NCBI GenBank assembly: GCA_021201135.1
Contig: JAJQGT010000011.1
Location: 62,001 to 126,000, forward strand
DNA from: Oscillospiraceae bacterium
GTDB taxonomy: Bacteria > Bacillota > Clostridia > Oscillospirales > Ruminococcaceae
Length of the DNA stretch: 64,000 bases
Direction: 5' to 3'
The notes under the pieces were generated by a model that saw only the letters and a list, made by a program, of their open reading frames with translations, did no database searches and had not been told where the DNA came from. The position numbers were made by a program, and so were the translations under genes. Of this stretch, positions 1-64,000 are shown piece after piece (the first letter of the stretch is position 1; the number at the start of each line of letters is the position of its first letter).

Positions 1-2028
1 GTAAAATGATAGTGGCAAGCTGTCAGCCTTGACAGGCTCGATGCCGAGACGCTTGATTGCTCTTGTAACGGTTATAGACGGGCGAAGGTGCCTGCCGGTG
101 GTGTCGGAGACGGTGTAGGAAATTATCTGAAGCTCGCTCGGGCAGGTCAGGACGGAGAAGCAGTCGAACCTGCCGCCGGAGAGACGGCGATTGTCGCTGA
201 CCTCAAACCGAAGTCCTTCCCTTTCGAGGAGTTCGGCGTCGCGTCCGCTGAAAATGCCGGTTTTCTTCGAATCGTTCGGGAAGATGCCGTCGTTTGTGCC
301 CATGGTGAAGGCGACCTTGGGAGAAGTGATGACAGAACGTGATAAGTCCGAAATTACCACGCAGGAGAGCTTTTGCGGAGGGTTCGAGATTCCGCTGTCT
401 GAAAGCGAGAGCTTCAATAGCTCGCCGAATTCCTTGAGGGTGAGCTTGTCGTCGCCGATGGTGTTATATACTGCGGCGACCGAGTTCATAAGGGCGTTCC
501 ATAGCTGTTTGAACTGCCTTGCGGCTTCAAGCTTTTCGTCCTCGTCATAGTAGCTGTCGATGATGTCACGGGCACGTCTGGTCAGGTGGCTTTCCTCGAG
601 ACAGTCGCTGAATGACGTTGCCACCGTCTTTGCGTCGGCTGACTTGCAGGCGTCGTGAAGCTTTCGGAGCGGCTCGATTATCTTACGGCGAATCGAGTTG
701 AGGCGTTCGAGCTCTCTTTCCTCGCCGACGGTGAAGTCACTGAGCCACATATCGCCGTCAACGTTCCAGCGGACGGTATAGTCCTCTATCAGCGAGGTTT
801 CGAGCTCGTCGAAGTCGGAGAAGGGCGAACGCACATACTTCATAATCCTGTCGGTATCGGGCTTTCTCGTCGATGCGGCGTCGATAAGTGCAAAGGCAAA
901 GAGCATTACAGACATGTCCGAAGCCTTGTGCTTCTGGTCGAGGAAGTACGGGATATCGTATTTTTCGAAGGACGCTTCGATTGCGTCTTCATAGGTCGAA
1001 ATATCGCTTGCTATAACCGAGATGTCGTTATATGTATATCTGCCGTTCGAGACTAAATCCCGTATGCTCGCGGCGACGAAATCCGCTTCGTCGTAAATCG
1101 AACGACAGGAATAGATTCTGACACTGCCGTCCGGTTCGGAGAAAATACGATTTTTACCGGCAACGAAGTTGCCGTTGACGCAATCAGCGAGCTCTGTAAT
1201 GCCTTTGCACTTTACAGGAGTACTTGTACATGCGGCGTAACGATAGCTCTTATTCAGGGTTTTGCACAAATTTATAAGGCTATCTTCAGTCTCAAAGGAT
1301 TGAGAGTAAACGGAAGTCGGGGTGCGCTTCTCACCCACGGGAAGAGTCACGGAAACGCTGACCTCAACCGAGTCGCGAACCATCGAACGAATCATCGAGA
1401 GCTCATCCTGAGAAAAGTTATTGAAGCGGTCGATGTATATGTATTTATCTTTGAACGTTTCGGAAGCATCCGCCGAAACCGCTCCGGCAGAGATTACCGA
1501 GCTTTCGTCTCGGAGTCCCCTCTCAGAAAGCTTCCTGAGATACTCCTCAAAAATCACGGCGATATCGAAAAGCTTGTCGCCGGCGGTGCCTTCTATTCTT
1601 TCTGCTCCCAAATATAGCTGTTCTACTGTTGTTTCCGAACGTATCAGGGATTCGAGAACCGTCCCGATTTCGGCGATGAAGGCGGGCTTGTCGAGGAATC
1701 TTGTCAGAGCCTTGAGAATCTTCTTGCGGCGAACTTCTTTAAGCGTCAGATAAATTATCGGGATTTTCTCTTCGTTACGCATGAGTGAGCCGCCGTTCTG
1801 CGAGCTTTTGGAGAGAACCTCCTCAGAAAGGCGACGGAAGCTCTTGACTTCGACCCGGTTGAAGTCCTTCGCACCAAGCTCGTTATAGAGCATCTTGTCG
1901 AACTCAAAAGAAAACTGGTCTGGGATGACGCACAGGACGTCCTTGCCATCCTGCAAAAGTGTCCTGATTTCTTTAGCGTACATGACCATTTTTTCGTCCG
2001 GATATCCGCCGGTTACAATTCTCAGCAT
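1..2028 (-). CDS. addB: AddB-type helicase-nuclease subunit (5' part, truncated by window edge)
   Basis: Open on the minus strand from ATG 2028 to the window edge (676 codons); the C-terminal half, where the iron-sulfur nuclease domain should be, lies outside. AddB partners AddA in repair of double-strand breaks. I translated the first ~240 codons by hand: the N-terminus reads MLRIVTGGYPDEKMVMYAKE, followed by CVIPDQFSFEFDKM and VKSFRRLSEEVL, which match the AddB pattern (PEQ.SFE, V.SF.RL). The P-loop usually found in the first 20 residues is absent. An in-frame ATG also lies at 2046, but AAGGGAG sits 9 bases before 2028, so I prefer 2028. Family is likely; activity is not shown. Confidence 0.75.
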   Translation of the reverse strand, partial: MLRIVTGGYPDEKMVMYAKEIRTLLQDGKDVLCVIPDQFSFEFDKMLYNELGAKDFNRVEVKSFRRLSEEVLSKSSQNGGSLMRNEEKIPIIYLTLKEVRRKKILKALTRFLDKPAFIAEIGTVLESLIRSETTVEQLYLGAERIEGTAGDKLFDIAVIFEEYLRKLSERGLRDESSVISAGAVSADASETFKDKYIYIDRFNNFSQDELSMIRSMVRDSVEVSVSVTLPVGEKRTPTSVYSQSFETEDSLINLCKTLNKSYRYAACTSTPVKCKGITELADCVNGNFVAGKNRIFSEPDGSVRIYSCRSIYDEADFVAASIRDLVSNGRYTYNDISVIASDISTYEDAIEASFEKYDIPYFLDQKHKASDMSVMLFAFALIDAASTRKPDTDRIMKYVRSPFSDFDELETSLIEDYTVRWNVDGDMWLSDFTVGEERELERLNSIRRKIIEPLRKLHDACKSADAKTVATSFSDCLEESHLTRRARDIIDSYYDEDEKLEAARQFKQLWNALMNSVAAVYNTIGDDKLTLKEFGELLKLSLSDSGISNPPQKLSCVVISDLSRSVITSPKVAFTMGTNDGIFPNDSKKTGIFSGRDAELLEREGLRFEVSDNRRLSGGRFDCFSVLTCPSELQIISYTVSDTTGRHLRPSITVTRAIKRLGIEPVKADSLPLSFY

Positions 2029-2093
2029 GGCTCTCGCTCCCTTCATGATATTTATATTTTACAGCAGAAGGTGGAGAAAGTCAATGCTTTAGA

Positions 2094-2135
2094 AACCCCT
2101 CCGGCGGCTACGCCGCCACCTCCCCTTTCAGGTGA
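2094..2135. repeat. GGCGGC/GCCGCC hairpin, possible intergenic repeat
   Basis: GGCGGC TAC GCCGCC between spoIIR and addB is flanked by CCCCT/AGGTGA-type sequence of the kind scattered between genes in related gut Firmicutes. Only one copy is seen here, so the repeat status is inference; it could simply be a weak terminator for spoIIR. Confidence 0.3.
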
Positions 2136-2139
2136 GGCT

Positions 2140-2745
2140 TTAACCTCTCTCAACTAACCTTGTACTGTCACTAAAGAAGCTCTTGACTTTCTGCCAGAGT
2201 TCAAAACAGAAGAGCTTATATTGGACTTTTTCCGGCTCGCTGATGATTATCAGATCATCGTCGTCAAGGACTTCACAATCATCTATGGAAATCGCTCCCG
2301 AGACGCAGAGGGACGGATAGAGGACGCACCACCAGTTTTTGCCCTCTGCCTCGCCGATGAAGACGCAGAGAGCATCATAGTAGCCTTCGGGGAGGGTGAA
2401 ATCGTCGTATTCCCGCCTGTCCACAAGAACGTTCTCATACGAAACGGTGACTCTGAGGCTTGTTACTGCTTCGGCAACCTCGGTGATTTCTTCGATATGC
2501 GAAGTTATTAAGTCGACGGCTTCGGATTTGGATGCAACTTCGGAAGTGAGCTCGGAGACGTATGCCAAAACAGCATCCCGGACTTCGAGCTTTTCCGATT
2601 GATCTTCTTCGCTGTCGGAATTGGCGACAACGTGAAGGCGAACGAGCTTCGAGGTGGTGTTTTCGACTTCGACCACGCCCGTCATTCCCCGGGTTATCAG
2701 GGAAAGTATCAGCGCCAGAAGTATGCTTATCGTGATTTTTTGCAT
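2140..2745 (-). CDS. spoIIR: Stage II sporulation protein R
   Basis: 201 residues. SpoIIR is the forespore signal that triggers SpoIIGA to process pro-sigma-E in the mother cell. Residues 1-24 form a signal/anchor segment (MQKITISILLALILSLITRG). The family motif LVRLHVVANSDSEEDQ follows at about residues 33-48, then the KLEVRDAVL block. Length is usual for the family. It lies just past the terminator of the mreB gene and upstream of addB in the direction of transcription, so it probably has its own forespore promoter, which I could not identify by eye. Confidence 0.9.
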   Translation of the reverse strand: MQKITISILLALILSLITRGMTGVVEVENTTSKLVRLHVVANSDSEEDQSEKLEVRDAVLAYVSELTSEVASKSEAVDLITSHIEEITEVAEAVTSLRVTVSYENVLVDRREYDDFTLPEGYYDALCVFIGEAEGKNWWCVLYPSLCVSGAISIDDCEVLDDDDLIIISEPEKVQYKLFCFELWQKVKSFFSDSTRLVERG

Positions 2746-2807
2746 GTCAGTGTTATCCCGCCTTTCGGAAAGAATTATTGGCAGGAAATGGAATTAATAT
2801 TCAATAA

Positions 2808-2837
2808 AAATTGACCCACACGAAAATGGGTCAATTT
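2808..2837 (-). terminator. Rho-independent terminator after mreB-like gene
   Basis: An 11-bp perfect stem (2808-2818 with 2827-2837) and an 8-base loop; on the minus strand it runs into TTTTTATTG. It ends the 6821-recD2-comF-mreB operon and separates it from spoIIR. Confidence 0.8.
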
Positions 2838-2856
2838 CAGAAAACACAGTTTACTT

Positions 2857-3864
2857 TCAGTAAACTGAAACTTTTTCGAAGCCGTTGCGGAGTTTGTCCT
2901 GAATCGAGAAGACGCGATAGGTTCCTCTTGCGACACAGCCGAGAGGGTCTTCGGCAATGCGACACTTGACGCCGGTTTCACGGGTTATGTAGAGGTCGAT
3001 GTTACGGATGAGGGCTCCTCCGCCGGTCAGTATAATTCCCGATTCCATTATGTCTCCGGCAAGCTCTGGAGGAGTCTTTTCGAAGACGGACATGATGGCG
3101 GAGATTATCGTGTCGATGTTCTCCTGAATCGCGGTTGTGATGTCGAGCTCGCTTACTTCCACCGATGCCGGAAGACCGTTTATAAGGCTTCTGCCGGTGA
3201 CGGTGGCGGTCGGCTCATCAGAGGACCAGAAGACATTTGCCGTGCTGATTTTCAACTCTTCGGCGGCTCGCTCTCCTATCAGAAGGCGATGTTTGTCGCC
3301 GATGTATTTCGCAATCGACTTATCAAGGACGTTTCCGGCACACTTTACCGATGCTGATGCTACAACTCCACCAAGAGAAGTGACTGCTATATCAGTCGTA
3401 CCACCGCCGATGTCGACGACCATCTGCCCATAGGGCTTGAGGATGTCTGCGCCCACTCCGAGAAGAGCCGCAACCGGCTCCTCGATAAGATAGACGGTTC
3501 TGGCACCCGCCGAAACCGCACTTTCGACGACGGCTTTTCTCTCAACCGTGGTTATACCCGACGGAACGCACATTACAATTCGGGGATTGATAAGGCGATG
3601 CCCGATTACTTTCAGAATACAGAGGCGGATAAGCTCCTGCGCCATGTCGTTATTCGAGATTACGCCATCCTTGAGAGGTCGGATAACCGCGATGTGTGGG
3701 GGATTTCTGCCTATCATCTTATAGGCCTCCTCGCCGAAGGCAACAACTTCCTCGGTGTTTCTGTTGAATGCTATTACCGTCGGCTCGTTCAGGACTGCCT
3801 TGCCGCCGGTCATGATTATTATATTTGCTGTCCCGAGATCAATTCCCAAATCAAGCCTCGACAC
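2857..3864 (-). CDS. MreB/Mbl-family bacterial actin
   Basis: 335 residues, full length for MreB. Phosphate-1 loop DLGIDLGTANI at 5-15, VIRPLKDGVI at about 60-70, phosphate-2 loop DIGGGTTDIAV at 151-161 and the adenosine motif GGGALIRNID near 280. The protein polymerises under the membrane and guides cell-wall synthesis. There is no mreC or mreD beside it; it sits downstream of comF, so it is probably an additional paralogue (Mbl or MreBH type) and I give no symbol. A strong terminator follows its stop codon. Confidence 0.85.
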   Translation of the reverse strand: MSRLDLGIDLGTANIIIMTGGKAVLNEPTVIAFNRNTEEVVAFGEEAYKMIGRNPPHIAVIRPLKDGVISNNDMAQELIRLCILKVIGHRLINPRIVMCVPSGITTVERKAVVESAVSAGARTVYLIEEPVAALLGVGADILKPYGQMVVDIGGGTTDIAVTSLGGVVASASVKCAGNVLDKSIAKYIGDKHRLLIGERAAEELKISTANVFWSSDEPTATVTGRSLINGLPASVEVSELDITTAIQENIDTIISAIMSVFEKTPPELAGDIMESGIILTGGGALIRNIDLYITRETGVKCRIAEDPLGCVARGTYRVFSIQDKLRNGFEKVSVY

Positions 3865-3885
3865 TTGGCACCTCCTGTGTTATTT

Positions 3886-4569
3886 CTAATCGCTTAACTG
3901 AGCTAAGACGGCGCAGTAGACCTTTTCGGCTCCCCTGTCCTTGAGCACCCTTGCACACTCGGAAAGTGTGCTCCCACTCGTCACTATGTCGTCGCAGAGG
4001 AGCACCGTCTTGCCGGTTATATCCATACTGTTTCTTCCGGTTTTATAGACCTTCGACGCAAGTATTTTTCTTTGCTCCAAAGATTGTTCATGCTGAGCTT
4101 TGCGGGTGTGCTTCTTTTTGATAAGATTCTTAACAACCGGAATTCCCAGCTCTTTTGAAAGAAGATTTGCAATTATCTCCGCCTGATTATAACCGAGCTT
4201 GTTCTTACGGGTCATGGTCATCGGCACAAAGGTGATCATATCGCACTGCGAGACGACGCCCGCACGGTAAAGATTGTCCCGAAGCTCGGGACAGAGATAT
4301 TTTGCGGCGTTCTCACCGTAGTGGTATTTGAGCCGGAGAACCCCGTCACGGATTGCTCCGTCATAGCTTCCTGCCGCACAGCAACCGGAGAAATTCACCT
4401 CGCCGACACTAAGATACAGAGGAAAGCGGTTTTTGGACTGCTCGATCTCGGTCTCAACTCTGCCGGCACACCTTGCACAAACAAGCTTGTCGTGCTCGAT
4501 GACCGCTCCGCAGAAGCCGCACCTGTTCGGATAGACAAAGCTTAATAGCCTTGAAAACGCCTTAATCAT
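3886..4569 (-). CDS. comF: ComF-family amidophosphoribosyltransferase-like protein
   Basis: 227 residues from ATG 4569. A zinc-ribbon-like head (CGFCGAVIEHDKLVCARC, near residues 17-34) precedes a phosphoribosyltransferase-type fold with VLLCDDIVTSGSTL near the end. ComF proteins act in DNA uptake and single-strand DNA handling. The start overlaps the recD2 stop (ATGATTAA) and GGAGGG lies 8 bases before it, which rules out the longer reading from 4623. The overlap implies translational coupling to recD2. Confidence 0.85.
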   Translation of the reverse strand: MIKAFSRLLSFVYPNRCGFCGAVIEHDKLVCARCAGRVETEIEQSKNRFPLYLSVGEVNFSGCCAAGSYDGAIRDGVLRLKYHYGENAAKYLCPELRDNLYRAGVVSQCDMITFVPMTMTRKNKLGYNQAEIIANLLSKELGIPVVKNLIKKKHTRKAQHEQSLEQRKILASKVYKTGRNSMDITGKTVLLCDDIVTSGSTLSECARVLKDRGAEKVYCAVLAQLSD

Positions 4570-6808
4570 CCGCTTCACCCTCCGGAACTTCTTTGAAGCT
4601 GTCACTACGGAGCATGTCCTCAAGGCAGGTGTAACGGTTCATTCTTATGTTGTTATTTATCATAAATTCAAGCCTCTTGGCTGAGCCGACAATTACGAGG
4701 AGCTTTTTTGCCCTCGTGACGGCTGTATATAGTAGATTTCTGAAATAGAGACGGTCGTAGCCGCCCAAAATCGGGATTATGACGGCATCAAACTCACAGC
4801 CCTGACTCTTATGTACGGTTGCAGCATAGGAGAGTTCGAGATTGTCGAGGTTTTTCGTGTCGTACTTGCAGACTCTGCCGTCGAAGTCGATTTCCATGAT
4901 GCCCAAAATTCCGTTCAATTTCGTTATGACGCCGATGTCGCCGTTGAAGATGCCGGAGCCTTCCTCTTTGTCCTTCTTCCACTCAAGGTCATAATCGTTC
5001 TTGACCTGCATGACCTTATCGCCGAGGCGGAAGGTATAGAGAGGTGTTTTTATCTCCGACTTTTCGTATGACGGCGGATTCAGCTCGGCTTGAAGAAGCT
5101 TGTTGAGCTCAACCGTTCCGAGGGGTCCCTTCCTTGTGGGTGTTAATACCTGAATATCGTCAATCGGCGAAAAGCCGTAGGTTTTCGGAAGGCGGTTGAG
5201 GCAGAGGTCGACCGTCAGCTCGGCGCACGACTGAAAATCGAGGCGTTGCATGAAGAAGAAATCGCTGTTGTTGCGGCTGAGGTCCGGCATTTCGCCACGG
5301 ACAATCTTGTGGGCGTTGGTGACGATTGCGCTTTCGCTCGCCTGACGGAAAATCTCGGTCAGGGCGATTACGGGGACGGTGCCGCTCCTGATGATATCGT
5401 GCAGGAGGTTTCCCGCACCGACGCTCGGGAGCTGGTCGCTGTCGCCGACCATGATGAGCTTGCAGTTAATCTTGATCGCACGGAGAAGCGACTCGAAGAG
5501 AAGTACATCGACCATCGACATCTCGTCGACGACGAGGGCGTCGCAATCAAGAAGGTTTTCCTCGTCGTGCTCGAACCGGAACTGGTCTCCGTCGGACGGG
5601 ATTACGCCCAGAAGACGGTGGATGGTCTTGGCTTCCCTGCCCGTGAGCTCTGACGCACGCTTTGCGGCTCTGCCTGTTGGGGCACAGATGAAGACCTTCT
5701 GCCCCTGCTGCTCAAGAAGGGAGATGATGCCGTTAAGTGTCGTCGTCTTGCCGGTTCCGGGACCGCCCGTTAAAATCATGAAGCCCTTCGAGAGAGCCGT
5801 ATTGATGGCGAGGCGTTGCTTTTCCTCATAGGTGATGTCAAACTCTTCCTCGGCGAGGTCTATTACTTCATCATAGTTGATTCCGGTGTCGAATGCAAGC
5901 GAATTCATGATTGAAAGGCGACGGGAGATATAATCCTCGGCGGTGAAATACTCCTTCAGCATGACATACTGCTTGTCCTTTTTTATGTAGATGTATAAGT
6001 ACTCTTCCTCGGCTTCCGAGACTATGGTCTCATTGATGAGCTCTTTGTCGCACTTAAGAAAGTTCGAGGCGATGTCTATAAGCTTGTCCTTCGGGAGGCA
6101 GGTGTGCCCTGATAATGCGTTTTCGTTCAGAACGTATTTTATTCCTGCGGAAAGTCGGAGATAGTTGTCGGGGGCTATTCCCTTGTCCTTGGCTATCTCC
6201 TCAGCAGTCATGAACGGGAGCTCGACGCCGTTGCCGCAAAGGATATATGGGTTATGCTCGATTAATGAGATGGTCTTGTCGCCGTACTTTTTCCACGCCT
6301 TGACGCCGTACATCGTGGGAGTGCCGAGCTTCGAAAAATAGCCGATTACGTTGCGGAAGCCGATTACCTTTTGGAACTCCTCCGCATATTTCTTCGCCTT
6401 CGTTTCGGTGATGCCGTTTACTTCCGTCAGGCGTTCGGGGTGGTTTTCGAGAATATCGAGGGTCTCCTCACCGAATATCTTGACGAGGGCTTTTGCGGCA
6501 ACGGGACCGATGCCCTTGACAACGCCGCTCGCAAGATAGCGCTGAATTGCCGAGACCTCGACGGGAAGGGAGCGGATACAGCTCGACGCCTTGAACTGGT
6601 GTCCGAATTTCGGGTGCTCGGAGAAGGAGCCGGTGAGTTCCAGCTCTTCTCCCTCGTCGACATTTCCGAGGTCGCCGACAACCGTCAGGAGCTCATCGCC
6701 CAGGTCGAGAGTGATGACGGCAAAGCCACTATTGTCGTTACGGTAGGTCACACTGTCGACCGTGCCCGATATTTTCACTTCATCAGTCTTTGCCGATGAC
6801 TTTGCCAT
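4562..6808 (-). CDS. recD2: RecD2-type ATP-dependent 5'-3' DNA helicase
   Basis: 748 residues. An N-terminal OB-like segment (ISGTVDSVTYRNDNSGFAVI) is followed by helix-hairpin-helix repeats (VVKGIGPVAAKALVK, about 96-110), then the SF1B motor: Walker A GGPGTGKTTT at 348-357, Walker B VVDEMSMVD, and C-terminal motifs TVHKSQGCEFD and LLYTAVTRAKK. This is the long RecD2 form found in bacteria without RecBC, which fits AddB nearby. The second gene of a four-gene operon between the 100-residue protein and comF. Confidence 0.93.
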   Translation of the reverse strand: MAKSSAKTDEVKISGTVDSVTYRNDNSGFAVITLDLGDELLTVVGDLGNVDEGEELELTGSFSEHPKFGHQFKASSCIRSLPVEVSAIQRYLASGVVKGIGPVAAKALVKIFGEETLDILENHPERLTEVNGITETKAKKYAEEFQKVIGFRNVIGYFSKLGTPTMYGVKAWKKYGDKTISLIEHNPYILCGNGVELPFMTAEEIAKDKGIAPDNYLRLSAGIKYVLNENALSGHTCLPKDKLIDIASNFLKCDKELINETIVSEAEEEYLYIYIKKDKQYVMLKEYFTAEDYISRRLSIMNSLAFDTGINYDEVIDLAEEEFDITYEEKQRLAINTALSKGFMILTGGPGTGKTTTLNGIISLLEQQGQKVFICAPTGRAAKRASELTGREAKTIHRLLGVIPSDGDQFRFEHDEENLLDCDALVVDEMSMVDVLLFESLLRAIKINCKLIMVGDSDQLPSVGAGNLLHDIIRSGTVPVIALTEIFRQASESAIVTNAHKIVRGEMPDLSRNNSDFFFMQRLDFQSCAELTVDLCLNRLPKTYGFSPIDDIQVLTPTRKGPLGTVELNKLLQAELNPPSYEKSEIKTPLYTFRLGDKVMQVKNDYDLEWKKDKEEGSGIFNGDIGVITKLNGILGIMEIDFDGRVCKYDTKNLDNLELSYAATVHKSQGCEFDAVIIPILGGYDRLYFRNLLYTAVTRAKKLLVIVGSAKRLEFMINNNIRMNRYTCLEDMLRSDSFKEVPEGEADD

Positions 6809-6820
6809 TCTGTCACTTCC

Positions 6821-7123
6821 CTATTCAATCTCAAATGCGTTTCCCATCTTTTTCTGTAAGCTTTCGAGCCACTTGCGGGATTCATCCGTTCTGACGGAAT
6901 CCACAACTATCAGCCGAGCCTTGCAGTCACGGACGGCTCCCGATTCTTTCAGCTTTTCTACAAGCCATTCAAAGCATTCACAATCGCTTTCGAAATATAT
7001 TCTGATTTCGGCTTGGGGCTTCAGCGTAGTTTCCTTGCGGCAGAAGTGCTCGTTTATGAGCTCTACCGCCAGGAACACCGCCAAAACAAACAAAAGCCCT
7101 ATCGCTAATTTTATAAGTACCAT
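6821..7123 (-). CDS. Small single-pass membrane protein of unknown function
   Basis: 100 residues. One N-terminal membrane helix (IKLAIGLLFVLAVFLAVELI, residues 4-23), then a soluble mixed domain with IRIYFESDCECFEWLVEKL and a C-terminal RKWLESLQKKMG. I do not recognise the family. The gene ends 12 bases before recD2, so it is very likely cotranscribed with it. A good promoter (7190-7218) and an AGGAGG-like site precede it. Confidence 0.7.
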   Translation of the reverse strand: MVLIKLAIGLLFVLAVFLAVELINEHFCRKETTLKPQAEIRIYFESDCECFEWLVEKLKESGAVRDCKARLIVVDSVRTDESRKWLESLQKKMGNAFEIE

Positions 7124-7189
7124 TCTGACTCCTCCGTATACTTTGTTATTTTCAAAGTATGCCGAGTCGTCAGAATACGTTACACTGAG

Positions 7190-7218
7190 ATTATACTACT
7201 TTGGCGTCCCGTTTGCAA
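7190..7218 (-). promoter_or_regulatory. Promoter of the 6821-recD2-comF-mreB operon
   Basis: Read on the minus strand: TTGCAA, 17-base spacer, TATAAT. It leaves an untranslated leader of about 60 bases before ATG 7123. Confidence 0.65.
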
Positions 7219-7398
7219 TCATTTTTTGTTGGCGTCAACCTCATCACGGGCAAGAAGTATATTCTCCTCGGAACGGTTATATACCCTGCCGTTTTCGTCG
7301 GTATAGTTATCGACTATCGTGTTTTCCTCGAATACCGGGATTACCTCGCCCTTGGGTCGATAAATTCTTACGTTTTCGCCTTTTTTGATTTTCTTCAT
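7219..7398 (-). CDS. Small hypothetical protein, 59 residues
   Basis: ATG at 7398 with GGAGG 8-12 bases before it, TGA at 7219-7221. It begins MKKIKKGENVRIYRPKGEVI and ends RDEVDANKK; the composition is soluble and charged, with no Cys and no membrane segment. I do not recognise it. The good ribosome binding site and natural codon use make it a likely gene. The promoter for the next operon lies at its 3' end, so the two may be partly cotranscribed. Confidence 0.55.
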   Translation of the reverse strand: MKKIKKGENVRIYRPKGEVIPVFEENTIVDNYTDENGRVYNRSEENILLARDEVDANKK

Positions 7399-7460
7399 GC
7401 TTAAGCCTCCGTTTCTCGGACTATTTTGCCCAAACGGGACAGAAAAATTCTATTTGTGGA

Positions 7461-7489
7461 TTGTACTTTCCCCGAAAATGATATATAAT
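7461..7489 (+). promoter_or_regulatory. Promoter of the 7525 membrane protein gene
   Basis: TTGTAC, 17 bases, TATAAT; AAGGAGG follows at 7508-7514, ahead of the ATG. Confidence 0.7.
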
Positions 7490-7524
7490 GTAAGTACGTT
7501 TTTCTCAAGGAGGATGAATCCATC

Positions 7525-8091
7525 ATGAATAAACCAAAACTGCTTGCCCAATCGGCACTCTATCTCATAGTCTGCGAGCTTGCCGCGTTTGTTATCGTTA
7601 TGTTCTTCCCGATGGCTTATCAGAACATCGGAGTGAGCATGAGCGTTGTTTTCGGAATCTGCTCGACCGGTGCTTGCATCTGTCTTTATGGAGATTTCGC
7701 TTGGAAAGCCGGAAAGAAAGCCGGTGTCAAGGATGCAAGGCTCGACGGAGTTGACAATTCCTATTTCGGATTTATGATGGGGCTTATCCCGACCGGGATT
7801 AACTATATCTTTGTGATACTCGTTTATCTCTCGAAGTTCAGGGTTATTTCGTATGACTTCTATCCGCTCTATAAGACTCTTACATTCTACTTCATGCCGT
7901 GGACATACTTATTTGCTCCGAACACGATGGTTGACGGAGTGAGCACCACCATGGCGGCGGTTGATTTGCCGTGGTACGGACTGCTTATCATAACTATCCT
8001 GCCGCTTACCTTCCTTGTCACATGCTATATTGCGTTCTATATCGGATACAAGAATTACGATATGAAGGCGAAGATAGTTTACGGTAAATAA
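7525..8091 (+). CDS. Multi-pass membrane protein of unknown function
   Basis: 188 residues with about four hydrophobic segments (residues 10-30, 36-54, 82-106 and 148-172). A positively charged loop FAWKAGKKAGVKDARLDG lies between the second and third. I do not recognise a family. AAGGAGG and a clean promoter precede it; cwlD follows after 72 bases with its own ribosome binding site. Its position before cwlD gives no firm clue to function. Confidence 0.6.
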   Translation: MNKPKLLAQSALYLIVCELAAFVIVMFFPMAYQNIGVSMSVVFGICSTGACICLYGDFAWKAGKKAGVKDARLDGVDNSYFGFMMGLIPTGINYIFVILVYLSKFRVISYDFYPLYKTLTFYFMPWTYLFAPNTMVDGVSTTMAAVDLPWYGLLIITILPLTFLVTCYIAFYIGYKNYDMKAKIVYGK

Positions 8092-8163
8092 AGCATAATC
8101 TTTAAGACAACCTCATAGTTTGTACAAACAAGTTTTGTAAAAACAGATTTCGGAGGTTTTCTT

Positions 8164-8902
8164 ATGTTGAAGAAGCTTTGGACCAACCGGGTCGGTGCGC
8201 TTATTCTGATGCTGTGCGCATTCTTGCTGGTTTTCGGGTTCATAAATACGGCTGACGAGCCGATTGCGGTTATTCCTGTCGATGCCGAAGCGGAAAGCAT
8301 CTACCCGACCATAATCCTTGATGCCGGTCACGGCGGAATCGACAGCGGATGTGTGAGCATTAACGGCGCCGAGGAGAAGGACATAAATTTAAGCATTATG
8401 CTGAAGCTTCAGGGGATGCTCGAGGCGGCGGGGTTTGAGACTATAGTCACGAGGAGCACAGACACTTCGATTCACGACCCGGGCGTTACGGGCTTGGGGA
8501 ATCAGAAGAAATCGGACATGGAAAACCGGCTTGCTATCGTGAACTCGGTCGACAATGCAATTTTCGTCTCGGTTCACCAGAACACCTATACCGACTCGCA
8601 ATACTCGGGAGCGCAGATGTTCTATACCGCCGAGAGCTCGGAGAGCGCAAAGCTTGCGGGGGGTTCTGCAAAGTAGCTTCGTCAAGTACCTCCAGCCCGA
8701 CAACGAGCGTGAGACGAAGCCGGTCGGGAGCGAGATATATCTTCTGCATTTTGCAAACTGCCCCGCAGTGATGGCGGAATGTGGCTTCCTTTCGAATCAG
8801 GAGGAAGCGGATAAACTGGAAACGGAAGAATACCAGAGTGAAGTGGCGTTCACGCTCTTCTCGGGTATATGTGAATATGTTTTCTCGGACTATGGAGTTT
8901 AG
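8164..8902 (+). pseudogene. cwlD: CwlD-like N-acetylmuramoyl-L-alanine amidase, frameshifted
   Basis: An N-terminal anchor (residues 11-28) is followed by Amidase_3 motifs: ILDAGHGGIDSG, the metal-binding Glu in NGAEEKDINL, and VSVHQNTY. The frame breaks at the GCGGGGGG run near 8657-8664. Reading on in the next frame restores the family C-terminus (LQSSFVKYLQPDNERE, then PAVMAECGFLSNQEEA with the catalytic Glu) to 8902. Five Gs instead of six would give one intact protein of about 245 residues. CwlD makes muramic lactam in spore cortex together with PdaA. Either a real frameshift or an error in a G run. Confidence 0.75.
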
Positions 8903-8931
8903 GAGTCCGGGAATCGAAAGGATTGTTTAAA

Positions 8932-10308
8932 TTGGCGAAATCAAGCACTGCCTATGTCTGCCGCGAATGCGGTGCGGAAACTCCGAAATGGAACGGAAAA
9001 TGCCCGAACTGCGGGGCGTGGAATTCTCTTGAAGAAGTGATGCTCACGCCCGCCGTGAAGTCGTCAGGCTTTTCGAAAGGCTCCGGCGGAGTGGATTTAG
9101 CCGACAAGATTGTGAACCTCAGTGACCCCATCGACAAAGAGAACGAAACGAGATACCACACGGGAATCTCCGAGCTCGACAGAGTCTTGGGCGGCGGGCT
9201 CGTGAAGGGCTCGGTCGTACTTATCGGCGGCGAGCCGGGCATCGGAAAGTCGACCCTGCTTCTTCAGATTTGCGAATATATGGGCAGGGACAAAGAGATT
9301 CTTTATGTCTCGGGAGAGGAATCCGTAAGGCAGATTAAGCTGAGAGCTTCGAGGCTCGGGGTTACGACCGAAAATCTTTATCTTCTGGCGGAATCAGACG
9401 CAAGGTCCATTTGCGAGACGATTTCCAAAAACAAACCCGAAATCGTCATCATTGATTCGATTCAGACAATGTCGATTAACGATCTGAACTCGTCGGCGGG
9501 GTCTATAACACAGGTCAGGGAGTGCACTTCCCTCTTTATGAGAACGGCGAAGAACGAGGAGATACCGTTCTTCATCGTCGGGCACGTCAACAAGGACGGC
9601 GCGATTGCCGGTCCGAAGGTCATGGAGCATATCGTCGATGCGGTGCTCTATTTTGAGGGCGAGAGGACGCTTTCCTATCGAATCCTGAGAGCCGCTAAAA
9701 ACCGTTTCGGCTCGACAAACGAAATCGGCATGTTCGACATGCAGAACTCTGGGCTCATAGAAGTCAAAAACCCCTCGCAGATGCTTCTTGAGGGGCGACC
9801 GACGGGGGTTTCCGGGTGCTGTGTTGCCTGCGTTATGGAGGGTTCGCGTCCGATACTCGCTGAGGCTCAGGCACTTGTCACGAAGTCGGGACTGCAGCTT
9901 CCGAGGCGGTCGGCATCGGGATTTGACTATAACAGAGTGTGGCTGATTACGGCTGTTCTTGAAAAGCGTGTCGGATTCTATTTCGGAAACTTAGACATAT
10001 ACGTCAATGTGGTCGGAGGGCTCAAGATTAACGAGCCTGCGGCGGACCTGCCGGTGGCACTGGCGCTATACTCTTCGCTCAAGGACAAGCCAATCGGTGA
10101 CGACGTTATCGCCTTCGGTGAAATCGGACTCGGCGGAGAGCTACGCTCGGTTTCGCACCTCGAACAGAGGATAAAAGAGGCGGAGCGGCTTGGGTTTGAA
10201 AAGTGCATTGTGCCGAGAAGCGGAATGAGTAGCATTCAGGGAGGGCACGAAATCCAGATTGTCCCTGTTTCGAACCTCCGGCAGGCGTTCAGTGCGGCTT
10301 TAGATTAA
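8932..10308 (+). CDS. radA: DNA repair protein RadA
   Basis: 458 residues from TTG 8932; the usual RadA head (MAKSSTAYVCRECGAETPKW) begins there and AAAGGA lies 9 bases upstream, whereas the in-frame TTG at 8923 is too close to it. A four-Cys zinc finger (C10, C13, C24, C27), Walker A GGEPGIGKST near 99-108, the RadA signature KNRFGSTNEIG near 260, and a Lon-like C-terminal domain. RadA drives branch migration of recombination intermediates. Convergent with the ClpC-type gene, with only 8 bases between stops. Confidence 0.92.
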   Translation: MAKSSTAYVCRECGAETPKWNGKCPNCGAWNSLEEVMLTPAVKSSGFSKGSGGVDLADKIVNLSDPIDKENETRYHTGISELDRVLGGGLVKGSVVLIGGEPGIGKSTLLLQICEYMGRDKEILYVSGEESVRQIKLRASRLGVTTENLYLLAESDARSICETISKNKPEIVIIDSIQTMSINDLNSSAGSITQVRECTSLFMRTAKNEEIPFFIVGHVNKDGAIAGPKVMEHIVDAVLYFEGERTLSYRILRAAKNRFGSTNEIGMFDMQNSGLIEVKNPSQMLLEGRPTGVSGCCVACVMEGSRPILAEAQALVTKSGLQLPRRSASGFDYNRVWLITAVLEKRVGFYFGNLDIYVNVVGGLKINEPAADLPVALALYSSLKDKPIGDDVIAFGEIGLGGELRSVSHLEQRIKEAERLGFEKCIVPRSGMSSIQGGHEIQIVPVSNLRQAFSAALD

Positions 10309-10316
10309 TATAATTT

Positions 10317-12644
10317 TCATGCGGAAACGGTGAGGCTTCTTCTGAAAAGGACCTTGCCGTTACTTATTTCACACATAAGCTCTCCCCTCCTGCCGATTGA
10401 CAGTTCATAGGCAAGAGGGTTTTCTATCTCCGAGGTGATGACACGCTTTATCTCGCGGGCTCCGAATTCGGAAGTGTCGGATTTCGAAAGAATGAAGTCT
10501 TCGACGCCGTCGGCGTAGCTCAAGCGAATACCGGCGGAAGCGGCACGCTTATTAAGCTGTAACAGCAGTTGCCTTGTCAGTTCCTCACAGGAAGCTCTCG
10601 AAAGTCGGTTGAAGTTGCAGATTGCATCAATGCGGTTCAGGAGCTCGATTGAGAACTGTCTCGAAAGAGTGCCACGGTCGGAACTTTCGGCAGAGATAAA
10701 GCCGCATGATGTGGATTTTGAAGCAACGATGTTGGTCGTCATGATTACGACAGTATTGCGGAACGAAACGTGCCTGCCCTGCGAATCGGTGAGACTGCCG
10801 TTGTCGCAGATCTGGAGCAAAATTGAGATTACGTCTCGGTCAGCCTTCTCAAGCTCGTCGAAAAGAACGACGCTGTAGGGCGATTTGCGGACACGCTCCG
10901 TGAGCTCGCCGCCGTTTTCGCTCCCTACATAGCCGGGCGGCGAACCGATGAGGCGGGAAAGAGAATATTTTTCCGAAAACTCGGACATATCAAGTCTTAT
11001 CAGCTTGTCGTCGCTCCCAAAAAGCGCTTCGCATACCGCTTTGGCAAGAGAGGTCTTGCCGACGCCGGTAGGTCCCGAGAAGAGAAGCGTTGAAATAGGA
11101 CGGCTTTTATCCCGAAGCCCCGAACCGGAGCGTCGGAGGGCGTTTATAACCTCCGAAATCGCTTCGTCCTGACCGATTACACGGGTCCTGAGAATGCTTT
11201 CGATATGCGGGATGTTGCGGATGAGCTCATGCTCGTCGGGAACGGATGTCTGTAAAGCTATGCACCTTGCAATATCCGTGCCGGTAACCGTAGGAGTGAG
11301 GAAATTGTTGCTGAGTTGGCTGAGATAGTGCTCCTTGAGCCCTTCGGTGGTTATTCCTGACAAACTGCTCTCAAGCTTCTTCATATTCTGCCGCTTTGTA
11401 AAGCTACTGAGTTTTACAGATGAACAGGCTTCGTCTAAAATATCTATAGCCTTATCCGGCAGATATCTGTCGGGAATCGAGCGGCTTGAGAGTTCGACAG
11501 CCTTTCTTATCGCTTCGTCGGTGATTCTGACATGATGATGGGATTCGTATTTCGGTTTCAGGCGCATGAGCATGCCGATTGCTGTCTCTTCGTCCGGCTC
11601 GTTTATGCGGACTATTGAAAAACGCCTGTCGAGCGCCTTGTCTTTTTCGATTGTCTTGCGATATTCGTCATAGGTGGTGGCGCCTATCACCCTTATCTCG
11701 CCTCGGGCAAGCATGGGCTTCAGGATATTAGCGGCGTCGATTGCTCCTTCTGCCGCTCCGGCACCGATAAGCATGTGAATCTCGTCGATGAAAAGGATTA
11801 TGCCGTCGATGGTCGCCGCCTCGTCGATGCAGTATTTGAGACGTTCCTCAAAGTCGCCTCTATATTTAGCACCCGCCAGTAATTGCGTCAGGCTGAGGGA
11901 GTATATTCTCACGTTCAGAAGCTGTTCGGGAACGTTTCCCTCGGCTATCTTTCCGGCAAGGGCTTCGACAACGGCGGTCTTGCCGACGCCCGCTTCGCCC
12001 ACGAGACAGGGATTGTTTTTCTGGCGCCGAAGGAGAATTCCGATTATCCGCTCGATTTCCTGCTCACGCATGGCGCATGGGTCGAATTCACCGAGTGAAG
12101 CCTTCCTGACCATGTCGAAGCCGAATTTTTCGAGATTCGGGGCTTTCGGCTGTGAGTGATAAGTCGTCCCCACCCTGCTGTCGTGCTCGATTATTTCGGC
12201 TGTTGCGGCGAAGATTCGCGAGGAGTTGCCGGTGAGCTCGCCCAGAACGCAACCGGCGGTCGAGTTCTGCTGACCGAGGATTGCATAGAGGATATGCTCG
12301 GTTCCGGCTTTCTGGTCGCCGTGCTCGGTCGCCGTTTTCTTGGCGAATTTGAGGCAGCGCTTGGCGGCGGGAGTGAAAGCATCGACGTCAAGGTTCGTCT
12401 TCTTCGAACCCTTGCCCGCCATTTCGCATATTTTCCTGCTGACGGCTTGGTAGCTGACTCCGAAGCTTGAAAGAATCTCACCGGCGGCGTCTGCGGCTCC
12501 GTCCCTGAGAAAGCCTAAAAGAAGATGCTCGGTGCCGACATAGGTGTGCCCCAATTCCATGGCACACTTCATCGCCTGCTTTATCGTGCTTATAGCCTCG
12601 TCGGTATAATCGGAGCTCGGGTATACTCTATCAAAATCAATCAC
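10317..12644 (-). CDS. clpC: ClpC-type AAA+ unfoldase
   Basis: 775 residues. A double Clp N-domain (residues 1-145), AAA-1 with GEAGVGKTAVVE and ILFIDEIHMLIGAGAAEG, a short middle segment (FTKRQNMKKLESSL), AAA-2 with GPTGVGKTSLAK, SPPGYVGSENGG and VVLFDELEKAD, and a C-terminal D2-small domain. It is somewhat shorter than classical ClpC and has no ctsR, mcsA or mcsB beside it, and I saw no clear CtsR box, so control differs from the Bacillus model. Start is GTG 12644, with GAGG about 10 bases upstream. Confidence 0.85.
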   Translation of the reverse strand: MIDFDRVYPSSDYTDEAISTIKQAMKCAMELGHTYVGTEHLLLGFLRDGAADAAGEILSSFGVSYQAVSRKICEMAGKGSKKTNLDVDAFTPAAKRCLKFAKKTATEHGDQKAGTEHILYAILGQQNSTAGCVLGELTGNSSRIFAATAEIIEHDSRVGTTYHSQPKAPNLEKFGFDMVRKASLGEFDPCAMREQEIERIIGILLRRQKNNPCLVGEAGVGKTAVVEALAGKIAEGNVPEQLLNVRIYSLSLTQLLAGAKYRGDFEERLKYCIDEAATIDGIILFIDEIHMLIGAGAAEGAIDAANILKPMLARGEIRVIGATTYDEYRKTIEKDKALDRRFSIVRINEPDEETAIGMLMRLKPKYESHHHVRITDEAIRKAVELSSRSIPDRYLPDKAIDILDEACSSVKLSSFTKRQNMKKLESSLSGITTEGLKEHYLSQLSNNFLTPTVTGTDIARCIALQTSVPDEHELIRNIPHIESILRTRVIGQDEAISEVINALRRSGSGLRDKSRPISTLLFSGPTGVGKTSLAKAVCEALFGSDDKLIRLDMSEFSEKYSLSRLIGSPPGYVGSENGGELTERVRKSPYSVVLFDELEKADRDVISILLQICDNGSLTDSQGRHVSFRNTVVIMTTNIVASKSTSCGFISAESSDRGTLSRQFSIELLNRIDAICNFNRLSRASCEELTRQLLLQLNKRAASAGIRLSYADGVEDFILSKSDTSEFGAREIKRVITSEIENPLAYELSIGRRGELMCEISNGKVLFRRSLTVSA

Positions 12645-12809
12645 TGTTACTTGACCTCGCTATCACTGATATTTACATTTCAAGCTTTGACAGTTTTTTC
12701 TTGAATATTCATTTGCCGTCGGCGATTCACGGCGCTATAATTCTTACGCCGCGAATACATAACCGACATTTTAAGCTTATGCCGGCGGGACAATAAACAG
12801 TAACACATT

Positions 12810-12838
12810 TTGAGCTCTCGAATAAACTGAACTATAAG
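12810..12838 (+). promoter_or_regulatory. Promoter of the Cys-rich peptide gene
   Basis: TTGAGC, 17 bases, TATAAG, 40 bases before ATG 12879. The 234-base gap 12645-12878 otherwise holds only an imperfect GGCG/CGCC inverted repeat near 12735-12755. Confidence 0.5.
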
Positions 12839-12878
12839 CAAGACGCTTGCTTTAATACTTCTTAAAGGAGACAGATAT

Positions 12879-13013
12879 ATGAACTGCTCATCATGCTTCA
12901 GTGGATACTGGTGGATTATCATCCTTATCCTCATCATTCTTTTTGCTTTCAACGGCAACTGCGGATGCTCGAGCTGCGACAGCTGCAGTAACTGCAACAG
13001 CTGTGGTTGCTGA
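12879..13013 (+). CDS. Cys-rich single-pass membrane peptide, 44 residues
   Basis: AAAGGAG at 12864-12870 precedes ATG 12879. The product has two N-terminal Cys (C3, C6: NCSSC), a Trp-Trp-led hydrophobic helix (residues 11-24) and a tail of evenly spaced Cys at 28, 30, 33, 36, 39, 42 and 44, mostly in C-x2-C steps. Nine Cys in 44 residues suggest metal binding or disulfides at a membrane face. It resembles in style the tiny YjcZ-like sporulation peptides, but I cannot assign a family. It has its own promoter and terminator, so it is a monocistronic gene. Confidence 0.6.
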   Translation: MNCSSCFSGYWWIIILILIILFAFNGNCGCSSCDSCSNCNSCGC

Positions 13014-13014
13014 C

Positions 13015-13034
13015 ACTTTGACTTCCGTCAAAGT
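13015..13034 (+). terminator. Small UUCC-loop hairpin after the Cys-rich peptide gene
   Basis: ACTTTGAC-TTCC-GTCAAAGT immediately after the stop codon; it may protect the 3' end ahead of the main terminator. Confidence 0.45.
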
Positions 13035-13040
13035 GAAAAA

Positions 13041-13073
13041 ACGTCCCACTTATCAGACAGTGGGACGTTTTTG
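13041..13073 (+). terminator. Rho-independent terminator of the Cys-rich peptide gene
   Basis: Perfect 10-bp stem ACGTCCCACT/AGTGGGACGT with an 8-base loop, then TTTTT. Confidence 0.85.
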
Positions 13074-13087
13074 CTGTACGAATTAAC

Positions 13088-13116
13088 TTGACAAAATGCT
13101 CGGAATAGACGATAAT
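13088..13116 (+). promoter_or_regulatory. Promoter of the 13157 membrane protein gene
   Basis: TTGACA, 17 bases, GATAAT; CAGGAGG follows ahead of ATG 13157. Confidence 0.7.
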
Positions 13117-13156
13117 ATAAATGTGAGAATTTGTCACCTGTTCAGGAGGATGTTAT

Positions 13157-13687
13157 ATGGAAAAAGATTCCCTTAAGGATTTATTATACTGCCTCAGCCG
13201 GTTCGGATTGTTCTGGGCGATAACAGTGTTCGGAATTATTATCGGCAAGACAGCCGTCCTTGGAGTTATCGGGACGATTATTCCGAGGCTTCGGCTTTAT
13301 GACAATACAGAGCTTCTGAGCCTTCTGTCCTGCATCATTCCAGCGATTATGCTCATAATGCTTTTTGCGGACGATGCGAAGCGACACACGGCTTACAGGG
13401 CATACAGACCGCTGTTCGTGACAATCGTGATGCTCGTTACCGGGATTGTCTATTACATCCCGGCGGTCGTTGCGGGATACCTGACGGAAGAACGTGCGGT
13501 TGACGCCATCACCGAGCTTTACTTCACGAGCTATTGGCTGACGTTTGTGAGCGACAAGCTTGAGGTATACGCGCTTCTGGGGACAATATTCTGGGTTGCG
13601 CTGTGCATTCTCACCTATGTTATCGCAAGAAGGGTTTATCTTCACAAGTTCGAGAACGGCGAATATGAATATGAGGTTCAGGGCTAA
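13157..13687 (+). CDS. Multi-pass membrane protein of unknown function
   Basis: 176 residues with four or five hydrophobic segments (about 14-40, 52-70, 86-108, 138-162) and a charged C-terminus (KFENGEYEYEVQG). I do not recognise a family. It stands alone between its own promoter and a shared terminator. Confidence 0.6.
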   Translation: MEKDSLKDLLYCLSRFGLFWAITVFGIIIGKTAVLGVIGTIIPRLRLYDNTELLSLLSCIIPAIMLIMLFADDAKRHTAYRAYRPLFVTIVMLVTGIVYYIPAVVAGYLTEERAVDAITELYFTSYWLTFVSDKLEVYALLGTIFWVALCILTYVIARRVYLHKFENGEYEYEVQG

Positions 13688-13703
13688 CCGGGACAAACAA
13701 AAA

Positions 13704-13733
13704 CGTCGGGCATTGAAACCCGACGCTTTTTTT
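13704..13733 (+). terminator. Bidirectional terminator between 13157 gene and folT
   Basis: Stem CGTCGGG/CCCGACG (13704-13710, 13719-13725) with T runs on both sides, serving both convergent genes; its right edge overlaps the folT stop codon. Confidence 0.8.
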
Positions 13734-14511
13734 ATTCTTCCGTGACCGGTTTTTCGATTTCGAGCATTTCGTAGAGATAGTCGATTTCCTCCTGCTGAGC
13801 TTCGATTGTGTCGCTCTGGTCATCATACTTGTTCTTCAGGTACTGTGCGACGATTCCGGTGCAACCGATGAGAAGGATAAGAAGGCAGACGACATAGGTC
13901 ATGCCGTGCATGAAGTTCTCGTCGTTGAAAATACCCGCATCAACCGTCCTCGCACCCTTGAAGACGCTTGTATACGCTTTGAGAACCAAAGGCAGGAAGA
14001 TTGAAAGGAGTATCACGTCGACCGGGAACTGCGCTAAGTTCTTTATGATTCTTGCGGGAAGAATCGCCATGAAGCCGCTTCCGTAGAGAGCGGATATCGC
14101 CCAGTTCGTCAGAAGCAGATTACAGATTACTATTACCGTTGCCTTTGCGGAAACGATTCTGACGATGAGCCACTTGTCGTTCTTGGCGTTATAGAGGAAC
14201 AGCCCATAGAGAAGTCCGCCGAGAGCCTCGATAAGAGTGAACCGGATATCGAATGCGCCGTCGGGCTTGATGATGTAGCCCAGGATGTCGGTTATCATTC
14301 CGGCGGTGAAGCCGACCGTCGGTCCGTAGAGCATGCCAATAGCCGCCATCGCTATGAAGGCGAACGAGATTGTCATGTAATTGGAGACCTTGATACTGAT
14401 TGTGAGCTTCAGGACCAGATCGAGAGCTATCAGCATAGCGATAACACACAGGTTGCGGACACTTTTCAGTTCCTTGGCGGAACGGGCGAACAGATTGAAA
14501 AATCCTTTCAT
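13732..14511 (-). CDS. folT: Folate ECF transporter S component with C-terminal coiled coil
   Basis: 259 residues. The first ~175 match the folate-type S component (VRNLCVIAMLIALDLVLKLT, then GMLYGPTVGFTAGMITDILGYI and LIEALGGLLYGLFLY). It should bind folate or THF and work with a shared EcfAAT module encoded elsewhere. Residues 205-259 are unusual for the family: an extra membrane helix (VCLLILLIGCTGIVAQYL) and a cytosolic acidic coiled coil (IEAQQEEIDYLYEMLEIE). A THF riboswitch lies upstream, which strongly supports the substrate. Confidence 0.85.
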   Translation of the reverse strand: MKGFFNLFARSAKELKSVRNLCVIAMLIALDLVLKLTISIKVSNYMTISFAFIAMAAIGMLYGPTVGFTAGMITDILGYIIKPDGAFDIRFTLIEALGGLLYGLFLYNAKNDKWLIVRIVSAKATVIVICNLLLTNWAISALYGSGFMAILPARIIKNLAQFPVDVILLSIFLPLVLKAYTSVFKGARTVDAGIFNDENFMHGMTYVVCLLILLIGCTGIVAQYLKNKYDDQSDTIEAQQEEIDYLYEMLEIEKPVTEE

Positions 14512-14516
14512 AATAA

Positions 14517-14555
14517 AATCCTCCTACACAAGTTGACTTATAGTGCAGAAGGATT
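14517..14555 (-). promoter_or_regulatory. Possible ribosome-binding-site sequestering pairing of folT
   Basis: On the transcript, AATCCT (from 14550-14555) can pair with AGGATT (14517-14522), which overlaps the AGGAGGATT ribosome binding site of folT. Together with the riboswitch upstream, this suggests control at translation initiation. Inference from base complementarity only. Confidence 0.4.
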
Positions 14556-14574
14556 ATTTGTATTTGCCAGTCCT

Positions 14575-14616
14575 CAAGTTCGCTTGCGAACTTGTTCAGC
14601 TTCGCTTGCGAAGCTG
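14575..14616 (-). repeat. Two tandem hairpins with the same core
   Basis: CAAGTTCG-CTTG-CGAACTTG (14575-14594) and CAGCTTCG-CTTG-CGAAGCTG (14597-14616) share the core TTCGCTTGCGAA but differ compensatorily in their outer pairs. They lie between the riboswitch aptamer and the folT ribosome binding site. Confidence 0.6.
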
Positions 14617-14621
14617 TCTAC

Positions 14622-14726
14622 ACAGTAAGCGGGATGCGAAAACCGAACCGCAGGGTCAAACCGTTTCGTCCGCGGGACAACTCCCCGTTCCCGTGGCACT
14701 ATAACGCTCGGTTTTCTACTCTTTTG
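14622..14726 (-). ncRNA. Tetrahydrofolate (THF) riboswitch
   Basis: Read on the minus strand the region shows the THF aptamer landmarks in order: AGAGTAGA, GCGTTA then GTGCC, GGGGAGTTG, CGGACGAAAC, and the closing GCATCCCGCTT. The family senses reduced folates and sits upstream of folate uptake and synthesis genes; here it precedes folT, a classic target. Confidence 0.85.
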
Positions 14727-14750
14727 ATGTTGCGAATGATTTGCCCGATA

Positions 14751-15713
14751 TTACAGGGCGAGGTCGCTGAGAAGATTATGTAGATGCTCGTCGTAATTCT
14801 TTCTCATGCCGAGAGCTTCTACTATATCGTAATCCACGAGGTGACCGTTCTTAAGGGCAACGACTCTGTTTGTGAGACCGTTTGCGAGAAGGTCGACCGC
14901 ATAGCAACCCATTCTTGCCGCCATGACTCTGTCGGTGCAGGTGGGGGCTCCACCTCTCTGGACGTGACCGAGAATCGTTACTCTTGTCTCGATTCCGGTG
15001 TGCTCCTGAATGTAGGCACCGATGTCCTCGGAATGTCCGACACCTTCGGCAACGACTATTTCAAAGTGAGTCTTGCCGGTAGCCTTCTGCTCCATCATCT
15101 TCTGGCAGATTTCCGAAAGGTTGAACTCCTTCTCGACGGTGATTACTTCGGTAGCTCCGGTTGCAACGCCGACGTTTACGGCGATATGACCGGCTCTACG
15201 ACCCATAACCTCGACTACTGAGCAACGGCTGTGGGACATTTCGGTGTCCTTGATCTTATCAATCATGCCGAGTGCGGTGTTGAGAGCGGTGTCGAAACCG
15301 ATTGTGTAATCGGTGCAGGCGATATCGTTGTCGATTGTGCCGGGGATTCCGATGCACTTTACGCCCTTCTTCGAGATGTCGAGTGCACCTCTGAAGGTTC
15401 CGTCGCCGCCGATGCAGACCAAGCTGTCGATTCCGAGCTTGTCGCAGTTCTCCTTGGCTATGTTAAGACCTTCCTCGGTCATGAACATTTTGCTTCTGGC
15501 AGTGTAGAGAATGGTGCCGCCTCTCTGGACGATATCCGAAACGTCTCTTGCGTTCATTTCGTACATATCACCGTCGATAAGACCCTGATATCCTCTTCTG
15601 ATGCCGACGGCTTTGAAGCCCTTGGCTATGGAAGCTCTTACTACCGCTCTGATTGCGGCGTTCATTCCGGGAGCGTCTCCTCCGCTTGTAAGTATTCCGA
15701 TTGTTCTTGACAT
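14751..15713 (-). CDS. pfkA: ATP-dependent 6-phosphofructokinase
   Basis: 320 residues from ATG 15713, which has GGAGG 8 bases upstream. ILTSGGDAPGMNAAIRA at the N-terminus, CIGGDGTFRGA (the Gly after GGD favours ATP over PPi), catalytic GIPGTIDNDI, MGRRAGHIA, and VTILGHVQRGGAPT with allosteric-site features of the homotetrameric bacterial enzyme. Commits fructose-6-phosphate to glycolysis. It stands alone behind a good promoter; the folT riboswitch begins 25 bases past its stop codon. Confidence 0.95.
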   Translation of the reverse strand: MSRTIGILTSGGDAPGMNAAIRAVVRASIAKGFKAVGIRRGYQGLIDGDMYEMNARDVSDIVQRGGTILYTARSKMFMTEEGLNIAKENCDKLGIDSLVCIGGDGTFRGALDISKKGVKCIGIPGTIDNDIACTDYTIGFDTALNTALGMIDKIKDTEMSHSRCSVVEVMGRRAGHIAVNVGVATGATEVITVEKEFNLSEICQKMMEQKATGKTHFEIVVAEGVGHSEDIGAYIQEHTGIETRVTILGHVQRGGAPTCTDRVMAARMGCYAVDLLANGLTNRVVALKNGHLVDYDIVEALGMRKNYDEHLHNLLSDLAL

Positions 15714-15884
15714 ACAAGTACCTCCAAAACAATTCAAAAAACAAATTTATATCTGACAGTGCAGATCTCACATCAAAAACCGGCGAAAATATTTATATCA
15801 TCATAATATTTTCGAGAAACAACGACCCGCATTGCCTTTGACAGTCGCAAGAGCAACCGAGCTACTTTGAACCGTCTACCTTAT

Positions 15885-15913
15885 AGAATAGCATTTTACG
15901 AGCGAGATGTCAA
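15885..15913 (-). promoter_or_regulatory. pfkA: Promoter of pfkA
   Basis: Minus strand: TTGACA, 17 bases, TATTCT. The leader to the start codon is about 165 bases and contains an AT-rich inverted repeat (AAAATATT/AATATTTT, about 15787-15813). The 334-base gap 15714-16047 holds only this, that leader and the terminator at 15928. Confidence 0.7.
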
Positions 15914-15927
15914 TCTTTTTACGCCAA

Positions 15928-15955
15928 AATACGCACCAAAAAAAAGGTGCGTATT
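15928..15955 (-). terminator. Hairpin after the pseudokinase gene
   Basis: AATACGCACC/GGTGCGTATT, a 10-bp perfect stem around eight As (eight Us on the minus transcript). The T run after it is poor, so termination strength is uncertain. Confidence 0.55.
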
Positions 15956-16047
15956 AAGCCGATTATCTGTACAAAATCATATTTCCTGCGGGATTTTTTA
16001 CGCTTTTTGTCCGCAATTTCAAACTATACTGCAAGTAATTTCGGGTA

Positions 16048-17820
16048 CTATCCCACCACATCCACAGTAGGTGAAAATACCGATATGTCGACATAGAGAG
16101 TGTTGCCGTTCTTGACGTTTATCTCGCCGCCGACGCCTTCGCCGGTCTGTGCACAATAGACATCCATGACGTAGCCGGAAAGCGTGTCGGGAGTCTCGAC
16201 ATCCCTGCACTCATACTTGATGTTGAGGTCGTCAAGAAGCGCGACATACTCTTCCTTCGTCATTCTGGTGCCGTCCTCGTTCATATAGTCGGGGATTTCG
16301 ACAACCGCAAGACCCTGACTTACATAGAGCTTGACTTTGGTGACGGGGTAAAGGTCGGTTCCCTCGGGGATATCCTGGTCGTAGATATATCCACGCTCGT
16401 ACTCGTCGGAATAATCATATATCGCCTCGAACTCGAGTCTGCCCTTCCATGTGTCGCTGTCGACAACGGAGGTATACTTCTTACCTATGAGGTTAGGCAT
16501 TACAAAGAGGGTTCCGCTTGTGGCGGTGGTGGTTGCGGTTTCGTCGGAAGAGACGGTTGTCGACTCGGTGGCTTCCGTTTCGGTGGTTGCGGCAGTCGTC
16601 ACGGGCGCCGCTGTTGTGGTTGCGGAGGTCGAGACGGATGTGGTCTCGGTGTCGCCGGAAGTGTCCGGCAGGAGCATCGAGATAAGCGCCAGAAACGCCG
16701 CAACAACAATTACAACGAGGAGGACTGCACCAATTATCATGGCGATATTGCCGGCGTTTGACTTCTTCTTTTTCTTCTTTTTTGGGTCCTGACGCTTTTC
16801 CTTCGGGTCCTGAATCGGGATTGTCTGGGTGGCGCCTCTGGGGAGCTGAGTCATATAGCTCGGCTGGTCGAAAAGCTTCGTCACGAAGTCGGTTATAGTC
16901 TGGATTCTCTGCTCGCAGGAAAGGCGCATAGCCTGAGTTATGACCTTCGAGACGTTTGCGGGGACGTGAGGATTAATCTTGTTCGGCTCCATGAGGGAAT
17001 CGTTGCCGATACGGGACATCGGTTCGGGAGGCATACAGCCGGTGAGAAGCCGGTACATTACCGCCGCAACGGCATAGACATCCGTCCAGGTGCCCTCCCA
17101 CTCGCTTGCTGAATACTGCTCGGGAGCTGAGAAGCCGTCATAAAGCTCTGGTGCCAGGTCGGTATTGGCGGTTCTTATCTCGGGGATTGCAAAGCCGGTG
17201 AGCATGAGCTCGTTTTTATCTGTAACTATGATGTTGTCAAGGCAGATTCCACGATGCAGGATTCCGGTGTTATGTATGCACGCCAGAGTCGTCAGAAGCG
17301 GCGGGAAGAGCTTTTTGACCTGATCCCAGCTCAGTTCTCCCGCATTGTCCTGAAGATATTGGCGGAGAGTTATCCCCTCAACCTCCGGGAAGACCGCATA
17401 AACGGTGTTATTCGCGGTAAACATATCCGTCGGGGCGACGATATGGGACATTGTTCTGAGCCTTGCCAGAGACTTATTGAGCTCGGCAAACTCGGACATA
17501 TAATTCTTATATTGAACAACATAATTCTGGTCGACGATGAGCTCACTGCCGTCCTTGGCTCTCTGGCAGAGAACGTCGGGCATATATTCCTTTATCGTGA
17601 CCTTCCGGGACTCGGTGTTGTCATAGCCGATATAGGTGGCTGATTCACCGTTGCTCTTTATGAGCTTTCCTACAATATATCTTGAATCCAAAACTGTCTT
17701 GGGCTGGAGATAAGAGGGCAGATTTCCTGCGTTGACGCTCAGCCCGCAATTCGGACAAACATCCTGACCCTCGTTCAAAGGCTCCATACAGCCCATGCAC
17801 AGCATTTTATATTCACTCAT
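16048..17820 (-). CDS. PASTA-type Ser/Thr kinase-like protein, probable pseudokinase
   Basis: 590 residues from ATG 17820. A zinc ribbon (MLCMGCM, VCPNCG), a kinase-like fold (about 45-310), a Lys-rich juxtamembrane stretch, one membrane helix (IAMIIGAVLLVVIVVAAFLA), a long Thr/Ser/Glu-rich linker and PASTA-like repeats (MPNLIGKKY, VEIPDYMNEDG). The beta-3 Lys survives (KVTIKEY), but HRD is HRG (HRGICLDN) and DFG is TGF, so catalytic and metal-binding Asp are both gone. Such proteins may sense muropeptides or act as scaffolds. A promoter at 17878-17906 places transcription start near 17871, excluding the longer frame. Confidence 0.8.
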   Translation of the reverse strand: MSEYKMLCMGCMEPLNEGQDVCPNCGLSVNAGNLPSYLQPKTVLDSRYIVGKLIKSNGESATYIGYDNTESRKVTIKEYMPDVLCQRAKDGSELIVDQNYVVQYKNYMSEFAELNKSLARLRTMSHIVAPTDMFTANNTVYAVFPEVEGITLRQYLQDNAGELSWDQVKKLFPPLLTTLACIHNTGILHRGICLDNIIVTDKNELMLTGFAIPEIRTANTDLAPELYDGFSAPEQYSASEWEGTWTDVYAVAAVMYRLLTGCMPPEPMSRIGNDSLMEPNKINPHVPANVSKVITQAMRLSCEQRIQTITDFVTKLFDQPSYMTQLPRGATQTIPIQDPKEKRQDPKKKKKKKSNAGNIAMIIGAVLLVVIVVAAFLALISMLLPDTSGDTETTSVSTSATTTAAPVTTAATTETEATESTTVSSDETATTTATSGTLFVMPNLIGKKYTSVVDSDTWKGRLEFEAIYDYSDEYERGYIYDQDIPEGTDLYPVTKVKLYVSQGLAVVEIPDYMNEDGTRMTKEEYVALLDDLNIKYECRDVETPDTLSGYVMDVYCAQTGEGVGGEINVKNGNTLYVDISVFSPTVDVVG

Positions 17821-17877
17821 TAACTGATTCGTTCCTTTCAGATTTCTGCACAGAAATCCACAATGATACATGATATT

Positions 17878-17906
17878 ATTTTACCAACAGAATCCCGACT
17901 TGTCAA
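17878..17906 (-). promoter_or_regulatory. Promoter of the pseudokinase gene
   Basis: Minus strand: TTGACA, 17 bases, TAAAAT. Confidence 0.7.
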
Positions 17907-18012
17907 TGAGGTTTTTTAAACTGTCACTCAGTTGTAACCGAGTTGTAACTATTTCACCGCGCTTGGGACTGTCGGGAGTTATTGTCCCCCCTCCTTGGGG
18001 TTACCCTGGGGG

Positions 18013-18041
18013 TTGAAATTGATAATATTTTGGTGTATAAT
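18013..18041 (+). promoter_or_regulatory. cls: Promoter of cls
   Basis: TTGAAA, 17 bases, TATAAT, about 30 bases before the start codon. Confidence 0.7.
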
Positions 18042-18073
18042 AACGAGTAAGCTTTTATAAAGGGGTGAATCCA

Positions 18074-19600
18074 TTGCGGAAGATCGCAAAACTATTTCAA
18101 TCGAAAATATTCGTTGCAGGATTCCTGGTTCTCTTGCAGCTGGCGGTTATTCTCTTCTTCGTCAACTACCTTGCGAACAAGTTCTTCTGGTACTATGCGC
18201 TGTCTATCGTACTTGCGGTTATAGTGGCTCTCGATATCACGAACGCGAATATGAACACGTCATTTAAGCTTGCATGGACGATAACGGTGCTTATCTTCCC
18301 CATTTTCGGGGCGCCGCTTTATCTCATATTTTCAAAGTCAAGAAACAACCGTCGGATCGGAAAACGGTTCAAGAGCTACCGGGAAATGATGAGGCACGCT
18401 ATGCCATCCGATGAAGACAACATTGCCGAGATTGCCGAGGAAGACCCCGAGATTGCGAAAAACCTAAGATATATCGAGAAGACGGCTTTTGCGCCGGTCT
18501 ATAAAAACACGTCCACGAAATACTTCTCCGTCGGAGAGGAATATTACACTCAGCTACTCCGGGAACTCAACAGGGCTGAAAGATTCATATTCATAGAGTA
18601 CTTCATCATCGAGCCCGGGAAGATGCTGAACTCAGTTATAGATATACTGAAAGAGAAAGTGTCCGAGGGCGTTGAAGTGAGATTCATGTATGATGACCTC
18701 GGCTCGGCTTCGAAGATTCCGAAGGATTACGAGAAATATCTCCAGTCACTCGGGTTCAGCGTTTCGGTCTTCAATCGTATAAGACCGTCGCCGGACACGT
18801 TCCTCAACTATCGTGACCACAGAAAGATTGTCGTCATCGACGGTAACACCGCCTTCACAGGCGGCATAAACCTTGCGGACGAATATATAAACGAGGTTCA
18901 GCGCTTCGGGCACTGGAAGGACACCGGCATCATGATCAAGGGCGACGCCGTCACCAAGATGACTGAGACTTTCCTGCAGCTCTGGCACTACTCGAGAGGT
19001 GAATCCTGTGTCGACTATGCCGACTATCAGAGCACCGAGAAATGCGAATCGGACGGCTATGTCCAGCCTTTTGCGGACGGGCCCTCTTCCGACGACCTGA
19101 CGGTTGAGCTCTGCTACATGGGGCTTATAAACACTGCGACGAAGAATCTCTATGTAATGACGCCTTATCTCATCCTTGACGGCGAGATGACGACGGCTCT
19201 ATGCCATGCCGCCAAGAGCGGAGTCGACGTGAGAATCATAACACCAAAGATTCCCGACAAGAAGCTTGTCTTTGCGGTCACCCGTTCGAACTACCGCACG
19301 CTTCTTGACTCCGGCGTCAGAATCTATGAATACACTCCCGGCTTCATCCACGCGAAAACCGTCTGTGCCGACGGCAAAATGTGCGTAGTCGGCACCGCCA
19401 ATTTCGACTTCCGGAGCTTCTATCTCCACTTCGAGAATTGCGTCCTGACCTACAAATCGAGCTGTGTCAAAGACGCCGAGGCGGACTTCATCGAGACGAT
19501 GAACAAGAGCGAAGAGGTCACCGTAGAATGGCTTAATAAACGTGGTGCGCCGTATAAGCTGTTGCAAGCGGTGCTGAAGGTGTTCTCGCCGCTAATGTAA
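18074..19600 (+). CDS. cls: Cardiolipin synthase (phospholipase D family)
   Basis: 508 residues from TTG 18074; AAAGGGG lies 8 bases upstream, which makes the in-frame GTG 18065 unlikely. Two N-terminal membrane helices (about 14-34, 42-62), a PLDc_N segment, then two HKD motifs: HRKIVVIDGNTAFTGGIN and HAKTVCADGKMCVVGTANFD. Condenses two phosphatidylglycerols to cardiolipin at the membrane. Monocistronic between its own promoter and terminator. Confidence 0.93.
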   Translation: MRKIAKLFQSKIFVAGFLVLLQLAVILFFVNYLANKFFWYYALSIVLAVIVALDITNANMNTSFKLAWTITVLIFPIFGAPLYLIFSKSRNNRRIGKRFKSYREMMRHAMPSDEDNIAEIAEEDPEIAKNLRYIEKTAFAPVYKNTSTKYFSVGEEYYTQLLRELNRAERFIFIEYFIIEPGKMLNSVIDILKEKVSEGVEVRFMYDDLGSASKIPKDYEKYLQSLGFSVSVFNRIRPSPDTFLNYRDHRKIVVIDGNTAFTGGINLADEYINEVQRFGHWKDTGIMIKGDAVTKMTETFLQLWHYSRGESCVDYADYQSTEKCESDGYVQPFADGPSSDDLTVELCYMGLINTATKNLYVMTPYLILDGEMTTALCHAAKSGVDVRIITPKIPDKKLVFAVTRSNYRTLLDSGVRIYEYTPGFIHAKTVCADGKMCVVGTANFDFRSFYLHFENCVLTYKSSCVKDAEADFIETMNKSEEVTVEWLNKRGAPYKLLQAVLKVFSPLM

Positions 19601-19602
19601 AC

Positions 19603-19636
19603 TACTTGCTTCGCAAATAAATTGCTCAGCAAGTAG
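19603..19636 (+). repeat. Inverted repeat after cls
   Basis: CTACTTGCT/AGCAAGTAG arms around a GCTTCGCAAATAA-like loop sequence; the 13-mer GCTTCGCAAATAA recurs at about 61428. Confidence 0.4.
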
Positions 19637-19637
19637 A

Positions 19638-19663
19638 AAAGAACGACCTTAAGGTCGTTCTTT
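19638..19663 (+). terminator. Terminator of cls
   Basis: AAAGAACGACC-TTAA-GGTCGTTCTTT, an 11-bp perfect stem ending in T residues. Confidence 0.8.
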
Positions 19664-19696
19664 CAGTTTAAATACCAGATAGTAAAGGTGATATAC

Positions 19697-20140
19697 ATGA
19701 ATATTTTCTTTAGAAAAATGGAATACAGTGACAGGGACGAAGTGCTTTCGATGATGCGGGTGTTCTACCGCTCGGCGGCGGTCTATACAAACGGCTCGGA
19801 GGAGATTTTTGCGAACGATTTCGATAACTGCGTCGGCGACTGCCCGTACTTGGAAGGATACATCTTTTTGTCGGACGGAGAAGTCTGCGGGTATTCCATG
19901 ATTGCGAAGAGCTTTTCAACCGAGTTCGGCAAGCCGTGCATCTGGGTCGAGGATTTGTACCTGAAAGAAGCCCAAAGAGGCTTGGGCATCGGCAGTCGGT
20001 TCTTTGATTATCTTGAAGAGCAGTATGCTGACCGGGACGTCATCTTCCGGCTGGAAGTTGAAAGGGAAAATGAGGCGGCTGTGCATCTGTATAGGAAAAA
20101 GGGGTATGGCGAGTTGCCGTATCTTGAGATGAAGAAATAA
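19697..20140 (+). CDS. GNAT-family N-acetyltransferase
   Basis: 147 residues from ATG 19697, preceded by AAAGGTG. Acetyl-CoA binding motif A is clear (WVEDLYLKEAQRGLGIGSRF, about 92-111), followed by LEVERENEAAVHLYRKKGY. The substrate is not predictable. Monocistronic, ending in a strong bidirectional terminator. Confidence 0.8.
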   Translation: MNIFFRKMEYSDRDEVLSMMRVFYRSAAVYTNGSEEIFANDFDNCVGDCPYLEGYIFLSDGEVCGYSMIAKSFSTEFGKPCIWVEDLYLKEAQRGLGIGSRFFDYLEEQYADRDVIFRLEVERENEAAVHLYRKKGYGELPYLEMKK

Positions 20141-20144
20141 CGTA

Positions 20145-20175
20145 AGAGCGACCTTTTTTGGGGTCGCTCTTTTTG
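20145..20175 (+). terminator. Bidirectional terminator
   Basis: AGAGCGACC/GGTCGCTCT stem with T runs, shared by the acetyltransferase gene and the ABC transporter gene that converge here. Confidence 0.8.
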
Positions 20176-20188
20176 TATCTGTATGTAA

Positions 20189-21970
20189 TCACTCTCTGAC
20201 GTAATTCTCCGCCTGTTTGGTGAACATTTCGCAATAGTGACCGTTATGCGCCATCAGTTCGTCGTGGGTGCCGGATTCGACTATTTTGCCGTGGTCGAAG
20301 ACGTATATCTTGTCGGCATCACGAATGGTCGAGAGGCGGTGGGCGATGATAATTGTCGTCGCTTTGTTGGCGGCACTGAGGATTGCTTCGCTCATCTTAT
20401 ACTCGGCAATCGGGTCGAGTGCGGACGAGGGCTCATCCAGAAGAAGCAGGCTGAAATCACGGCTCATAACTCTTGCAAGGGCTACCTTCTGGGCTTCGCC
20501 GCCGGAGAGGAGGATTCCGTCCTCATAAAACTCACGGGTGAGCTCGGCGTTATAGTCGGTCTTGTTCTTCTTTGTGACCTCGTCAAGCCCAAGCTTTTCG
20601 GCGGTTTCAATCATCGACTTCCCGGAAATATTCCCGTAAAGAAAGATATTATCGGCAAGGCTCATGGCATAGATATTGGTGTTCTGGAATGCAACGCCTA
20701 TCTGTTGGCGGAGAGCATGGATGTCGTAGTCTTTAATCGGCTTGCCATTTATCAGGATTTCGCCGTCTTTAACGTCATAGAGCCTCAGAAGAAGCTTGAC
20801 AAAGGTGGACTTCCCCGCTCCGTTTTCGCCGGCTATGGCTATCTTTTCGCCGGGGTTAATCTTGAGATTCAAGCCGGAAAGCGCAAACTCCGAATTCTCG
20901 TATGAAAAGCCGACATTTTTAAGCTCGACAGAGAAATTACCGGTTTCGGGCTTTGCTTTCGCTTCATCCTGAACCTCTATTTCCGACTTCATGTTGAAGA
21001 AGTTGCGGATTTTCTCAACGTTCATCGAGAGGACATTGGCATCACTCAGAACGAACGTGAGGTTGTGGATTCGAGTGTCAAGTCGGTAGAACGAGAGCAT
21101 CAGGGTCATATACATTCCGACCTCGGCGATTCTGCCGGAGATGATGCTTCTGACGATATAAAGAACGACTATAAGCTCGGTGACGGAGAAAACAAGCTCC
21201 TGACAGTTATAGAGCATCTCGATTTTCCAGGCGTACGAGCCGACGACTTTTACTTTCTTCTCGCCTGTTTTGCGGTGCTCGGTGAGGACTTTTTCTCCGA
21301 GAGGTGTTGACTTGACATCGGCGGCATAGTCCTTCATATAGAAAAGCCTGTGGAAATAGCCGAGCCTGCGTTCAACAGGGATAAGCTCGTCCTTCTCCCG
21401 AATCTGCATCTTGTTTGCCAGGACATTGATTCTTGAGATAAGAAACATTTCCAGGATTTCGGCAAGGAGAATCCACGGTCCAAGCGTTGCGATTATCGAG
21501 ACGAGGACCACAAGGCTGAGAACGCACTGGAAGAAGTCGATAAGAAGCTGGCGTGCGGCTTCCATCTGGTTTGAATACTCATCGACTGCCCAAGCGTAGT
21601 TGTCGTAATACTCAGGCGAATCGATATAGCGGTAGTCAAGCTTCATCGCCTTGCGATAGATTTCCTGATTGGCTTCAACTTCAACTCCGGCTTTTCTCTT
21701 GTTGAAGTAAGCTCTTGCAAGCTTCCTGACGGCGTTATTTAAGAATGACGCCCCGCAGATAAGAGCGGCAACAACCGCAATAGCCGAAAATGCCCGCCCT
21801 GCATTCAGCATATTGATGATAATTTCCGGGAACCTGACATAAATCAGGTCGTCAATCGGCGTGTAGATGGCGGAAATGCATACCGAAAGGATGATATAGA
21901 GCTTCCCATATTTCCAGAACGGCTTGCAGATCCAGACGATGTTTCCGAGGGTGGATTTTAGGTTTTTCAT
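20189..21970 (-). CDS. ABC exporter, fused permease and ATPase
   Basis: 593 residues: a type-1 exporter membrane domain (six helices, about 20-320) fused to an ATPase with Walker A GENGAGKSTF, Q-loop VAFQNTNIY, signature LSGGEAQKVALARVM, Walker B LLLLDEPSSALD and the H-loop IIAHRL. It is a half-transporter that should dimerise; there is no second half-transporter beside it, so a homodimer is likely. Substrate unknown. A consensus promoter with a palindrome at the start site suggests a dedicated repressor. Confidence 0.85.
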   Translation of the reverse strand: MKNLKSTLGNIVWICKPFWKYGKLYIILSVCISAIYTPIDDLIYVRFPEIIINMLNAGRAFSAIAVVAALICGASFLNNAVRKLARAYFNKRKAGVEVEANQEIYRKAMKLDYRYIDSPEYYDNYAWAVDEYSNQMEAARQLLIDFFQCVLSLVVLVSIIATLGPWILLAEILEMFLISRINVLANKMQIREKDELIPVERRLGYFHRLFYMKDYAADVKSTPLGEKVLTEHRKTGEKKVKVVGSYAWKIEMLYNCQELVFSVTELIVVLYIVRSIISGRIAEVGMYMTLMLSFYRLDTRIHNLTFVLSDANVLSMNVEKIRNFFNMKSEIEVQDEAKAKPETGNFSVELKNVGFSYENSEFALSGLNLKINPGEKIAIAGENGAGKSTFVKLLLRLYDVKDGEILINGKPIKDYDIHALRQQIGVAFQNTNIYAMSLADNIFLYGNISGKSMIETAEKLGLDEVTKKNKTDYNAELTREFYEDGILLSGGEAQKVALARVMSRDFSLLLLDEPSSALDPIAEYKMSEAILSAANKATTIIIAHRLSTIRDADKIYVFDHGKIVESGTHDELMAHNGHYCEMFTKQAENYVRE

Positions 21971-22073
21971 TTTGATTCCTTCCTTGTATGGCTATACTCC
22001 CCATAGAGATATTCGGACTACTCCATAGAAAACCATACCGTAAAATATTTACGCAGGAACCGACACAGAATTT

Positions 22074-22101
22074 TTGTTATATTTTTGCAACAATATAACA
22101 A
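22074..22101. promoter_or_regulatory. Palindromic operator at the ABC exporter start site
   Basis: TTGTTATATT and AATATAACAA, perfect 10-bp arms 8 bases apart. It lies immediately downstream of the -10 element, over the predicted transcription start, where a dimeric repressor (MarR-, TetR- or GntR-type) would block initiation. The regulator gene is not adjacent. Confidence 0.6.
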
Positions 22102-22106
22102 GAATC

Positions 22107-22135
22107 AGTATAACATAGAATTTAGTGGCTGTCAA
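22107..22135 (-). promoter_or_regulatory. Promoter of the ABC exporter gene
   Basis: Minus strand: TTGACA, 17 bases, TATACT. Part of the 395-base gap 21971-22365, which also holds the operator above and the gdhA promoter; 22136-22297 shows nothing further. Confidence 0.75.
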
Positions 22136-22297
22136 GCAGCGTATAACATTTTCCACACAGTGTGTCGACAATCTATGCTGCTCTTCCCCTACTTTCATCC
22201 TTGAAGTTTCAACCCCTCTGCTTTAGTCAAATCATCTAAAAGATTCCTCAAAAATCGGGGCTGTGATGATTTATTTTGAAATTTCTGAAATCTGGAC

Positions 22298-22325
22298 TTG
22301 CAAAATCCGCATAATGTGGTATACT
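22298..22325 (+). promoter_or_regulatory. gdhA: Promoter of gdhA
   Basis: TTGCAA, 16 bases, TATACT; ribosome binding site CAGGAGG precedes ATG 22366. Confidence 0.6.
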
Positions 22326-22344
22326 GTAACTTGTGCAAATCTAA

Positions 22345-23718
<1,374 letters not shown>

Positions 23719-23740
23719 TTAAGCTGAAAAGACATAATAA

Positions 23741-23775
23741 AAGGCGGTTCCACGGGTGTGGGACTGCCTTTTTTG
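23741..23775 (+). terminator. Terminator of gdhA
   Basis: AGGCGGTTCCAC/GTGGGACTGCCT stem around GGGT, then TTTTTT. Confidence 0.8.
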
Positions 23776-23780
23776 TTTGC

Positions 23781-23810
23781 TTGACTTCCCTGCCCTGTTC
23801 ATGCTATAAT
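23781..23810 (+). promoter_or_regulatory. Promoter of dtd and the ArsC-like gene
   Basis: TTGACT, 18 bases, TATAAT, about 30 bases before the dtd start. Confidence 0.7.
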
Positions 23811-23839
23811 CGTCTCAGCAAATTTTGAGGAGAAATAGC

Positions 23840-24271
23840 ATGAAAACAGTCATACAAAGAGTGAATCACGCATCAGTGACGGTTGATGGCGAGATTAAGG
23901 GGAGCATCGGGAAGGGATTTCTGATACTCTTCGGCGCGGAGCCGACGGATACAGATGAAGATTGTGCGAAGCTTGCCGAGAAGATTTCGAAGCTTCGGAT
24001 TTTCGAAGACGAGAACGGCAAGACGAATCTTTCGATAAAAGACGTCGGCGGAGATATCCTCTCGGTGTCGCAGTTTACGCTTCTTGCGGACTGCTCCCAT
24101 GGGAACCGACCGAGCTTCATAGGAGCCACCAAGCCCGACGAGGCAAATCGGCTTTACGAAAGGTTCAACTCTGAGCTTCGGGCTCGGGGCATCAAAGTCG
24201 AGACGGGAGTTTTCGGGGCGCACATGACCGTTGATCTCGAGAACGACGGACCGTTCACGATTGTTCTGTAG
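23840..24271 (+). CDS. dtd: D-aminoacyl-tRNA deacylase
   Basis: 143 residues from ATG 23840, with GAGGAG 7 bases upstream. Family motifs [36 protein letters not shown] (catalytic-site Thr in QFTL) and [19 protein letters not shown] (the GxxGA.M..../N.GP cross-subunit motif). Hydrolyses D-aminoacyl-tRNA. Followed 14 bases later by the ArsC-like gene, so cotranscribed. Confidence 0.93.
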
Positions 24272-24285
24272 GAGGAGTGGAAGGC

Positions 24286-24582
24286 ATGAACATTCAGATT
24301 TTCTACAAATCCAAGTGCTTCGACTCGAAGAAAGCGGAGCGATGGTTCAAGGAGCGCGGCATCAAGACACAGATGATTGACCTGAACAGTAAAGGCATGA
24401 GTCGGGGCGAGCTGACAAATGTCATGAAGGCAGTAGGCTCACTCGATGCCCTCATCGATGACAAAAGCAAGTCGCAGGATGCGGTTTTGCTCAAGTATCT
24501 CGCCAGAGACGAGGACAAGATTGAGAAGCTTCTTGAGAACCCCTCACTGATTAGGAGCCCAGTTGTCAGGAATGGAAAATAA
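24286..24582 (+). CDS. ArsC/Spx-family thioredoxin-fold protein
   Basis: 98 residues from ATG 24286; AGGAGG lies 10 bases upstream, whereas the GTG at 24277 is too close. The fold pattern MNIQIFYKSKCFDSKKAERWFKERGI and the C-terminal LLENPSLIRSPVVRNG match ArsC-like reductases of the YffB/Spx group. One Cys is present at the active position (KSKCFDS) with no CxxC partner, so it resembles one-Cys YffB-type proteins. It is not tied to arsenic genes here. Confidence 0.75.
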   Translation: MNIQIFYKSKCFDSKKAERWFKERGIKTQMIDLNSKGMSRGELTNVMKAVGSLDALIDDKSKSQDAVLLKYLARDEDKIEKLLENPSLIRSPVVRNGK

Positions 24583-24625
24583 GCCACAGTTGGGTACTGC
24601 CCCGAAATTTGGGCTAAATGGGAAT

Positions 24626-24654
24626 AAAAATGTCGGCATAAAGCCGACATTTTT
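24626..24654 (+). terminator. Bidirectional terminator
   Basis: AAAAATGTCGGC/GCCGACATTTTT stem between the ArsC-like gene and the convergent DUF2752 gene. Confidence 0.8.
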
Positions 24655-25079
24655 TATACCACCCAAATGCCATTATAAATCAAAATATTCTTTACTATGA
24701 AGTTTCCTAAAATCAAAGCTATAGATATATAAAAATATATCGGGCGGAGTCTGAAATAGCCGATTTTGCCTTTTGAAATCAGTGAGACAGTATAGCTCAC
24801 TATGAATATCGCGGCGATTATGGCGACGTATGGGACGAAGGGGTGGTAGATGAAGCTCTGGATTATGTTCAGGTGCAGGAGGCTTATCACCGCCCTTGTG
24901 CCTCCGCAACCGGGGCAATAGTAGCCGGTGAGCTGATTGAAGATGCAGGGGCGGATGAAGTCCGTTGGGCTTACTCCCAGAAAATAGCACACTAAACAGA
25001 CTGCCGCAGACAGCAAAATTGCCGCCAGCGACAGGATGTAAAATATCTTCTGATATTTATGGGCGAACGGGGTCATCAT
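24654..25079 (-). CDS. DUF2752 membrane protein
   Basis: 141 residues from ATG 25079, which overlaps the stop codon of the upstream gene (TAATG). Three or four membrane helices and the DUF2752 signature: CIFNQLTGYYCPGCGGTRA, then LLHLNIIQSFIYHPF. Function unknown; the paired Cys suggest metal or redox chemistry. Coupled to the zinc-ribbon/DUF4190 gene, a pairing I have seen repeatedly in Clostridia. Confidence 0.8.
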   Translation of the reverse strand: MMTPFAHKYQKIFYILSLAAILLSAAVCLVCYFLGVSPTDFIRPCIFNQLTGYYCPGCGGTRAVISLLHLNIIQSFIYHPFVPYVAIIAAIFIVSYTVSLISKGKIGYFRLRPIYFYISIALILGNFIVKNILIYNGIWVV

Positions 25080-25516
25080 TAATACCAGCCGTAGCCAAGT
25101 TCGGCCATTCCCCAAAGACCATAGAGAACGCCGTACAAGATGGACGATATAATCGCTACGAGAATCGCCACGCCGGAGCAAGCGATACCTGCGATTGCCA
25201 TTGCCTTACTGCCCTTGTGCTTGACTATGACATAAATTCCCAGAACACAGCTTACTATTGCAAGAATAAACGAAAATGTGCCGGCACAGCAGGAAAGCAC
25301 GAGCGAGCAGATACCGGTTACCATCGAAGCGATAGCCAGACCGTTGCCGGCACCAAGCAGGTCATCAGCCGGGCGATTCTGACGATATCCGCCGTTACCA
25401 CCCTGATTATTTTGTTCATCATCCTGAACTACATATTCATTATGAACCTTTTCCCCGCAAGCCGAGCAGAAGGACGCACCCTCGGGGATTTCATTTCCGC
25501 AATTTGTACATTTCAT
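25079..25516 (-). CDS. Zinc-ribbon DUF4190-like membrane protein
   Basis: 145 residues: an N-terminal zinc ribbon (KCTNCGNEIPEGASFCSACG), an Asn/Gly-rich linker, then two hydrophobic pairs (IASMVTGICSLVLSCCAGTF and AIAGIACSGVAILVAIISSI) as in DUF4190 proteins. First gene of the two-gene operon with DUF2752; a consensus promoter precedes it. Confidence 0.75.
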   Translation of the reverse strand: MKCTNCGNEIPEGASFCSACGEKVHNEYVVQDDEQNNQGGNGGYRQNRPADDLLGAGNGLAIASMVTGICSLVLSCCAGTFSFILAIVSCVLGIYVIVKHKGSKAMAIAGIACSGVAILVAIISSILYGVLYGLWGMAELGYGWY

Positions 25517-25565
25517 AATTCTATCTCCTTATCGTGAAACCAAAATGCCGATTGCCTTTTAGATT

Positions 25566-25594
25566 ATTATACCCTTAAACCCGGGTTCTGTCAA
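25566..25594 (-). promoter_or_regulatory. Promoter of the zinc-ribbon/DUF2752 operon
   Basis: Minus strand: TTGACA, 17 bases, TATAAT (full consensus). Confidence 0.8.
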
Positions 25595-25622
25595 TACTCA
25601 TAAGCCAACATTTGTGGAAAGC

Positions 25623-25654
25623 TTGCCCTCCGCACTGCAAAGCACGGAGGGCAA
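25623..25654 (-). terminator. Strong hairpin after the DUF3221-like gene
   Basis: TTGCCCTCCG/CGGAGGGCAA with an inner TGC-AAA-GCA; very stable, but no T run follows on the minus strand. Confidence 0.5.
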
Positions 25655-25690
25655 ATGTGTATAGATATTTCTCCTTCTGTCTGACTTTGA

Positions 25691-26398
25691 TTATGGTGCC
25701 GTTATAGTTGCAACCTCGGAATCTTCGCCGCAGATTTCAACCTTGAAATCATAGCTAACGCCCGACTTAAGACCGATGATGTTTACTTTATTCTTGGTGA
25801 CAGTCCCCGCAACCTTCCACTCATCGGAAGAGGAACGCTTCCAATAAACAGTATAGTTCTCGTCTGAGATGTTCGCCCAAGAGAGCTTGACCTTACCGTT
25901 GGAAACGGTGCAATCGAGGTTTTGCGGAAGACCGGCGAAGACGTTCCACGATGGGAAGAAATCACCGTTATCATCGCACCAATCAGGGATGAGAGATTCA
26001 ATCTCACCTAAAGTGTCAACATGGTCTACGACGTAAACCCTTGTGGTCCCCAGTATCTGTGCGGGATAGCTTTCCAAGACATCACCGATATAGGTCATGG
26101 CAATTATGTCTCCCATCGAGATATCTTCTATAGTGATTTCGCCGTCGGCGTTGAGAAGCTCTGTGTCTGCCTTTACCGTAGCAGTGCAAAGACCACGATG
26201 GTTGATGTCGTTGACATTAAGCTCGCATAGTTGAAGATAGTTGTAATCTGTACTTGCGTCTATGACAAGAGCATAAACCGTTGTCCCCTCTTCGGGTGCG
26301 ATTTCCGAAATGTCGGGAAGTTCCAAGCCGAAAGCCGCAACAGACATCACCGACGCGAGCATAAGTCCTGCCAAAAGCATTGCGAATAATTTTTTCAT
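25691..26398 (-). CDS. Secreted DUF3221-like protein with C-terminal fibronectin type III-like domain
   Basis: 235 residues from ATG 26398, with AAGGAGG 8 bases upstream. Signal peptide at 1-23 (MKKLFAMLLAGLMLASVMSV, AAFG). The middle part (VYALVIDAS... TELLNADGEITIEDISMGDI... GDVLESYPAQILGTTRVYVV) looks like DUF3221/YobA-type domains; the last ~85 residues (LDCTVSNGKVKLSWANISD, GLKSGVSYDFKVEI) look like an FN3 fold. Function unknown. The upstream region carries the same motif as the ECF sigma operon at 56.7 kb, so it may belong to that regulon. Confidence 0.7.
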   Translation of the reverse strand: MKKLFAMLLAGLMLASVMSVAAFGLELPDISEIAPEEGTTVYALVIDASTDYNYLQLCELNVNDINHRGLCTATVKADTELLNADGEITIEDISMGDIIAMTYIGDVLESYPAQILGTTRVYVVDHVDTLGEIESLIPDWCDDNGDFFPSWNVFAGLPQNLDCTVSNGKVKLSWANISDENYTVYWKRSSSDEWKVAGTVTKNKVNIIGLKSGVSYDFKVEICGEDSEVATITAP

Positions 26399-26434
26399 TG
26401 TGATTCCTCCTTGAAAAAGCATTTTCTACTTATA

Positions 26435-26463
26435 AAACACATCAGACTGGCGAATTATTGCAC
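26435..26463 (-). promoter_or_regulatory. Candidate ECF sigma-factor promoter (copy A)
   Basis: Minus strand TGCAATAATTCGC (26450-26462), preceded by a T-rich tract. It matches the motifs upstream of the ECF sigma gene (56681-56694) and the 57849 gene (57917-57930). The -10 region is not conserved enough to fix. Confidence 0.45.
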
Positions 26464-26601
26464 TCCTCCAAAAAAATTTTTGAGAAATTTTAAGCGTGGC
26501 ATGAAAACGAAACAAGCTGAATATGATATAGCAAACGTACGAGTTACGCATTTTTCAATTTGCGGGTTCGTGGGAAAACGGTGCCCGCTCAGGAGGAGAT
26601 T

Positions 26602-28134
26602 ATGGATTACAAAGTTACAAAAGAAAACTTCACCGTACCGAGTCGCTTAGGCGGCGGGGTCAGTCAGCAGTCGGTGGAGCTTGACTACATACTGCCCGAC
26701 TACTATCCCGAGATTTTCAAGGTCCTGAACCTTAGAATCCTGCCGAGCATTTCCGCAAGGACTCTGAACGGCACAAGGCTTGAATATGAGCTGTCGGCGA
26801 AGATAAGGCTCACCTATGTTTCCGAGTCGGGAGAGATGTGCGCGGCGGAGCAGGTGCTCACCTATAACCGCTCGGCGGAGCTTTCAGGGGCGGCAAAGTC
26901 GCCGAAGATAAGCATCATGCCATATACCGAGAGCGCAAGCTGTCGGGTCTCGGGCAAGAGAAGAGCAGACATAAGAGGGATTATTTCCGTTTCCGTCACG
27001 GCAACCGCAGACGAGGCAAGACAGGCGGTTTCGGAGGCTTCGGGCGACGGGTTACAGCTAAGGAAATCGCTCGTGACCTATCCCTCAAAGAGGATCGCCG
27101 TTACGAAGAGAATCACGGTTGTGGACGAAGTAGACCTTGGTTCTTCGAAGCCGTCTGTAAAAACGGTAATACGAGCCGACGCCGCAGTCATCACCGCCGA
27201 CAAGAAGATTCTTTCGGGGAAGCTTCTGACGAAGGGCGAAGCGGAGGTCTCACTTCTGTATGTTCCGGAGGACAGCTCAAACAAAGCGGAAAGCATTCGC
27301 TTCGCTGTCCCCTTTTCGCAGATTTCAGATGTCGAGGGGCTGGACGAGAGATACGACGTGATGATTTCGGCGAGCGTTTCCGACTGCGAAATAAAGCCGA
27401 CGGCGAAAAGCGGCAACAACACGGTCAGCTGTGAGCTCAATATCGAGATCAGCTGTCTTGCGATGAGGTTCGAGAGTGTGCTGATTGCAACGGATGCCTA
27501 TTCGACAATGTATGAGTCGAGCCTTGAGATGAGCGAGGAGGATATCGAATGTGTCCCGCAGGAAATCTCGGAGAACTGTAAAACAAAGGCATCACTCACC
27601 TACTACGATGGTGAAATAGTTTCCGTGATGTGCGCCGGTGCGGAGGTCGGGAAGCTTGATGCGGTGACAGATACGGACGGGAGCGTTTCGGTCCGAGGTA
27701 GAATCACCTATTTCGCCTATGCCGAGAACGAATCGGGCAAGCCGATTTATCTTGAAGGGACGGATGAGTTTGAGAAGAAGCTTCCGGAAGAGGCTTCGAG
27801 CTGTTCGATTGATGCTCATGCGGCGGTCGCTCAGACGGCTTATAAGCTGACCTCTTCAAATGCGATGGAGATTACCGCCGACATAAGGCTCAAGGGTTAT
27901 CTCTTCGGGTGCAAAGCGCACAGGTTCATCAGCGGCATAACCGTCGACGAGGCGAGCCCGCTCGAAAAAGACTCAGACATTGCGATGAAGCTCTACTACG
28001 CCGAGAAGGGCGAGGAGCCCTGGGACATTGCGAAGAGAACGCACACAACGCTTACGGCTATTACCGAAGAAAACGACCTCGGCGAAGAAGTCCTTACGGA
28101 GCCGAAGATGATACTCATACCGATTGTAGATTAG
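26602..28134 (+). CDS. sipL: SipL-like spore coat morphogenesis protein (DUF3794 + LysM)
   Basis: 510 residues from ATG 26602 (CAGGAGGAG upstream). SPOCS/DUF3794 repeats fill most of the protein (LRILPSISARTLNGTRLEYE and the later VDEVDLGSSKPSVKTVIRAD block), and the last ~45 residues form a LysM domain (MKLYYAEKGEEPWDIAKRTH...LIPIVD). In Clostridioides difficile, SipL binds SpoIVA and is needed for coat assembly; here spoIVA starts 9 bases later, which strongly supports the call. Confidence 0.85.
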   Translation: MDYKVTKENFTVPSRLGGGVSQQSVELDYILPDYYPEIFKVLNLRILPSISARTLNGTRLEYELSAKIRLTYVSESGEMCAAEQVLTYNRSAELSGAAKSPKISIMPYTESASCRVSGKRRADIRGIISVSVTATADEARQAVSEASGDGLQLRKSLVTYPSKRIAVTKRITVVDEVDLGSSKPSVKTVIRADAAVITADKKILSGKLLTKGEAEVSLLYVPEDSSNKAESIRFAVPFSQISDVEGLDERYDVMISASVSDCEIKPTAKSGNNTVSCELNIEISCLAMRFESVLIATDAYSTMYESSLEMSEEDIECVPQEISENCKTKASLTYYDGEIVSVMCAGAEVGKLDAVTDTDGSVSVRGRITYFAYAENESGKPIYLEGTDEFEKKLPEEASSCSIDAHAAVAQTAYKLTSSNAMEITADIRLKGYLFGCKAHRFISGITVDEASPLEKDSDIAMKLYYAEKGEEPWDIAKRTHTTLTAITEENDLGEEVLTEPKMILIPIVD

Positions 28135-28143
28135 GAGAATATG

Positions 28144-29622
28144 ATGACTACCGATAAACTTTATCAAAGTATTTCAGAAAGAACCGGCGGCGACATCTAC
28201 ATCGGTGTCGTCGGACCGGTGAGAAGCGGAAAATCGACCTTCATACGGCGGTTCATGGAGAGCCTCGTCATTCCGAACATAAAAGAGGGTTATCTCAAGG
28301 ACCGCACTGTCGACGAGCTCCCGCAAGCTTCTGCCGGAAAAATGATCATGACCACCGAGCCGAAATTCATCCCCGAGGAGGCTGTGCAGGTGACACTCGG
28401 CGACGTGGCAAGCGTGAGCCTAAGGATGATTGACTGCGTCGGGTATGTGATTCCGAGCGCCGTCGGGTATATCGAGAACGACTCGCCGAGGATGGTCAGG
28501 ACACCGTGGTTTGAGTCGGAGATACCGTTCAACATGGCGGCGGAAATCGGGACGCAGAAGGTCATCACCGAGCACTCGACCGTCGGAATTGTTATAACCT
28601 CCGACGGGAGCGTATCTGATCTTCCGAGGGACGAATACGAGGAGTGCGAAGAGAGGGTTATAAGCGAGCTATGTGACCTCGGGAAGCCGTTTGTGGTGCT
28701 GATGAACACGCAGAATGAGCAAAGTGTTGAGGCTTTGACCCTTTGCTCCGAGATGAGCGAAAAGTACGGCGTACCGGTGTTGCCGATTAACGTCCTGACG
28801 ATGACGAAGGAAGACATCGAAAGCATTCTCACCGAGCTTCTGTATGCCTTCCCCGTCAAGGAGATAAACGTAGTGATGCCGAAGTGGGTCAGTTCTCTTA
28901 AAAAGGGACACTGGCTCAAGGCGGAGCTTTACGACTCGATAAGAAAAGCCGCCCCGGAGCTCAGGTATATCAGGGATATAAAGAAGCTTTCGGAGACGGT
29001 CGGGTGCTGTGAGGATGTGTTGAGCTCCGAGATTACGAAAGTCGACCTTGGGAACGGCACCGCACGGCTTGGGGTGACACTCGACAATCGGCTGTTCTAT
29101 CAGATTCTGAGTGAAGAGACAGGTTTGGAGCTGAACTCCGAAGACGAACTGATGCCGAAGATTTTGGAGCTTGTCAACTTCAGGCAAAGGCTCGAGAAAT
29201 TCTCGGAGGCGCTCGAGCAGGTCGAGCAGACGGGCTATGGAATCGTGATGCCGACCGAAAGCGAGCTTACGGCATTCGAGCCTGAGATTATCAGGCAGGG
29301 CGGAAAGTACGGCGTCCGTTTCACTGCAAGTGCGCCGTCGATTCACCTCATCAAGGCGGATATCGCCGCAGAGGTGGCGCCCATTGTCGGAACGGAGAAG
29401 CAGTCGGAGGAGCTGATACAGTATCTCATGACCGACTACGAGACCGACCCGCTCAAGATATGGGAAACGAACATCTTTGGGAAATCCGTTAGCGAGCTTG
29501 TCGAGGAAGGGCTCGAGCAGAAGCTCGCAAGGCTCCCCGACGATGCGAGAGAAAAGCTCAGAGAAGCAGTCGAGCGGATAGTCAACGAGGGCTGTTCGGG
29601 ACTGATTTGTCTGCTCGTATAG
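28144..29622 (+). CDS. spoIVA: Stage IV sporulation protein A (coat basement ATPase)
   Basis: 492 residues from ATG 28144, chosen over the adjacent ATG 28141 for better spacing to AGGAG. MTTDKLYQSISERTGGDIYI, Walker A GVVGPVRSGKSTF, the Walker B-like region MIDCVGYVIPSAVGY, and the C-terminal amphipathic segment that anchors the protein to the forespore membrane. SpoIVA hydrolyses ATP to polymerise as the coat basement layer. Operon with the SipL-like gene. Confidence 0.95.
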   Translation: MTTDKLYQSISERTGGDIYIGVVGPVRSGKSTFIRRFMESLVIPNIKEGYLKDRTVDELPQASAGKMIMTTEPKFIPEEAVQVTLGDVASVSLRMIDCVGYVIPSAVGYIENDSPRMVRTPWFESEIPFNMAAEIGTQKVITEHSTVGIVITSDGSVSDLPRDEYEECEERVISELCDLGKPFVVLMNTQNEQSVEALTLCSEMSEKYGVPVLPINVLTMTKEDIESILTELLYAFPVKEINVVMPKWVSSLKKGHWLKAELYDSIRKAAPELRYIRDIKKLSETVGCCEDVLSSEITKVDLGNGTARLGVTLDNRLFYQILSEETGLELNSEDELMPKILELVNFRQRLEKFSEALEQVEQTGYGIVMPTESELTAFEPEIIRQGGKYGVRFTASAPSIHLIKADIAAEVAPIVGTEKQSEELIQYLMTDYETDPLKIWETNIFGKSVSELVEEGLEQKLARLPDDAREKLREAVERIVNEGCSGLICLLV

Positions 29623-29630
29623 TTACAAAA

Positions 29631-29658
29631 ATACCCATCGAATCACGTCGATGGGTAT
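29631..29658 (+). terminator. Bidirectional terminator after spoIVA
   Basis: ATACCCATCG/CGATGGGTAT, 10-bp perfect stem, then TGTTTT; A-rich on the other side. Confidence 0.8.
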
Positions 29659-29662
29659 TGTT

Positions 29663-30898
29663 TTATCCTTCTATCATTGCCATGTCGTAACCCATAAGCT
29701 CGATTGCTGAAAGCAGGTCGTCGGTTATTTCACAGCCGGTTATCTTCGGGATTATTGTTACTCCCGTGCCGTCAAGGGATTCTTCAACAAGATTGAAAAC
29801 GGTTCTGAACAGATAGGCGGTGTTGAGCCCCTCAAACGAGACCTCCGTGCCGTCGGCTTTTGATATTCTGGTGCCGATGCTACCGGGGTTGAAGTTGACA
29901 TAAATGACGCTTGTGCAGAGGGAGTCAGGGTCCGTTAAGATTTCCGCATTGCCGGAGATGATGTCCTCGGCATCGACCTCGATATAGAATTCTTTTGCGG
30001 AGCCGAAGCTGTTATAGACCGTCTCGGCAAACGAGACGAGAGTCTCATATCTCGTCGAAGACGCCACATCGGTGCCGGAGAAGTAGTTACGGATATCGGA
30101 GCTTCTGAACGGCGGGAACTCAATCTCTCCCGCAACGAGACCGACGAAGCCGGCGTCGGAAATCTCCGAGACGAGGCTTTCGATATACTCCGTAGCCGTC
30201 GAGCTATATGGCGAAATCCACGGCTTGCCGCCGTTGGCGGTGTTGTCGTCGTACCAACGGGTGTCGGTGCCGGTTATCATATAGGCAAGGGTTTTGTCAT
30301 AGGTCGAAGCGATGTTGTCAGATAATGTCGAGATTCGGGCATATGCCGTGAGCCCCGAGTCTGTGATGGTCGAGACCAATGCGGATAAATCGGATATTCC
30401 GCCGGTTACTACTGCGCCTGCTTCAATAGCGGTGGTATTGGCGGACGAATAGGTTACCGCTCCGCCCTCGGCGATGAGCTCGACGCAGACGCCGCTGTAG
30501 CCGTTCTCCGAGGCGTATTCCACAGCTGAATAAACATAGCTTTCGTAATCCGCAATATCACTGCTATAAGAAATATAGTAGATGTTGTTTGTAACGGTGA
30601 CGGTCGGCTCCGGCTCCTCGGTCGTGGCTTCGGTAGCCTTGGAGGTTGCGGCGGTTGTGGTGTTCTCCGTCGTTTCAGACGTGTCGCTCGAGGATTCCGT
30701 GCCGGAATTCACGGGCGTGTCACGCTCCCCCGACAGGAACTCAACAATCGGCTTGCCGACGCTGTAGCCGACGAAGACGAGCGCCGCAAGAAGTATAATC
30801 ATGAATATAATACCCAGAACCGAATTGCCCTTTTTGCGCTTTTGCTTGAACATCGGTTTGGAAGAGTGTTTTACTTTGTATTTCCTGGAGTTTACCAT
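29663..30898 (-). CDS. Membrane-anchored DUF4015 glycosidase-like protein
   Basis: 411 residues: basic N-terminus, one membrane helix (SVLGIIFMIILLAALVFVGY, about 26-45), a Thr/Ser/Glu-rich linker (about 62-98), then a TIM-barrel-like domain of the DUF4015 (GH13-like) group with GYSGVCVELIAEGGAVTY, WISPYSSTATEYI and GFVGLVAGEIEFPPF. Probably acts on a cell-surface glycan, but no substrate can be named. It lies 10 bases downstream of the RnfA-like gene in the same operon. Confidence 0.7.
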   Translation of the reverse strand: MVNSRKYKVKHSSKPMFKQKRKKGNSVLGIIFMIILLAALVFVGYSVGKPIVEFLSGERDTPVNSGTESSSDTSETTENTTTAATSKATEATTEEPEPTVTVTNNIYYISYSSDIADYESYVYSAVEYASENGYSGVCVELIAEGGAVTYSSANTTAIEAGAVVTGGISDLSALVSTITDSGLTAYARISTLSDNIASTYDKTLAYMITGTDTRWYDDNTANGGKPWISPYSSTATEYIESLVSEISDAGFVGLVAGEIEFPPFRSSDIRNYFSGTDVASSTRYETLVSFAETVYNSFGSAKEFYIEVDAEDIISGNAEILTDPDSLCTSVIYVNFNPGSIGTRISKADGTEVSFEGLNTAYLFRTVFNLVEESLDGTGVTIIPKITGCEITDDLLSAIELMGYDMAMIEG

Positions 30899-30907
30899 AG
30901 AACTCTC

Positions 30908-31486
30908 CTACCTTCCCAGTGCATAGACCACCATGGAGACAATGCCTATATACAGTACATGTATCGGAAAGCCCGAAAATGAGGCGGGAACCTCATCCGA
31001 GTTGAGCTTTTCGTAATTTACGGAAAGAATATATGCGGCGAGCGCGAAACCGATTCCGACTTCGAGTCCGAAAAGGACTCTCTCCCCCAGACCGCCGCCG
31101 ATGAGGGTGTCGTTGAAAAGCACGCTTAAGACAGTGCAGTTGAATGCCGATAAGTGAATGTATCTTTTGACTTTATTGAACGCCTTTTTTGAGACGAACC
31201 AGATGACAAGGAGCGTGGCGATATAAACCAACCCAAGTGATATTATATACAATGTCGGCAAAAATCTTGCCGAAATATCGCTCTTGAGCATCAAGCCTTC
31301 GAAGACGTATGCTATCATGCTCGATAAAACCGAGAATTCGGTTATGAAGAGACCGCAGAAGAAAATCTGACCGTCGCGCTTGGAAAGGCTGATTAATGTG
31401 CTCGTTCCGAACGCTGTTGTGAATATTACGTTTTCAACGATGATGGCGAGCAATGCCGCTCCGATTGTCTCGAAGAAGACAGCCAT
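30908..31486 (-). CDS. RnfA-like integral membrane protein, divergent
   Basis: 192 residues, six membrane helices, end-to-end similar in layout to RnfA/NqrE (VENVIFTTAFGTSTLISLSK, SAFNCTVLSVLFND, DEVPASFSGFPI). In redox-active RnfA the first half-helix reads LGLCPF; here it is FGTSTL, so the first iron-sulfur Cys is missing, while the second (FNC) remains. Last of three Rnf-like genes; RnfB, RnfC and RnfG are absent from the window. No symbol given because function is doubtful. Confidence 0.75.
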   Translation of the reverse strand: MAVFFETIGAALLAIIVENVIFTTAFGTSTLISLSKRDGQIFFCGLFITEFSVLSSMIAYVFEGLMLKSDISARFLPTLYIISLGLVYIATLLVIWFVSKKAFNKVKRYIHLSAFNCTVLSVLFNDTLIGGGLGERVLFGLEVGIGFALAAYILSVNYEKLNSDEVPASFSGFPIHVLYIGIVSMVVYALGR

Positions 31487-31519
31487 TCATATACACACCC
31501 TTTCCTTTGATTTCCGAAA

Positions 31520-32200
31520 TCAGCTATCCTTGTTTTTGGCGGAAAGCCTGAGAATCCACCTGTATGCGGCGGAGGTGAGCGCAAGAAGGATAAATCCACC
31601 GTAGACCGTCCCGGCAGAGGGAATACTGAGCGGAAGGAACTGCACTCCGAAAAGACCGCCGTTTGTCAGGAGCTCGCGCATGAAGCCGAAAAATAGGAGC
31701 GCCAGGTCGTAACCGATGATATAGAAGCCGCAGAGCTCCGCCATGAAGCCACGTTTGAGACGGTAGAACTTCGATTCGGTCTTCATCGTGATGAACGAAT
31801 TTGTTATCAGAAGCGGCGCATAGATTCCGAGTGCCGAGAACTGAGCCGGCATGATGTTTTCCATCAGGATTGCAACGGGAACATATACGAGCGACGCCAC
31901 GAAAGTATAGACTATTATTCTGACGGTATAGACGAGCTTTCTCGGGACAAAGGAGCAGATTAAAACCGTTATAAACGTCACGAGACTGAACACGATGCAG
32001 AGCGCCAGTGCGTTCTGAAAGCTTGTTGCGACAACTACCGCCGGAGCGATTATCGAGCCGGTTGAAAGGAGGGCGTTCGAAGTTAAGACCGCTTCCTTGC
32101 CTGCGGTGCTCGCCTGAGAAGGGACGAGACCATGGAGGTCGCTTATGTCGGAAACGGAAGCGTTTTCGCGTCCCGAAGACCTGAAACCGTTAATCTTCAT
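31520..32200 (-). CDS. RnfE-like integral membrane protein, divergent
   Basis: 226 residues from ATG 32200, which overlaps the RnfD-like stop (ATGAAGATTAA); the longer frame to 32368 runs inside that gene and is rejected. Helix layout and motifs follow RnfE/NqrD (VLTSNALLSTGSIIAPAVVV, PLLITNSFITMKTES, GFMRELLTNGGLFG). Both Cys that ligate the RnfA/RnfE [2Fe-2S] cluster are gone: the GLCP site reads IIAP and TNC reads TNS. Translationally coupled to the RnfD-like gene. Confidence 0.75.
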   Translation of the reverse strand: MKINGFRSSGRENASVSDISDLHGLVPSQASTAGKEAVLTSNALLSTGSIIAPAVVVATSFQNALALCIVFSLVTFITVLICSFVPRKLVYTVRIIVYTFVASLVYVPVAILMENIMPAQFSALGIYAPLLITNSFITMKTESKFYRLKRGFMAELCGFYIIGYDLALLFFGFMRELLTNGGLFGVQFLPLSIPSAGTVYGGFILLALTSAAYRWILRLSAKNKDS

Positions 32201-33218
32201 CCGAGTCACCGTCCTTTCCGGTATTCTCTTCTGTTTCAGGAGCCGGCTCGTGAGCCGTTTCCTCGTTATCGGGAAGATTCTCGTATTTCTTGAATCTGCG
32301 ATAGATATAATAGTCTTCAATCTTTGTAACAACGAAGTCGCGGAACCTATCGAGACTGTCGGTAACAAAGATTGCGAACCTGTCGAACTCGGACGGGAAG
32401 ATTGATACTACCATCAGAGCCAGGACAGAGCTGTCCTCATAGCCGGAGAACTTTCTGAGAAGAAACGCCGTCAGTCCGTAGGCAAAGCCATAGAGCACCT
32501 GCCCGAAGCCGTTTGACGGCGTGAAGCACGGATCGCAGACCATGAACGTAAGGACGTACATATATGAGCCGGTGACAATAGAATAGAGTGCCGCCTGCCA
32601 GCCGGTTGCGGAAATCGGGAACAGGATGAACAGAAGCACTTCGGTCGCAATTCCCGAGAAGAGCACCGGTGCGGGAATGTCCCTGAAGCAATAAAGAGCG
32701 ATTGTTACAATAAGAATCAGTATTACACAGCTCGTGCCCATCGGTCCGGCGAGCTTGCCCCAGAGGATATCGAGCCAGCTTGAGGAGCTGAGAGAAACGT
32801 CGACATAGTGGGTGAATGAACGGTCCAATGCGTCGGTCAGGCTCTCGGAAAGCGAGAGATTGCCAAATACAGCCGGTGTCGGGTATCTTAATACGCTTGA
32901 AGGCCAGCAAAGTGCCGACAGGAGATATGCCGTTGCGACGGGATGGAATATTCTATTATGATGTCCGCCGAAGGCATATTTCATGACCGACGACATAAAG
33001 GCGCTTGCGAAAATCATGACGCCGTATGGAACGGATGCGGGCATAAGAAGCGCCAGCATGATTCCGTTTGCATAGGGCGACGGGTCGCGCCAGTCATATT
33101 TTCTGCGCATCATTGATGTGCATATATATTCGGTCAGGAGGCTTGTGGCGACGGAAATGGCAACAACAATCAAAGCCCTCAGCCCGTAATAGTAATAGGG
33201 CAGGACGCAAAGTGTCAA
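32190..33218 (-). CDS. RnfD-like integral membrane protein, divergent
   Basis: 342 residues from TTG 33218; ~9 membrane helices, with RnfD-like landmarks YYYYGLRALIVVAISVATSL, KLAGPMGTSCVILILI, FMVCDPCFTPSNGFGQVLYG and a cytosolic acidic tail. The SGAT motif whose Thr carries covalent FMN in RnfD is not found. TTG 33218 cuts the first helix in half and lacks a ribosome binding site. The frame stays open upstream to an ATT at 33290 with AAGGA ahead of it (giving ISDTVVTSIGKTERHRYLRL), so the true start may be that non-canonical codon. Follows rpe. Confidence 0.7.
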   Translation of the reverse strand: MTLCVLPYYYYGLRALIVVAISVATSLLTEYICTSMMRRKYDWRDPSPYANGIMLALLMPASVPYGVMIFASAFMSSVMKYAFGGHHNRIFHPVATAYLLSALCWPSSVLRYPTPAVFGNLSLSESLTDALDRSFTHYVDVSLSSSSWLDILWGKLAGPMGTSCVILILIVTIALYCFRDIPAPVLFSGIATEVLLFILFPISATGWQAALYSIVTGSYMYVLTFMVCDPCFTPSNGFGQVLYGFAYGLTAFLLRKFSGYEDSSVLALMVVSIFPSEFDRFAIFVTDSLDRFRDFVVTKIEDYYIYRRFKKYENLPDNEETAHEPAPETEENTGKDGDSDED

Positions 33219-33311
33219 TAAGAAGCAACAGAGTCTTAAGTATCTGTGCCTTTCTGTTTTTCCGATTGATGTTACGACTGTGTCTGAAATGGTGGTTTAC
33301 CGTCCTTGTGT

Positions 33312-33947
33312 TTAGTCTTTCAGAAGCTTGCAGTTTGAAGCCATGTCTGTGGCTCGGAACAGGTATGAGCCGGAAACCAGGACATTCGCTCCCGCTTCTC
33401 TTACGAGGTGAGCCGTCTTGTCGGAGATGCCGCCATCAACCTCAATATCCAAGTCAGAAGAATATTCCCGAAGAGCCTTTATCTTGTCAAGGGTTTCATA
33501 GATGAAGCCCTGACCGCCGAACCCAGGCTCGACTGTCATTATAAGAGCCATGTCCATAAGCCCCACTAACGGGTACAGAAGGCTCACATCGGTTTTCGGC
33601 TTGACGGAAACGCCAGCCTTGAGTCCGAGAGAATGAATTTTATCTATAATCCCGACAGGATTCGCCGTGGCTTCGAGATGAAATGTGATTCCGTCAGCTC
33701 CCGCCTTGGCGAACGGCTCGATATAGGCGTTCGGGTCGCTTATCATAAGATGAACGTCGAACGGGAGTCCGGAATATTTCCTGATTGATTTAAGGACCGG
33801 CACGCCGTAGCTGATATTCGGGACGAAGTGACCGTCCATAACGTCGAAATGTATCATATCGCATCCGGATTCTTCGGCTCGCAGGAGCTCGTCCGAAAGG
33901 TGACCGAAATCCGCCGAAAGAATTGATGCTGAAACTAAAGTCTTCAT
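33312..33947 (-). CDS. rpe: Ribulose-phosphate 3-epimerase
   Basis: 211 residues from ATG 33947 (GGGAGG 8 bases upstream). SASILSADFGHL, the metal-binding MIHFDVMDGHFVPNISYG, DVHLMISDPNAYI and VEPGFGGQGFI, and C-terminal EVDGGISDKTAH. Interconverts ribulose-5-P and xylulose-5-P in the pentose phosphate pathway. First gene of a transcript that continues into the Rnf-like trio and the DUF4015 gene; no terminator is visible between. Confidence 0.94.
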   Translation of the reverse strand: MKTLVSASILSADFGHLSDELLRAEESGCDMIHFDVMDGHFVPNISYGVPVLKSIRKYSGLPFDVHLMISDPNAYIEPFAKAGADGITFHLEATANPVGIIDKIHSLGLKAGVSVKPKTDVSLLYPLVGLMDMALIMTVEPGFGGQGFIYETLDKIKALREYSSDLDIEVDGGISDKTAHLVREAGANVLVSGSYLFRATDMASNCKLLKD

Positions 33948-33984
33948 TTCTTTCCTCCCTGATAGTACCTGACTATCCACCATC

Positions 33985-34014
33985 ATTATACAGCAAGTAC
34001 ACGTCGGTTGTCAA
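33985..34014 (-). promoter_or_regulatory. Promoter of rpe and the Rnf-like operon
   Basis: Minus strand: TTGACA, 18 bases, TATAAT. Confidence 0.7.
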
Positions 34015-34112
34015 ACAATCTTTGGTTACAAAACGGTTACTAAAAAGCAAAATATTGCCGACTATTCAGTGCCGATATCGGTCAAATTGACAAAGACAGA
34101 GCTTCAAATCCG

Positions 34113-34208
34113 AAAAGCCGCCATTTCCGGCGGCTGTTATATAATCGGCAGGGATTCATGGCTCTTTTCTCCCCTTCTGAAACTGATTTTGTGAGCCTCC
34201 TGCCGTTA
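34113..34208 (-). ncRNA. Candidate small RNA, about 95 nt
   Basis: On the minus strand a hairpin begins at 34205: CGGCAGG pairs with CCTGCCG (34199-34205 and 34146-34152), with an inner GGCTC/GAGCC helix. It is followed by an intrinsic terminator (AGCCGCC/GGCGGCT, then TTTT, 34113-34135). A weak promoter (TTGTAA, 18 bases, AATAAT at 34215-34244) lies just upstream. No open frame. I do not recognise the family. Confidence 0.4.
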
Positions 34209-34260
34209 GTTTATATTATTCGGAAGTCGTCCGAACGGTTACAAAAACCGGAAACCAAAA

Positions 34261-34282
34261 AGGGAGCGGATAACCGCTCCCT
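34261..34282 (-). terminator. Terminator of the large RNA
   Basis: AGGGAGCGG-TTAT-CCGCTCCCT on the minus strand, then TTTTGG. Confidence 0.85.
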
Positions 34283-34788
34283 CATTATATCAATTTATCA
34301 CCATATGCTGTGAATCTTTCGATTCTGCGTCTTCGACGCTTTGTCGCCTTGGTATCAGGTCTTAACTTAGCTTACTTCATCACGCTTCGGCTATCAAATA
34401 AACCTCACGCATGAACCATGTTATCGTCAAAGCTTGGTATCGTCAGATATTATCACTGATGCGACTACAGCCAATTTAAAGTCTTTGTTGGACTCACCCT
34501 CTCACTGCTAGATTTTGATTTCCTTCTTGTGAAACAGTTTCATGGTGCATCAAATCCTTTCGGGTTTTAAACCTTTTTGATTCGGATTTTCTTGATTTAT
34601 GTTGGGCAAGATATTTTCTTGCTGTTACAGAATCAATTTCATAGCTTGTATCTTTTATCTTGAGAAATTGGTTTCGTACCTAAGAGAACATCTCGTAATG
34701 TGTCAAGTATAAAGATTCTATTACTTTTGAATCTGTGAGTCGGTAAGAGTTATGCTGAGAATGCCGGACTCACCTCTTTCGTTTTATT

Positions 34789-34830
34789 TCAGTCGTAAAT
34801 TCCGCTTCTTGCTACTCTTAATACTTTCAT
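34789..34830 (-). CDS. Possible 13-residue leader peptide inside the large RNA
   Basis: ATG 34830 with AAAGGAG exactly 8 bases upstream (34839-34845); encodes MKVLRVARSGIYD and stops at TGA 34789-34791. Directly after it the RNA forms a stem (GTGAGTCCGG/CCGACTCAC). The spacing suggests real translation, but the ORF is very short. Confidence 0.35.
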   Translation of the reverse strand: MKVLRVARSGIYD

Positions 34831-34963
34831 AACAATCGCTCCTTTGCTTTTTAAGACGCGGTGTTATTGGTTTGTGATTCTGAAGATTTGTTACCTCTTC
34901 ATCGGAACCCTCTCCCTTTTAGATTTCAGTGACTTTTTTTATTTATCTCTCTTCTGTGATTGT

Positions 34964-34992
34964 ATTATAACACACCCGAATTCAAATGTCAA
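34964..34992 (-). promoter_or_regulatory. Promoter of the large RNA
   Basis: Minus strand: TTGACA, 17 bases, TATAAT, with an AT-rich region upstream; full consensus. Confidence 0.8.
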
Positions 34993-35094
34993 TAGGTTTT
35001 TCAAACTTTTTTCAAATTTTTTTGTGGAATTTTTCTGAAGAGCTCGTGTTATCTTTTGAATATAAATTTGAGCGGTTTCTACACAAAAGTACCA

Positions 35095-35123
35095 TTGACA
35101 AACCCGCAAGTTTTCACTATAAT
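35095..35123 (+). promoter_or_regulatory. Promoter of the DUF1292 gene
   Basis: TTGACA, 17 bases, TATAAT; divergent from the large RNA promoter about 100 bases away. Confidence 0.8.
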
Positions 35124-35157
35124 AGAATCAAACCTATTTACAAAGGAGATTACCACC

Positions 35158-35520
35158 ATGGATGAAAACGAATATATGCCCGAAATCTATACCCTTGAGG
35201 ACGAAGAGGGCAATGTCGGCAACTATGAGCTTATAGACATTTACGACGAAGGCGACAACACCTATTATGCACTCGCTCCCTACTATGAGAATCCCGAGGA
35301 TCTCGTGAACGACAACGGCGAGTTCATCATTCTAAAAGTCGAGGACACCGGCGACGAGATTACTCTTGTTTCCATCGAAAGCGAAGAAGAGTATGACAGG
35401 CTGGGACAGATCTTCATCGACAGATTCGACAACTGGGACGATGAGTGTGAGTGCGACTGCGAAGATGACGGCTGCGATTGCGACGACGAGGATTGCTGCT
35501 GCCACCATCACGAAGAGTAA
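35158..35520 (+). CDS. DUF1292 protein with Cys/His-rich tail
   Basis: 120 residues from ATG 35158 (AAAGGAG upstream). The body (YTLEDEEGNVGNYELIDIY, GEFIILKVEDTGDEITLVSI, EEEYDRLGQIFIDRF) is a typical acidic DUF1292 domain, usually found near yrzL/ruvX-type genes in Firmicutes and of unknown function. The last ~25 residues are a tail of Cys, Asp and His (ECECDCEDDGCDCDDEDCCC, then HHH), which should bind metal and is not a usual part of the family. Confidence 0.85.
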   Translation: MDENEYMPEIYTLEDEEGNVGNYELIDIYDEGDNTYYALAPYYENPEDLVNDNGEFIILKVEDTGDEITLVSIESEEEYDRLGQIFIDRFDNWDDECECDCEDDGCDCDDEDCCCHHHEE

Positions 35521-35576
35521 AAACTTCGCATAGAATAGCTCAGGCGAGTTATACTAACCTTAGAATCCATTCTGCC

Positions 35577-35604
35577 TTGCTCGATTAAGCATGGTTTTTA
35601 TAAT
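35577..35604 (+). promoter_or_regulatory. Promoter of the 6S-like RNA
   Basis: TTGCTC, 16 bases, TATAAT. Confidence 0.6.
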
Positions 35605-35610
35605 CCAACA

Positions 35611-35835
35611 CATATATTTAGGGAATCTCGCTCCGGGCGCGGGGATGCAGACCTCCCAAAGTACGCACGGTTGATGCCCCCGCACGACCCTGTTCAAGTA
35701 CGGAGGACGAAGGGAGCACGAAACGTTCGGGCTGATACCCACCTGCTTCGTGCGGGTTTTATACGTCATGTGGCGGCAAGGCGGAAGCCCCCAAAAATTT
35801 AACGGCTGATACTTAAATAGTACCAGCCGTTTTTT
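35611..35835 (+). ncRNA. ssrS: Structured RNA, possibly 6S RNA (ssrS)
   Basis: A ~225-nt transcript between a good promoter and a terminator, with no open frame. The ends can close (ATTTAGGG 35616-35623 with CCCCCAAAAAT 35787-35797), and internal helices include GCGGGG/CCCCGC (35639-35644, 35678-35683) and GCACGAA/TTCGTGC (35716-35722, 35747-35753). The segment GATACCCACCT in the 3' half resembles the 3' side of Firmicute 6S RNAs as I remember them. An alternative long helix, CCCGCACGA/TCGTGCGGG, competes with these. Size and single-copy setting fit 6S; the identification is not certain. Confidence 0.45.
35801..35835 (+). terminator. Terminator of the 6S-like RNA
   Basis: AACGGCTG/CAGCCGTT extended by TAC/GTA, then TTTTTT; may also end the XRE gene on the other strand. 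Confidence 0.75.
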
Positions 35836-35845
35836 CGTGCTTATT

Positions 35846-36424
35846 TTAAACAGATGCGAATATCGCCGCTATGAAGCATCCAAGGGCAATAACAGCACAG
35901 ATTGTGATAATGATTGCCGCCATCTTCTTCGAGAGCCTGCCGCTTTGCTTCACTTTTGAAAGAATATCTATTGTGTAGAGGAACGACACCAGCAGAGCGC
36001 TAAATGCCAAGCCCATCGAAGCTCCCATAATGAAGTCTACGACCGGAAGATGGTCGGAGTCGTCAGTCACCATAACTATGAAGCACAGCACAACAGCAAT
36101 AATGCCCACTATACTCGTTGTTCTGACCCGTTTTAAGAGTGTTGCCTTGTCCTCTTCGGCATATTCGGCAACCGCCTTGAGGTTTTTCTTTTCTTCTTCG
36201 TTCATGTTCTCGCTTTTCCTTTCTCCGTTGATAATTTCACGGATGTCGCAGTCATAAAAGTCCGCAAGCTCGATAAGTGTGCTTATGTCCGGCAGGTTGC
36301 TTCCCGTCTCCCAACGTGAAACCGTCCTGTTTGAAACATAGAACTTCTCGGCAAGCTGTTCCTGTGTGAGCCCCTTTTCTTTCCGGAGCTCTTTTAAAAA
36401 TTCGCCTATTTTCTTCTGATTCAT
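35846..36424 (-). CDS. XRE-family regulator with two membrane helices
   Basis: 192 residues. HTH_3 domain at 1-65 (IGEFLKELRKEKGLTQEQLA, VSNRTVSRWETGSNLPDIST), an acidic linker, then two hydrophobic pairs (IVGIIAVVLCFIVMV, MGASMGLAFSALLVSFLYTI, MAAIIITICAVIALGCFIAA). Membrane-tied XRE proteins are common in Clostridia; targets unknown. A palindrome over its -35 region suggests self-regulation. Confidence 0.8.
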   Translation of the reverse strand: MNQKKIGEFLKELRKEKGLTQEQLAEKFYVSNRTVSRWETGSNLPDISTLIELADFYDCDIREIINGERKSENMNEEEKKNLKAVAEYAEEDKATLLKRVRTTSIVGIIAVVLCFIVMVTDDSDHLPVVDFIMGASMGLAFSALLVSFLYTIDILSKVKQSGRLSKKMAAIIITICAVIALGCFIAAIFASV

Positions 36425-36448
36425 GTTTTCCCTCCTTTCCTGCCCCTA

Positions 36449-36505
36449 AGAATAGCACTTCGGGCAGAAAAATAACACGACATAAAGCGAGAAATGCCGT
36501 GTTAT
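36449..36505 (-). promoter_or_regulatory. Promoter and palindrome of the XRE gene
   Basis: Minus strand TGTTAT, 17 bases, TATTCT (36449-36477). The arms ATAACACGaCAT and ATGcCGTGTTAT (36472-36505) overlap the -35 element and extend upstream, an arrangement expected of an operator. Confidence 0.45.
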
Positions 36506-36525
36506 TGATAACTTTTCAGTGTCTA

Positions 36526-37098
36526 TCAGTCCGCCGCTCGGGGCTTATTCGCCTTCTTAGTGAACCTGACAAGCCCCGTTTTGTTCAGGGCGGCCATGAT
36601 GGCGGGGATGAGAATGAGCTGGATGATGATGCCGGGGATGGCTTCGAGGACTGCGCCTGAAATAAATGCGCTCCATGTGAAGCTGTTGCCCCTGATACCG
36701 AGAAGGATTATCTCGGCGACGCCCCAGACAAGTCTTCCGGCAATCATGGCGGCTATCAGACTGCGATAAAGCGAAACTATGCACTTCCATTTGGATGCGG
36801 CATAGAGGATGCCGATTACTGCGCCGTAGGTTGCAAGCTCGAACGCCATTGCTATGGCTGATGGATAAAGTACAGGTCTGCCGAAAAGCAGGCTCCGGAG
36901 GAGCGGGGTCATGAAGCCGACGGCAAGTCCGTGCTTCCAATCGCAGATGAGCCCGCAGAGAAGCACCGGGATGTGCATCGGAAGAAGCATGTTGCCGATC
37001 TCGGGAATCTGCCCCGTCAGGAACGGGAGAACGAGCCCGATGGCTAAAAACATTGCGGATAGGGTCAGGTTGATGAGGCTTTTGCGGGATTTTGTCAT
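36526..37098 (-). CDS. ECF transporter S component
   Basis: 190 residues with six membrane helices. FLAIGLVLPFLTGQIPEIGN, MLLPMHIPVLLCGLICDWKH and GFMTPLLRSLLFGRPVLYPS are typical of a vitamin S-component family often annotated only as 'ECF transporter S component'. Substrate not predictable from sequence; no riboswitch precedes it. Only 8 bases after the acetyltransferase gene, so part of the pepF-glcK-ruvX run. Confidence 0.85.
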   Translation of the reverse strand: MTKSRKSLINLTLSAMFLAIGLVLPFLTGQIPEIGNMLLPMHIPVLLCGLICDWKHGLAVGFMTPLLRSLLFGRPVLYPSAIAMAFELATYGAVIGILYAASKWKCIVSLYRSLIAAMIAGRLVWGVAEIILLGIRGNSFTWSAFISGAVLEAIPGIIIQLILIPAIMAALNKTGLVRFTKKANKPRAAD

Positions 37099-37106
37099 TG
37101 GTGGGG

Positions 37107-37883
37107 TTACTCCTTATTCATATTGTCTACTATTTCTGAAGGTTTGGCGGTCATTTCGACCCACGATGGGACGAAACCGCTTCGGATGGCGTTCCTTGCC
37201 GACGGGATGTTTGACCAGGCACAGCAGTAGAACGGGACTTTGTCCATCGCCAGAATTTCAACTGCGAGCCTCGAAGTCAAAGCTGAGGCAACGCCTTGAC
37301 GGCGATATTCAGGGAGAACGTCAATACCTATCTGCCACATGCTGTCGCAATCGGCGGAACAACCTGCCAGAGCGACAAGCTCGCCTTTATCATAGGCTCC
37401 GACTCCCAGAACATCGAGCTCTCGCCTCTTCTCACATAAGGCATTACGCCACTTATCAATGTAAAGGCTTTGGAAATCCTCAGAAGTGAGAATTCTTGTA
37501 TCGAACTTGCAAGGCAAGGCTTTGAGCCTATTTACATCCGGGAGAAAGTACTCCGCCATAAAGCAGATTTTGGCGTCAAGAGGTTTCAGGCTGTCGCTCA
37601 GAATGTGCATGTTAGGCGTTTCAAAACAGCTGTGGAAATTGTCGCGACCCCTGACATAATTGCTGACGACTTCTCCGCTTTCCGGCTTGACCATTGCGAC
37701 GACGTTATTGCCGTAGGAGACGAGATTACAAACTATCGGCTCACTGTAATATTTCCTCGCCTGTTCACCTATTGCGGATTCAACTATCACCGGCTCGGCT
37801 TTGAGAAAATCATCCGGTTCACAGCCGACATCCATAGCCGATTGTCGCATGGCGATATTCAGGATTTCTGAATTGGTGAGCAT
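37107..37883 (-). CDS. GNAT-family acetyltransferase
   Basis: 258 residues. The C-terminal half carries the GNAT fold with acetyl-CoA motif QIGIDVLPEYRRQGVASALTS and SNIPSARNAIRSGF; the N-terminal half is a divergent second GNAT-like domain. Its ATG directly abuts the ruvX stop (TAAATG), indicating coupling. Substrate unknown. Confidence 0.8.
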   Translation of the reverse strand: MLTNSEILNIAMRQSAMDVGCEPDDFLKAEPVIVESAIGEQARKYYSEPIVCNLVSYGNNVVAMVKPESGEVVSNYVRGRDNFHSCFETPNMHILSDSLKPLDAKICFMAEYFLPDVNRLKALPCKFDTRILTSEDFQSLYIDKWRNALCEKRRELDVLGVGAYDKGELVALAGCSADCDSMWQIGIDVLPEYRRQGVASALTSRLAVEILAMDKVPFYCCAWSNIPSARNAIRSGFVPSWVEMTAKPSEIVDNMNKE

Positions 37884-38309
37884 TTACGCCATCCCTTTCT
37901 TCTTCCTATACTCAAGATAGTTCTCAAGAATCAGGGTTGCGGCGACGGTGTCGATGACGGCTTTGCGCTTTTTGCCCCGGACGTTGGTTTCGTTCAGGAT
38001 GCCGATGGCTTCGACAGTGGTGATGCGCTCGTCCCAGAGGGCGGTTTCGATGCCGGAAAGCTCCGAAAGCTGAGTTGCGAATTCACGGCACTTGTCTGCT
38101 CGCTCGCCCTCGGAACCGTCCATGTTTTTAGGCAATCCGACGACTATAAGCTCAGTGCCGAGTTCATGCGCCTTGTCGGAAATCTTTTGAAGAAGCTTCT
38201 CACGGTTCCATTCTGAGATAGTTCCGACGGGAGAGGCGATGGATTCGCTCTTATCGCAGGAGGCAAGACCGGTTCTGGCGTCTCCGTAGTCCACGGCTAA
38301 AATTTTCAT
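37884..38309 (-). CDS. ruvX: YqgF/RuvX putative Holliday junction resolvase
   Basis: 141 residues. ILAVDYGDARTGLA at the N-terminus, ELIVVGLPKNMDGSEG, LWDERITTVEA and the C-terminal KAVIDTVAATLILENYL supply the conserved acidic residues of this RNase H-fold family. Implicated in pre-16S rRNA maturation. Starts 11 bases after glcK. Confidence 0.93.
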   Translation of the reverse strand: MKILAVDYGDARTGLASCDKSESIASPVGTISEWNREKLLQKISDKAHELGTELIVVGLPKNMDGSEGERADKCREFATQLSELSGIETALWDERITTVEAIGILNETNVRGKKRKAVIDTVAATLILENYLEYRKKKGMA

Positions 38310-38320
38310 CCTGAGCAGTC

Positions 38321-39271
38321 CTACTTTCTGCTTCTGCCGAGGAACGCCGCACCGATGATTCCGGCATCGTTGCCGAGAGATGCACGGACGATTTCGGTAT
38401 TGCGGGAGCCACGCTTGGTGTAGACCTCGTTAGCGACACGTTCCTTGAGAGGAACAAGGAGAGCGTCACCTTCGTTGCAGACACCTCCGCCGATGCAGAG
38501 AACCTCCGGCTGGAAGATGTTGATGACGTTTGCAATGCCGGTGGCAAGATACTTGATATATTTGTCGACGACTTCCTTCGCCGCCTCGTCGCCTGCTCTC
38601 ATCGCGTTGAAGGCAAGGCGTCCGGAGACATGGTCGCCCATCATTTCGTGCATTTTCGATTCGGGGTGCTCAGCCATAGCTTCCTTGGTCATACGGATAA
38701 GACCCGTTGCAGACGAGTAAACCTCGAAGCAACCGTGTCTGCCGCAGGTGCAAAGAGGTCCGTCGACCTCGATGACGGTGTGACCGAGCTCGGCGCCGGC
38801 ATAGTTGAAGCCGGAATAGATTTTGCCGTCGATTACGACTCCTCCGCCTACGCCCGTTCCGAGAGTTATGCAAACTGCGCTGTTGGCGTTCTTTGCGCTT
38901 CCGGCAACGTATTCGCCATATGCCGCGGCATTGGCGTCGTTCTCGGCATAGATGGGCTTTCCGAGCTCGTTATAAAGAAGCTCGCCGACCGGGATGTCGT
39001 AGAAGTCGAGGTTGTTCGAATATTCGATATATCCCCTGTCGCTGTCGATGGTTCCGGGTGAGCCCAGACCGACAGATTCGATATCGTCCATCGTAAGACC
39101 GGCATTTTCAACCGCTTCACGGGAGACCTTCGCCATGTCTTTTATAATCTCTTCTGCAGGTCTGGGGCAGTTGGTGCGGGTTGAAGCCCTTGCAACTATT
39201 TCGTAGTTTTCGTTGACGACGCCGGCGACGATGTTGGTGCCGCCGAGGTCGATTCCAATATAGTATTTCAT
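38321..39271 (-). CDS. glcK: ROK-family glucokinase
   Basis: 316 residues from ATG 39271 (AGGAGC 8 bases upstream). ATP-phosphate motif YYIGIDLGGTNIVAGVV, catalytic-Asp region YAENDANAAAYGEYVAG, ROK zinc motif GPLCTCGRHGCFEVYSS and the C-terminal GGGVCNEGDALL. Phosphorylates glucose on entry to glycolysis, which fits pfkA, rpe and a sugar-fermenting life style. Confidence 0.92.
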   Translation of the reverse strand: MKYYIGIDLGGTNIVAGVVNENYEIVARASTRTNCPRPAEEIIKDMAKVSREAVENAGLTMDDIESVGLGSPGTIDSDRGYIEYSNNLDFYDIPVGELLYNELGKPIYAENDANAAAYGEYVAGSAKNANSAVCITLGTGVGGGVVIDGKIYSGFNYAGAELGHTVIEVDGPLCTCGRHGCFEVYSSATGLIRMTKEAMAEHPESKMHEMMGDHVSGRLAFNAMRAGDEAAKEVVDKYIKYLATGIANVINIFQPEVLCIGGGVCNEGDALLVPLKERVANEVYTKRGSRNTEIVRASLGNDAGIIGAAFLGRSRK

Positions 39272-39296
39272 TCTTAGATTGCTCCTGTTAAAATAG

Positions 39297-41099
39297 TTAT
39301 CCCAAAAGCTCGTCGAGCTCGTCAATCAGGTCGCCGAACATCTTGAGAGCGTCGTTAATCGGCTCGGGAGAGTTCATGTCGACTCCGGCAATCTTGAGAA
39401 GTGAAATCGGGTCGGTAATTGAACCGCTCGAAAGGAACTTAAGATAGTTCTTCACGGCAGGCTCGCCTTCCTTGATTATCTTCTGCGAAAGAGCGATTGC
39501 GGCAGAGAAGCCGGTTGCGTACTGATAGACATAATAATTATAGTAGAAGTGAGGAATCCTCTCCCACTCGAAGGCGATTTCGGGGTCGACGGTGATGTCG
39601 TCGCCGTAATACTGCTTGTTGAGCTTGTAGTAGAGGTCGCAGAGGTAGTCGGCGTTGAGGGTTTCTCCCCTTTCGGCAGCTTCCTTCGTCAGAAGCTCGA
39701 ACTCGGCGAACATCGTCTGGCGATAAAGGGTCGTTCTGAACTGCTCGAGGAAGTAGTTAATCAGGTACGCCCGCTCTTTCTTGTCAGTCGTCTTCGAAAG
39801 AAGATACTGCATCAGAAGCGCTTCGTTGCAGGTCGAGGCGACCTCAGCTACGAATATGACATAACCACTGTAGCAGACGGGCTGGTTCTTCTGAGAAAGA
39901 TATGAGTGGAGAGAGTGACCCATCTCGTGGACGAGAGTGAATTCGCTGTCGAGGTTCTCTTTGTGGTTCATGAGGACATAGGGATGTGGTCTTGCTCCGG
40001 CGGAATATGCTCCCGAGCGCTTGCCCTCGTTCTCGTAGACGTCAACCCAGCGGTTGTCAAAGCCCTCCTTGAGCATCGAGACGTAATCGTCGCCTAAAAT
40101 CTGCATTGCGTCTAAGATATCCCTCTTCGAGTCCTCATAGGTGACCTTTGCATCGGCATCGGGGACGAGAGTTGTATAGAGATCGTACATGTGGAGCTCG
40201 TCGACGCCCATCAGCTTCTTGCGGAGCTTCATATACTTGTGCATGTAGCCCATGTTTGAGTGGACAGCGTCAATCAGGTTATGATAAACAGAGGTCGGGA
40301 CCTCGTTTCCCGAAAGTGCCATCTCGAGGGTGGAATTGTATTTCTTCGCCCGGCACATGAACATCGACTGCTTGACCTCGCCGAAGTAGAGAGAAGCAAA
40401 GGTATTCTTGAACTGCTCATAGGTGCCGTAGAGCTTCTTGAAGGCGTCACGGCGGAGCTCTCTGTCGGAGCTCTCGACTATTGCTACATAGGAGCCGTTT
40501 GTGAGAGGATGCTCGTTGCCTTCGCTATCGACGGCATTCGGGAATTTCAAATCTGTGCTCTCAAGGGTGCCATAGACATCGTCCGGGACTCCCCTTACCT
40601 GCTGACTCATGGCAAGGATTGCTTCCTCAGCCGCTGAGAGAACGTGGTCCTTTTCAATTCGGATTCTGTTTATTGAAATCCTGTAGAGCTCCAAATCGGG
40701 ACAGGTTTTATAGAAGCCTTCGAGGGTTTCGTCCGGAATCGAGATAATTTCAGGGACAGCATAGGCGCAGGAAGCTCCGATGTCCTGATAGAGCATCATA
40801 ATCTTCGAGTAGAAGTCCTGATATTTCGGCTCGGCGGTGTCCTGGTCATATTTGCGCATTGCGTAGTTGGCGAGGCGGTTGAGCTCGAGAGTTATTTCGT
40901 CGTCGAGTCTGAAATACTCGAGTAATGTTTCGGCGCTTGCGGCGAGCTTGCCCTCGTATGAGGCGAGCTTTGCAGGGATTGACTTCGCTTCCTCGAGAGC
41001 TTCGAGCCACTTGTCGTCGGTTTCATACAAATCACAGAGATTCCAGGTGAATTCCTCCGGAACCTCGCTTCTTTTCGGCACGCTTCTTACTTCTGCCAT
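39297..41099 (-). CDS. pepF: Oligoendopeptidase F
   Basis: 600 residues from ATG 41099 (GGAGG 9 bases upstream). M3-family zinc metallopeptidase with the HExxH site in LVHEMGHSLHSYLSQKNQP and the third-ligand Glu in FVAEVASTCNEALLM. Cleaves peptides of about 7-17 residues in the cytoplasm. Precedes glcK by 25 bases. Confidence 0.94.
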   Translation of the reverse strand: MAEVRSVPKRSEVPEEFTWNLCDLYETDDKWLEALEEAKSIPAKLASYEGKLAASAETLLEYFRLDDEITLELNRLANYAMRKYDQDTAEPKYQDFYSKIMMLYQDIGASCAYAVPEIISIPDETLEGFYKTCPDLELYRISINRIRIEKDHVLSAAEEAILAMSQQVRGVPDDVYGTLESTDLKFPNAVDSEGNEHPLTNGSYVAIVESSDRELRRDAFKKLYGTYEQFKNTFASLYFGEVKQSMFMCRAKKYNSTLEMALSGNEVPTSVYHNLIDAVHSNMGYMHKYMKLRKKLMGVDELHMYDLYTTLVPDADAKVTYEDSKRDILDAMQILGDDYVSMLKEGFDNRWVDVYENEGKRSGAYSAGARPHPYVLMNHKENLDSEFTLVHEMGHSLHSYLSQKNQPVCYSGYVIFVAEVASTCNEALLMQYLLSKTTDKKERAYLINYFLEQFRTTLYRQTMFAEFELLTKEAAERGETLNADYLCDLYYKLNKQYYGDDITVDPEIAFEWERIPHFYYNYYVYQYATGFSAAIALSQKIIKEGEPAVKNYLKFLSSGSITDPISLLKIAGVDMNSPEPINDALKMFGDLIDELDELLG

Positions 41100-41217
41100 G
41101 GTGCATTCCTCCTGAAAAAATATTATTTCGCCCAAGGGCGGTTAATGTCCGAAGGATATTTTACCACATATGCGATAAAAAATCAACCGCTGAAACGGGG
41201 GTCTTCAAAATTGAAAT

Positions 41218-41275
41218 GAAAATCGAGAATCGAAGAAATATCGAAAGAAATCAAGAGAAATCGAAAGAAAACGGG
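41218..41275. repeat. Short purine-rich direct repeats upstream of rplM
   Basis: Variants of ATCGAAAGAAA and AATCGAGA occur about five times in 58 bases. They precede the rplM promoter, where an AT-rich UP-type element would be expected. Confidence 0.5.
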
Positions 41276-41304
41276 ATATATTTAAAAAAAGTTCTCAAAA
41301 GGGC

Positions 41305-41333
41305 TTGACAATCGAAAATTCAAGTACTATAAT
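41305..41333 (+). promoter_or_regulatory. Promoter of rplM-rpsI
   Basis: TTGACA, 17 bases, TATAAT; full consensus. Confidence 0.85.
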
Positions 41334-41340
41334 ACGAAAC

Positions 41341-41390
41341 GTCGCTTGAAAAGCAAGGCTTTGTGCCCCATTTCAAGGCGCAGAGTTTAT
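41341..41390 (+). promoter_or_regulatory. L13 ribosomal-protein leader
   Basis: The leader contains AGCAAGGCTTTGTGCC pairing with GGCGCAGAG, as in the Firmicute L13 leader (autoregulation of rplM-rpsI by L13). Position directly upstream of rplM supports the call. Confidence 0.65.
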
Positions 41391-41413
41391 TAATTCCAAT
41401 AGGAGGAAATTAA

Positions 41414-41842
41414 ATGTCAACATTTATGGAAAAGCCGCAGAATGTTGAGCGTAAGTGGTATGTAATTGATGCCGCAGGCAAGCCTCTCGGAAGAGTTGCC
41501 GCCGCAGCCGCTACCATTCTTAATGGTAAGAACAAGCCCACCTATACCCCTCACGTTGATTGCGGAGACCACGTTATCATCATCAACTGCGCACAGGCAG
41601 TTCTCACAGGAAACAAGATCAACAAGAAGGTCTTGAGATGGCACACCGGTTGGATCGGACACCTTAAGGAATACAAGTATTCCGACATGATGGAGAAGGA
41701 GCCGGAGAGAGCTATGAAGATAGCTGTCGAGGGTATGCTTCCCCACAACACCATCGGTGCCAACTCCGCCAAGAGACTTCGCGTTTATAAGGGTTCGGAG
41801 CATCCTCATGCCGCTCAGCAGCCCGAAACCATCGAGCTTTAA
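41414..41842 (+). CDS. rplM: 50S ribosomal protein L13
   Basis: 142 residues, full length. KWYVIDAAGKPLGRVAAAAA, TPHVDCGDHVIIINC, KINKKVLRWHTGWIGHLKEY, GMLPHNTIGANSAKRLRVYKG and ending EHPHAAQQPETIEL. Operon with rpsI, as in nearly all bacteria. Confidence 0.98.
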   Translation: MSTFMEKPQNVERKWYVIDAAGKPLGRVAAAAATILNGKNKPTYTPHVDCGDHVIIINCAQAVLTGNKINKKVLRWHTGWIGHLKEYKYSDMMEKEPERAMKIAVEGMLPHNTIGANSAKRLRVYKGSEHPHAAQQPETIEL

Positions 41843-41857
41843 GAAGGAGGATGAAAC

Positions 41858-42259
41858 ATGTACGAATCTAAATCAGCATACTTCTATGGAACCGGCAGAA
41901 GAAAGAGTTCTGTCGCCAGAGTAAGACTTTATCAGGGTACCGGCAAGGTCACCATCAATGGTAGAGACATCGACGATTACTTCGGTCTCGAAACACTCAA
42001 GCTCATCGTCCGTCAGCCTCTTAAGCTCGTCGGTGTTGACGGCACCTTCGACGTTGTCTGCACAGTAGCAGGCGGCGGAGTTACCGGTCAGGCAGGCGCC
42101 ATCAGACACGGTATCTCAAGAGCTTTGCTCCAGTATAACCCGGAGCTCCGTCCTCAGCTCAAGGCGGCCGGCTTCCTCACGAGAGATCCTCGTATGAAGG
42201 AAAGAAAGAAGTACGGTCTCAAAGCCGCAAGACGCGCACCGCAGTTCTCGAAGAGATAA
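41858..42259 (+). CDS. rpsI: 30S ribosomal protein S9
   Basis: 133 residues. [40 protein letters not shown] and the C-terminal RAPQFSKR tail that reaches the P-site tRNA. Starts 15 bases after rplM. Confidence 0.98.
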
Positions 42260-42280
42260 TTTACAAATTTTCGCTTCAAA

Positions 42281-42315
42281 AATCCCGCAACCGGTTTTCG
42301 GATGCGGGATTCTTT
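42281..42315 (+). terminator. Terminator of rplM-rpsI
   Basis: AATCCCGCA/TGCGGGATT stem followed by CTTTTATT; its tail reaches the HEPN stop codon on the other strand. Confidence 0.8.
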
Positions 42316-42731
42316 TATTCGTTGTTTTCGTCAGATTCTAATATCGATTTTACCCACTTCAGGACTTCGTCAGCCATTTGGATAGCTTTTTCTGCGTGTC
42401 TCTCTTCCAAAAACAGCTCATTCGGATAGCGCACCGACACACCGTATGGCGTCAGAGTATCTGCATAATCGTAATACTTCTCATCAATTTCGACTATATC
42501 CGCAAGCTGATTCAACAGGTAGGACAGATCGTGAACCTTCGGAGCTTCGCCGGAGGCTCCAACCGCAATTATAATTGCCTTTATTGCTTTCTCAGCACAC
42601 TGCTGGCAGTGATAACAGACAATTTCGCAGGGCTTCGGGTAGTAGGTTTTAAAAAGATGCTCAGCAACACCGAAATCCATATCAGCCATATGGAGCCATC
42701 TTTTGCACTCATCCAGATTTTTAATCTCCAT
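42315..42731 (-). CDS. HEPN-domain protein (paired with MNT nucleotidyltransferase)
   Basis: 138 residues, all helical: ECKRWLHMADMDFGVAEHLF, CYHCQQCAEKAIKAIIIAVG, KVHDLSYLLNQL, YGVSVRYPNELFLEERHAEK. This is the PF05168-type HEPN that pairs with MNT proteins in type VII-like toxin-antitoxin modules, where HEPN is the RNase toxin. The R-x(4-6)-H catalytic motif is not evident, so activity is uncertain. Overlaps the MNT stop by 11 bases. Confidence 0.8.
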   Translation of the reverse strand: MEIKNLDECKRWLHMADMDFGVAEHLFKTYYPKPCEIVCYHCQQCAEKAIKAIIIAVGASGEAPKVHDLSYLLNQLADIVEIDEKYYDYADTLTPYGVSVRYPNELFLEERHAEKAIQMADEVLKWVKSILESDENNE

Positions 42732-43035
42732 ACAGCAATATCCCCTTATTATAAACTTCGTTTTCTACCGACGGGATGGTTTTGCGGGTGTTGAAGCTTG
42801 ATTGACTGCCGACAATGATGTCGACGGGGCGACGTTTGATATGACGGATAGAGCGATAAGCTTGGGACGTAAGAGAAGCGAGGTCAGCTGAGTCGTCGTC
42901 CACCACTATATAGAAGTCGAAATCGCTGTCTTCGTTGAAATTGCCGACGGCATAAGAGCCGAACAGATAAATACTCACCGGGTTCAACTGACTGACAAAG
43001 CTTTTTTTCAATTCTTCAATTTCCTGCAACGGCAT
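42721..43035 (-). CDS. MNT-type minimal nucleotidyltransferase
   Basis: 104 residues from ATG 43035. The catalytic motif GSYAVGNFNEDSDFDFYIVV has the GS...D-x-D of the pol-beta fold, and the third acidic residue is in PVDIIVG. In HEPN/MNT modules it adds nucleotides to and silences the HEPN toxin. The upstream frame to 43053 (TTG) would consume the AAAGGCGG ribosome binding site, so ATG 43035 is preferred. Confidence 0.82.
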   Translation of the reverse strand: MPLQEIEELKKSFVSQLNPVSIYLFGSYAVGNFNEDSDFDFYIVVDDDSADLASLTSQAYRSIRHIKRRPVDIIVGSQSSFNTRKTIPSVENEVYNKGILLYGD

Positions 43036-43070
43036 ACTGCCACCGCCTTTCAAACTAAGTTTCTATATTT

Positions 43071-43100
43071 ATTTTACACTATTGCGGTTATCTCTGTCAA
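43071..43100 (-). promoter_or_regulatory. Promoter of the MNT/HEPN pair
   Basis: Minus strand: TTGACA, 18 bases, TAAAAT; divergent from the HAD gene promoter. Confidence 0.65.
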
Positions 43101-43117
43101 GCCCATAATTTTGGGTC

Positions 43118-43146
43118 TTGCAGTTCCCTCCAAAAAGTGCTATTAT
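43118..43146 (+). promoter_or_regulatory. Promoter of the HAD hydrolase gene
   Basis: TTGCAG, 17 bases, TATTAT. Confidence 0.6.
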
Positions 43147-43181
43147 AAGACGTACAAAATTGAAATTCGGGAGACAATAAG

Positions 43182-44090
43182 ATGGCTAATATTATTGCGG
43201 TTATATGGGATTTTGACAAGACGCTGGTGAGCGAGTATATGCAGACGCCGATTTTTGAGGACAACGGGGTTGACGGGAGCGAGTTCTGGAAGGAAGTCGA
43301 CGCGTTCGCCGAGGAGATTAAAAAGACCGGCGTTCGGGTTAATGCGGACACATGCTACTTAAACTTTCTTATAAAGTATGCCCAGAGTGGGAAATTCAAG
43401 GATTTATCGAACGCCAAGCTCAGGGAGTACGGGCAGAGGCTTCGGTTCTACAACGGCGTGCCGGAGATTTTCGACAACATCAAGAACGTCGTCGCGAAGG
43501 ACCCGAAGTATCAGGAATACGGCATCAAGGTCGAGCACTACATCGTCAGCACTGGGACTGCCGAGACGATCCGGGGCTCGGTTGTGAACGACTATGTCGA
43601 GGACATCTGGGGCTGTGAGCTCTTAGAGGCTCCGAATGCCGAGGGCAAGCCGGTTATAAGCGAGGTTATCTGTGCCCTCGATAACACCTCCAAGACCCGT
43701 GCACTCTTTGAGATTAACAAGGGCGTCGGAAAGCAGGACGGAGTCGAGGTCAACAGCACTCTCGCCGAAGAATACCGCAGGGTCAAGTTCAAGAACATGA
43801 TTTACATTGCCGACGGTCCGAGCGACATTCCGGCGTTCTCGCTGGTCAACAAAAACGGCGGCTCGACCTTTGCAATCTATCCGAAGGGCAACATCACCGC
43901 CTTCAATCAGGTCGAAAAGATGCGCCACGACGGAAGAATCAACATGTACGCCGAGGCGGACTATTCGGAAGGCACGACGGCTTACATGTGGATATGCAAT
44001 AAGGTCAGGGAGTACGCCGACAGAATCTATCTTGAAGAAAAGGAGCACATCGGCAAGCAGGTTTCCGCCGCACCGAAGCATCTGGATTAA
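43182..44090 (+). CDS. HAD-family hydrolase
   Basis: 302 residues. HAD motif I VIWDFDKTLVSEYM, motif II region HYIVSTGTAETIRGS, motif III Lys in TSKTRALFEI, and motif IV IYIADGPSDIPAFSLV. A large C1-type cap sits between motifs I and II. It most resembles phosphoserine-phosphatase-like HADs; substrate unknown. Monocistronic with a strong terminator. Confidence 0.85.
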   Translation: MANIIAVIWDFDKTLVSEYMQTPIFEDNGVDGSEFWKEVDAFAEEIKKTGVRVNADTCYLNFLIKYAQSGKFKDLSNAKLREYGQRLRFYNGVPEIFDNIKNVVAKDPKYQEYGIKVEHYIVSTGTAETIRGSVVNDYVEDIWGCELLEAPNAEGKPVISEVICALDNTSKTRALFEINKGVGKQDGVEVNSTLAEEYRRVKFKNMIYIADGPSDIPAFSLVNKNGGSTFAIYPKGNITAFNQVEKMRHDGRINMYAEADYSEGTTAYMWICNKVREYADRIYLEEKEHIGKQVSAAPKHLD

Positions 44091-44097
44091 AAAAAGC

Positions 44098-44129
44098 AAT
44101 CCCGCAGAAAGAATCTGCGGGATTTTTTG
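44098..44129 (+). terminator. Bidirectional terminator
   Basis: AATCCCGCAGA/TCTGCGGGATT, 11-bp perfect stem, then TTTT; shared with the convergent alcohol dehydrogenase gene. The stem resembles the one after rpsI. Confidence 0.85.
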
Positions 44130-44146
44130 TGCTTGTCCTATTTAAA

Positions 44147-45364
44147 TCAGAAGTCAACTTCGGTGTCGTAGTAGCAGCACTTGAGGAGCTTCTCCATCTC
44201 TTCCTGAGTGGGAATACGAGGATTGGAGCCGGTGCAAGCGTCGCCGATAGCGTTCTTAGCGATTTCGGGAAGTCTCTCAAGGAATACTTCCTCGGGAACG
44301 AAGCCCTGCTCGCAAGGATAGCTGTCAGCACCATAGTTCTTGATGCAATGAGGAATGTTGAGCTGGTCGTTCATTCCACGGAGGTAATCGATGAGGAGCT
44401 TGACCTTTTCGTCGTCATTCGAGCCGCCGAGACCCATGTAGTCAACGATTACGCCATAACGCTTCTTAGCGGTAGGATCCTTGGCGTTGAAAGCGATGAC
44501 CTTGGGAAGGTACATAGCGTTTGCGGCACCGTGGATGATATGTGCGCCGTAGTCGGCAAATGCGGCACCGGTCTTGTGAGCCATCGAATGTACGATGCCG
44601 AGGAGAGCATTGGAGAATGCCATACCAGCGAGGCACTGAGCGTTGTGCATCTTGGCTCTTGCATCCATATCGCCGTTGTAGGAAGGAATGAGCTCCTTCA
44701 TAATCATTTCGATTGCATGGATAGCAAGCGGGTCGGTGTAGTCGCAGTTAGCGGTGGAAACGTAAGCCTCGATAGCGTGGGTCATAGCGTCCATACCGGT
44801 GTGAGCAACAAGCTTCTTGGGCATTGTCTCAGCGAGGTCAGGATCTACGATAGCGACATCGGGAGTGATCTCGAAGTCAGCGATAGGATACTTGATACCC
44901 TTGTCGTAGTCGGTGATGATAGAGAATGCAGTAACCTCGGTAGCGGTACCGGAGGTGGAAGGAATAGCGCAGAAGTGAGCCTTCTTGCGGAGCTCGGGAA
45001 TACCGAAGACCTTGCACATATCCTCGAAGGTGCACTCGGGATACTCATACTTGATCCACATAGCCTTTGCCGCGTCGATAGGTGAACCGCCGCCCATTGC
45101 AACAATCCAGTCAGGCTCGAAGTCGAGCATAACCTGTGCGCCGTTCATAACGGTGGTTACGGAAGGATCGGGCTCAACGCCTTCGAGAATCTTGACTTCC
45201 ATTCCTGCTTCCTTAAGGTAATCCTCAGCTCTCTGCAAGAATCCGTTACGTTTCATTGCGCCGCCGCCGACAACAATGATTGCCTTTTTGCCCTTGAGGG
45301 TCTTAAGGGTCTCAAGGGAGCCTTTTCCGTGATACAAATCACGGGGTAAAGTAAATCTTGCCAT
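44147..45364 (-). CDS. Iron-containing alcohol dehydrogenase
   Basis: 405 residues. NAD-binding GGGSPIDAAKAMW, then PSTSGTATEVTAF and the metal ligands in HTGMDAMTHAIEAYVS, GIVHSMAHKTGA and HGAANAMYLP. Group III Fe-ADH similar to butanol or 1,3-propanediol dehydrogenases; likely reduces fermentation aldehydes. Monocistronic. Confidence 0.93.
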   Translation of the reverse strand: MARFTLPRDLYHGKGSLETLKTLKGKKAIIVVGGGAMKRNGFLQRAEDYLKEAGMEVKILEGVEPDPSVTTVMNGAQVMLDFEPDWIVAMGGGSPIDAAKAMWIKYEYPECTFEDMCKVFGIPELRKKAHFCAIPSTSGTATEVTAFSIITDYDKGIKYPIADFEITPDVAIVDPDLAETMPKKLVAHTGMDAMTHAIEAYVSTANCDYTDPLAIHAIEMIMKELIPSYNGDMDARAKMHNAQCLAGMAFSNALLGIVHSMAHKTGAAFADYGAHIIHGAANAMYLPKVIAFNAKDPTAKKRYGVIVDYMGLGGSNDDEKVKLLIDYLRGMNDQLNIPHCIKNYGADSYPCEQGFVPEEVFLERLPEIAKNAIGDACTGSNPRIPTQEEMEKLLKCCYYDTEVDF

Positions 45365-45401
45365 TATATTAAACCTCCATAGTGTATAGTAATAAGTTCT
45401 C

Positions 45402-45466
45402 AGGCTCGCGAGGTGTGAGCCTTTTGAACCGTACTTATTCTACCATAGAGGTACACTTCTTGTAAA
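45402..45466 (-). promoter_or_regulatory. Promoter and leader hairpin of the alcohol dehydrogenase gene
   Basis: Minus strand TTTACA, 18 bases, TAGAAT (45437-45466). A hairpin AGGCTC/GAGCCT (45402-45422) lies in the leader. I see no Rex operator. Confidence 0.6.
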
Positions 45467-45541
45467 TAGAAATATGATATAATTCAATGGGACTATAGGC
45501 AATAAAACAACATATCCCCACCAATTCAGTAGGGATATGTG

Positions 45542-46132
45542 TCACCTGTCGATTCTGTTCTCTATAATCGGCTGTATCTGGATTTCGGAGAGAGCAAGCT
45601 CGATTGTGCGTTGCATTTTCGAAAAGTCGGCGACCATCGAAAACGGCTTCAGGATATAGTCGTCCTGACGGTACGGGACGAAGTAGTAGTGCTTCATCGA
45701 CTCGAGAATCCCGATATTCCTCGCGGCGTTTGCAAGTGCGTCGTTCGTCGAGACAGCGATTACCACCGGTCTCTGATTCCTGAGATGGCTCTTCACCGCC
45801 ATAGTTACCGGCGTGTCGTTTACTCCCGATGCTAATTTTGCAATAGTGTTCGAGGTGCAGGGGCAGACGGCTATCAGGTCAAACATCCTCTTTGGTCCTA
45901 TCGGCTCGGCCGCCTCTATCGTGTGGATAATCTCGCGCCCGGTGATGCTCTCTATTTTCGCCCTGTTCTCTTCGGCAGTTCCGAACCTCGTCGAGAGGTT
46001 ATAGGCATTGAACGACATTATCGGCGTGAGGTCATAGCCGGCGTCAACAAGCCTTTCGGCTGTCTCAAACGCAGATTTGAAAGTGCAGAAGGAGCCGGTC
46101 ATGGCAAAGCCGATTCGGGGTTTATCAGTCAT
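45542..46132 (-). CDS. spoVFB: Dipicolinate synthase subunit B
   Basis: 196 residues, flavoprotein-like fold: RIGFAMTGSFCTFKSAFETA at the N-terminus, FDLIAVCPCTSNTIAKLASG, and VIAVSTNDALANAARNIG. With subunit A it oxidises dihydrodipicolinate to dipicolinic acid, the spore-core chelator. Overlaps the subunit A stop by four bases (ATGA). Confidence 0.95.
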   Translation of the reverse strand: MTDKPRIGFAMTGSFCTFKSAFETAERLVDAGYDLTPIMSFNAYNLSTRFGTAEENRAKIESITGREIIHTIEAAEPIGPKRMFDLIAVCPCTSNTIAKLASGVNDTPVTMAVKSHLRNQRPVVIAVSTNDALANAARNIGILESMKHYYFVPYRQDDYILKPFSMVADFSKMQRTIELALSEIQIQPIIENRIDR

Positions 46133-46938
46133 GCGCCGTCGCCTTCTTTCAGGTGTCTTAAAACAGACTCGGCAAGGGCTCTTCCGGCTTCCTCGGGGGT
46201 GTATTTTCCGGGGACGCCCGACGCTAAAATTGCGGGGATTCCCATCTCACGGGCTTTGTCGAAGTCGATTCCGTATGGAGCCGAAGCGAGCTCCAGAATG
46301 AAGGCTCCCCTTCTGACGTGCGTCAACTCTTTCTCGCCGAAAACTCTTGCCGGAATAGTGTTCACAATCACATCGGCATCGGCTATTGCTTCGGGGGTGA
46401 TGAATTTGATAGGGCGTTCTTTGCTCCTTGCCGCAATCGTAACGCCTGCCCCCATATTTCCGAACAGTTCATAGCAAGCCTTCGCCACTCTCCCCTTCCC
46501 TAAAATCAGGATCTTCGAGCCGCTGACCCCGCCCGGGGCGTTCTTCGTTATAATCTGAGAGGCTCCCTCTGCGGTGAGCTTGGCATTTGCAAGCGTCAGG
46601 GCTTCGTCAGAAAACCAGTTATGGACGGCGGTTATTCTCGCTTCGAGAGAATTTACAGCTTCATCGTCCATCTTTCCCGCAAAGACCGCGCCGCCGTCTC
46701 TGACGCAATTCAGGGCATCGGATAAGTAAACTTCCCCGCCGGTTGCATCCACAGAACCGACAACAGTCTCTCCCTGCACCGGCTTGTATGGCAGGAGAAG
46801 CACGTCGCACTGCGGGATTTCTCCCGAAAAAGCATCGGTCCCGAGAGCCGCACGCCTAACGCTCATCCTCGGCTCAAGCGCCAGCCGCCCGGCGCAATAT
46901 ATCTGGCGGGCATCCCCGCCTATAATCAAAATGTTCAA
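46129..46938 (-). CDS. spoVFA: Dipicolinate synthase subunit A
   Basis: 269 residues from TTG 46938, giving the family start MNILIIGGDARQIYCAGRLA; AAAGGA lies 10 bases upstream. The frame runs open far upstream through the antisense of the next gene, but that extension is rejected. A second Rossmann motif, ILILGKGRVAKACYELFGNM, and a C-terminal VPGKYTPEEAGRALAESVL are typical. Mother-cell expressed in known spore formers. Confidence 0.93.
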   Translation of the reverse strand: MNILIIGGDARQIYCAGRLALEPRMSVRRAALGTDAFSGEIPQCDVLLLPYKPVQGETVVGSVDATGGEVYLSDALNCVRDGGAVFAGKMDDEAVNSLEARITAVHNWFSDEALTLANAKLTAEGASQIITKNAPGGVSGSKILILGKGRVAKACYELFGNMGAGVTIAARSKERPIKFITPEAIADADVIVNTIPARVFGEKELTHVRRGAFILELASAPYGIDFDKAREMGIPAILASGVPGKYTPEEAGRALAESVLRHLKEGDGA

Positions 46939-46977
46939 TCTAAAACAGTCCTTTCGTACTTGATTGGTACCTGTTGC

Positions 46978-47004
46978 AGTATATGAAGATTTCGGGGAGG
47001 GTGT
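46978..47004 (-). promoter_or_regulatory. Candidate sigma-K-type promoter of spoVFAB
   Basis: Minus strand ACAC (47001-47004), 15 bases, CATATACTG; it fits the sigma-K pattern (AC, then CATA...), and spoVF is sigma-K controlled in Bacillus. The leader to the start codon is about 40 bases. Weak motif, supported mainly by context. Confidence 0.35.
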
Positions 47005-47016
47005 GAATGTCGGGTA

Positions 47017-47045
47017 TTGCTTTTGGTTTGGGAGTATGGTATACT
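47017..47045 (+). promoter_or_regulatory. Promoter of the GyrI-like gene (copy 1 of a duplicated promoter)
   Basis: TTGCTT, 17 bases, TATACT. All 29 bases but one are repeated at 48854-48882. Confidence 0.75.
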
Positions 47046-47079
47046 TATCGCACGAATAATAGTTAAGGGAGAAAACACT

Positions 47080-47715
47080 ATGGCGTTTGATTTCAAGAAA
47101 GAGTATAAAGAGCTTTATATGCCGAAGAACAAGCCGGAAATTGTGACTGTGCCGAAGGCAAACTATATCGCCGTTCGTGGTAAGGGCAATCCAAACGAAG
47201 AAGATGGCGAATATAAGCAGTCGATTGGCATTCTGTACTCGGTGGCTTATACCCTCAAGATGAGCTACAAGACCGACTATAAAATCGAAGGCTTTTATGA
47301 GTATGTCGTCCCTCCGCTCGAGGGCTTCTGGTGGCAAAAGGGCTTGGAAGGCATCGACTATCGCAGGAAAGAGGAATTCCACTGGATTTCCATCATTCGC
47401 CTGCCCGATTTCATCACTCAAAAGGATTTCGACTGGGCTGTTGAAACGGCGACCAAGAAGAAAAAGCTCGATTGCTCCAAGGCTGAATTTCTCACCATAG
47501 ATGAATGTCTCTGCGTTCAGATTATGCACATAGGTCCTTTTGATGACGAGCCGAAAACAATTGAGCTTATGGATAAGTTTATCGCCGAAAATGGCTATGA
47601 AAACGATTTCGCCGATAACAGACTTCATCACGAGATTTATCTTTCGGATGTAAGAAAAGTCGCACCAGAGAAGTGGAAGACGGTTATCAGGCATCCGATA
47701 AGAAAAATCGGGTAA
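47080..47715 (+). CDS. GyrI-like small-molecule-binding protein
   Basis: 211 residues from ATG 47080. FDFKKEYKELYMPKNKPEIV, VPKANYIAVRGKGNPNEEDG, the paired SHS2-type halves and C-terminal LHHEIYLSDVRKVAPEKWKT define the stand-alone GyrI-like (AraC effector-binding) family. These proteins bind or hydrolyse small cyclopropanoid or lipophilic molecules; the ligand here is unknown. Its start is between two copies of a nearly identical promoter. Confidence 0.85.
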   Translation: MAFDFKKEYKELYMPKNKPEIVTVPKANYIAVRGKGNPNEEDGEYKQSIGILYSVAYTLKMSYKTDYKIEGFYEYVVPPLEGFWWQKGLEGIDYRRKEEFHWISIIRLPDFITQKDFDWAVETATKKKKLDCSKAEFLTIDECLCVQIMHIGPFDDEPKTIELMDKFIAENGYENDFADNRLHHEIYLSDVRKVAPEKWKTVIRHPIRKIG

Positions 47716-47718
47716 TAA

Positions 47719-47746
47719 CAAAGAGCGACTGCGAGGTCGCTCTTTA
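47719..47746 (+). terminator. Bidirectional terminator
   Basis: AAAGAGCGAC/GTCGCTCTTT stem between the GyrI-like gene and the convergent RhuM gene. Confidence 0.8.
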
Positions 47747-47755
47747 TGCGTTGAT

Positions 47756-48769
47756 TTAATCTTTACTGTCGTGTTTTATAGCTTTAGATGATTTCTCCTC
47801 TAGTAATTTTATAGAATCGAGATAATCACGTTCTACCGGACTAAGCGTTCTCGCCTTATATTTTTTGTACTCAATAGTTGCTTTATCTACCGCCTGTTTA
47901 TGCGTTACGCTACCATTGCCTGAAAGGAGCTGTTCCCCACTCATAGTTAGAATTCTGTCAAGATGTTCTGACCAATCTTTCATTGTCATAATTTGCTCAC
48001 GTTCTGCTTGTCGTTCTGCAAAATCAAGATAACCAGATACAAGCTGTCCCATTGAATGAAGCTCTTTTTCATTAAGATAATTTTTGGCGATTACAGCCTC
48101 TTGAAGTGTTGGCTGACTTCCCGCAAAAGTAGTAAGCCCCATAAACTCCTTTTCAGCATCAGCTCTGCTATAAATTACTTCTGCCGCAGTCTGACCGTGC
48201 ACCGCATAATGGATTTTATTCTGAACCTTTTTGAAAAACTCCTGTGAAATCTCTGCTTTGGGGTCATAATCGATACTAGTAGCATATATTTCTAAAATCT
48301 GACGGTAAAAGACTTTTTCAGAGGCACGAATGTCACGAATTCGTTCCAATAACTCTTTGAAATATCCGCCACCACCTAATTGTTTCAAGCGGTCGTCATC
48401 AAGCGCAAATCCTTTTTTCATATATTCTTTCAGTACTTCTGTTGCCCAGATTCTGAATTGTGTACCACGCTTAGACTTCACTCGATAGCCTACGGAAATT
48501 ATCACATCAAGATTGTAGTACTCTATATTTCGTTCAACCTGTCTATCTCCCTCCGTTTGAACTGTTGCAAATTTTGCAACAGTTCCCTCCCGCTTGAGCT
48601 CACCCTCGGTGTACACGTTTTTTATGTGTCTGGATATTGTGGATTTGTCTCTTTGAAATAACTCCGACATCTGTTCAATGGAGAGCCAAATTGTATCATT
48701 ATCAAATGTAGTCTCTATCTTAGTTAGTCCGTCTTCTGTAGTATAAATAAGAATTTGAGAATCGTTCAT
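47756..48769 (-). CDS. RhuM-family protein
   Basis: 337 residues. ETTFDNDTIWLSIEQMSELF, KSTISRHIKNVYTEGEL, EYYNLDVIISVGYRVKSKRG and FRIWATEVLKEYMKKGFALD are the conserved RhuM block (virulence-RhuM family), which often travels on genomic islands; biochemical function unknown. It is more AT-rich than its neighbours (many TTT, ATA and AAA codons), a sign of recent acquisition. Confidence 0.88.
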   Translation of the reverse strand: MNDSQILIYTTEDGLTKIETTFDNDTIWLSIEQMSELFQRDKSTISRHIKNVYTEGELKREGTVAKFATVQTEGDRQVERNIEYYNLDVIISVGYRVKSKRGTQFRIWATEVLKEYMKKGFALDDDRLKQLGGGGYFKELLERIRDIRASEKVFYRQILEIYATSIDYDPKAEISQEFFKKVQNKIHYAVHGQTAAEVIYSRADAEKEFMGLTTFAGSQPTLQEAVIAKNYLNEKELHSMGQLVSGYLDFAERQAEREQIMTMKDWSEHLDRILTMSGEQLLSGNGSVTHKQAVDKATIEYKKYKARTLSPVERDYLDSIKLLEEKSSKAIKHDSKD

Positions 48770-48853
48770 TTAGTACATCTCCATCCGTATCATAACTTTA
48801 AAATAAGTATAACATATTCCTTCGAAATTAGCAAGAAGTAACCTGAATATAAC

Positions 48854-48882
48854 TTGCTTTTGCTTTGGGAGTATGGTATACT
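48854..48882 (+). promoter_or_regulatory. Promoter copy 2, upstream of the peptidase E-like gene
   Basis: TTGCTT, 17 bases, TATACT; differs from 47017-47045 at one base (C for G at position 10). Confidence 0.75.
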
Positions 48883-48945
48883 GAGTCAAAACAAGTTTGG
48901 ATGTGATTGGATGGAACTTGTAAAGCCGGAAATCAGGGATTTGAG

Positions 48946-48993
48946 ATGGAATACAGAACGGATGAGTTTGTTATGGTGGGGAAAGAGATATAA
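48946..48993 (+). pseudogene. Possible remnant of a GyrI/AraC effector-domain gene
   Basis: A 15-codon frame reads MEYRTDEFVMVGKEI and then stops. It resembles the first strand of GyrI-like or AraC effector domains (MEYRI...F.VVG). Nothing of the rest of such a domain follows. Weak, but it sits behind a promoter copied from the GyrI-like gene. Confidence 0.25.
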
Positions 48994-49013
48994 AAAAGGG
49001 ATTCGTAAAAACT

Positions 49014-49679
49014 ATGATTAACATTTTACTTGAAGGCTACGACATTGCCGTGCCGTGGCTGTTTGATGAATTGAAAGCATATATCAAGCCGAACCACAAG
49101 GTTACGGTTATCGCTCTTGCCTACCGGGATAACCGTGTGAGGAGCCCAGAGGATTGGAATGCTCTCTACGGCAAGGACAACGGTAAATATTACGACGGTA
49201 TCGTTGGTGGCTTGACTGCATACGGTATTTCCGAGGATAACATCGATTTCTTAAACTATTTTACCGACAGTAAAGAAACTGCAAAACAAAAAATCGAAAA
49301 TGCCGATATTCTGTACTTCCTCGGCGGCTTGCCGGACAGAATGTTTGAGCGAATCAAGGAACTTGATTTATATGATACGATTGTGAACCATAAAGGCATC
49401 ATTATGGGATATAGTGCCGGAGCTCTGATTCAGCTTTCGGAGTATCACCTTTCTCCCGATGATGATTACCCCGAATTTTCCTACTATGAGGGTCTTGGCT
49501 ATCTCGATGACTTTTATCTGGAAGTCCACTATGAAGGCACAGATATACAGGATGCTTCTATCCGTAGAGTGATAAAAGAGCGTGGCAAGACAGTTTATGC
49601 TACACATCTAGGTAAGGGAGCGATTGTAGTTGATAACAGGGATGTAAAAGTGCTTGGCAAGGTTGAGATATACAATTAA
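49014..49679 (+). CDS. Peptidase E-like (S51) protein
   Basis: 221 residues. Class I glutamine-amidotransferase-like fold with nucleophile elbow IIMGYSAGALIQLSEYHLSP (catalytic Ser in GYSAGA) and LYFLGGLPDRMFERI. Family members cleave Asp-X dipeptides or cyanophycin-like substrates; the substrate here is unknown. The ribosome binding site (AAAAAAGGG) is weak and 13 bases away. Confidence 0.8.
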   Translation: MINILLEGYDIAVPWLFDELKAYIKPNHKVTVIALAYRDNRVRSPEDWNALYGKDNGKYYDGIVGGLTAYGISEDNIDFLNYFTDSKETAKQKIENADILYFLGGLPDRMFERIKELDLYDTIVNHKGIIMGYSAGALIQLSEYHLSPDDDYPEFSYYEGLGYLDDFYLEVHYEGTDIQDASIRRVIKERGKTVYATHLGKGAIVVDNRDVKVLGKVEIYN

Positions 49680-49700
49680 AATCCCATTTGCAACCGACGG

Positions 49701-49729
49701 TTGCGGAATTGCTTATCAGGATGTATAGA
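49701..49729 (+). promoter_or_regulatory. Promoter of the XRE/small membrane protein pair
   Basis: TTGCGG, 17 bases, TATAGA. It overlaps the hairpin GCAACCG/CGGTTGC that follows the peptidase E-like gene. Confidence 0.55.
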
Positions 49730-49773
49730 GTTCTACCCACTTTGGTGGTATGCTTAGGGTGAAAGGAGGAAAT

Positions 49774-50241
49774 ATGGCTTTATCGGAAAAACTATATACG
49801 CTTCGTAAAAAGAGCGGTCTTTCACAGGAGCAGCTTGCAGAGGAACTCAATGTGTCCAGGCAGGCAATTTCAAAATGGGAGTCGGGCAACTCAATCCCCG
49901 AAAGCGATAAACTCGTCGCCATCAGCAATTATTTCAATGTTTCGCTGGATTACCTGTTGAAGGATGATGAACCGTCGGGTGCCGCTTCGCCAACAGACGA
50001 AAAAGCAACCTCTCCGATGGCAAACCGTACTCAATGGATTCTGGGAATCGTTGCCTGCATAGGCGGGGCTATCTGCCTGATTGTGTGGGGATTGTTGTCG
50101 ATACTCAGCCCCACTGCGTCAAATCAAATTGGCGAATCGTCAACGATTGCCATAGACGGGAATGGGGCTTTCCTGATTGCTTGTATAGCCGCCATTGTTG
50201 TCGGCGAAATACTGATCCTTAAAGGCTCGAAGTGGAAATGA
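49774..50241 (+). CDS. XRE-family regulator with membrane helices
   Basis: 155 residues from ATG 49774 (GAAAGGAGG upstream). HTH_3 at 1-62 ([40 protein letters not shown]), a Pro/Ser linker and two C-terminal helices ([20 protein letters not shown] and [20 protein letters not shown]). A second membrane-tied XRE in this window. Directly followed by a small membrane protein gene. Confidence 0.82.
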
Positions 50242-50255
50242 AGGGAGTAATTCGT

Positions 50256-50477
50256 ATGAAAAAATTGTCTGTCATCTTTGGCGCTCTGGCAGTTATTCTG
50301 TCAGACATCATGTGCGCTGTCGTGGCATATAACTATTGCGCCATCCGCTGGGGGATGGAGTATGCTGGCTATAGCGCCCCTCCAGGCGTCGCGTTTTTGT
50401 ATGCTGTCCCATATGGGATAGGGATTGCCGCTTGTGTTGGGTTGGCGGTTGTTTTCAAAAAGAAGGAGCGACTTTGA
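50256..50477 (+). CDS. Small two-helix membrane protein
   Basis: 73 residues from ATG 50256 (AAGGGAG 8 bases upstream). Two membrane helices (residues 4-25, 46-66) and a basic tail KKKERL. The conserved layout resembles small proteins that follow membrane-tied XRE genes in Clostridia. Its stop codon lies inside the terminator stem. Confidence 0.6.
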   Translation: MKKLSVIFGALAVILSDIMCAVVAYNYCAIRWGMEYAGYSAPPGVAFLYAVPYGIGIAACVGLAVVFKKKERL

Positions 50478-50490
50478 GGGTCGCTCTTTT
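50465..50490 (+). terminator. Terminator of the XRE pair
   Basis: GAGCGAC/GTCGCTC around TTTGAGG, then TTTT. Confidence 0.75.
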
Positions 50491-50553
50491 CAATATCAGT
50501 TTTTCACAAACGGGAATTTGCCTTCGAGGAAGTGGCGGTATTGGGGCTTTATC

Positions 50554-51384
50554 TCACTTCCCTATCGCTTTACTCGCAAAGCCATCACAACCTGAATCCA
50601 TCGCTTCTTTGAGAGCCATATCTCCACTTTTGAGCCACAGATTTGCGAGATATAACATTCCGCACATGCAGGCGTATTTCTCATAATAATTGCCGCAAAG
50701 TGCCTCATACAAAAGGCGATTCTGTTTGTCAGAGTCTTTCTCAGCGATGGCATCTTCGAGCTTTTTTCTGCACTGCTCGTACACATTAATAAGCTTTTCG
50801 CTTTGCCAGTTTACTGCATCTATTTCCGTACTTTCATATGATAGCAGATGAGCAAATCCCTCGTCGAAAGTTATTGCATCCAAGCGGGTTAGATAACCAG
50901 TATCATCGGTTATCTCCGTCAGTTCGGGACGGTAATGATGTAACAAAACATGAGTGAACTCGTGTGACAACAGATTTCTTGCAGTTGCCTCAATATCGCA
51001 TTTTCCGACGTACTTTGTCCAAAGAATCAAATCAAAAATGACATGGCAATCTCCCTGTTCGTCAAGCTCCACTGTCGCATCATACGGTTCAGGAAATCCT
51101 ACTATCAAATCAACACCGGTATTCTTCAGTAAGTTTTGCCAATCAGGAAAAAGCAAATCCCATAGCCGTCTGTTTACAGGATTAAAGTTATGTGCCGTGG
51201 CACTGATTGCGTCATACACTATCTGAGCTTTCTCCAACTGTTCTGCATCTGCACTAGGTAGAGTGAAAAACTCACCTTCATTAAATTTCGAAGTTTCGGT
51301 CTTTGTAAAGTACCACTCATCACGATAAGCGCTGATATCCAGACCGTTCAAATAATCTGTTGCTATTCTATCGTATATTATCAT
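50554..51384 (-). CDS. Putative zinc metallopeptidase (HEXXH), family not recognised
   Basis: 276 residues. A gluzincin-like pattern: HEFTHVLLHHYRPELTEITD supplies HEXXH, and TFDEGFAHLLSYES, about 35 residues later, supplies a plausible third ligand Glu. There is no signal peptide, so the protein should be cytoplasmic. It resembles DUF2268/predicted Zn-peptidases in layout only. Monocistronic with its own promoter. Confidence 0.6.
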   Translation of the reverse strand: MIIYDRIATDYLNGLDISAYRDEWYFTKTETSKFNEGEFFTLPSADAEQLEKAQIVYDAISATAHNFNPVNRRLWDLLFPDWQNLLKNTGVDLIVGFPEPYDATVELDEQGDCHVIFDLILWTKYVGKCDIEATARNLLSHEFTHVLLHHYRPELTEITDDTGYLTRLDAITFDEGFAHLLSYESTEIDAVNWQSEKLINVYEQCRKKLEDAIAEKDSDKQNRLLYEALCGNYYEKYACMCGMLYLANLWLKSGDMALKEAMDSGCDGFASKAIGK

Positions 51385-51423
51385 GCAAGAATCCCCTATC
51401 AGATAAAATTTGCCGATGTTTAA

Positions 51424-51452
51424 AGTATAGCATAACTTTCGGAGTTTGACAA
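51424..51452 (-). promoter_or_regulatory. Promoter of the HEXXH protein gene
   Basis: Minus strand: TTGTCA, 17 bases, TATACT. Confidence 0.6.
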
Positions 51453-51511
51453 GATGAATCGGATGCCCGCAAATCCTCTCCCAAAAAATCGCAAAAAACT
51501 GAAATTAGGGC

Positions 51512-51540
51512 TTGCTTTTTTTGGCGGGGTGTGATATAAT
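51512..51540 (+). promoter_or_regulatory. Promoter of tRNA-Pro
   Basis: TTGCTT, 17 bases, TATAAT, ending 16 bases before the mature 5' end. Confidence 0.7.
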
Positions 51541-51556
51541 ATCAAGCGTTGTGAAT

Positions 51557-51633
51557 CTGGGTGTAGCTCAGCTTGGTAGAGCGCTACCTTGGGGTGGTAG
51601 AGGCCGTGGGTTCAAGTCCCGTCACTCAGACCA
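51557..51633 (+). tRNA. tRNA-Pro (anticodon GGG)
   Basis: Complete cloverleaf: acceptor CTGGGTG/CACTCAG with one G-T pair, D arm AGCTCAGCTTGGTAGAGC, anticodon stem CTACC/GGTAG with loop TTGGGGT, T arm GTGGGTTCAAGTCCCGT, and an encoded CCA end. Confidence 0.93.
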
Positions 51634-51641
51634 ATAATTTT

Positions 51642-51677
51642 AAACCTCGCAGACTGGCTTGTTTGCGAGGTTTCTTT
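51642..51677 (+). terminator. Terminator of tRNA-Pro
   Basis: AAACCTCGCA/TGCGAGGTTT stem, then CTTT. Confidence 0.7.
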
Positions 51678-51698
51678 GTATAAGGAGACAATAAATAG

Positions 51699-52181
51699 TT
51701 GAAAGATTCTGAAATTGAAATCAAAAATGTAACATCGAACGACGCCGATTTTTTATACCTTATCATGAATGATGACAGGATTCTTAATAGGTTGAACGAA
51801 ATCCCGACGACTGTAGACGACTGGAAAGAAGCGGTTGAGGTCTGGAGTGGCGACCCTGACGAGGAAAACTACTTGGTTTGGGTGCACGACTGCAGAGCGG
51901 GGCGGTTTTCTCTTAACAATCTTGAATCTAATGACAGGGTTGCATATCTGAAGATGGCGGTGCTCCTGCCCGAATATCAGCATCGCGGAGTCGGAAGCAT
52001 AGTACTACAAAGGCTTCTCGAGGATTTAAAAGACAGGGGATATAGTACTGTGATGCTTTACACCAACGCCGACAATGTAAATGCTCAGAAGTGCTATCAA
52101 AAATGCGGTTTTGCGGTTGTTGAGGAGTTCCGGGATGTGATGGCGGATGGGAGTTGTGTGGGGAGATATAAGATGAGGTGA
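51699..52181 (+). CDS. GNAT-family acetyltransferase
   Basis: 160 residues from TTG 51699 (AAGGAG about 12 bases upstream). Motif A VLLPEYQHRGVGSIVLQRLL and YTNADNVNAQKCYQKCGFAV. Substrate unknown. It follows tRNA-Pro without a separate promoter that I can see. Confidence 0.8.
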   Translation: MKDSEIEIKNVTSNDADFLYLIMNDDRILNRLNEIPTTVDDWKEAVEVWSGDPDEENYLVWVHDCRAGRFSLNNLESNDRVAYLKMAVLLPEYQHRGVGSIVLQRLLEDLKDRGYSTVMLYTNADNVNAQKCYQKCGFAVVEEFRDVMADGSCVGRYKMR

Positions 52182-52211
52182 GAGTTGTGATTATTCCACA
52201 CTTGATGATAC

Positions 52212-52252
52212 AAGAAAAACCGACAAAGCACCAAGCCTTGCCGGTTTTTCTT
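52212..52252 (+). terminator. Bidirectional terminator
   Basis: AAGAAAAACCG/CGGTTTTTCTT stem with further pairing inside (CAA/TTG). Confidence 0.75.
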
Positions 52253-52262
52253 ATGCCCGAAA

Positions 52263-52931
52263 TCAATCAATAACGACTCCATCCTCAATCTTAATAACCA
52301 CATCCGCCTTTGCCGCAATCTCTGGGTCATGGGTTACCATGATGAGCGTTTGCCCGAACTGCTGAGCACAATCCCAAAGAAGCTGGATGGTCGTCTCGCC
52401 GTTCTTCTTGTCGAGGTTTCCCGTCGGTTCGTCGGCGAATATCAGCTGAGGCTTCGCAAGAACTGAGCGAGCTATGGCAACCCTTTGCTGTTCGCCGCCC
52501 GAAAGCTCAGTCGGATATTTCTTGAGCTTGTCGGCGATTCCGAGGAGCTCCGTCACGTTCTGTAAAAACTCCGGGTCGGGCTTCTTGTTGTCGAGTTTCA
52601 TCGGCATGCAGATGTTTGTAAGCACCGTGTACTCATCCAAGAGATTAAACTGCTGGAAGACAAATCCCATGTGCCTTCTTCTGAACTCCGCCATCTTCGC
52701 ATCGGGGTAGGAATATAAATCTTCATCGCCGAGATAGATATTGCCCGAAGTGGGCTCGTCAAGACCTCCGAGGATATGCAGAAGCGTCGACTTTCCCGAG
52801 CCGCTTCGCCCGATGATGGTGTAGAAAAGTCCTTCCTCGAACTCGGCACTCACGCCGTTCAGTGCGTGCGTCTCGCCTGATTCCGCCTTGTAGGTCTTGT
52901 AGATGTCCTTTGCTTTTAATACTGTACTCAT
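52263..52931 (-). CDS. ABC transporter ATPase, LolD/MacB type
   Basis: 222 residues. Walker A IIGRSGSGKSTLLHILGG, Q-loop MGFVFQQFNLLDEYTV, signature LSGGEQQRVAIARSV, Walker B LIFADEPTGNLD and H-loop MVTHDPEIA. Partner of the FtsX-type permease 15 bases upstream; typical of bacitracin/lantibiotic-resistance or mechanotransmission MacB-like pumps. Last gene of the ECF sigma operon. Confidence 0.92.
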   Translation of the reverse strand: MSTVLKAKDIYKTYKAESGETHALNGVSAEFEEGLFYTIIGRSGSGKSTLLHILGGLDEPTSGNIYLGDEDLYSYPDAKMAEFRRRHMGFVFQQFNLLDEYTVLTNICMPMKLDNKKPDPEFLQNVTELLGIADKLKKYPTELSGGEQQRVAIARSVLAKPQLIFADEPTGNLDKKNGETTIQLLWDCAQQFGQTLIMVTHDPEIAAKADVVIKIEDGVVID

Positions 52932-52946
52932 AATTTTTTCTCCTTT

Positions 52947-55337
52947 TTATCTATCCTCACGGAGCATTTCCATTAGCGTATATTTATTGAGCCCTAATTT
53001 TGAGACGTAGCAGATTACAAACACAACCGCGAATAGCGCAAGTGAGATAAGAATCATAGTCCACGTCTCCATATGATAGCTTGCAAGGTCCTGAAGCTTG
53101 CTTTGGAAAGCGATGCCGAGCTCGCTGAGACTCAGCGTCGTTTCACTGTCCATAACGATTTTCAGCAGGACATACCCGAAATATATCACCCATCCGGCGA
53201 CACTTGCAATAGCTCCACGGATGATTGAGGTTATCAGAAGCCTTGTATTTCTTTGTCGCTTCGACATTCCAATCGCTTGCAGGATGCCGTACTTTTTCTT
53301 TTCCCGTTCCGTTTCAAGTCTGATGGTGCTGTTAAGAATCAGAAGCGTTATGAACACAATACACCCGCCGCTTACCCAGAACATGATAAGCGTCTGGAGA
53401 TATTCACGGGCTCTGGCTGAGTTTTCGGCGCGGTTATTCGCGGTAATCAACAGGGAATTTGCGTTCATTATCTTTGTGATTGCTTTATCTGTCGAGAGAT
53501 ACTCGGCATTCATGTCGGTGAATATGAGAACCTGCGTGAAGCCTGCTGTGTCTCCGGCTGTGTATGAGCCCCACATTGTACCTTCTGGAAGGGCGTCCAA
53601 AACCTTTTGCACAAACGCTGTAGAGCAGACTATATCGTAGGTGTCCGGATATAGGCTATAATTATGCCCAAGTCCCGAAGAGCGGTAATAATTGCTGACA
53701 CCGCCGACGGTTGTTGTGAATTCTGTGTCGTCGGAAATGGTCAGTGTGATTTCGTCGCCGACTGCCGGAACAATTGATTCTGAATCAGTCGAGACTTTCA
53801 TGAGAATAACACTGTCGCCTGAGTTGAAGCTTTCGAGGTCGGTGCAGGTGAAGTCAATCATCCCTTTCCAACTGTCGGCTGAATCGACGACATAAATCGA
53901 GACTTCCTGAGCCTCGACTGCATCTGTTGTCAAGCTGGCTGATTGTTCCGAAAAGCCCCATACTCCCGAAACTCCCGGAACAGAGGCAAGCTCGCTCAGG
54001 ACATCATCCCCAAGGTGCTGACCTGAAAAGCTAAGAGTGTTTATAGCGTAATAGGAATAGGTGGTCGTGTAGTATGTATAGTGATGGTATGGATCAAGCG
54101 AGAAGATGGTTGTGAAGACAACTGCAGAGCAGAAGACAACACACATCGCTATGATCAAGCCTTTCTGGAACCTGCGGGAGAACCGTTGCTTTCCGACCTG
54201 CATTTCCATCCTGCCGGTAAGCGGAGTTGCAACTGCAACCTGGAACATTACCATCTTGACTATAAGTATGCCTGCAACCCAGAGAAGTAAGAACATACTA
54301 AGATTCTTCCATGGAATACTGACTATAATTGCAATAGAACCTGAGAACACGCTGACCCTGAGTAAAATCCAGATGCCGATCACGCCGACAACTATTCCCA
54401 TCAGCAAGGATGGGATGCAGAGTATCAGTGCCTCAACAGTTACAAGGAGCCTCAACTGTCCTTTTGATGCTCCGAGACTGCGAAGTCTTACTGTTTTTCT
54501 TATCTCCGACTGCATCTGGAGTATGTAGACGACTACAATCGCCAGAATTGCGACGGCAAAGATGAGCCAGATATAGATAATATTTAATTCCGCCTCGCTG
54601 TGATCCTGATAGGCATAGGAATTGAGCTTGACCTGCTTTCTGCTTGAGGCTACGTTTGAAGCCCTCGATTCCGAAAGATATGTATTGACTTCATCCGAAA
54701 CGGTGTCCTCCATCCCGTCAATGACGGTGAAGAAGTAGGAGACAGTTGGTGTAACGCCGTCAAAAATAGCCTCTGCATCCTCTTCGGTTATAATTGCACT
54801 GTTCAGAGTGTCGGTATAGTCCCAGAGAGTGGTGTAGGTTGAAATTACACCGGTCAGGGTGAAATTATGATAGATTATTTTATCATCGGATATGGTTATC
54901 GGCAGGGTGATTGTCTCGCCGATGGTGTAATCATAGCCGAGCTTATTGAGCACAGCCACTTCGACAGCAATTTCTCCGCTGTTCTCGGGAAGAGTTCCTT
55001 CCTCCAGATGGATTCCCATTTCGACGAATGCATCATCGACCGTGCCAATTCCCAGCCCACTTACAGTGCCGTAAGTGACACTCTCGCCGACGCTGTCAGC
55101 CCACTCGGTAGACTCAAGATATTCCACGTCTCCGTCCCGACCATATACAATAGAGCCATACCAATAGCCGTATATCGAGAAGCGATATTCTTGATTTGTC
55201 ATTGCAATGCTACTTGTGTAACTCAGAAGCATAACCGCAAAGGCAAATGTTATCATGAGCACAAGCACGATCAAAAAGTTACTTTTGCGCTTTCGCCATA
55301 AGCCTTCGAAGGCGAGACCGAATATAGTCTTAATCAT
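52947..55337 (-). CDS. FtsX-type ABC permease
   Basis: 796 residues. An N-terminal helix (FLIVLVLMITFAFAVMLLSY), a large extracellular MacB-PCD-like domain (about 60-235), three helices (about 245-385), a second extracellular domain and four C-terminal helices, ending KYTLMEMLREDR. This duplicated FtsX layout fits peptide-antibiotic sensing and export pumps such as BceB or YtrF. Coupled with an ECF sigma and anti-sigma factor, so it may respond to envelope stress. Confidence 0.85.
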   Translation of the reverse strand: MIKTIFGLAFEGLWRKRKSNFLIVLVLMITFAFAVMLLSYTSSIAMTNQEYRFSIYGYWYGSIVYGRDGDVEYLESTEWADSVGESVTYGTVSGLGIGTVDDAFVEMGIHLEEGTLPENSGEIAVEVAVLNKLGYDYTIGETITLPITISDDKIIYHNFTLTGVISTYTTLWDYTDTLNSAIITEEDAEAIFDGVTPTVSYFFTVIDGMEDTVSDEVNTYLSESRASNVASSRKQVKLNSYAYQDHSEAELNIIYIWLIFAVAILAIVVVYILQMQSEIRKTVRLRSLGASKGQLRLLVTVEALILCIPSLLMGIVVGVIGIWILLRVSVFSGSIAIIVSIPWKNLSMFLLLWVAGILIVKMVMFQVAVATPLTGRMEMQVGKQRFSRRFQKGLIIAMCVVFCSAVVFTTIFSLDPYHHYTYYTTTYSYYAINTLSFSGQHLGDDVLSELASVPGVSGVWGFSEQSASLTTDAVEAQEVSIYVVDSADSWKGMIDFTCTDLESFNSGDSVILMKVSTDSESIVPAVGDEITLTISDDTEFTTTVGGVSNYYRSSGLGHNYSLYPDTYDIVCSTAFVQKVLDALPEGTMWGSYTAGDTAGFTQVLIFTDMNAEYLSTDKAITKIMNANSLLITANNRAENSARAREYLQTLIMFWVSGGCIVFITLLILNSTIRLETEREKKKYGILQAIGMSKRQRNTRLLITSIIRGAIASVAGWVIYFGYVLLKIVMDSETTLSLSELGIAFQSKLQDLASYHMETWTMILISLALFAVVFVICYVSKLGLNKYTLMEMLREDR

Positions 55338-55342
55338 ATCTT

Positions 55343-56086
55343 TTAATCTCCATAGATTCTGCCAATAAGCTTTCCTGCGGCTTCCGGGTCGGCAAGTGAT
55401 TCGTCCATCGGAATTTCAAACAGTGTCTGGAGTCCACTGTAATCCTCGCTCATTGAAACAGTTCCGTCGTCGTTCAGAGAGTATGTTTTCGGGAAATTGT
55501 TCCCGTCATATACGGCGATATAGATGGTGTGGTCGGCGAATACGCCTATGTTGGTTGTTTCAATAAGGCAATATTCAATGCCATCCTCGATGAGAAACCA
55601 CCAATCACCGTCGCCGAGTGTTAAAACGTTGACCTTCTCAGGGTCATATCCGGAAAAGAGCGGGCTTATTGTGATATTAAGGTAATTTGTGATTGGCTCG
55701 CCGTCCTCCCTCTCAATCGAAGCGACAATGTAGCTCTTGGTGAGGTCGACGTCATCCGAATAGCCGGTAAGGTCGTCGCCGGTAGCAACTCCGAGAATTG
55801 ATACGATATAGCCTCCGCTGGTTTGGGATTCGATATTAAAGGCTTCTCCTCCGCCGTCCTTGAAGAACTCGGCAAGGGTCGTCATACCCCACCTGTTTGC
55901 AACGTCGGAAGCAGTCAGAAACTCTTTTGCGGCAAATACCGAAACCGTGAGAATCACAGCCGCCACTACACCGGCTATAATTCTTGAGGGATGGATTCTG
56001 TGGGTTGTGGGCTTATAGTCCGCCGCCTGCTCGACGTAGGCGGGATTTATGTCGGTGATTGCGTCTGAAATCAAATTTTCCTTCAT
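55343..56086 (-). CDS. Anti-sigma-factor-like membrane protein
   Basis: 247 residues: short cytosolic N-terminus (MKENLISDAITDINPAYVEQ), one membrane helix (IIAGVVAAVILTVSVFAA, about 36-53), and a large extracellular domain with no zinc-binding HxxxCxxC motif. It resembles DUF4179-type anti-sigma factors. ATG overlaps the sigma factor stop (ATGA), the usual coupling for a sigma/anti-sigma pair. Confidence 0.75.
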   Translation of the reverse strand: MKENLISDAITDINPAYVEQAADYKPTTHRIHPSRIIAGVVAAVILTVSVFAAKEFLTASDVANRWGMTTLAEFFKDGGGEAFNIESQTSGGYIVSILGVATGDDLTGYSDDVDLTKSYIVASIEREDGEPITNYLNITISPLFSGYDPEKVNVLTLGDGDWWFLIEDGIEYCLIETTNIGVFADHTIYIAVYDGNNFPKTYSLNDDGTVSMSEDYSGLQTLFEIPMDESLADPEAAGKLIGRIYGD

Positions 56087-56661
56087 ACTTTATATCCTTC
56101 TTTCTGTAAGTATTTTTTCAGTTTGCTCCGTATGCGTGAAAGGCGAACTGACAGGTTGTTCTCGGTTATTCCGAAGCGCTCCGAAAGCTCTTTGACGCTG
56201 TCGGAGTACCAGTAACGGCGAACAAACAGCATTCTTGAGTCCTCGTCAAGGGTCCCGAGAAACCGGTCAATCAGGGTCGACAACTCGCGCGCAGTTATCT
56301 CCTGCTCGACCGACGTGATTCCCGCAAGGCAGTCCTCGAGCTCATCAAGTGCCACGTCATAGAAGCTGTTGCGCTTCCCGGCGGTGTTTGAGTGGTACTT
56401 CGATATCGAGATATTGCGGACAATCCGAAAGAGATAAGCCCGAAGGGGGTTCGGCTTCTCCGGCGGAATGGCGTTCCAGAGCGCCAAAAGCGCATCGCTC
56501 ACGCACTCCTCGGCATCAAGGCTGTTTCCCAGGATGTTCTGGGAGATAGCCAGGCAAGCCGAGCCGTACTTCTCCCGGGTCTCGGAAATCGCCTGCTCAG
56601 AGCGGGAGTTAAACAGCTCGATAATCTCGCTGTCCTCAAGCATCATATCAGCTCCTTTCAA
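56083..56661 (-). CDS. ECF RNA polymerase sigma factor
   Basis: 192 residues. Region 2 (ISQNILGNSLDAEECVSDAL, PLRAYLFRIVRNISIS) and region 4 (FVRRYWYSDSVKELSERFGI, ENNLSVRLSRIRSKLKKYLQ) of a sigma-70 ECF protein, likely the Clostridia group that pairs with DUF4179 anti-sigma factors. AAGGAGCTG precedes ATG 56661 (an ATG three bases on is equally possible). A candidate autoregulated promoter is at 56667-56694. Confidence 0.9.
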   Translation of the reverse strand: MKGADMMLEDSEIIELFNSRSEQAISETREKYGSACLAISQNILGNSLDAEECVSDALLALWNAIPPEKPNPLRAYLFRIVRNISISKYHSNTAGKRNSFYDVALDELEDCLAGITSVEQEITARELSTLIDRFLGTLDEDSRMLFVRRYWYSDSVKELSERFGITENNLSVRLSRIRSKLKKYLQKEGYKV

Positions 56662-56666
56662 CTATA

Positions 56667-56694
56667 TACTATGGATTCGGGCGGGAATCTTACA
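56667..56694 (-). promoter_or_regulatory. Candidate ECF promoter of the sigma operon (copy C)
   Basis: Minus strand TGTAAGATTCCCGC (56681-56694) after a T-rich tract, then ATAGTATA 16 bases after TGTAAG. ECF operons are commonly autoregulated. Confidence 0.5.
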
Positions 56695-56755
56695 GAAAGA
56701 TTTGAAAAAAGCAGTCCTGACGGGCAAGACTGCTCTGATTTTGCGGTTCGTGGGC

Positions 56756-57148
56756 TTAATTCAAGCCATAATAGATTTCGCCATCGTGCCTGATAGCGGC
56801 GTAATAGATGCCGTCAATCTCTAAGATATAGACGTTCTCCGTCTCCTGCGGGGCGTAGTTATACACAGGGATGTCGGTTTCGGATTCAACAACTTCATAA
56901 GCATTGTTGCCGGCGGATTCGAGGAAGCCGATAAATTCACCGCAAAGGTCGGCGGTCAGCTCTGAAGGCAAACCACAGGCTTCGAGGACACTCCCCTCAC
57001 CCGTATCTCCCGCTCCGCAAATCCAGTACTCGTTGCCGTTATAGTAGACCTTATGGACGACGGCACCGGTGGTGCAGGCGGTGAAGCAGAGGGTTGCTGT
57101 GAGAACAGCTAAAACTAGTGCTAAAAACAAAGATAAAATTTTTCTCAT
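56756..57148 (-). CDS. Small exported protein, possible lipoprotein
   Basis: 130 residues. Signal peptide with a lipobox-like end (LAVLTATLCFTACTTG; Cys at 25). The mature part has VYYNGNEYWICGAG and ends VYILEIDGIYYAAIRHDGEI, a small beta-rich domain that I do not recognise. Third of three small genes upstream of the ECF sigma gene and 12 bases after the second one. Confidence 0.6.
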   Translation of the reverse strand: MRKILSLFLALVLAVLTATLCFTACTTGAVVHKVYYNGNEYWICGAGDTGEGSVLEACGLPSELTADLCGEFIGFLESAGNNAYEVVESETDIPVYNYAPQETENVYILEIDGIYYAAIRHDGEIYYGLN

Positions 57149-57160
57149 GATGATACCTCC

Positions 57161-57427
57161 TTAATCCTTATCGGGTATTTCCTTACCGCAGTAGGAGCAG
57201 TATTTTCCGTTTGTCCACCTCGGTTTGCCACAGTGAGGACATTTTGCAGACCCCCATCTAATGTAAACAAGCCCGCCAAATATGAGTGCAATACATGGCA
57301 AAGCGATATACGCTGTTACAGCGATGACGCCATCATCCATTTCATAGATTCCAAGCCCCATAACCCCTAGTGCTATCACAAGGACAACAAACGCAACGGC
57401 TACAATCCAAATTGCTACTTTTCTCAT
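57161..57427 (-). CDS. Small membrane protein with C-terminal zinc ribbon
   Basis: 88 residues from ATG 57427 (GGAGG 8 bases upstream). Two membrane helices (residues 4-26, 37-58) and a zinc ribbon (KCPHCGKPRWTNGKYCSYCG). Function unknown. Middle gene of the small-protein group. Confidence 0.6.
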   Translation of the reverse strand: MRKVAIWIVAVAFVVLVIALGVMGLGIYEMDDGVIAVTAYIALPCIALIFGGLVYIRWGSAKCPHCGKPRWTNGKYCSYCGKEIPDKD

Positions 57428-57534
57428 AGTGATGCCTCCATATCGTTTTTCGTGTTCTTGACAGCAACCACATTCTGCCCGGTTACGCTGATAATTGTTT
57501 CCCGCTTGCATTTTAAGCAGAACAACAGGCTCTG

Positions 57535-57849
57535 TTAGTCTGTTTTGGCGTAAAAGGCGCCATCATATCCCCACAATCTGTATATGTATTGCCCCTCGGT
57601 ATCGCCCTTAACCGAATATACTCGAAACTTATCTTTACCGTTCGTAACAACACCGAGAAAGCGTCCTTTATCGGCTTGTGTAAACTCCAATGAACTATCA
57701 TACTGATACACAGTATCGCCAATTATAACGGTTTCCAATTCAGCCCCTTGTATTGAGCCGATTACCGTTGAGTTTTTTATAATGATAGTAACAGCCACCG
57801 CAAGCAGACATAGCACACAAACACACAAAACGAGAACCTTTTTCTTCAA
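57535..57849 (-). CDS. Small exported or membrane-anchored protein
   Basis: 104 residues from TTG 57849 (AAGGAGG 8 bases upstream). One N-terminal helix (VLVLCVCVLCLLAVAVTIII) and a short beta-rich domain ending YRLWGYDGAFYAKTD. Family not recognised. First gene after candidate ECF promoter copy B. Confidence 0.6.
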   Translation of the reverse strand: MKKKVLVLCVCVLCLLAVAVTIIIKNSTVIGSIQGAELETVIIGDTVYQYDSSLEFTQADKGRFLGVVTNGKDKFRVYSVKGDTEGQYIYRLWGYDGAFYAKTD

Positions 57850-57902
57850 TGTGCCACCTCCTTGAATCGTTTATTTCCTTTCGGATTGGTTTTCTATAAG
57901 TA

Positions 57903-57931
57903 ATACAAATTAAGAAGCGGGATTATTGCAC
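57903..57931 (-). promoter_or_regulatory. Candidate ECF promoter (copy B)
   Basis: Minus strand TGCAATAATCCCGC (57917-57930) after a T-rich tract; matches copies A and C. Confidence 0.45.
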
Positions 57932-58079
57932 TGCGGCGAGAAAAATTTTTTTACTTTTTCACTGCTGAGAGGATGGTGCGGAGGGCTAAAAGTTTTCCCG
58001 ACGACAGTATAGCATAAAAGCATTTAAGAAGCAAGATTTTGCGAAGAATCTTAATAAAAGCTTAATAATTGAGAATGGG

Positions 58080-58108
58080 TTGACATCGGGCGAAAGCTGT
58101 TGTAAAAT
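58080..58108 (+). promoter_or_regulatory. Promoter of the NifX-domain gene
   Basis: TTGACA, 17 bases, TAAAAT; AAAGGAG precedes ATG 58151. Confidence 0.75.
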
Positions 58109-58150
58109 ATCAGGGATGATTAAAATCAGTCACCGAAAGGAGAAAGCAGC

Positions 58151-58546
58151 ATGAGAATTGCAGTAACATATGAAAACGGGCAGGTGTTCCAGCACTTCGG
58201 GCACACCGAACAGTTCAAGATTTTTGACGTGGAGGACGGCAAAGTCGTCTCGTCTCAGGTCGTCGGCACCAACGGTCAGGGACACGGAGCTCTGGCGGAT
58301 TTGCTCAACGAAATCCAGACGGACGTCATCATCTGCGGAGGCATCGGTGCAGGAGCAAAGAATGCCCTCGAGAACGTTGGGATCAAGATGTTTGGCGGTG
58401 TTACGGGAGACGTCGACAAGGCAGTTGAGGATTACCTCGCCGGAACGCTTCAATATAACCCCGATATCAGGTGCAACCATCATTCGGAAGGACACCACGA
58501 TAACTGCGGCGAACATCACGATTGTGGGCATCACTGTGGGGAATAA
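58151..58546 (+). CDS. NifX/NifB-type dinitrogenase-cofactor domain protein with His/Cys tail
   Basis: 131 residues. The first ~105 match the stand-alone NifX/NafY-like domain (RIAVTYENGQVFQHFGHTEQ, DVIICGGIGAGAKNALENVG, GTLQYNPDIRC), which carries iron-sulfur or Fe-Mo precursors. The last ~24 residues are His- and Cys-rich (CNHHSEGHHDNCGEHHDCGH), a metal-binding tail. No nif genes nearby; Mrp at 63.1 kb is another iron-sulfur carrier. Confidence 0.85.
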   Translation: MRIAVTYENGQVFQHFGHTEQFKIFDVEDGKVVSSQVVGTNGQGHGALADLLNEIQTDVIICGGIGAGAKNALENVGIKMFGGVTGDVDKAVEDYLAGTLQYNPDIRCNHHSEGHHDNCGEHHDCGHHCGE

Positions 58547-58562
58547 AATTTCAAAATAAAAA

Positions 58563-58600
58563 GCCCGCCATAGGAGTTGAATCCTGTGGCGGGTGTTTTT
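58563..58600 (+). terminator. Bidirectional terminator
   Basis: CCCGCCATAGGA/TCCTGTGGCGGG stem around GTTGAA, then TTTTT. Confidence 0.8.
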
Positions 58601-58612
58601 ATGCAAAAATTG

Positions 58613-60502
58613 TCAGTTAACCCTTGTGGGAGTATTCCGACAAATCTCGTACTCCCCTTTCTTCAAGTCAATCGTGACAGTTGTGCCGTCCGAGAATACG
58701 GTGCGCTGTTTATTGTAATCCCCGTCCGAGAACTCGTGGCGGAGCATTTCACACTTGGCGACCTGCTCCTGCAAATCTGTGACCACCCGACAACGGGCGA
58801 TTTCCTCGTCAAGGCGCTTCTCGGCTTCGCTGTCGAAGGCTCCGTCGGTGTTGGGGTAGGCTCCATCCCTGTCGAGATATGGAGCTCCCGCATTCAAAAG
58901 AGCATAGAGCATATAGTCCTCCGAGTCCGTCTTGTCCATGAACCACGGGAGTATCATGCAGTCGTGATAGACGAGATTGAAGAGCGGAACGGGAATGCCT
59001 CGCCGGGGACTTCCGGGGCTCTGAAGCATGAAGTCATACGGTCCGTAGTGGCAGAAGACGAGAGATTTCATAGCCCAGTCCGAGCACTCCTCACTGCTCG
59101 GGAGAATCCCCTTTGACCAAAGATAATTGAAACATGCGCCGCGGTATTCAAGGCATTCTTTACGGGTCATCCGGTGCCTCGGATGGGCGCATTCGTCCGG
59201 CTCATTGCAGGTGAAGACATCGAGGTATGATGCCTGCAAACGGATGCCGTGACTGAGCACCTCCTCGAAGTTGCGCTTGACGTAATATGGAGCCTGAGTG
59301 GCGCAGAGATAGTTCTGCTTTCCTCCCGCCCAGACGGACATCTCGAAGACCGAGCCATCGGGAGCGTGGAGTGCGAACTCTTTGTCATAGGTTTCGGCGT
59401 CCATGTAGTAGTCACGGTACTGGTCGTGAAGCCCGAAGAGATAGCCGCAGTCGTGAATCGTGTCCGAGAGCTCTTTGAATCCTTCCCAACCGCCCGCTTC
59501 GGGACATGCAGGAAGGTAGTCGGGATGCTTATTGTCATAACCCGGTGCGCCCCAACCGTCGAGGTGGAGGTAAAGCTTCGGGACGCCTTTACTGTGATAT
59601 CTCTGAATCTCAAGAGCTCGGGCATGGAACGGGACGACAGAGTCGTTGCTTTCGGTGTTGTCTTTGTCAAAATATCTCGAATCGGGCGAAACGTGCTTCT
59701 TGATGCCCTTGTGGACAATCACCGAGCCGATGAGCTCGTCGACAATAGGATTGCGCGCCGCCTTCTCACGAAGAGACGTAAGAAGCCCCGTCTCGATGGC
59801 ATAGGCACGATATATCTTGCACAAGTCGTTATAGTCGCAGTCATCACGAAAAATATAGCGGATGCTCCGGCGATATGAAAGCTCGCCGAGGCTCGGGAGA
59901 AAGTAGGCTCCGACATGGGTGTATGGACCGCCTGCCGGATGGTCGACATAGTAGCCGCCGTCCCACGGGGTCTCGCAGATGGCGATATAGCCGCAGGTGT
60001 CCTCAATCTGACCGAACCACGGCATATAGGCGCCCGAGGAGCAGAACTGACCGTCGAACGGGAGCTTATTAACCTCATTTTCCCAAGTGTTCGGAATCAG
60101 GAGCCCCTGCAAAACCGGCATCACGGTGTAGGCGGTGTCGCTGTTCTTTTCAAAATCGAAGTAGCCGGGATAGAGAATTTTTTCGAACTCAAGAGCGCCC
60201 TCGCCCGGAATCAGCTCGAACCGGACAGTCTGCGTCGAGGTTTCAATCCACGCAAGAGTCTCGAAAGAGAAGCCGAAATCGTGCCATTCATAGTGAGACA
60301 GAATCCCCTCGCCCACGCCGCTTCTATAAGGCTCGTGGCGGATTTCGTCGGCGGTGATGAACGGCAAGGCTGTGCCGTCTTTCAGGATAAAGCCCGGTCG
60401 GAAGGACTCCGACTGTTGCCAGATGTGCTCCGGGGTCTCTATCGTGTAGAGCAAAGTTTCGGGGTTCAGGGATAATTTAATTGTTGACGCTGTAATCTGC
60501 AT
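58613..60502 (-). CDS. GH129/GH101-related glycoside hydrolase
   Basis: 629 residues from ATG 60502 (GGGAGG 8-13 bases upstream). Central TIM-barrel motifs LYLHLDGWGAPGYDNKHPDY (nucleophile-type Asp), YLFGLHDQYRDYY and ASYLDVFTCNEPDECAHP match glycosidases related to endo/exo-alpha-N-acetylgalactosaminidases of GH129 and GH101. There is no signal peptide, so it would act on imported mucin-type sugars. Length is very close to the Bifidobacterium GH129 enzyme as I recall it. Follows the HprK-like gene by 17 bases. Confidence 0.8.
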   Translation of the reverse strand: MQITASTIKLSLNPETLLYTIETPEHIWQQSESFRPGFILKDGTALPFITADEIRHEPYRSGVGEGILSHYEWHDFGFSFETLAWIETSTQTVRFELIPGEGALEFEKILYPGYFDFEKNSDTAYTVMPVLQGLLIPNTWENEVNKLPFDGQFCSSGAYMPWFGQIEDTCGYIAICETPWDGGYYVDHPAGGPYTHVGAYFLPSLGELSYRRSIRYIFRDDCDYNDLCKIYRAYAIETGLLTSLREKAARNPIVDELIGSVIVHKGIKKHVSPDSRYFDKDNTESNDSVVPFHARALEIQRYHSKGVPKLYLHLDGWGAPGYDNKHPDYLPACPEAGGWEGFKELSDTIHDCGYLFGLHDQYRDYYMDAETYDKEFALHAPDGSVFEMSVWAGGKQNYLCATQAPYYVKRNFEEVLSHGIRLQASYLDVFTCNEPDECAHPRHRMTRKECLEYRGACFNYLWSKGILPSSEECSDWAMKSLVFCHYGPYDFMLQSPGSPRRGIPVPLFNLVYHDCMILPWFMDKTDSEDYMLYALLNAGAPYLDRDGAYPNTDGAFDSEAEKRLDEEIARCRVVTDLQEQVAKCEMLRHEFSDGDYNKQRTVFSDGTTVTIDLKKGEYEICRNTPTRVN

Positions 60503-60519
60503 TTTTCGTCCTCCCAAAT

Positions 60520-61239
60520 CTATTTATATTTCTCGCCGGTCAGCGCTTCAAAGCTCGTCCTGACGGCGTCCTCGGAGATGTCGCACTCAAGAAGATAAAC
60601 CGGAATCGACGAGACAATCCTGTCAAGAAGCCCGAGCGTCAGAGCCGCCGCTTCAGACTCCTTCGGGAGAAACATCTGCCGCAGAAGGAGCGGCGCCGCA
60701 TCGTCCGGCTTTGCGGGGCGAATTTTGTTCTCAATTCCCCTCTTCATAAAGCAGATTCCCGCCAGGTCAGCGGATTCGTTGCGGTTCCAGCCCTCTTTGC
60801 CGCACCACGGAGTCCCGAAAGCGCGAACCGAGCCGCTCTCCCGGATATAAAAAATCGGCTTATCGCCGTTGATTATCGCCACATTATCGCCGAGATACCT
60901 TCGCCAGAGCCCGACGTGGGTGGATTTGCCCGTCCCGCTCGGAGCGGTGAAGAGGTATGCCCTGTTTTTGTATGAAATGCACGCGCCGTGGAGCATCACG
61001 CGATTGTATTTTGGAAGCCGCGCCGCAATTTCGGAGTATATCTCGTCGCGCTCGAGAAGCTCGTCACAGATATCGGGATTTGCCGCCCGAAGCTCTGAAA
61101 GCCTTTCGTCGCCGACGCTGACCGAAAAATCGGACTCATCACTTTCGGAAAGATAGTCGCGACAGAACCGGCGAAGATAGCCGAAGCGGCTGTGAACCTC
61201 GATGCTAAGCCCTGCGAGAGAGATGGCGATGGTGGGCAT
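60520..61239 (-). CDS. HprK-like kinase-fold protein
   Basis: 239 residues. A P-loop AYLFTAPSGTGKSTHVGLWR and GDNVAIINGDKPIFYI resemble HPr-kinase C-terminal domains; the flanking parts are unlike bifunctional HprK. Such stand-alone proteins often accompany peptide-modification (PqqD-type) clusters, but none is seen here. Operon with the GH129-like gene, suggesting a sugar-linked role. Confidence 0.65.
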   Translation of the reverse strand: MPTIAISLAGLSIEVHSRFGYLRRFCRDYLSESDESDFSVSVGDERLSELRAANPDICDELLERDEIYSEIAARLPKYNRVMLHGACISYKNRAYLFTAPSGTGKSTHVGLWRRYLGDNVAIINGDKPIFYIRESGSVRAFGTPWCGKEGWNRNESADLAGICFMKRGIENKIRPAKPDDAAPLLLRQMFLPKESEAAALTLGLLDRIVSSIPVYLLECDISEDAVRTSFEALTGEKYK

Positions 61240-61276
61240 GTAATCACGCTTCTTTCCTGAAAGATTTACTGAAATG

Positions 61277-61305
61277 ATTGTAGCATATTATTTGTGGGGT
61301 GTCAA
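61277..61305 (-). promoter_or_regulatory. Promoter of the HprK-like/GH129 operon
   Basis: Minus strand: TTGACA, 17 bases, TACAAT. Confidence 0.7.
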
Positions 61306-61476
61306 GGGGAGAGATACATATTTCCCATGCTGTCACTTTCTTTTCTATACAACGGTTTCTCCACCCTATTACACCGTTTTTCGCATTCATTCTCAAATAA
61401 AAATTTCCACTAATAACGCCGCGAGCTTCGCAAATAATATCCTTGCAAGCGAGAATTAAGTTTTTGTTTGTAAGAA

Positions 61477-61520
61477 TTGCACGGCATAGTTGGTGGCTGT
61501 CGTTACCGACTATGGTGCAA
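61477..61520 (+). promoter_or_regulatory. Stem-loop in the SASP leader
   Basis: TTGCAC(GG)CATAGTTGGT pairs with ACCGACTATGGTGCAA: 16 pairs with a GG bulge and a 10-base loop, 10 bases before AAAGGAG. Possible mRNA stabiliser or translational switch in the spore. The 300-base gap 61240-61539 otherwise holds only the HprK operon promoter. Confidence 0.55.
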
Positions 61521-61539
61521 CCAAAAAAGGAGATATAAT

Positions 61540-61728
61540 ATGAAGGGTATTACAAGCGACCAGGGCAGACAGACTCTTGAAAAGTTCAAGATTGAGGCTG
61601 CCAACGAGGTCGGAGTTAATCTTAAGAACGGTTATAACGGCGACCTTACCTCTCGTGAGGCAGGTTCCGTCGGCGGTCAGATGGTCAAAAAGATGATCGA
61701 CGCCTACAAGACCGGTTCCGTAAAGTAA
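61540..61728 (+). CDS. Alpha/beta-type small acid-soluble spore protein
   Basis: 62 residues from ATG 61540 (AAAGGAG upstream). LEKFKIEAANEVGVNLKNGY and DLTSREAGSVGGQMVKKMID are the two SASP signatures; the E-A pair in FKIEAANE is the germination-protease cleavage context. It coats spore DNA. Forespore (sigma-G) expression is expected, but I could not identify a convincing promoter. Confidence 0.94.
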   Translation: MKGITSDQGRQTLEKFKIEAANEVGVNLKNGYNGDLTSREAGSVGGQMVKKMIDAYKTGSVK

Positions 61729-61778
61729 GCTTTACGCTTTAACTTTTTCGAACGGGAGAAATAACTCTCTTTAAACAC

Positions 61779-61816
61779 GATTGCCGTGGAGTAAAATCCG
61801 CGGCAGTCGATTTTTT
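61779..61816 (+). terminator. Terminator of the SASP gene
   Basis: GATTGCCGTGGA/TCCGCGGCAGTC stem, loop GTAAAA, then ATTTTTT. Confidence 0.8.
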
Positions 61817-61936
61817 GGTCGAAAAATCTCGCAAAGATACGAAAAACATCTTTATTTTTTGCCGAAGATGTGCTATCATATACATAAGCCTTATAGAACT
61901 TGTTCCGAATCTTCGGATATGAAAGGACGGCACTAC

Positions 61937-63112
61937 ATGAAAAAAGGAAAAAGGATTGATTACGCATCATTCAAAAAGAAAGCCTCGAGAATAAGGTACG
62001 GAAATCTTGCTCTTCTCCTGGCGATAGTTCTTATCATCATTGCGATTATCTGCGTATCATGCTCCGGCTCAAAAAAGAGCGACGAAGAAAAAAACAATAA
62101 CGATACTACGGAAAATCAGGACGGAACCGTGACAGACATTATTGAGGACGAAGCGGATCCCGAAGCGAGCACAACATCCGACCCGACTCAGCAGAGCTCA
62201 TATCTCTTCAAATCCGTGACCGTATCTTCAAGCGAAGTCGGTTCCGGGCATCTGGTTCTCGTCAACAACAATATCGCACTTCTTAATGAAGTCAACGAGG
62301 ACGAGCTTGTTATCGTAAGAGAATACAAGAACAGCGCATACTGGGTCAAGGACTATAGCGTTCTGGTTCTCCCTGACACTATGGACGCGTTGAACGAAAT
62401 GCTTCTTGCATTCTACAACGCCACCGGCAACGACAGCGTCATGGTCAGAAGCGGTTATCGTTCGTTCGCATATCAGCAGGAACTTTATGAGGACGAGCTC
62501 AAATCGACCGGAGAGGATTCCTCAACACTCGTCGCACAGGCGGGATACAGTGAGCACCACACCGGCTATGCCATCGACTTCACCACCTACAACGGTAGCT
62601 CCTACAGCGATTTCGACGGAACCGGCGACTATGAGTGGATTATGGAGAACTGCTATAAGTACGGCTTCATCAACCGCTATCCCGACGGCAAGGAATCCAT
62701 CACCCTCATCGACAACGAGCCCTGGCATTTCAGATATGTCGGAATCCCGCATGCACAGGTTATGTATGAATATGACATGTGCCTCGAGGAATATATATCC
62801 TTCATCAAGAACTACACCATCGACTCTGGCTTCCTTCTTGTGAATACGGATGACGACGCACAGTATATCATCTACTACGTTCCGATGTCCGATTCGGACA
62901 CCACGACCATCTATGTTCCGCTGACTGACGACGGCGTTACGGCTTATCCCTATGAGATTTCCGGAAACAATGTTGACGGATTTATCGTGACCGTAACTCT
63001 TAAGGAAGGAACGGGAGTAGTCTCGACCGACGACACCACCACAGAAGACGAGACTTCTGAAGGCGAAACCGAAGAGGCTGAGGGAGCCGAGAACGGCGAA
63101 AGCGAAGAATAA
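61937..63112 (+). CDS. VanY-type D-alanyl-D-alanine carboxypeptidase, membrane-anchored
   Basis: 391 residues from ATG 61937 (AAAGGA 9 bases upstream; ATG 61919 is too far from it). One membrane helix (LALLLAIVLIIIAIICVSC), an acidic linker, then the LD/DD-carboxypeptidase domain with RSGYRSFAYQQELYEDEL, the zinc ligands in YSEHHTGYAIDF and NEPWHFRYVG. The C-terminus has an extra beta-rich module and a Glu/Thr-rich tail. Trims D-Ala from peptidoglycan stems. Confidence 0.88.
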   Translation: MKKGKRIDYASFKKKASRIRYGNLALLLAIVLIIIAIICVSCSGSKKSDEEKNNNDTTENQDGTVTDIIEDEADPEASTTSDPTQQSSYLFKSVTVSSSEVGSGHLVLVNNNIALLNEVNEDELVIVREYKNSAYWVKDYSVLVLPDTMDALNEMLLAFYNATGNDSVMVRSGYRSFAYQQELYEDELKSTGEDSSTLVAQAGYSEHHTGYAIDFTTYNGSSYSDFDGTGDYEWIMENCYKYGFINRYPDGKESITLIDNEPWHFRYVGIPHAQVMYEYDMCLEEYISFIKNYTIDSGFLLVNTDDDAQYIIYYVPMSDSDTTTIYVPLTDDGVTAYPYEISGNNVDGFIVTVTLKEGTGVVSTDDTTTEDETSEGETEEAEGAENGESEE

Positions 63113-63147
63113 TACTCAAAAATCATATCAATCGGAGGTAATTTATA

Positions 63148-63981
63148 ATGGCGGAATGCAGTCACGATTGCTCGTCCTGCTCGCAGAACTGTTCCTCAAG
63201 AACAGAGCCGCAGGACATGCACGTTTCGGCTAACGAATTCTCAAACATTAAAAAAGTAATCGGAGTTGTAAGCGGCAAGGGCGGCGTCGGAAAATCGCTC
63301 GTCACTTCCCTTCTGGCATCCGAATCGCAAAAGCGTGGAAATAAAACCGCAATATTGGATGCGGACATCACCGGTCCCTCGATTCCGAGGGCATTCGGAG
63401 TCACACAGCCCATCACAACCGACGGAAAGTATATAAACCCGTCAGTTTCAAAAGGCGGAATCAAAGTTGTTTCGACCAACCTGCTTTTTGACGACGAGAC
63501 ACAGCCGGTCGTTTGGCGCGGTCCCATCATTGCGGGTGCGGTCAAGCAGTTCTGGAACGAGACCAACTGGGGCGAGGTTGACTATATGTTTGTCGACATG
63601 CCTCCGGGAACGGGCGACGTCCCGCTCACAGTCTTCCAGTCAATCCGGCTCGACGGAATCGTTATCGTCACTTCCCCGCAGGAGCTGGTCAGCATGATAG
63701 TCTCAAAGGCTGTCAACATGGCGGAAATGATGGGCATCCCGATACTCGGAATCATTGAGAACATGAGCTATGTCAAGTGCCCCTGCTGTGGCGAGGAAAT
63801 CAAGGTCTTCGGCGATAGCCACACGGCTAAGATTGCGGAGGAGAACCACCTTCCGCTTCTTGCAAGGCTCCCCTTCGATTCCGAAATCGCCGCTCTTTGC
63901 GACAAGGGCGAAATTGAAAGCTACGAATGTGACGATGTCAAGGCTGCCGCCGACATGATTTTCAGGGCAGTTGCGGACTGA
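63148..63981 (+). CDS. mrp: Mrp/NBP35-family iron-sulfur carrier ATPase
   Basis: 277 residues. A Cys-rich N-terminal extension (CSHDCSSCSQNCSS), Walker A VVSGKGGVGKSLVTSLLASE, ADITGPSIPRAFGV, DMPPGTGDVPLTVFQ and the cluster-binding CPCCGEE. Assembles or carries [4Fe-4S] clusters. Starts 35 bases after the VanY-type gene with its own ribosome binding site. Confidence 0.93.
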   Translation: MAECSHDCSSCSQNCSSRTEPQDMHVSANEFSNIKKVIGVVSGKGGVGKSLVTSLLASESQKRGNKTAILDADITGPSIPRAFGVTQPITTDGKYINPSVSKGGIKVVSTNLLFDDETQPVVWRGPIIAGAVKQFWNETNWGEVDYMFVDMPPGTGDVPLTVFQSIRLDGIVIVTSPQELVSMIVSKAVNMAEMMGIPILGIIENMSYVKCPCCGEEIKVFGDSHTAKIAEENHLPLLARLPFDSEIAALCDKGEIESYECDDVKAAADMIFRAVAD

Positions 63982-64000
63982 TAAAAAGCATAAAAATAAG

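Follow-up and report, generated by a model that had tools for sequence, protein, structure and literature searches.

The 64-kb stretch of DNA that we analysed (the window) probably contains a real RNA gene of about 700 nt, but this RNA is improbable as a non-coding one. Judging from its sequence, the best reading of it is a polycistronic transcript, structured in part, that carries tiny open reading frames (mini-ORFs). We consider it very likely that the element is a mini-ORF array RNA, with its recurrent promoter, tandem initiation motifs that have a consensus of their own, its own terminator, and no long ORF. Furthermore, the start, frame, and stop of the mini-ORFs are kept in the genus, and the array has a conserved place beside a DUF1292 gene and 6S RNA. 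As to what it does, we tentatively propose that this array RNA engages and briefly holds initiating ribosomes (a probability of roughly 0.45 for identity and mechanism together).

A transcription unit without a long ORF

A first-pass annotation had proposed a non-coding RNA gene here, framed by a consensus promoter and a GC-rich terminator on the minus strand, without a supportable gene, and belonging to no class that it could recognize. What the sequence supports is an RNA gene that has a promoter and terminator of its own and falls in no Rfam class. The promoter is a perfect one of the sigma-70 type: TTGACA (34992-34987) and TATAAT (34969-34964) give 12 of 12 matches to the consensus on the minus strand, with a 17-nt spacer. 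A promoter also recurs before the element in the genus and at 76 of 80 loci from named genomes (at most one substitution per hexamer, within the first 500 nt), so the window's promoter is more than chance. The terminator (34283-34260) is strong, with 7 G-C pairs among its 10, and is conserved in all ten aligned sequences (the window and nine relatives), with one G-U in L007. The features of the locus are as follows; an asterisk marks a stop codon.

34964-34992, minus strand: promoter, TTGACA-17-TATAAT with TG before the -10; recurs in relatives
34255-34957, minus strand: predicted transcript of ~700 nt; start assumed ~7 nt past the -10
34891-34902, minus strand: candidate mini-ORF 1, MKR*, 3 codons; RBS AAAAGGGAGAGGGTTCCG, duplex with the 16S tail -14.2 kcal/mol
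34789-34830, minus strand: candidate mini-ORF 2, MKVLRVARSGIYD*, type A, basic; RBS -10.6 kcal/mol
34750-34773, minus strand: candidate mini-ORF 3, MSPAFSA*, type B, GTG start; first GGTGAGTCC copy
34735-34773, minus strand: possible hairpin of GTGAGTC (34773-34767) and GACTCAC (34741-34735), spanning the mini-ORF 3 start
34508-34543, minus strand: candidate mini-ORF 4, MKLFHKKEIKI*, type A; RBS -15.4 kcal/mol
34465-34497, minus strand: candidate mini-ORF 5, MSPTKTLNWL*, type B, GTG start; second GGTGAGTCC copy
34372-34380, minus strand: possible two-codon ORF, MK*; no RBS call at -6 kcal/mol
34285-34293, minus strand: possible two-codon ORF, TTG ATA TAA; RBS -8.8 kcal/mol
34260-34283, minus strand: intrinsic terminator, GAGGGAGCGGTT-ATCCGCTCCCTT, then T-rich; 10 pairs, 7 G-C
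35158-35520, plus strand: DUF1292-like gene, divergent neighbour; used to locate syntenic loci
35566-35791, plus strand: 6S RNA behind the DUF1292-like gene; 45.7 bits (gathering 46.4)

No minus-strand ORF of 40 or more amino acids lies wholly within 34255-34957, and one 56-aa minus-strand ORF (34939-35109) overlaps the element's first 19 nt. So the lack of a supportable gene holds for ORFs of the usual size only: the RNA carries at least five candidate mini-ORFs (MKR*, MKVLRVARSGIYD*, MSPAFSA*, MKLFHKKEIKI*, and MSPTKTLNWL*), and conserved ones are among them. The divergent neighbour is what we take to be a DUF1292-like gene. The gene behind the element is, from its protein sequence, presumably rpe; a perfect promoter belongs to this gene itself (34014-33985), which makes it unlikely that the stretch serves as an rpe leader.

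At the gathering score, the only Rfam matches in the whole window are a THF riboswitch (14625-14725, minus strand) and a tRNA (51557-51630, plus strand), both outside the element. The 6S RNA scored under the gathering threshold and was therefore missed in that search. With E-values of up to 5, no match across 33900-35300 was credible; the best was Termite-leu (26.8 of 51 bits), over the terminator. As the first-pass annotation had judged from the missing marks, nothing in the element matches tmRNA, RNase P RNA, SRP RNA, or a T-box, but its suggestion of an OLE, ROOL, or raiA-type RNA finds no match either, nor does GOLLD, even at these permissive E-values. The covariance model for 6S RNA (RF00013) does not match within the element; 6S is a separate neighbour. 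Rfam 15 holds no family matching the element, and no gathering-level match fell inside an array in sets of 17, 13, and 10 related loci. (Besides 6S, the matches to other families in the 10-locus set were sub-threshold only.)

Conserved mini-ORFs in the genus

A DNA search matched 30 of the 31 genomes of the genus. We count the element in 29, the window's own included, because the match in G017 (L030) is 20 nt at another gene without the motif. The core motif lies ~200-640 nt behind the promoter in these 29 loci, and our alignment (A2) includes 25 of the 29 core sequences. Each conserved block consists of an initiation region with a very short ORF behind it. The repeated GGTGAGTCC reported in the first-pass annotation is indeed there in two copies, running downward from 34774 and from 34498, but it argues against a non-coding RNA, as it comprises the initiation region and the first codons (GTG AGT CC) of conserved mini-ORFs. 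We also considered GGTGAGTCC as an RBS only, without an ORF, and dropped this idea: its GTG frame is open, with a kept stop.

The first copy is a GTG AGT CCN start that encodes MSPA in 28 of the 29 core sequences (MIPA in L028), and the type-B peptides that follow from it in the genus include MSPAFSA*, MSPAYS*, MSPAYN*, MSPAIYA*, MSPAFCA*, and MSPAIA*. From the second copy, the window has MSPTKTLNWL*, whereas L025 and L016, by reading, have MSPTKTLV*, MSPKKSLA*, and MSPKYTLV*. The second ORF varies among the 29 core sequences (MKLARSWI*, MKVLRVARSGIYD*, MKVLAKARNGTCx*, MKLARSGTGSEKSK*, MRAARSGIC*, MKGPRSGTYK*, and similar) around a core, AR[SN][GW], that is found in 28 of the 29 loci; L026 has PRSG. 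Counterparts of mini-ORF 1 in relatives are MKR*, MKRHxxx*, or similar (MKN*, MYR*). The TAG of mini-ORF 4 is absent from five of the ten aligned sequences, where the stop comes two codons later at TGA. At the possible MK* site, ATGAAGTAA is identical in all ten, and the stop of TTG ATA TAA is TAG in L008 and L010.

Two of the three mini-ORFs that we tested show codon-level purifying selection in the genus. Among 13 copies of MKLARSWI* (6 distinct), there are 8 synonymous changes, all at third positions, and 0 nonsynonymous ones, versus 4.7 synonymous and 16.3 nonsynonymous sites; its stop is at a fixed place but is TGA 8 times and TAA 5 times. Among 12 copies of NKHKIL* (8 distinct), 9 changes are synonymous and 2 are nonsynonymous. 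The MSPA start (29 copies, 8 distinct) has 5 synonymous and 8 nonsynonymous changes, with no significant synonymous excess. The binomial p values (6e-6, 8e-6, and 0.15, respectively) are only a guide, as the compared sequences are related. Also, L018 has an in-frame 9-nt length change within MNVISENKHKIL. Since two of the three change almost only synonymously, the mini-ORFs of the genus are probably translated.

The same place in other genera

At the matching place, the element was also found in further genera of the family and at a single locus from another family. The common place is divergent from DUF1292, with 6S RNA just behind DUF1292. Scanning an alignment of the DUF1292-like neighbour against a named genome collection, we kept 80 loci of at least 419 relatives, including Ruminococcus sp. 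YE71, Ruminococcus sp. Marseille-P6503, Clostridium methylpentosum, Massilioclostridium coli, and Merdimmobilis hominis. (This set overlaps with that of the genus search by about a dozen contigs.) A promoter was found at 76 of the 80 and a terminator-like site at 62 of these 76; the four loci left out are L119, which has no upstream DNA, and L115, L116, and L120, which have no promoter match. The predicted transcripts of the relatives are ~0.4-2.6 kb long, with tandem mini-ORFs of 1-26 codons. At the gathering score, 6S RNA lies behind DUF1292 in 8 of 17 short loci and 10 of 13 named loci, and also in L171, from another family (f24). It looks as if the element has been kept in gut Clostridia adjoining the 6S RNA gene.

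A sequence-only model of the core (R1) matched 39 of 396 family genomes at E 0.01, where about four are expected by chance. On reading, L041 (tandem units of ~200 nt with several mini-ORFs each), L043, L053, and L054 have arrays in other genera, and the weak hits L044 and L058 look like chance. Another model (R2) describes a pair of type-A and type-B ORFs. It was built from 24 sequences, none of them on a genus-search contig (alignment A6 holds 24 of 30 segments). R2 finds mini-ORF 5 (34469-34501, E 8.9e-4) as its only hit in the window's genome, which connects the element of the window with arrays in other genera, independently of the window itself. It also matches genus members G004 and G008 and misses G018, G022, and G025. 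R2 matches 11 of 394 genomes across the order. Across the class, it matches 14 of 391 at E 0.003, where about one would be expected if the rough E-values hold. We read four R2 loci outside the order: L165, L166, and L168 look real, and L167 resembles a normal RBS.

Other places have arrays too: in L162 one precedes a gene that we take to be mraZ-like, and L181 (family f17) has three tandem units. The L162 array, from another family of the order, spans ~675 to 900 and has its own terminator, and the mraZ-like gene begins at ~1085. Right behind the three units of L181 there is a sub-threshold match to the PyrG leader (1587-1659; 43.5 of 65 bits).

Initiation motifs and the build of the arrays

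The initiation motif of the mini-ORFs in relatives is ..GG.GTGAKTCC.ATG. Within at most 3.2 kb divergent from DUF1292, the 80 named loci contain 160 sense and 0 antisense copies of AAAGGNGTGAGTCC (with up to 2 substitutions); the control stretch behind DUF1292 contains 2 and 0 on its two strands. There is at least one sense copy in 63 of the 80 loci and at least two in 39, and no control has two. Three of the 17 loci without a copy were read (L072, L092, and L102), and all have arrays of variant motifs.

We also counted RBS-plus-start calls in 60 of the 76 transcripts (64.3 kb; 14 without a terminator and 2 whose terminator was too far away were left out). There are 9.5 calls per kb on the sense strand, 1.1 on the antisense strand, and 5.0 +- 0.27 in 10 shuffled sets. 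For ORFs of up to 15 codons the values are 7.4, 0.47, and 3.07 +- 0.16, and the commonest length is two codons. With a stricter cut-off, the 76 loci have 311 strong-RBS mini-ORFs versus 105.5 expected from shuffles, and 35 two-codon ORFs versus 9.4; these are not independent events, because the loci are related. Shuffling preserves A/G richness, so the two- to threefold excess stands over a high background. The count is above the shuffle mean in 70 of 76 loci and above all 30 shuffles in 34; six loci are not above the mean (L073, L074, L083, L092, L098, and L118) and 42 are not above all 30. On reading, L092 does have an array, whose variant motif escaped the energy cut-off.

The motif differs from a strong RBS in general: C at positions -3 and -2 has frequencies of 0.60 and 0.57 in 465 mini-ORF starts, versus 0.17 and 0.15 at 520 ATG codons of long frames, which were matched for RBS score and are not all true starts. 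The 16S tail is visible in one of the 31 genus assemblies, not the window's own, and is canonical there (GGATCACCTCCTTTCT). Genome-wide, the motif shows no excess in the window's genome (14+18 versus 17+17 for the control, one mismatch allowed), so we are dealing with a single locus rather than a general style of RBS. Across the order, the exact motif occurs in 34 of 295 genomes and a reversed control pattern in more (~50). Therefore a single motif is not diagnostic, and we judged arrays by reading the loci.

Outside the genus, the first ORF often has 16-26 codons and an acidic start (MDVSEIKQSSPRLAEV*, MDAVEIGQSIPRLGRI*), and ORFs of one to three codons occur elsewhere in the arrays (M*, ME*, MA*, MY*, MKR*). 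Later come the A-B pairs, in which a basic type-A ORF ends in N[ILF]*, mostly NI*, in varying codons (33 frames; 39 rows, of which 6 are nested starts). In 26 of the 33 frames, the type-B GTG AGT CC lies within the next 42 nt, usually 9-17 nt past the stop. Across genera, LNI* is spelled in varying codons and with all three stops. In the 39 rows, a last codon of ATC goes with TGA and ATT goes with TAA or TAG, with one exception (L135); this coupling may point to an RNA-level signal.

Proposed role

We tentatively propose that the array may serve as a ribosome decoy; what its sequence shows in this respect is complementarity to the 16S tail. The element would be transcribed and its mini-ORFs translated, with ribosomes loading at each motif by extended pairing with the 16S tail. 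They would make 1 to ~25 codons, terminate, and recycle or pass to the next unit. Because a type-B start lies ~9-17 nt past the type-A stop, a ribosome ending on the type-A ORF would sit on or next to the RBS of type B. The RNA would thereby buffer or read translation capacity, a role comparable to that of the neighbouring 6S RNA for RNA polymerase, and nascent peptides would set how long each ribosome stays. Ribosome engagement explains why some ORFs have just one or two codons, and also the extended RBS and strong promoter. But if the RNA did nothing more than capture ribosomes, the peptides should drift freely, and yet two ORFs are constrained in the genus. Ribosome engagement alone leaves this residue-level constraint unaccounted for, and the constraint favours effects of the nascent chain or of free peptides. 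So we hold the proposal with less than even confidence and give some weight to two other explanations.

First, the tiny peptides might themselves be the products of an operon, acting free in the cell or outside it, with the RNA simply their mRNA. The products would be the basic type A, the MSP peptides of type B, and the 16- to 26-mers with acidic starts. This possibility, which we consider rather unlikely, would fit the purely synonymous change in MKLARSWI, the nearly pure one in NKHKIL, the upkeep of LNI* across genera in varying codons, and the in-frame length change in L018. However, many of the ORFs, such as M* or MKR*, are too short, at one to three codons, for a specific product. Also, the sets of peptides differ strongly between genera, and no fixed gene lies behind the array in the loci that we read: the window and L020 have rpe there, L012, L015, and L018 have another gene, and L162 has the mraZ-like gene.

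RNA structure

Second, the RNA might be a structured scaffold or regulator with a coat of ribosomes, in which the mini-ORFs keep the transcript occupied, stable, and correctly folded. We think this improbable, although there are signs of structure. The folding energy of the element's strand is -167 kcal/mol, versus -139.9 +- 5.8 in 20 shuffles (z -4.7). RNAalifold predicts 150 pairs from ten sequences (the window and nine relatives), of which 5 have changes on both sides and most are invariant, so the structure is compatible with, and weakly tested by, the alignment. The hairpin over the start of mini-ORF 3 is likewise unchanged in all ten and therefore shows no covariation. The first-pass annotation's hairpin with a GNRA loop (GAATC-GAAA-GATTC, 34325-34312) is present in the window; the hairpin is predicted in all ten sequences, but only four, the window included, have the GNRA loop. 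In 24 loci from several families, GAGTCC of an initiation motif could form a helix with a GGCTC further downstream; in one of these loci (L156), the helix is probably a terminator. Two pairs flanking this helix covary modestly (21 and 17 of 24 versus 18.2 and 13.0; p ~0.03 each). By reading, this GGCTC occurs in all three reading frames (1 in L042 and L153, 2 in L113 and L146, 3 in L085).

Some mRNAs are reportedly protected by ribosomes that bind a strong SD, and a six-codon mini-ORF is said to shield a leader from RNase E (PMC8708949). On the other hand, a coat of ribosomes needs no residue-level constraint, and by reading, the spacers differ between genera while the RBS and ORFs recur. We do not claim a tiny hairpin, GG.x..y.CC, just before the AUG: x and y are complementary in 144 of 300 unambiguous cases (of 377), versus 116 expected, and the signal is driven by the repeated units of a few loci.

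Downstream genes

A leader or attenuator, whose mini-ORFs would be leader peptides controlling the downstream gene of a shared transcript, is very improbable. Short ORFs and strong terminators are parts of attenuators, and the L162 array ends shortly before the mraZ-like gene. However, the downstream genes vary among the relatives read, none being a fixed regulated gene, and rpe in the window has its own promoter. Furthermore, the number of ORFs is long and variable, unlike any leader known to us. That an A/G-rich intergenic stretch yields SD-like runs and short ORFs by chance is scarcely credible: shuffles do retain a fair number of calls (105.5 in 76 loci), but the strand asymmetry of 160 to 0, codon-level conservation, recurrent promoter, synteny, and recovery by a model built without genus contigs all argue against it.

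Comparison with known RNAs

Our literature search, with most subscription journals and preprints outside its scope, found no description of a free-standing bacterial transcript of tandem mini-ORFs, and the element looks like an undescribed kind of bacterial transcript. Single minigenes or mini-ORFs that precede a gene are already known: two- and six-codon minigenes have been described in leaders of bacterial genes, among them axe-txe mg2 and B. subtilis ycbK (PMC8708949). They resemble the mini-ORFs of the array in being tiny, with a good SD and an AUG, one or a few codons, and a stop, and in acting via ribosomes rather than a product, as we propose here; but as described there, they come as one or two, in cis before a real gene, whereas the array has many in series. 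Unlike leader minigenes, the array has its own transcript, promoter, terminator, and initiation motif, and it is conserved across genera. By sequence, it does have the start, few codons, stop, and (predicted) SD of a minigene, but its own terminator and changing downstream genes do not fit action in cis on a downstream gene. The lambda bar minigenes are a further example of minigenes.

Leader and ribosome-arrest peptides are short basic ORFs with kept C-terminal residues and an adjacent second RBS. The array is similar in all these respects, but it has no fixed downstream gene, and the second RBS starts another mini-ORF. 6S RNA (RF00013), which adjoins the array in most tested loci, may share the logic of a decoy; it differs in that it binds RNA polymerase and carries no ORFs, and it is a separate gene here. 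OLE, ROOL, GOLLD, and raiA RNAs are similar in size, in their presence in Clostridia, and in having their own transcription units, but they do not match the window's element in Rfam, and to our knowledge a series of mini-ORFs is not a feature of any of them. In Drosophila, the eukaryotic polycistronic mRNA tarsal-less/polished rice also encodes several tiny related peptides in one formerly "non-coding" RNA. Its peptides have at least 11 amino acids and a known role as products, and it shares no common descent with the array.

Gene finders usually drop ORFs of under ~30 codons, and searches for non-coding RNAs tend to drop sequence that looks coding, so a gene built like the array falls between both. 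If the mini-ORFs are translated, then a conserved transcript commits ribosomes to making products of 1-25 residues, and the cell might gain a buffer for ribosomes, a sensor of tRNA or release factors, or a set of micropeptides. More speculatively, the arrays could be a widespread class of Clostridia RNA, with tandem mini-ORFs beside 6S RNA, and the equivalent of 6S on the side of translation, capturing or gauging ribosomes by means of programmed translation cycles that are one to ~25 codons long. This class would span many genera of one family and further families of the order, and possibly extend further in the class. The arrays also offer a natural set of minigenes for studying initiation, termination, and peptidyl-tRNA drop-off.

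Possible variants

In L146, L147, and L149-L153, a promoter-like sequence and a first ORF of 16-18 codons (MVTEETSCWFAGLAAAL*, MVSEIEQEFRTARLAGAH*) head apparent long RNAs; reading further in L147, L149, and L153 turned up few other clear mini-ORFs. L166 and L168 (family f79) have a single, terminal mini-ORF on a long RNA-like stretch (~450 nt) that has no Rfam match at E 0.05. At ~1500 on the reverse complement of these two loci, GAAAGGGGTGAGTCC and a 12-codon ORF (MSPKEMTSEIES*, MSPKGMISEVKS*) lie directly before the terminator.
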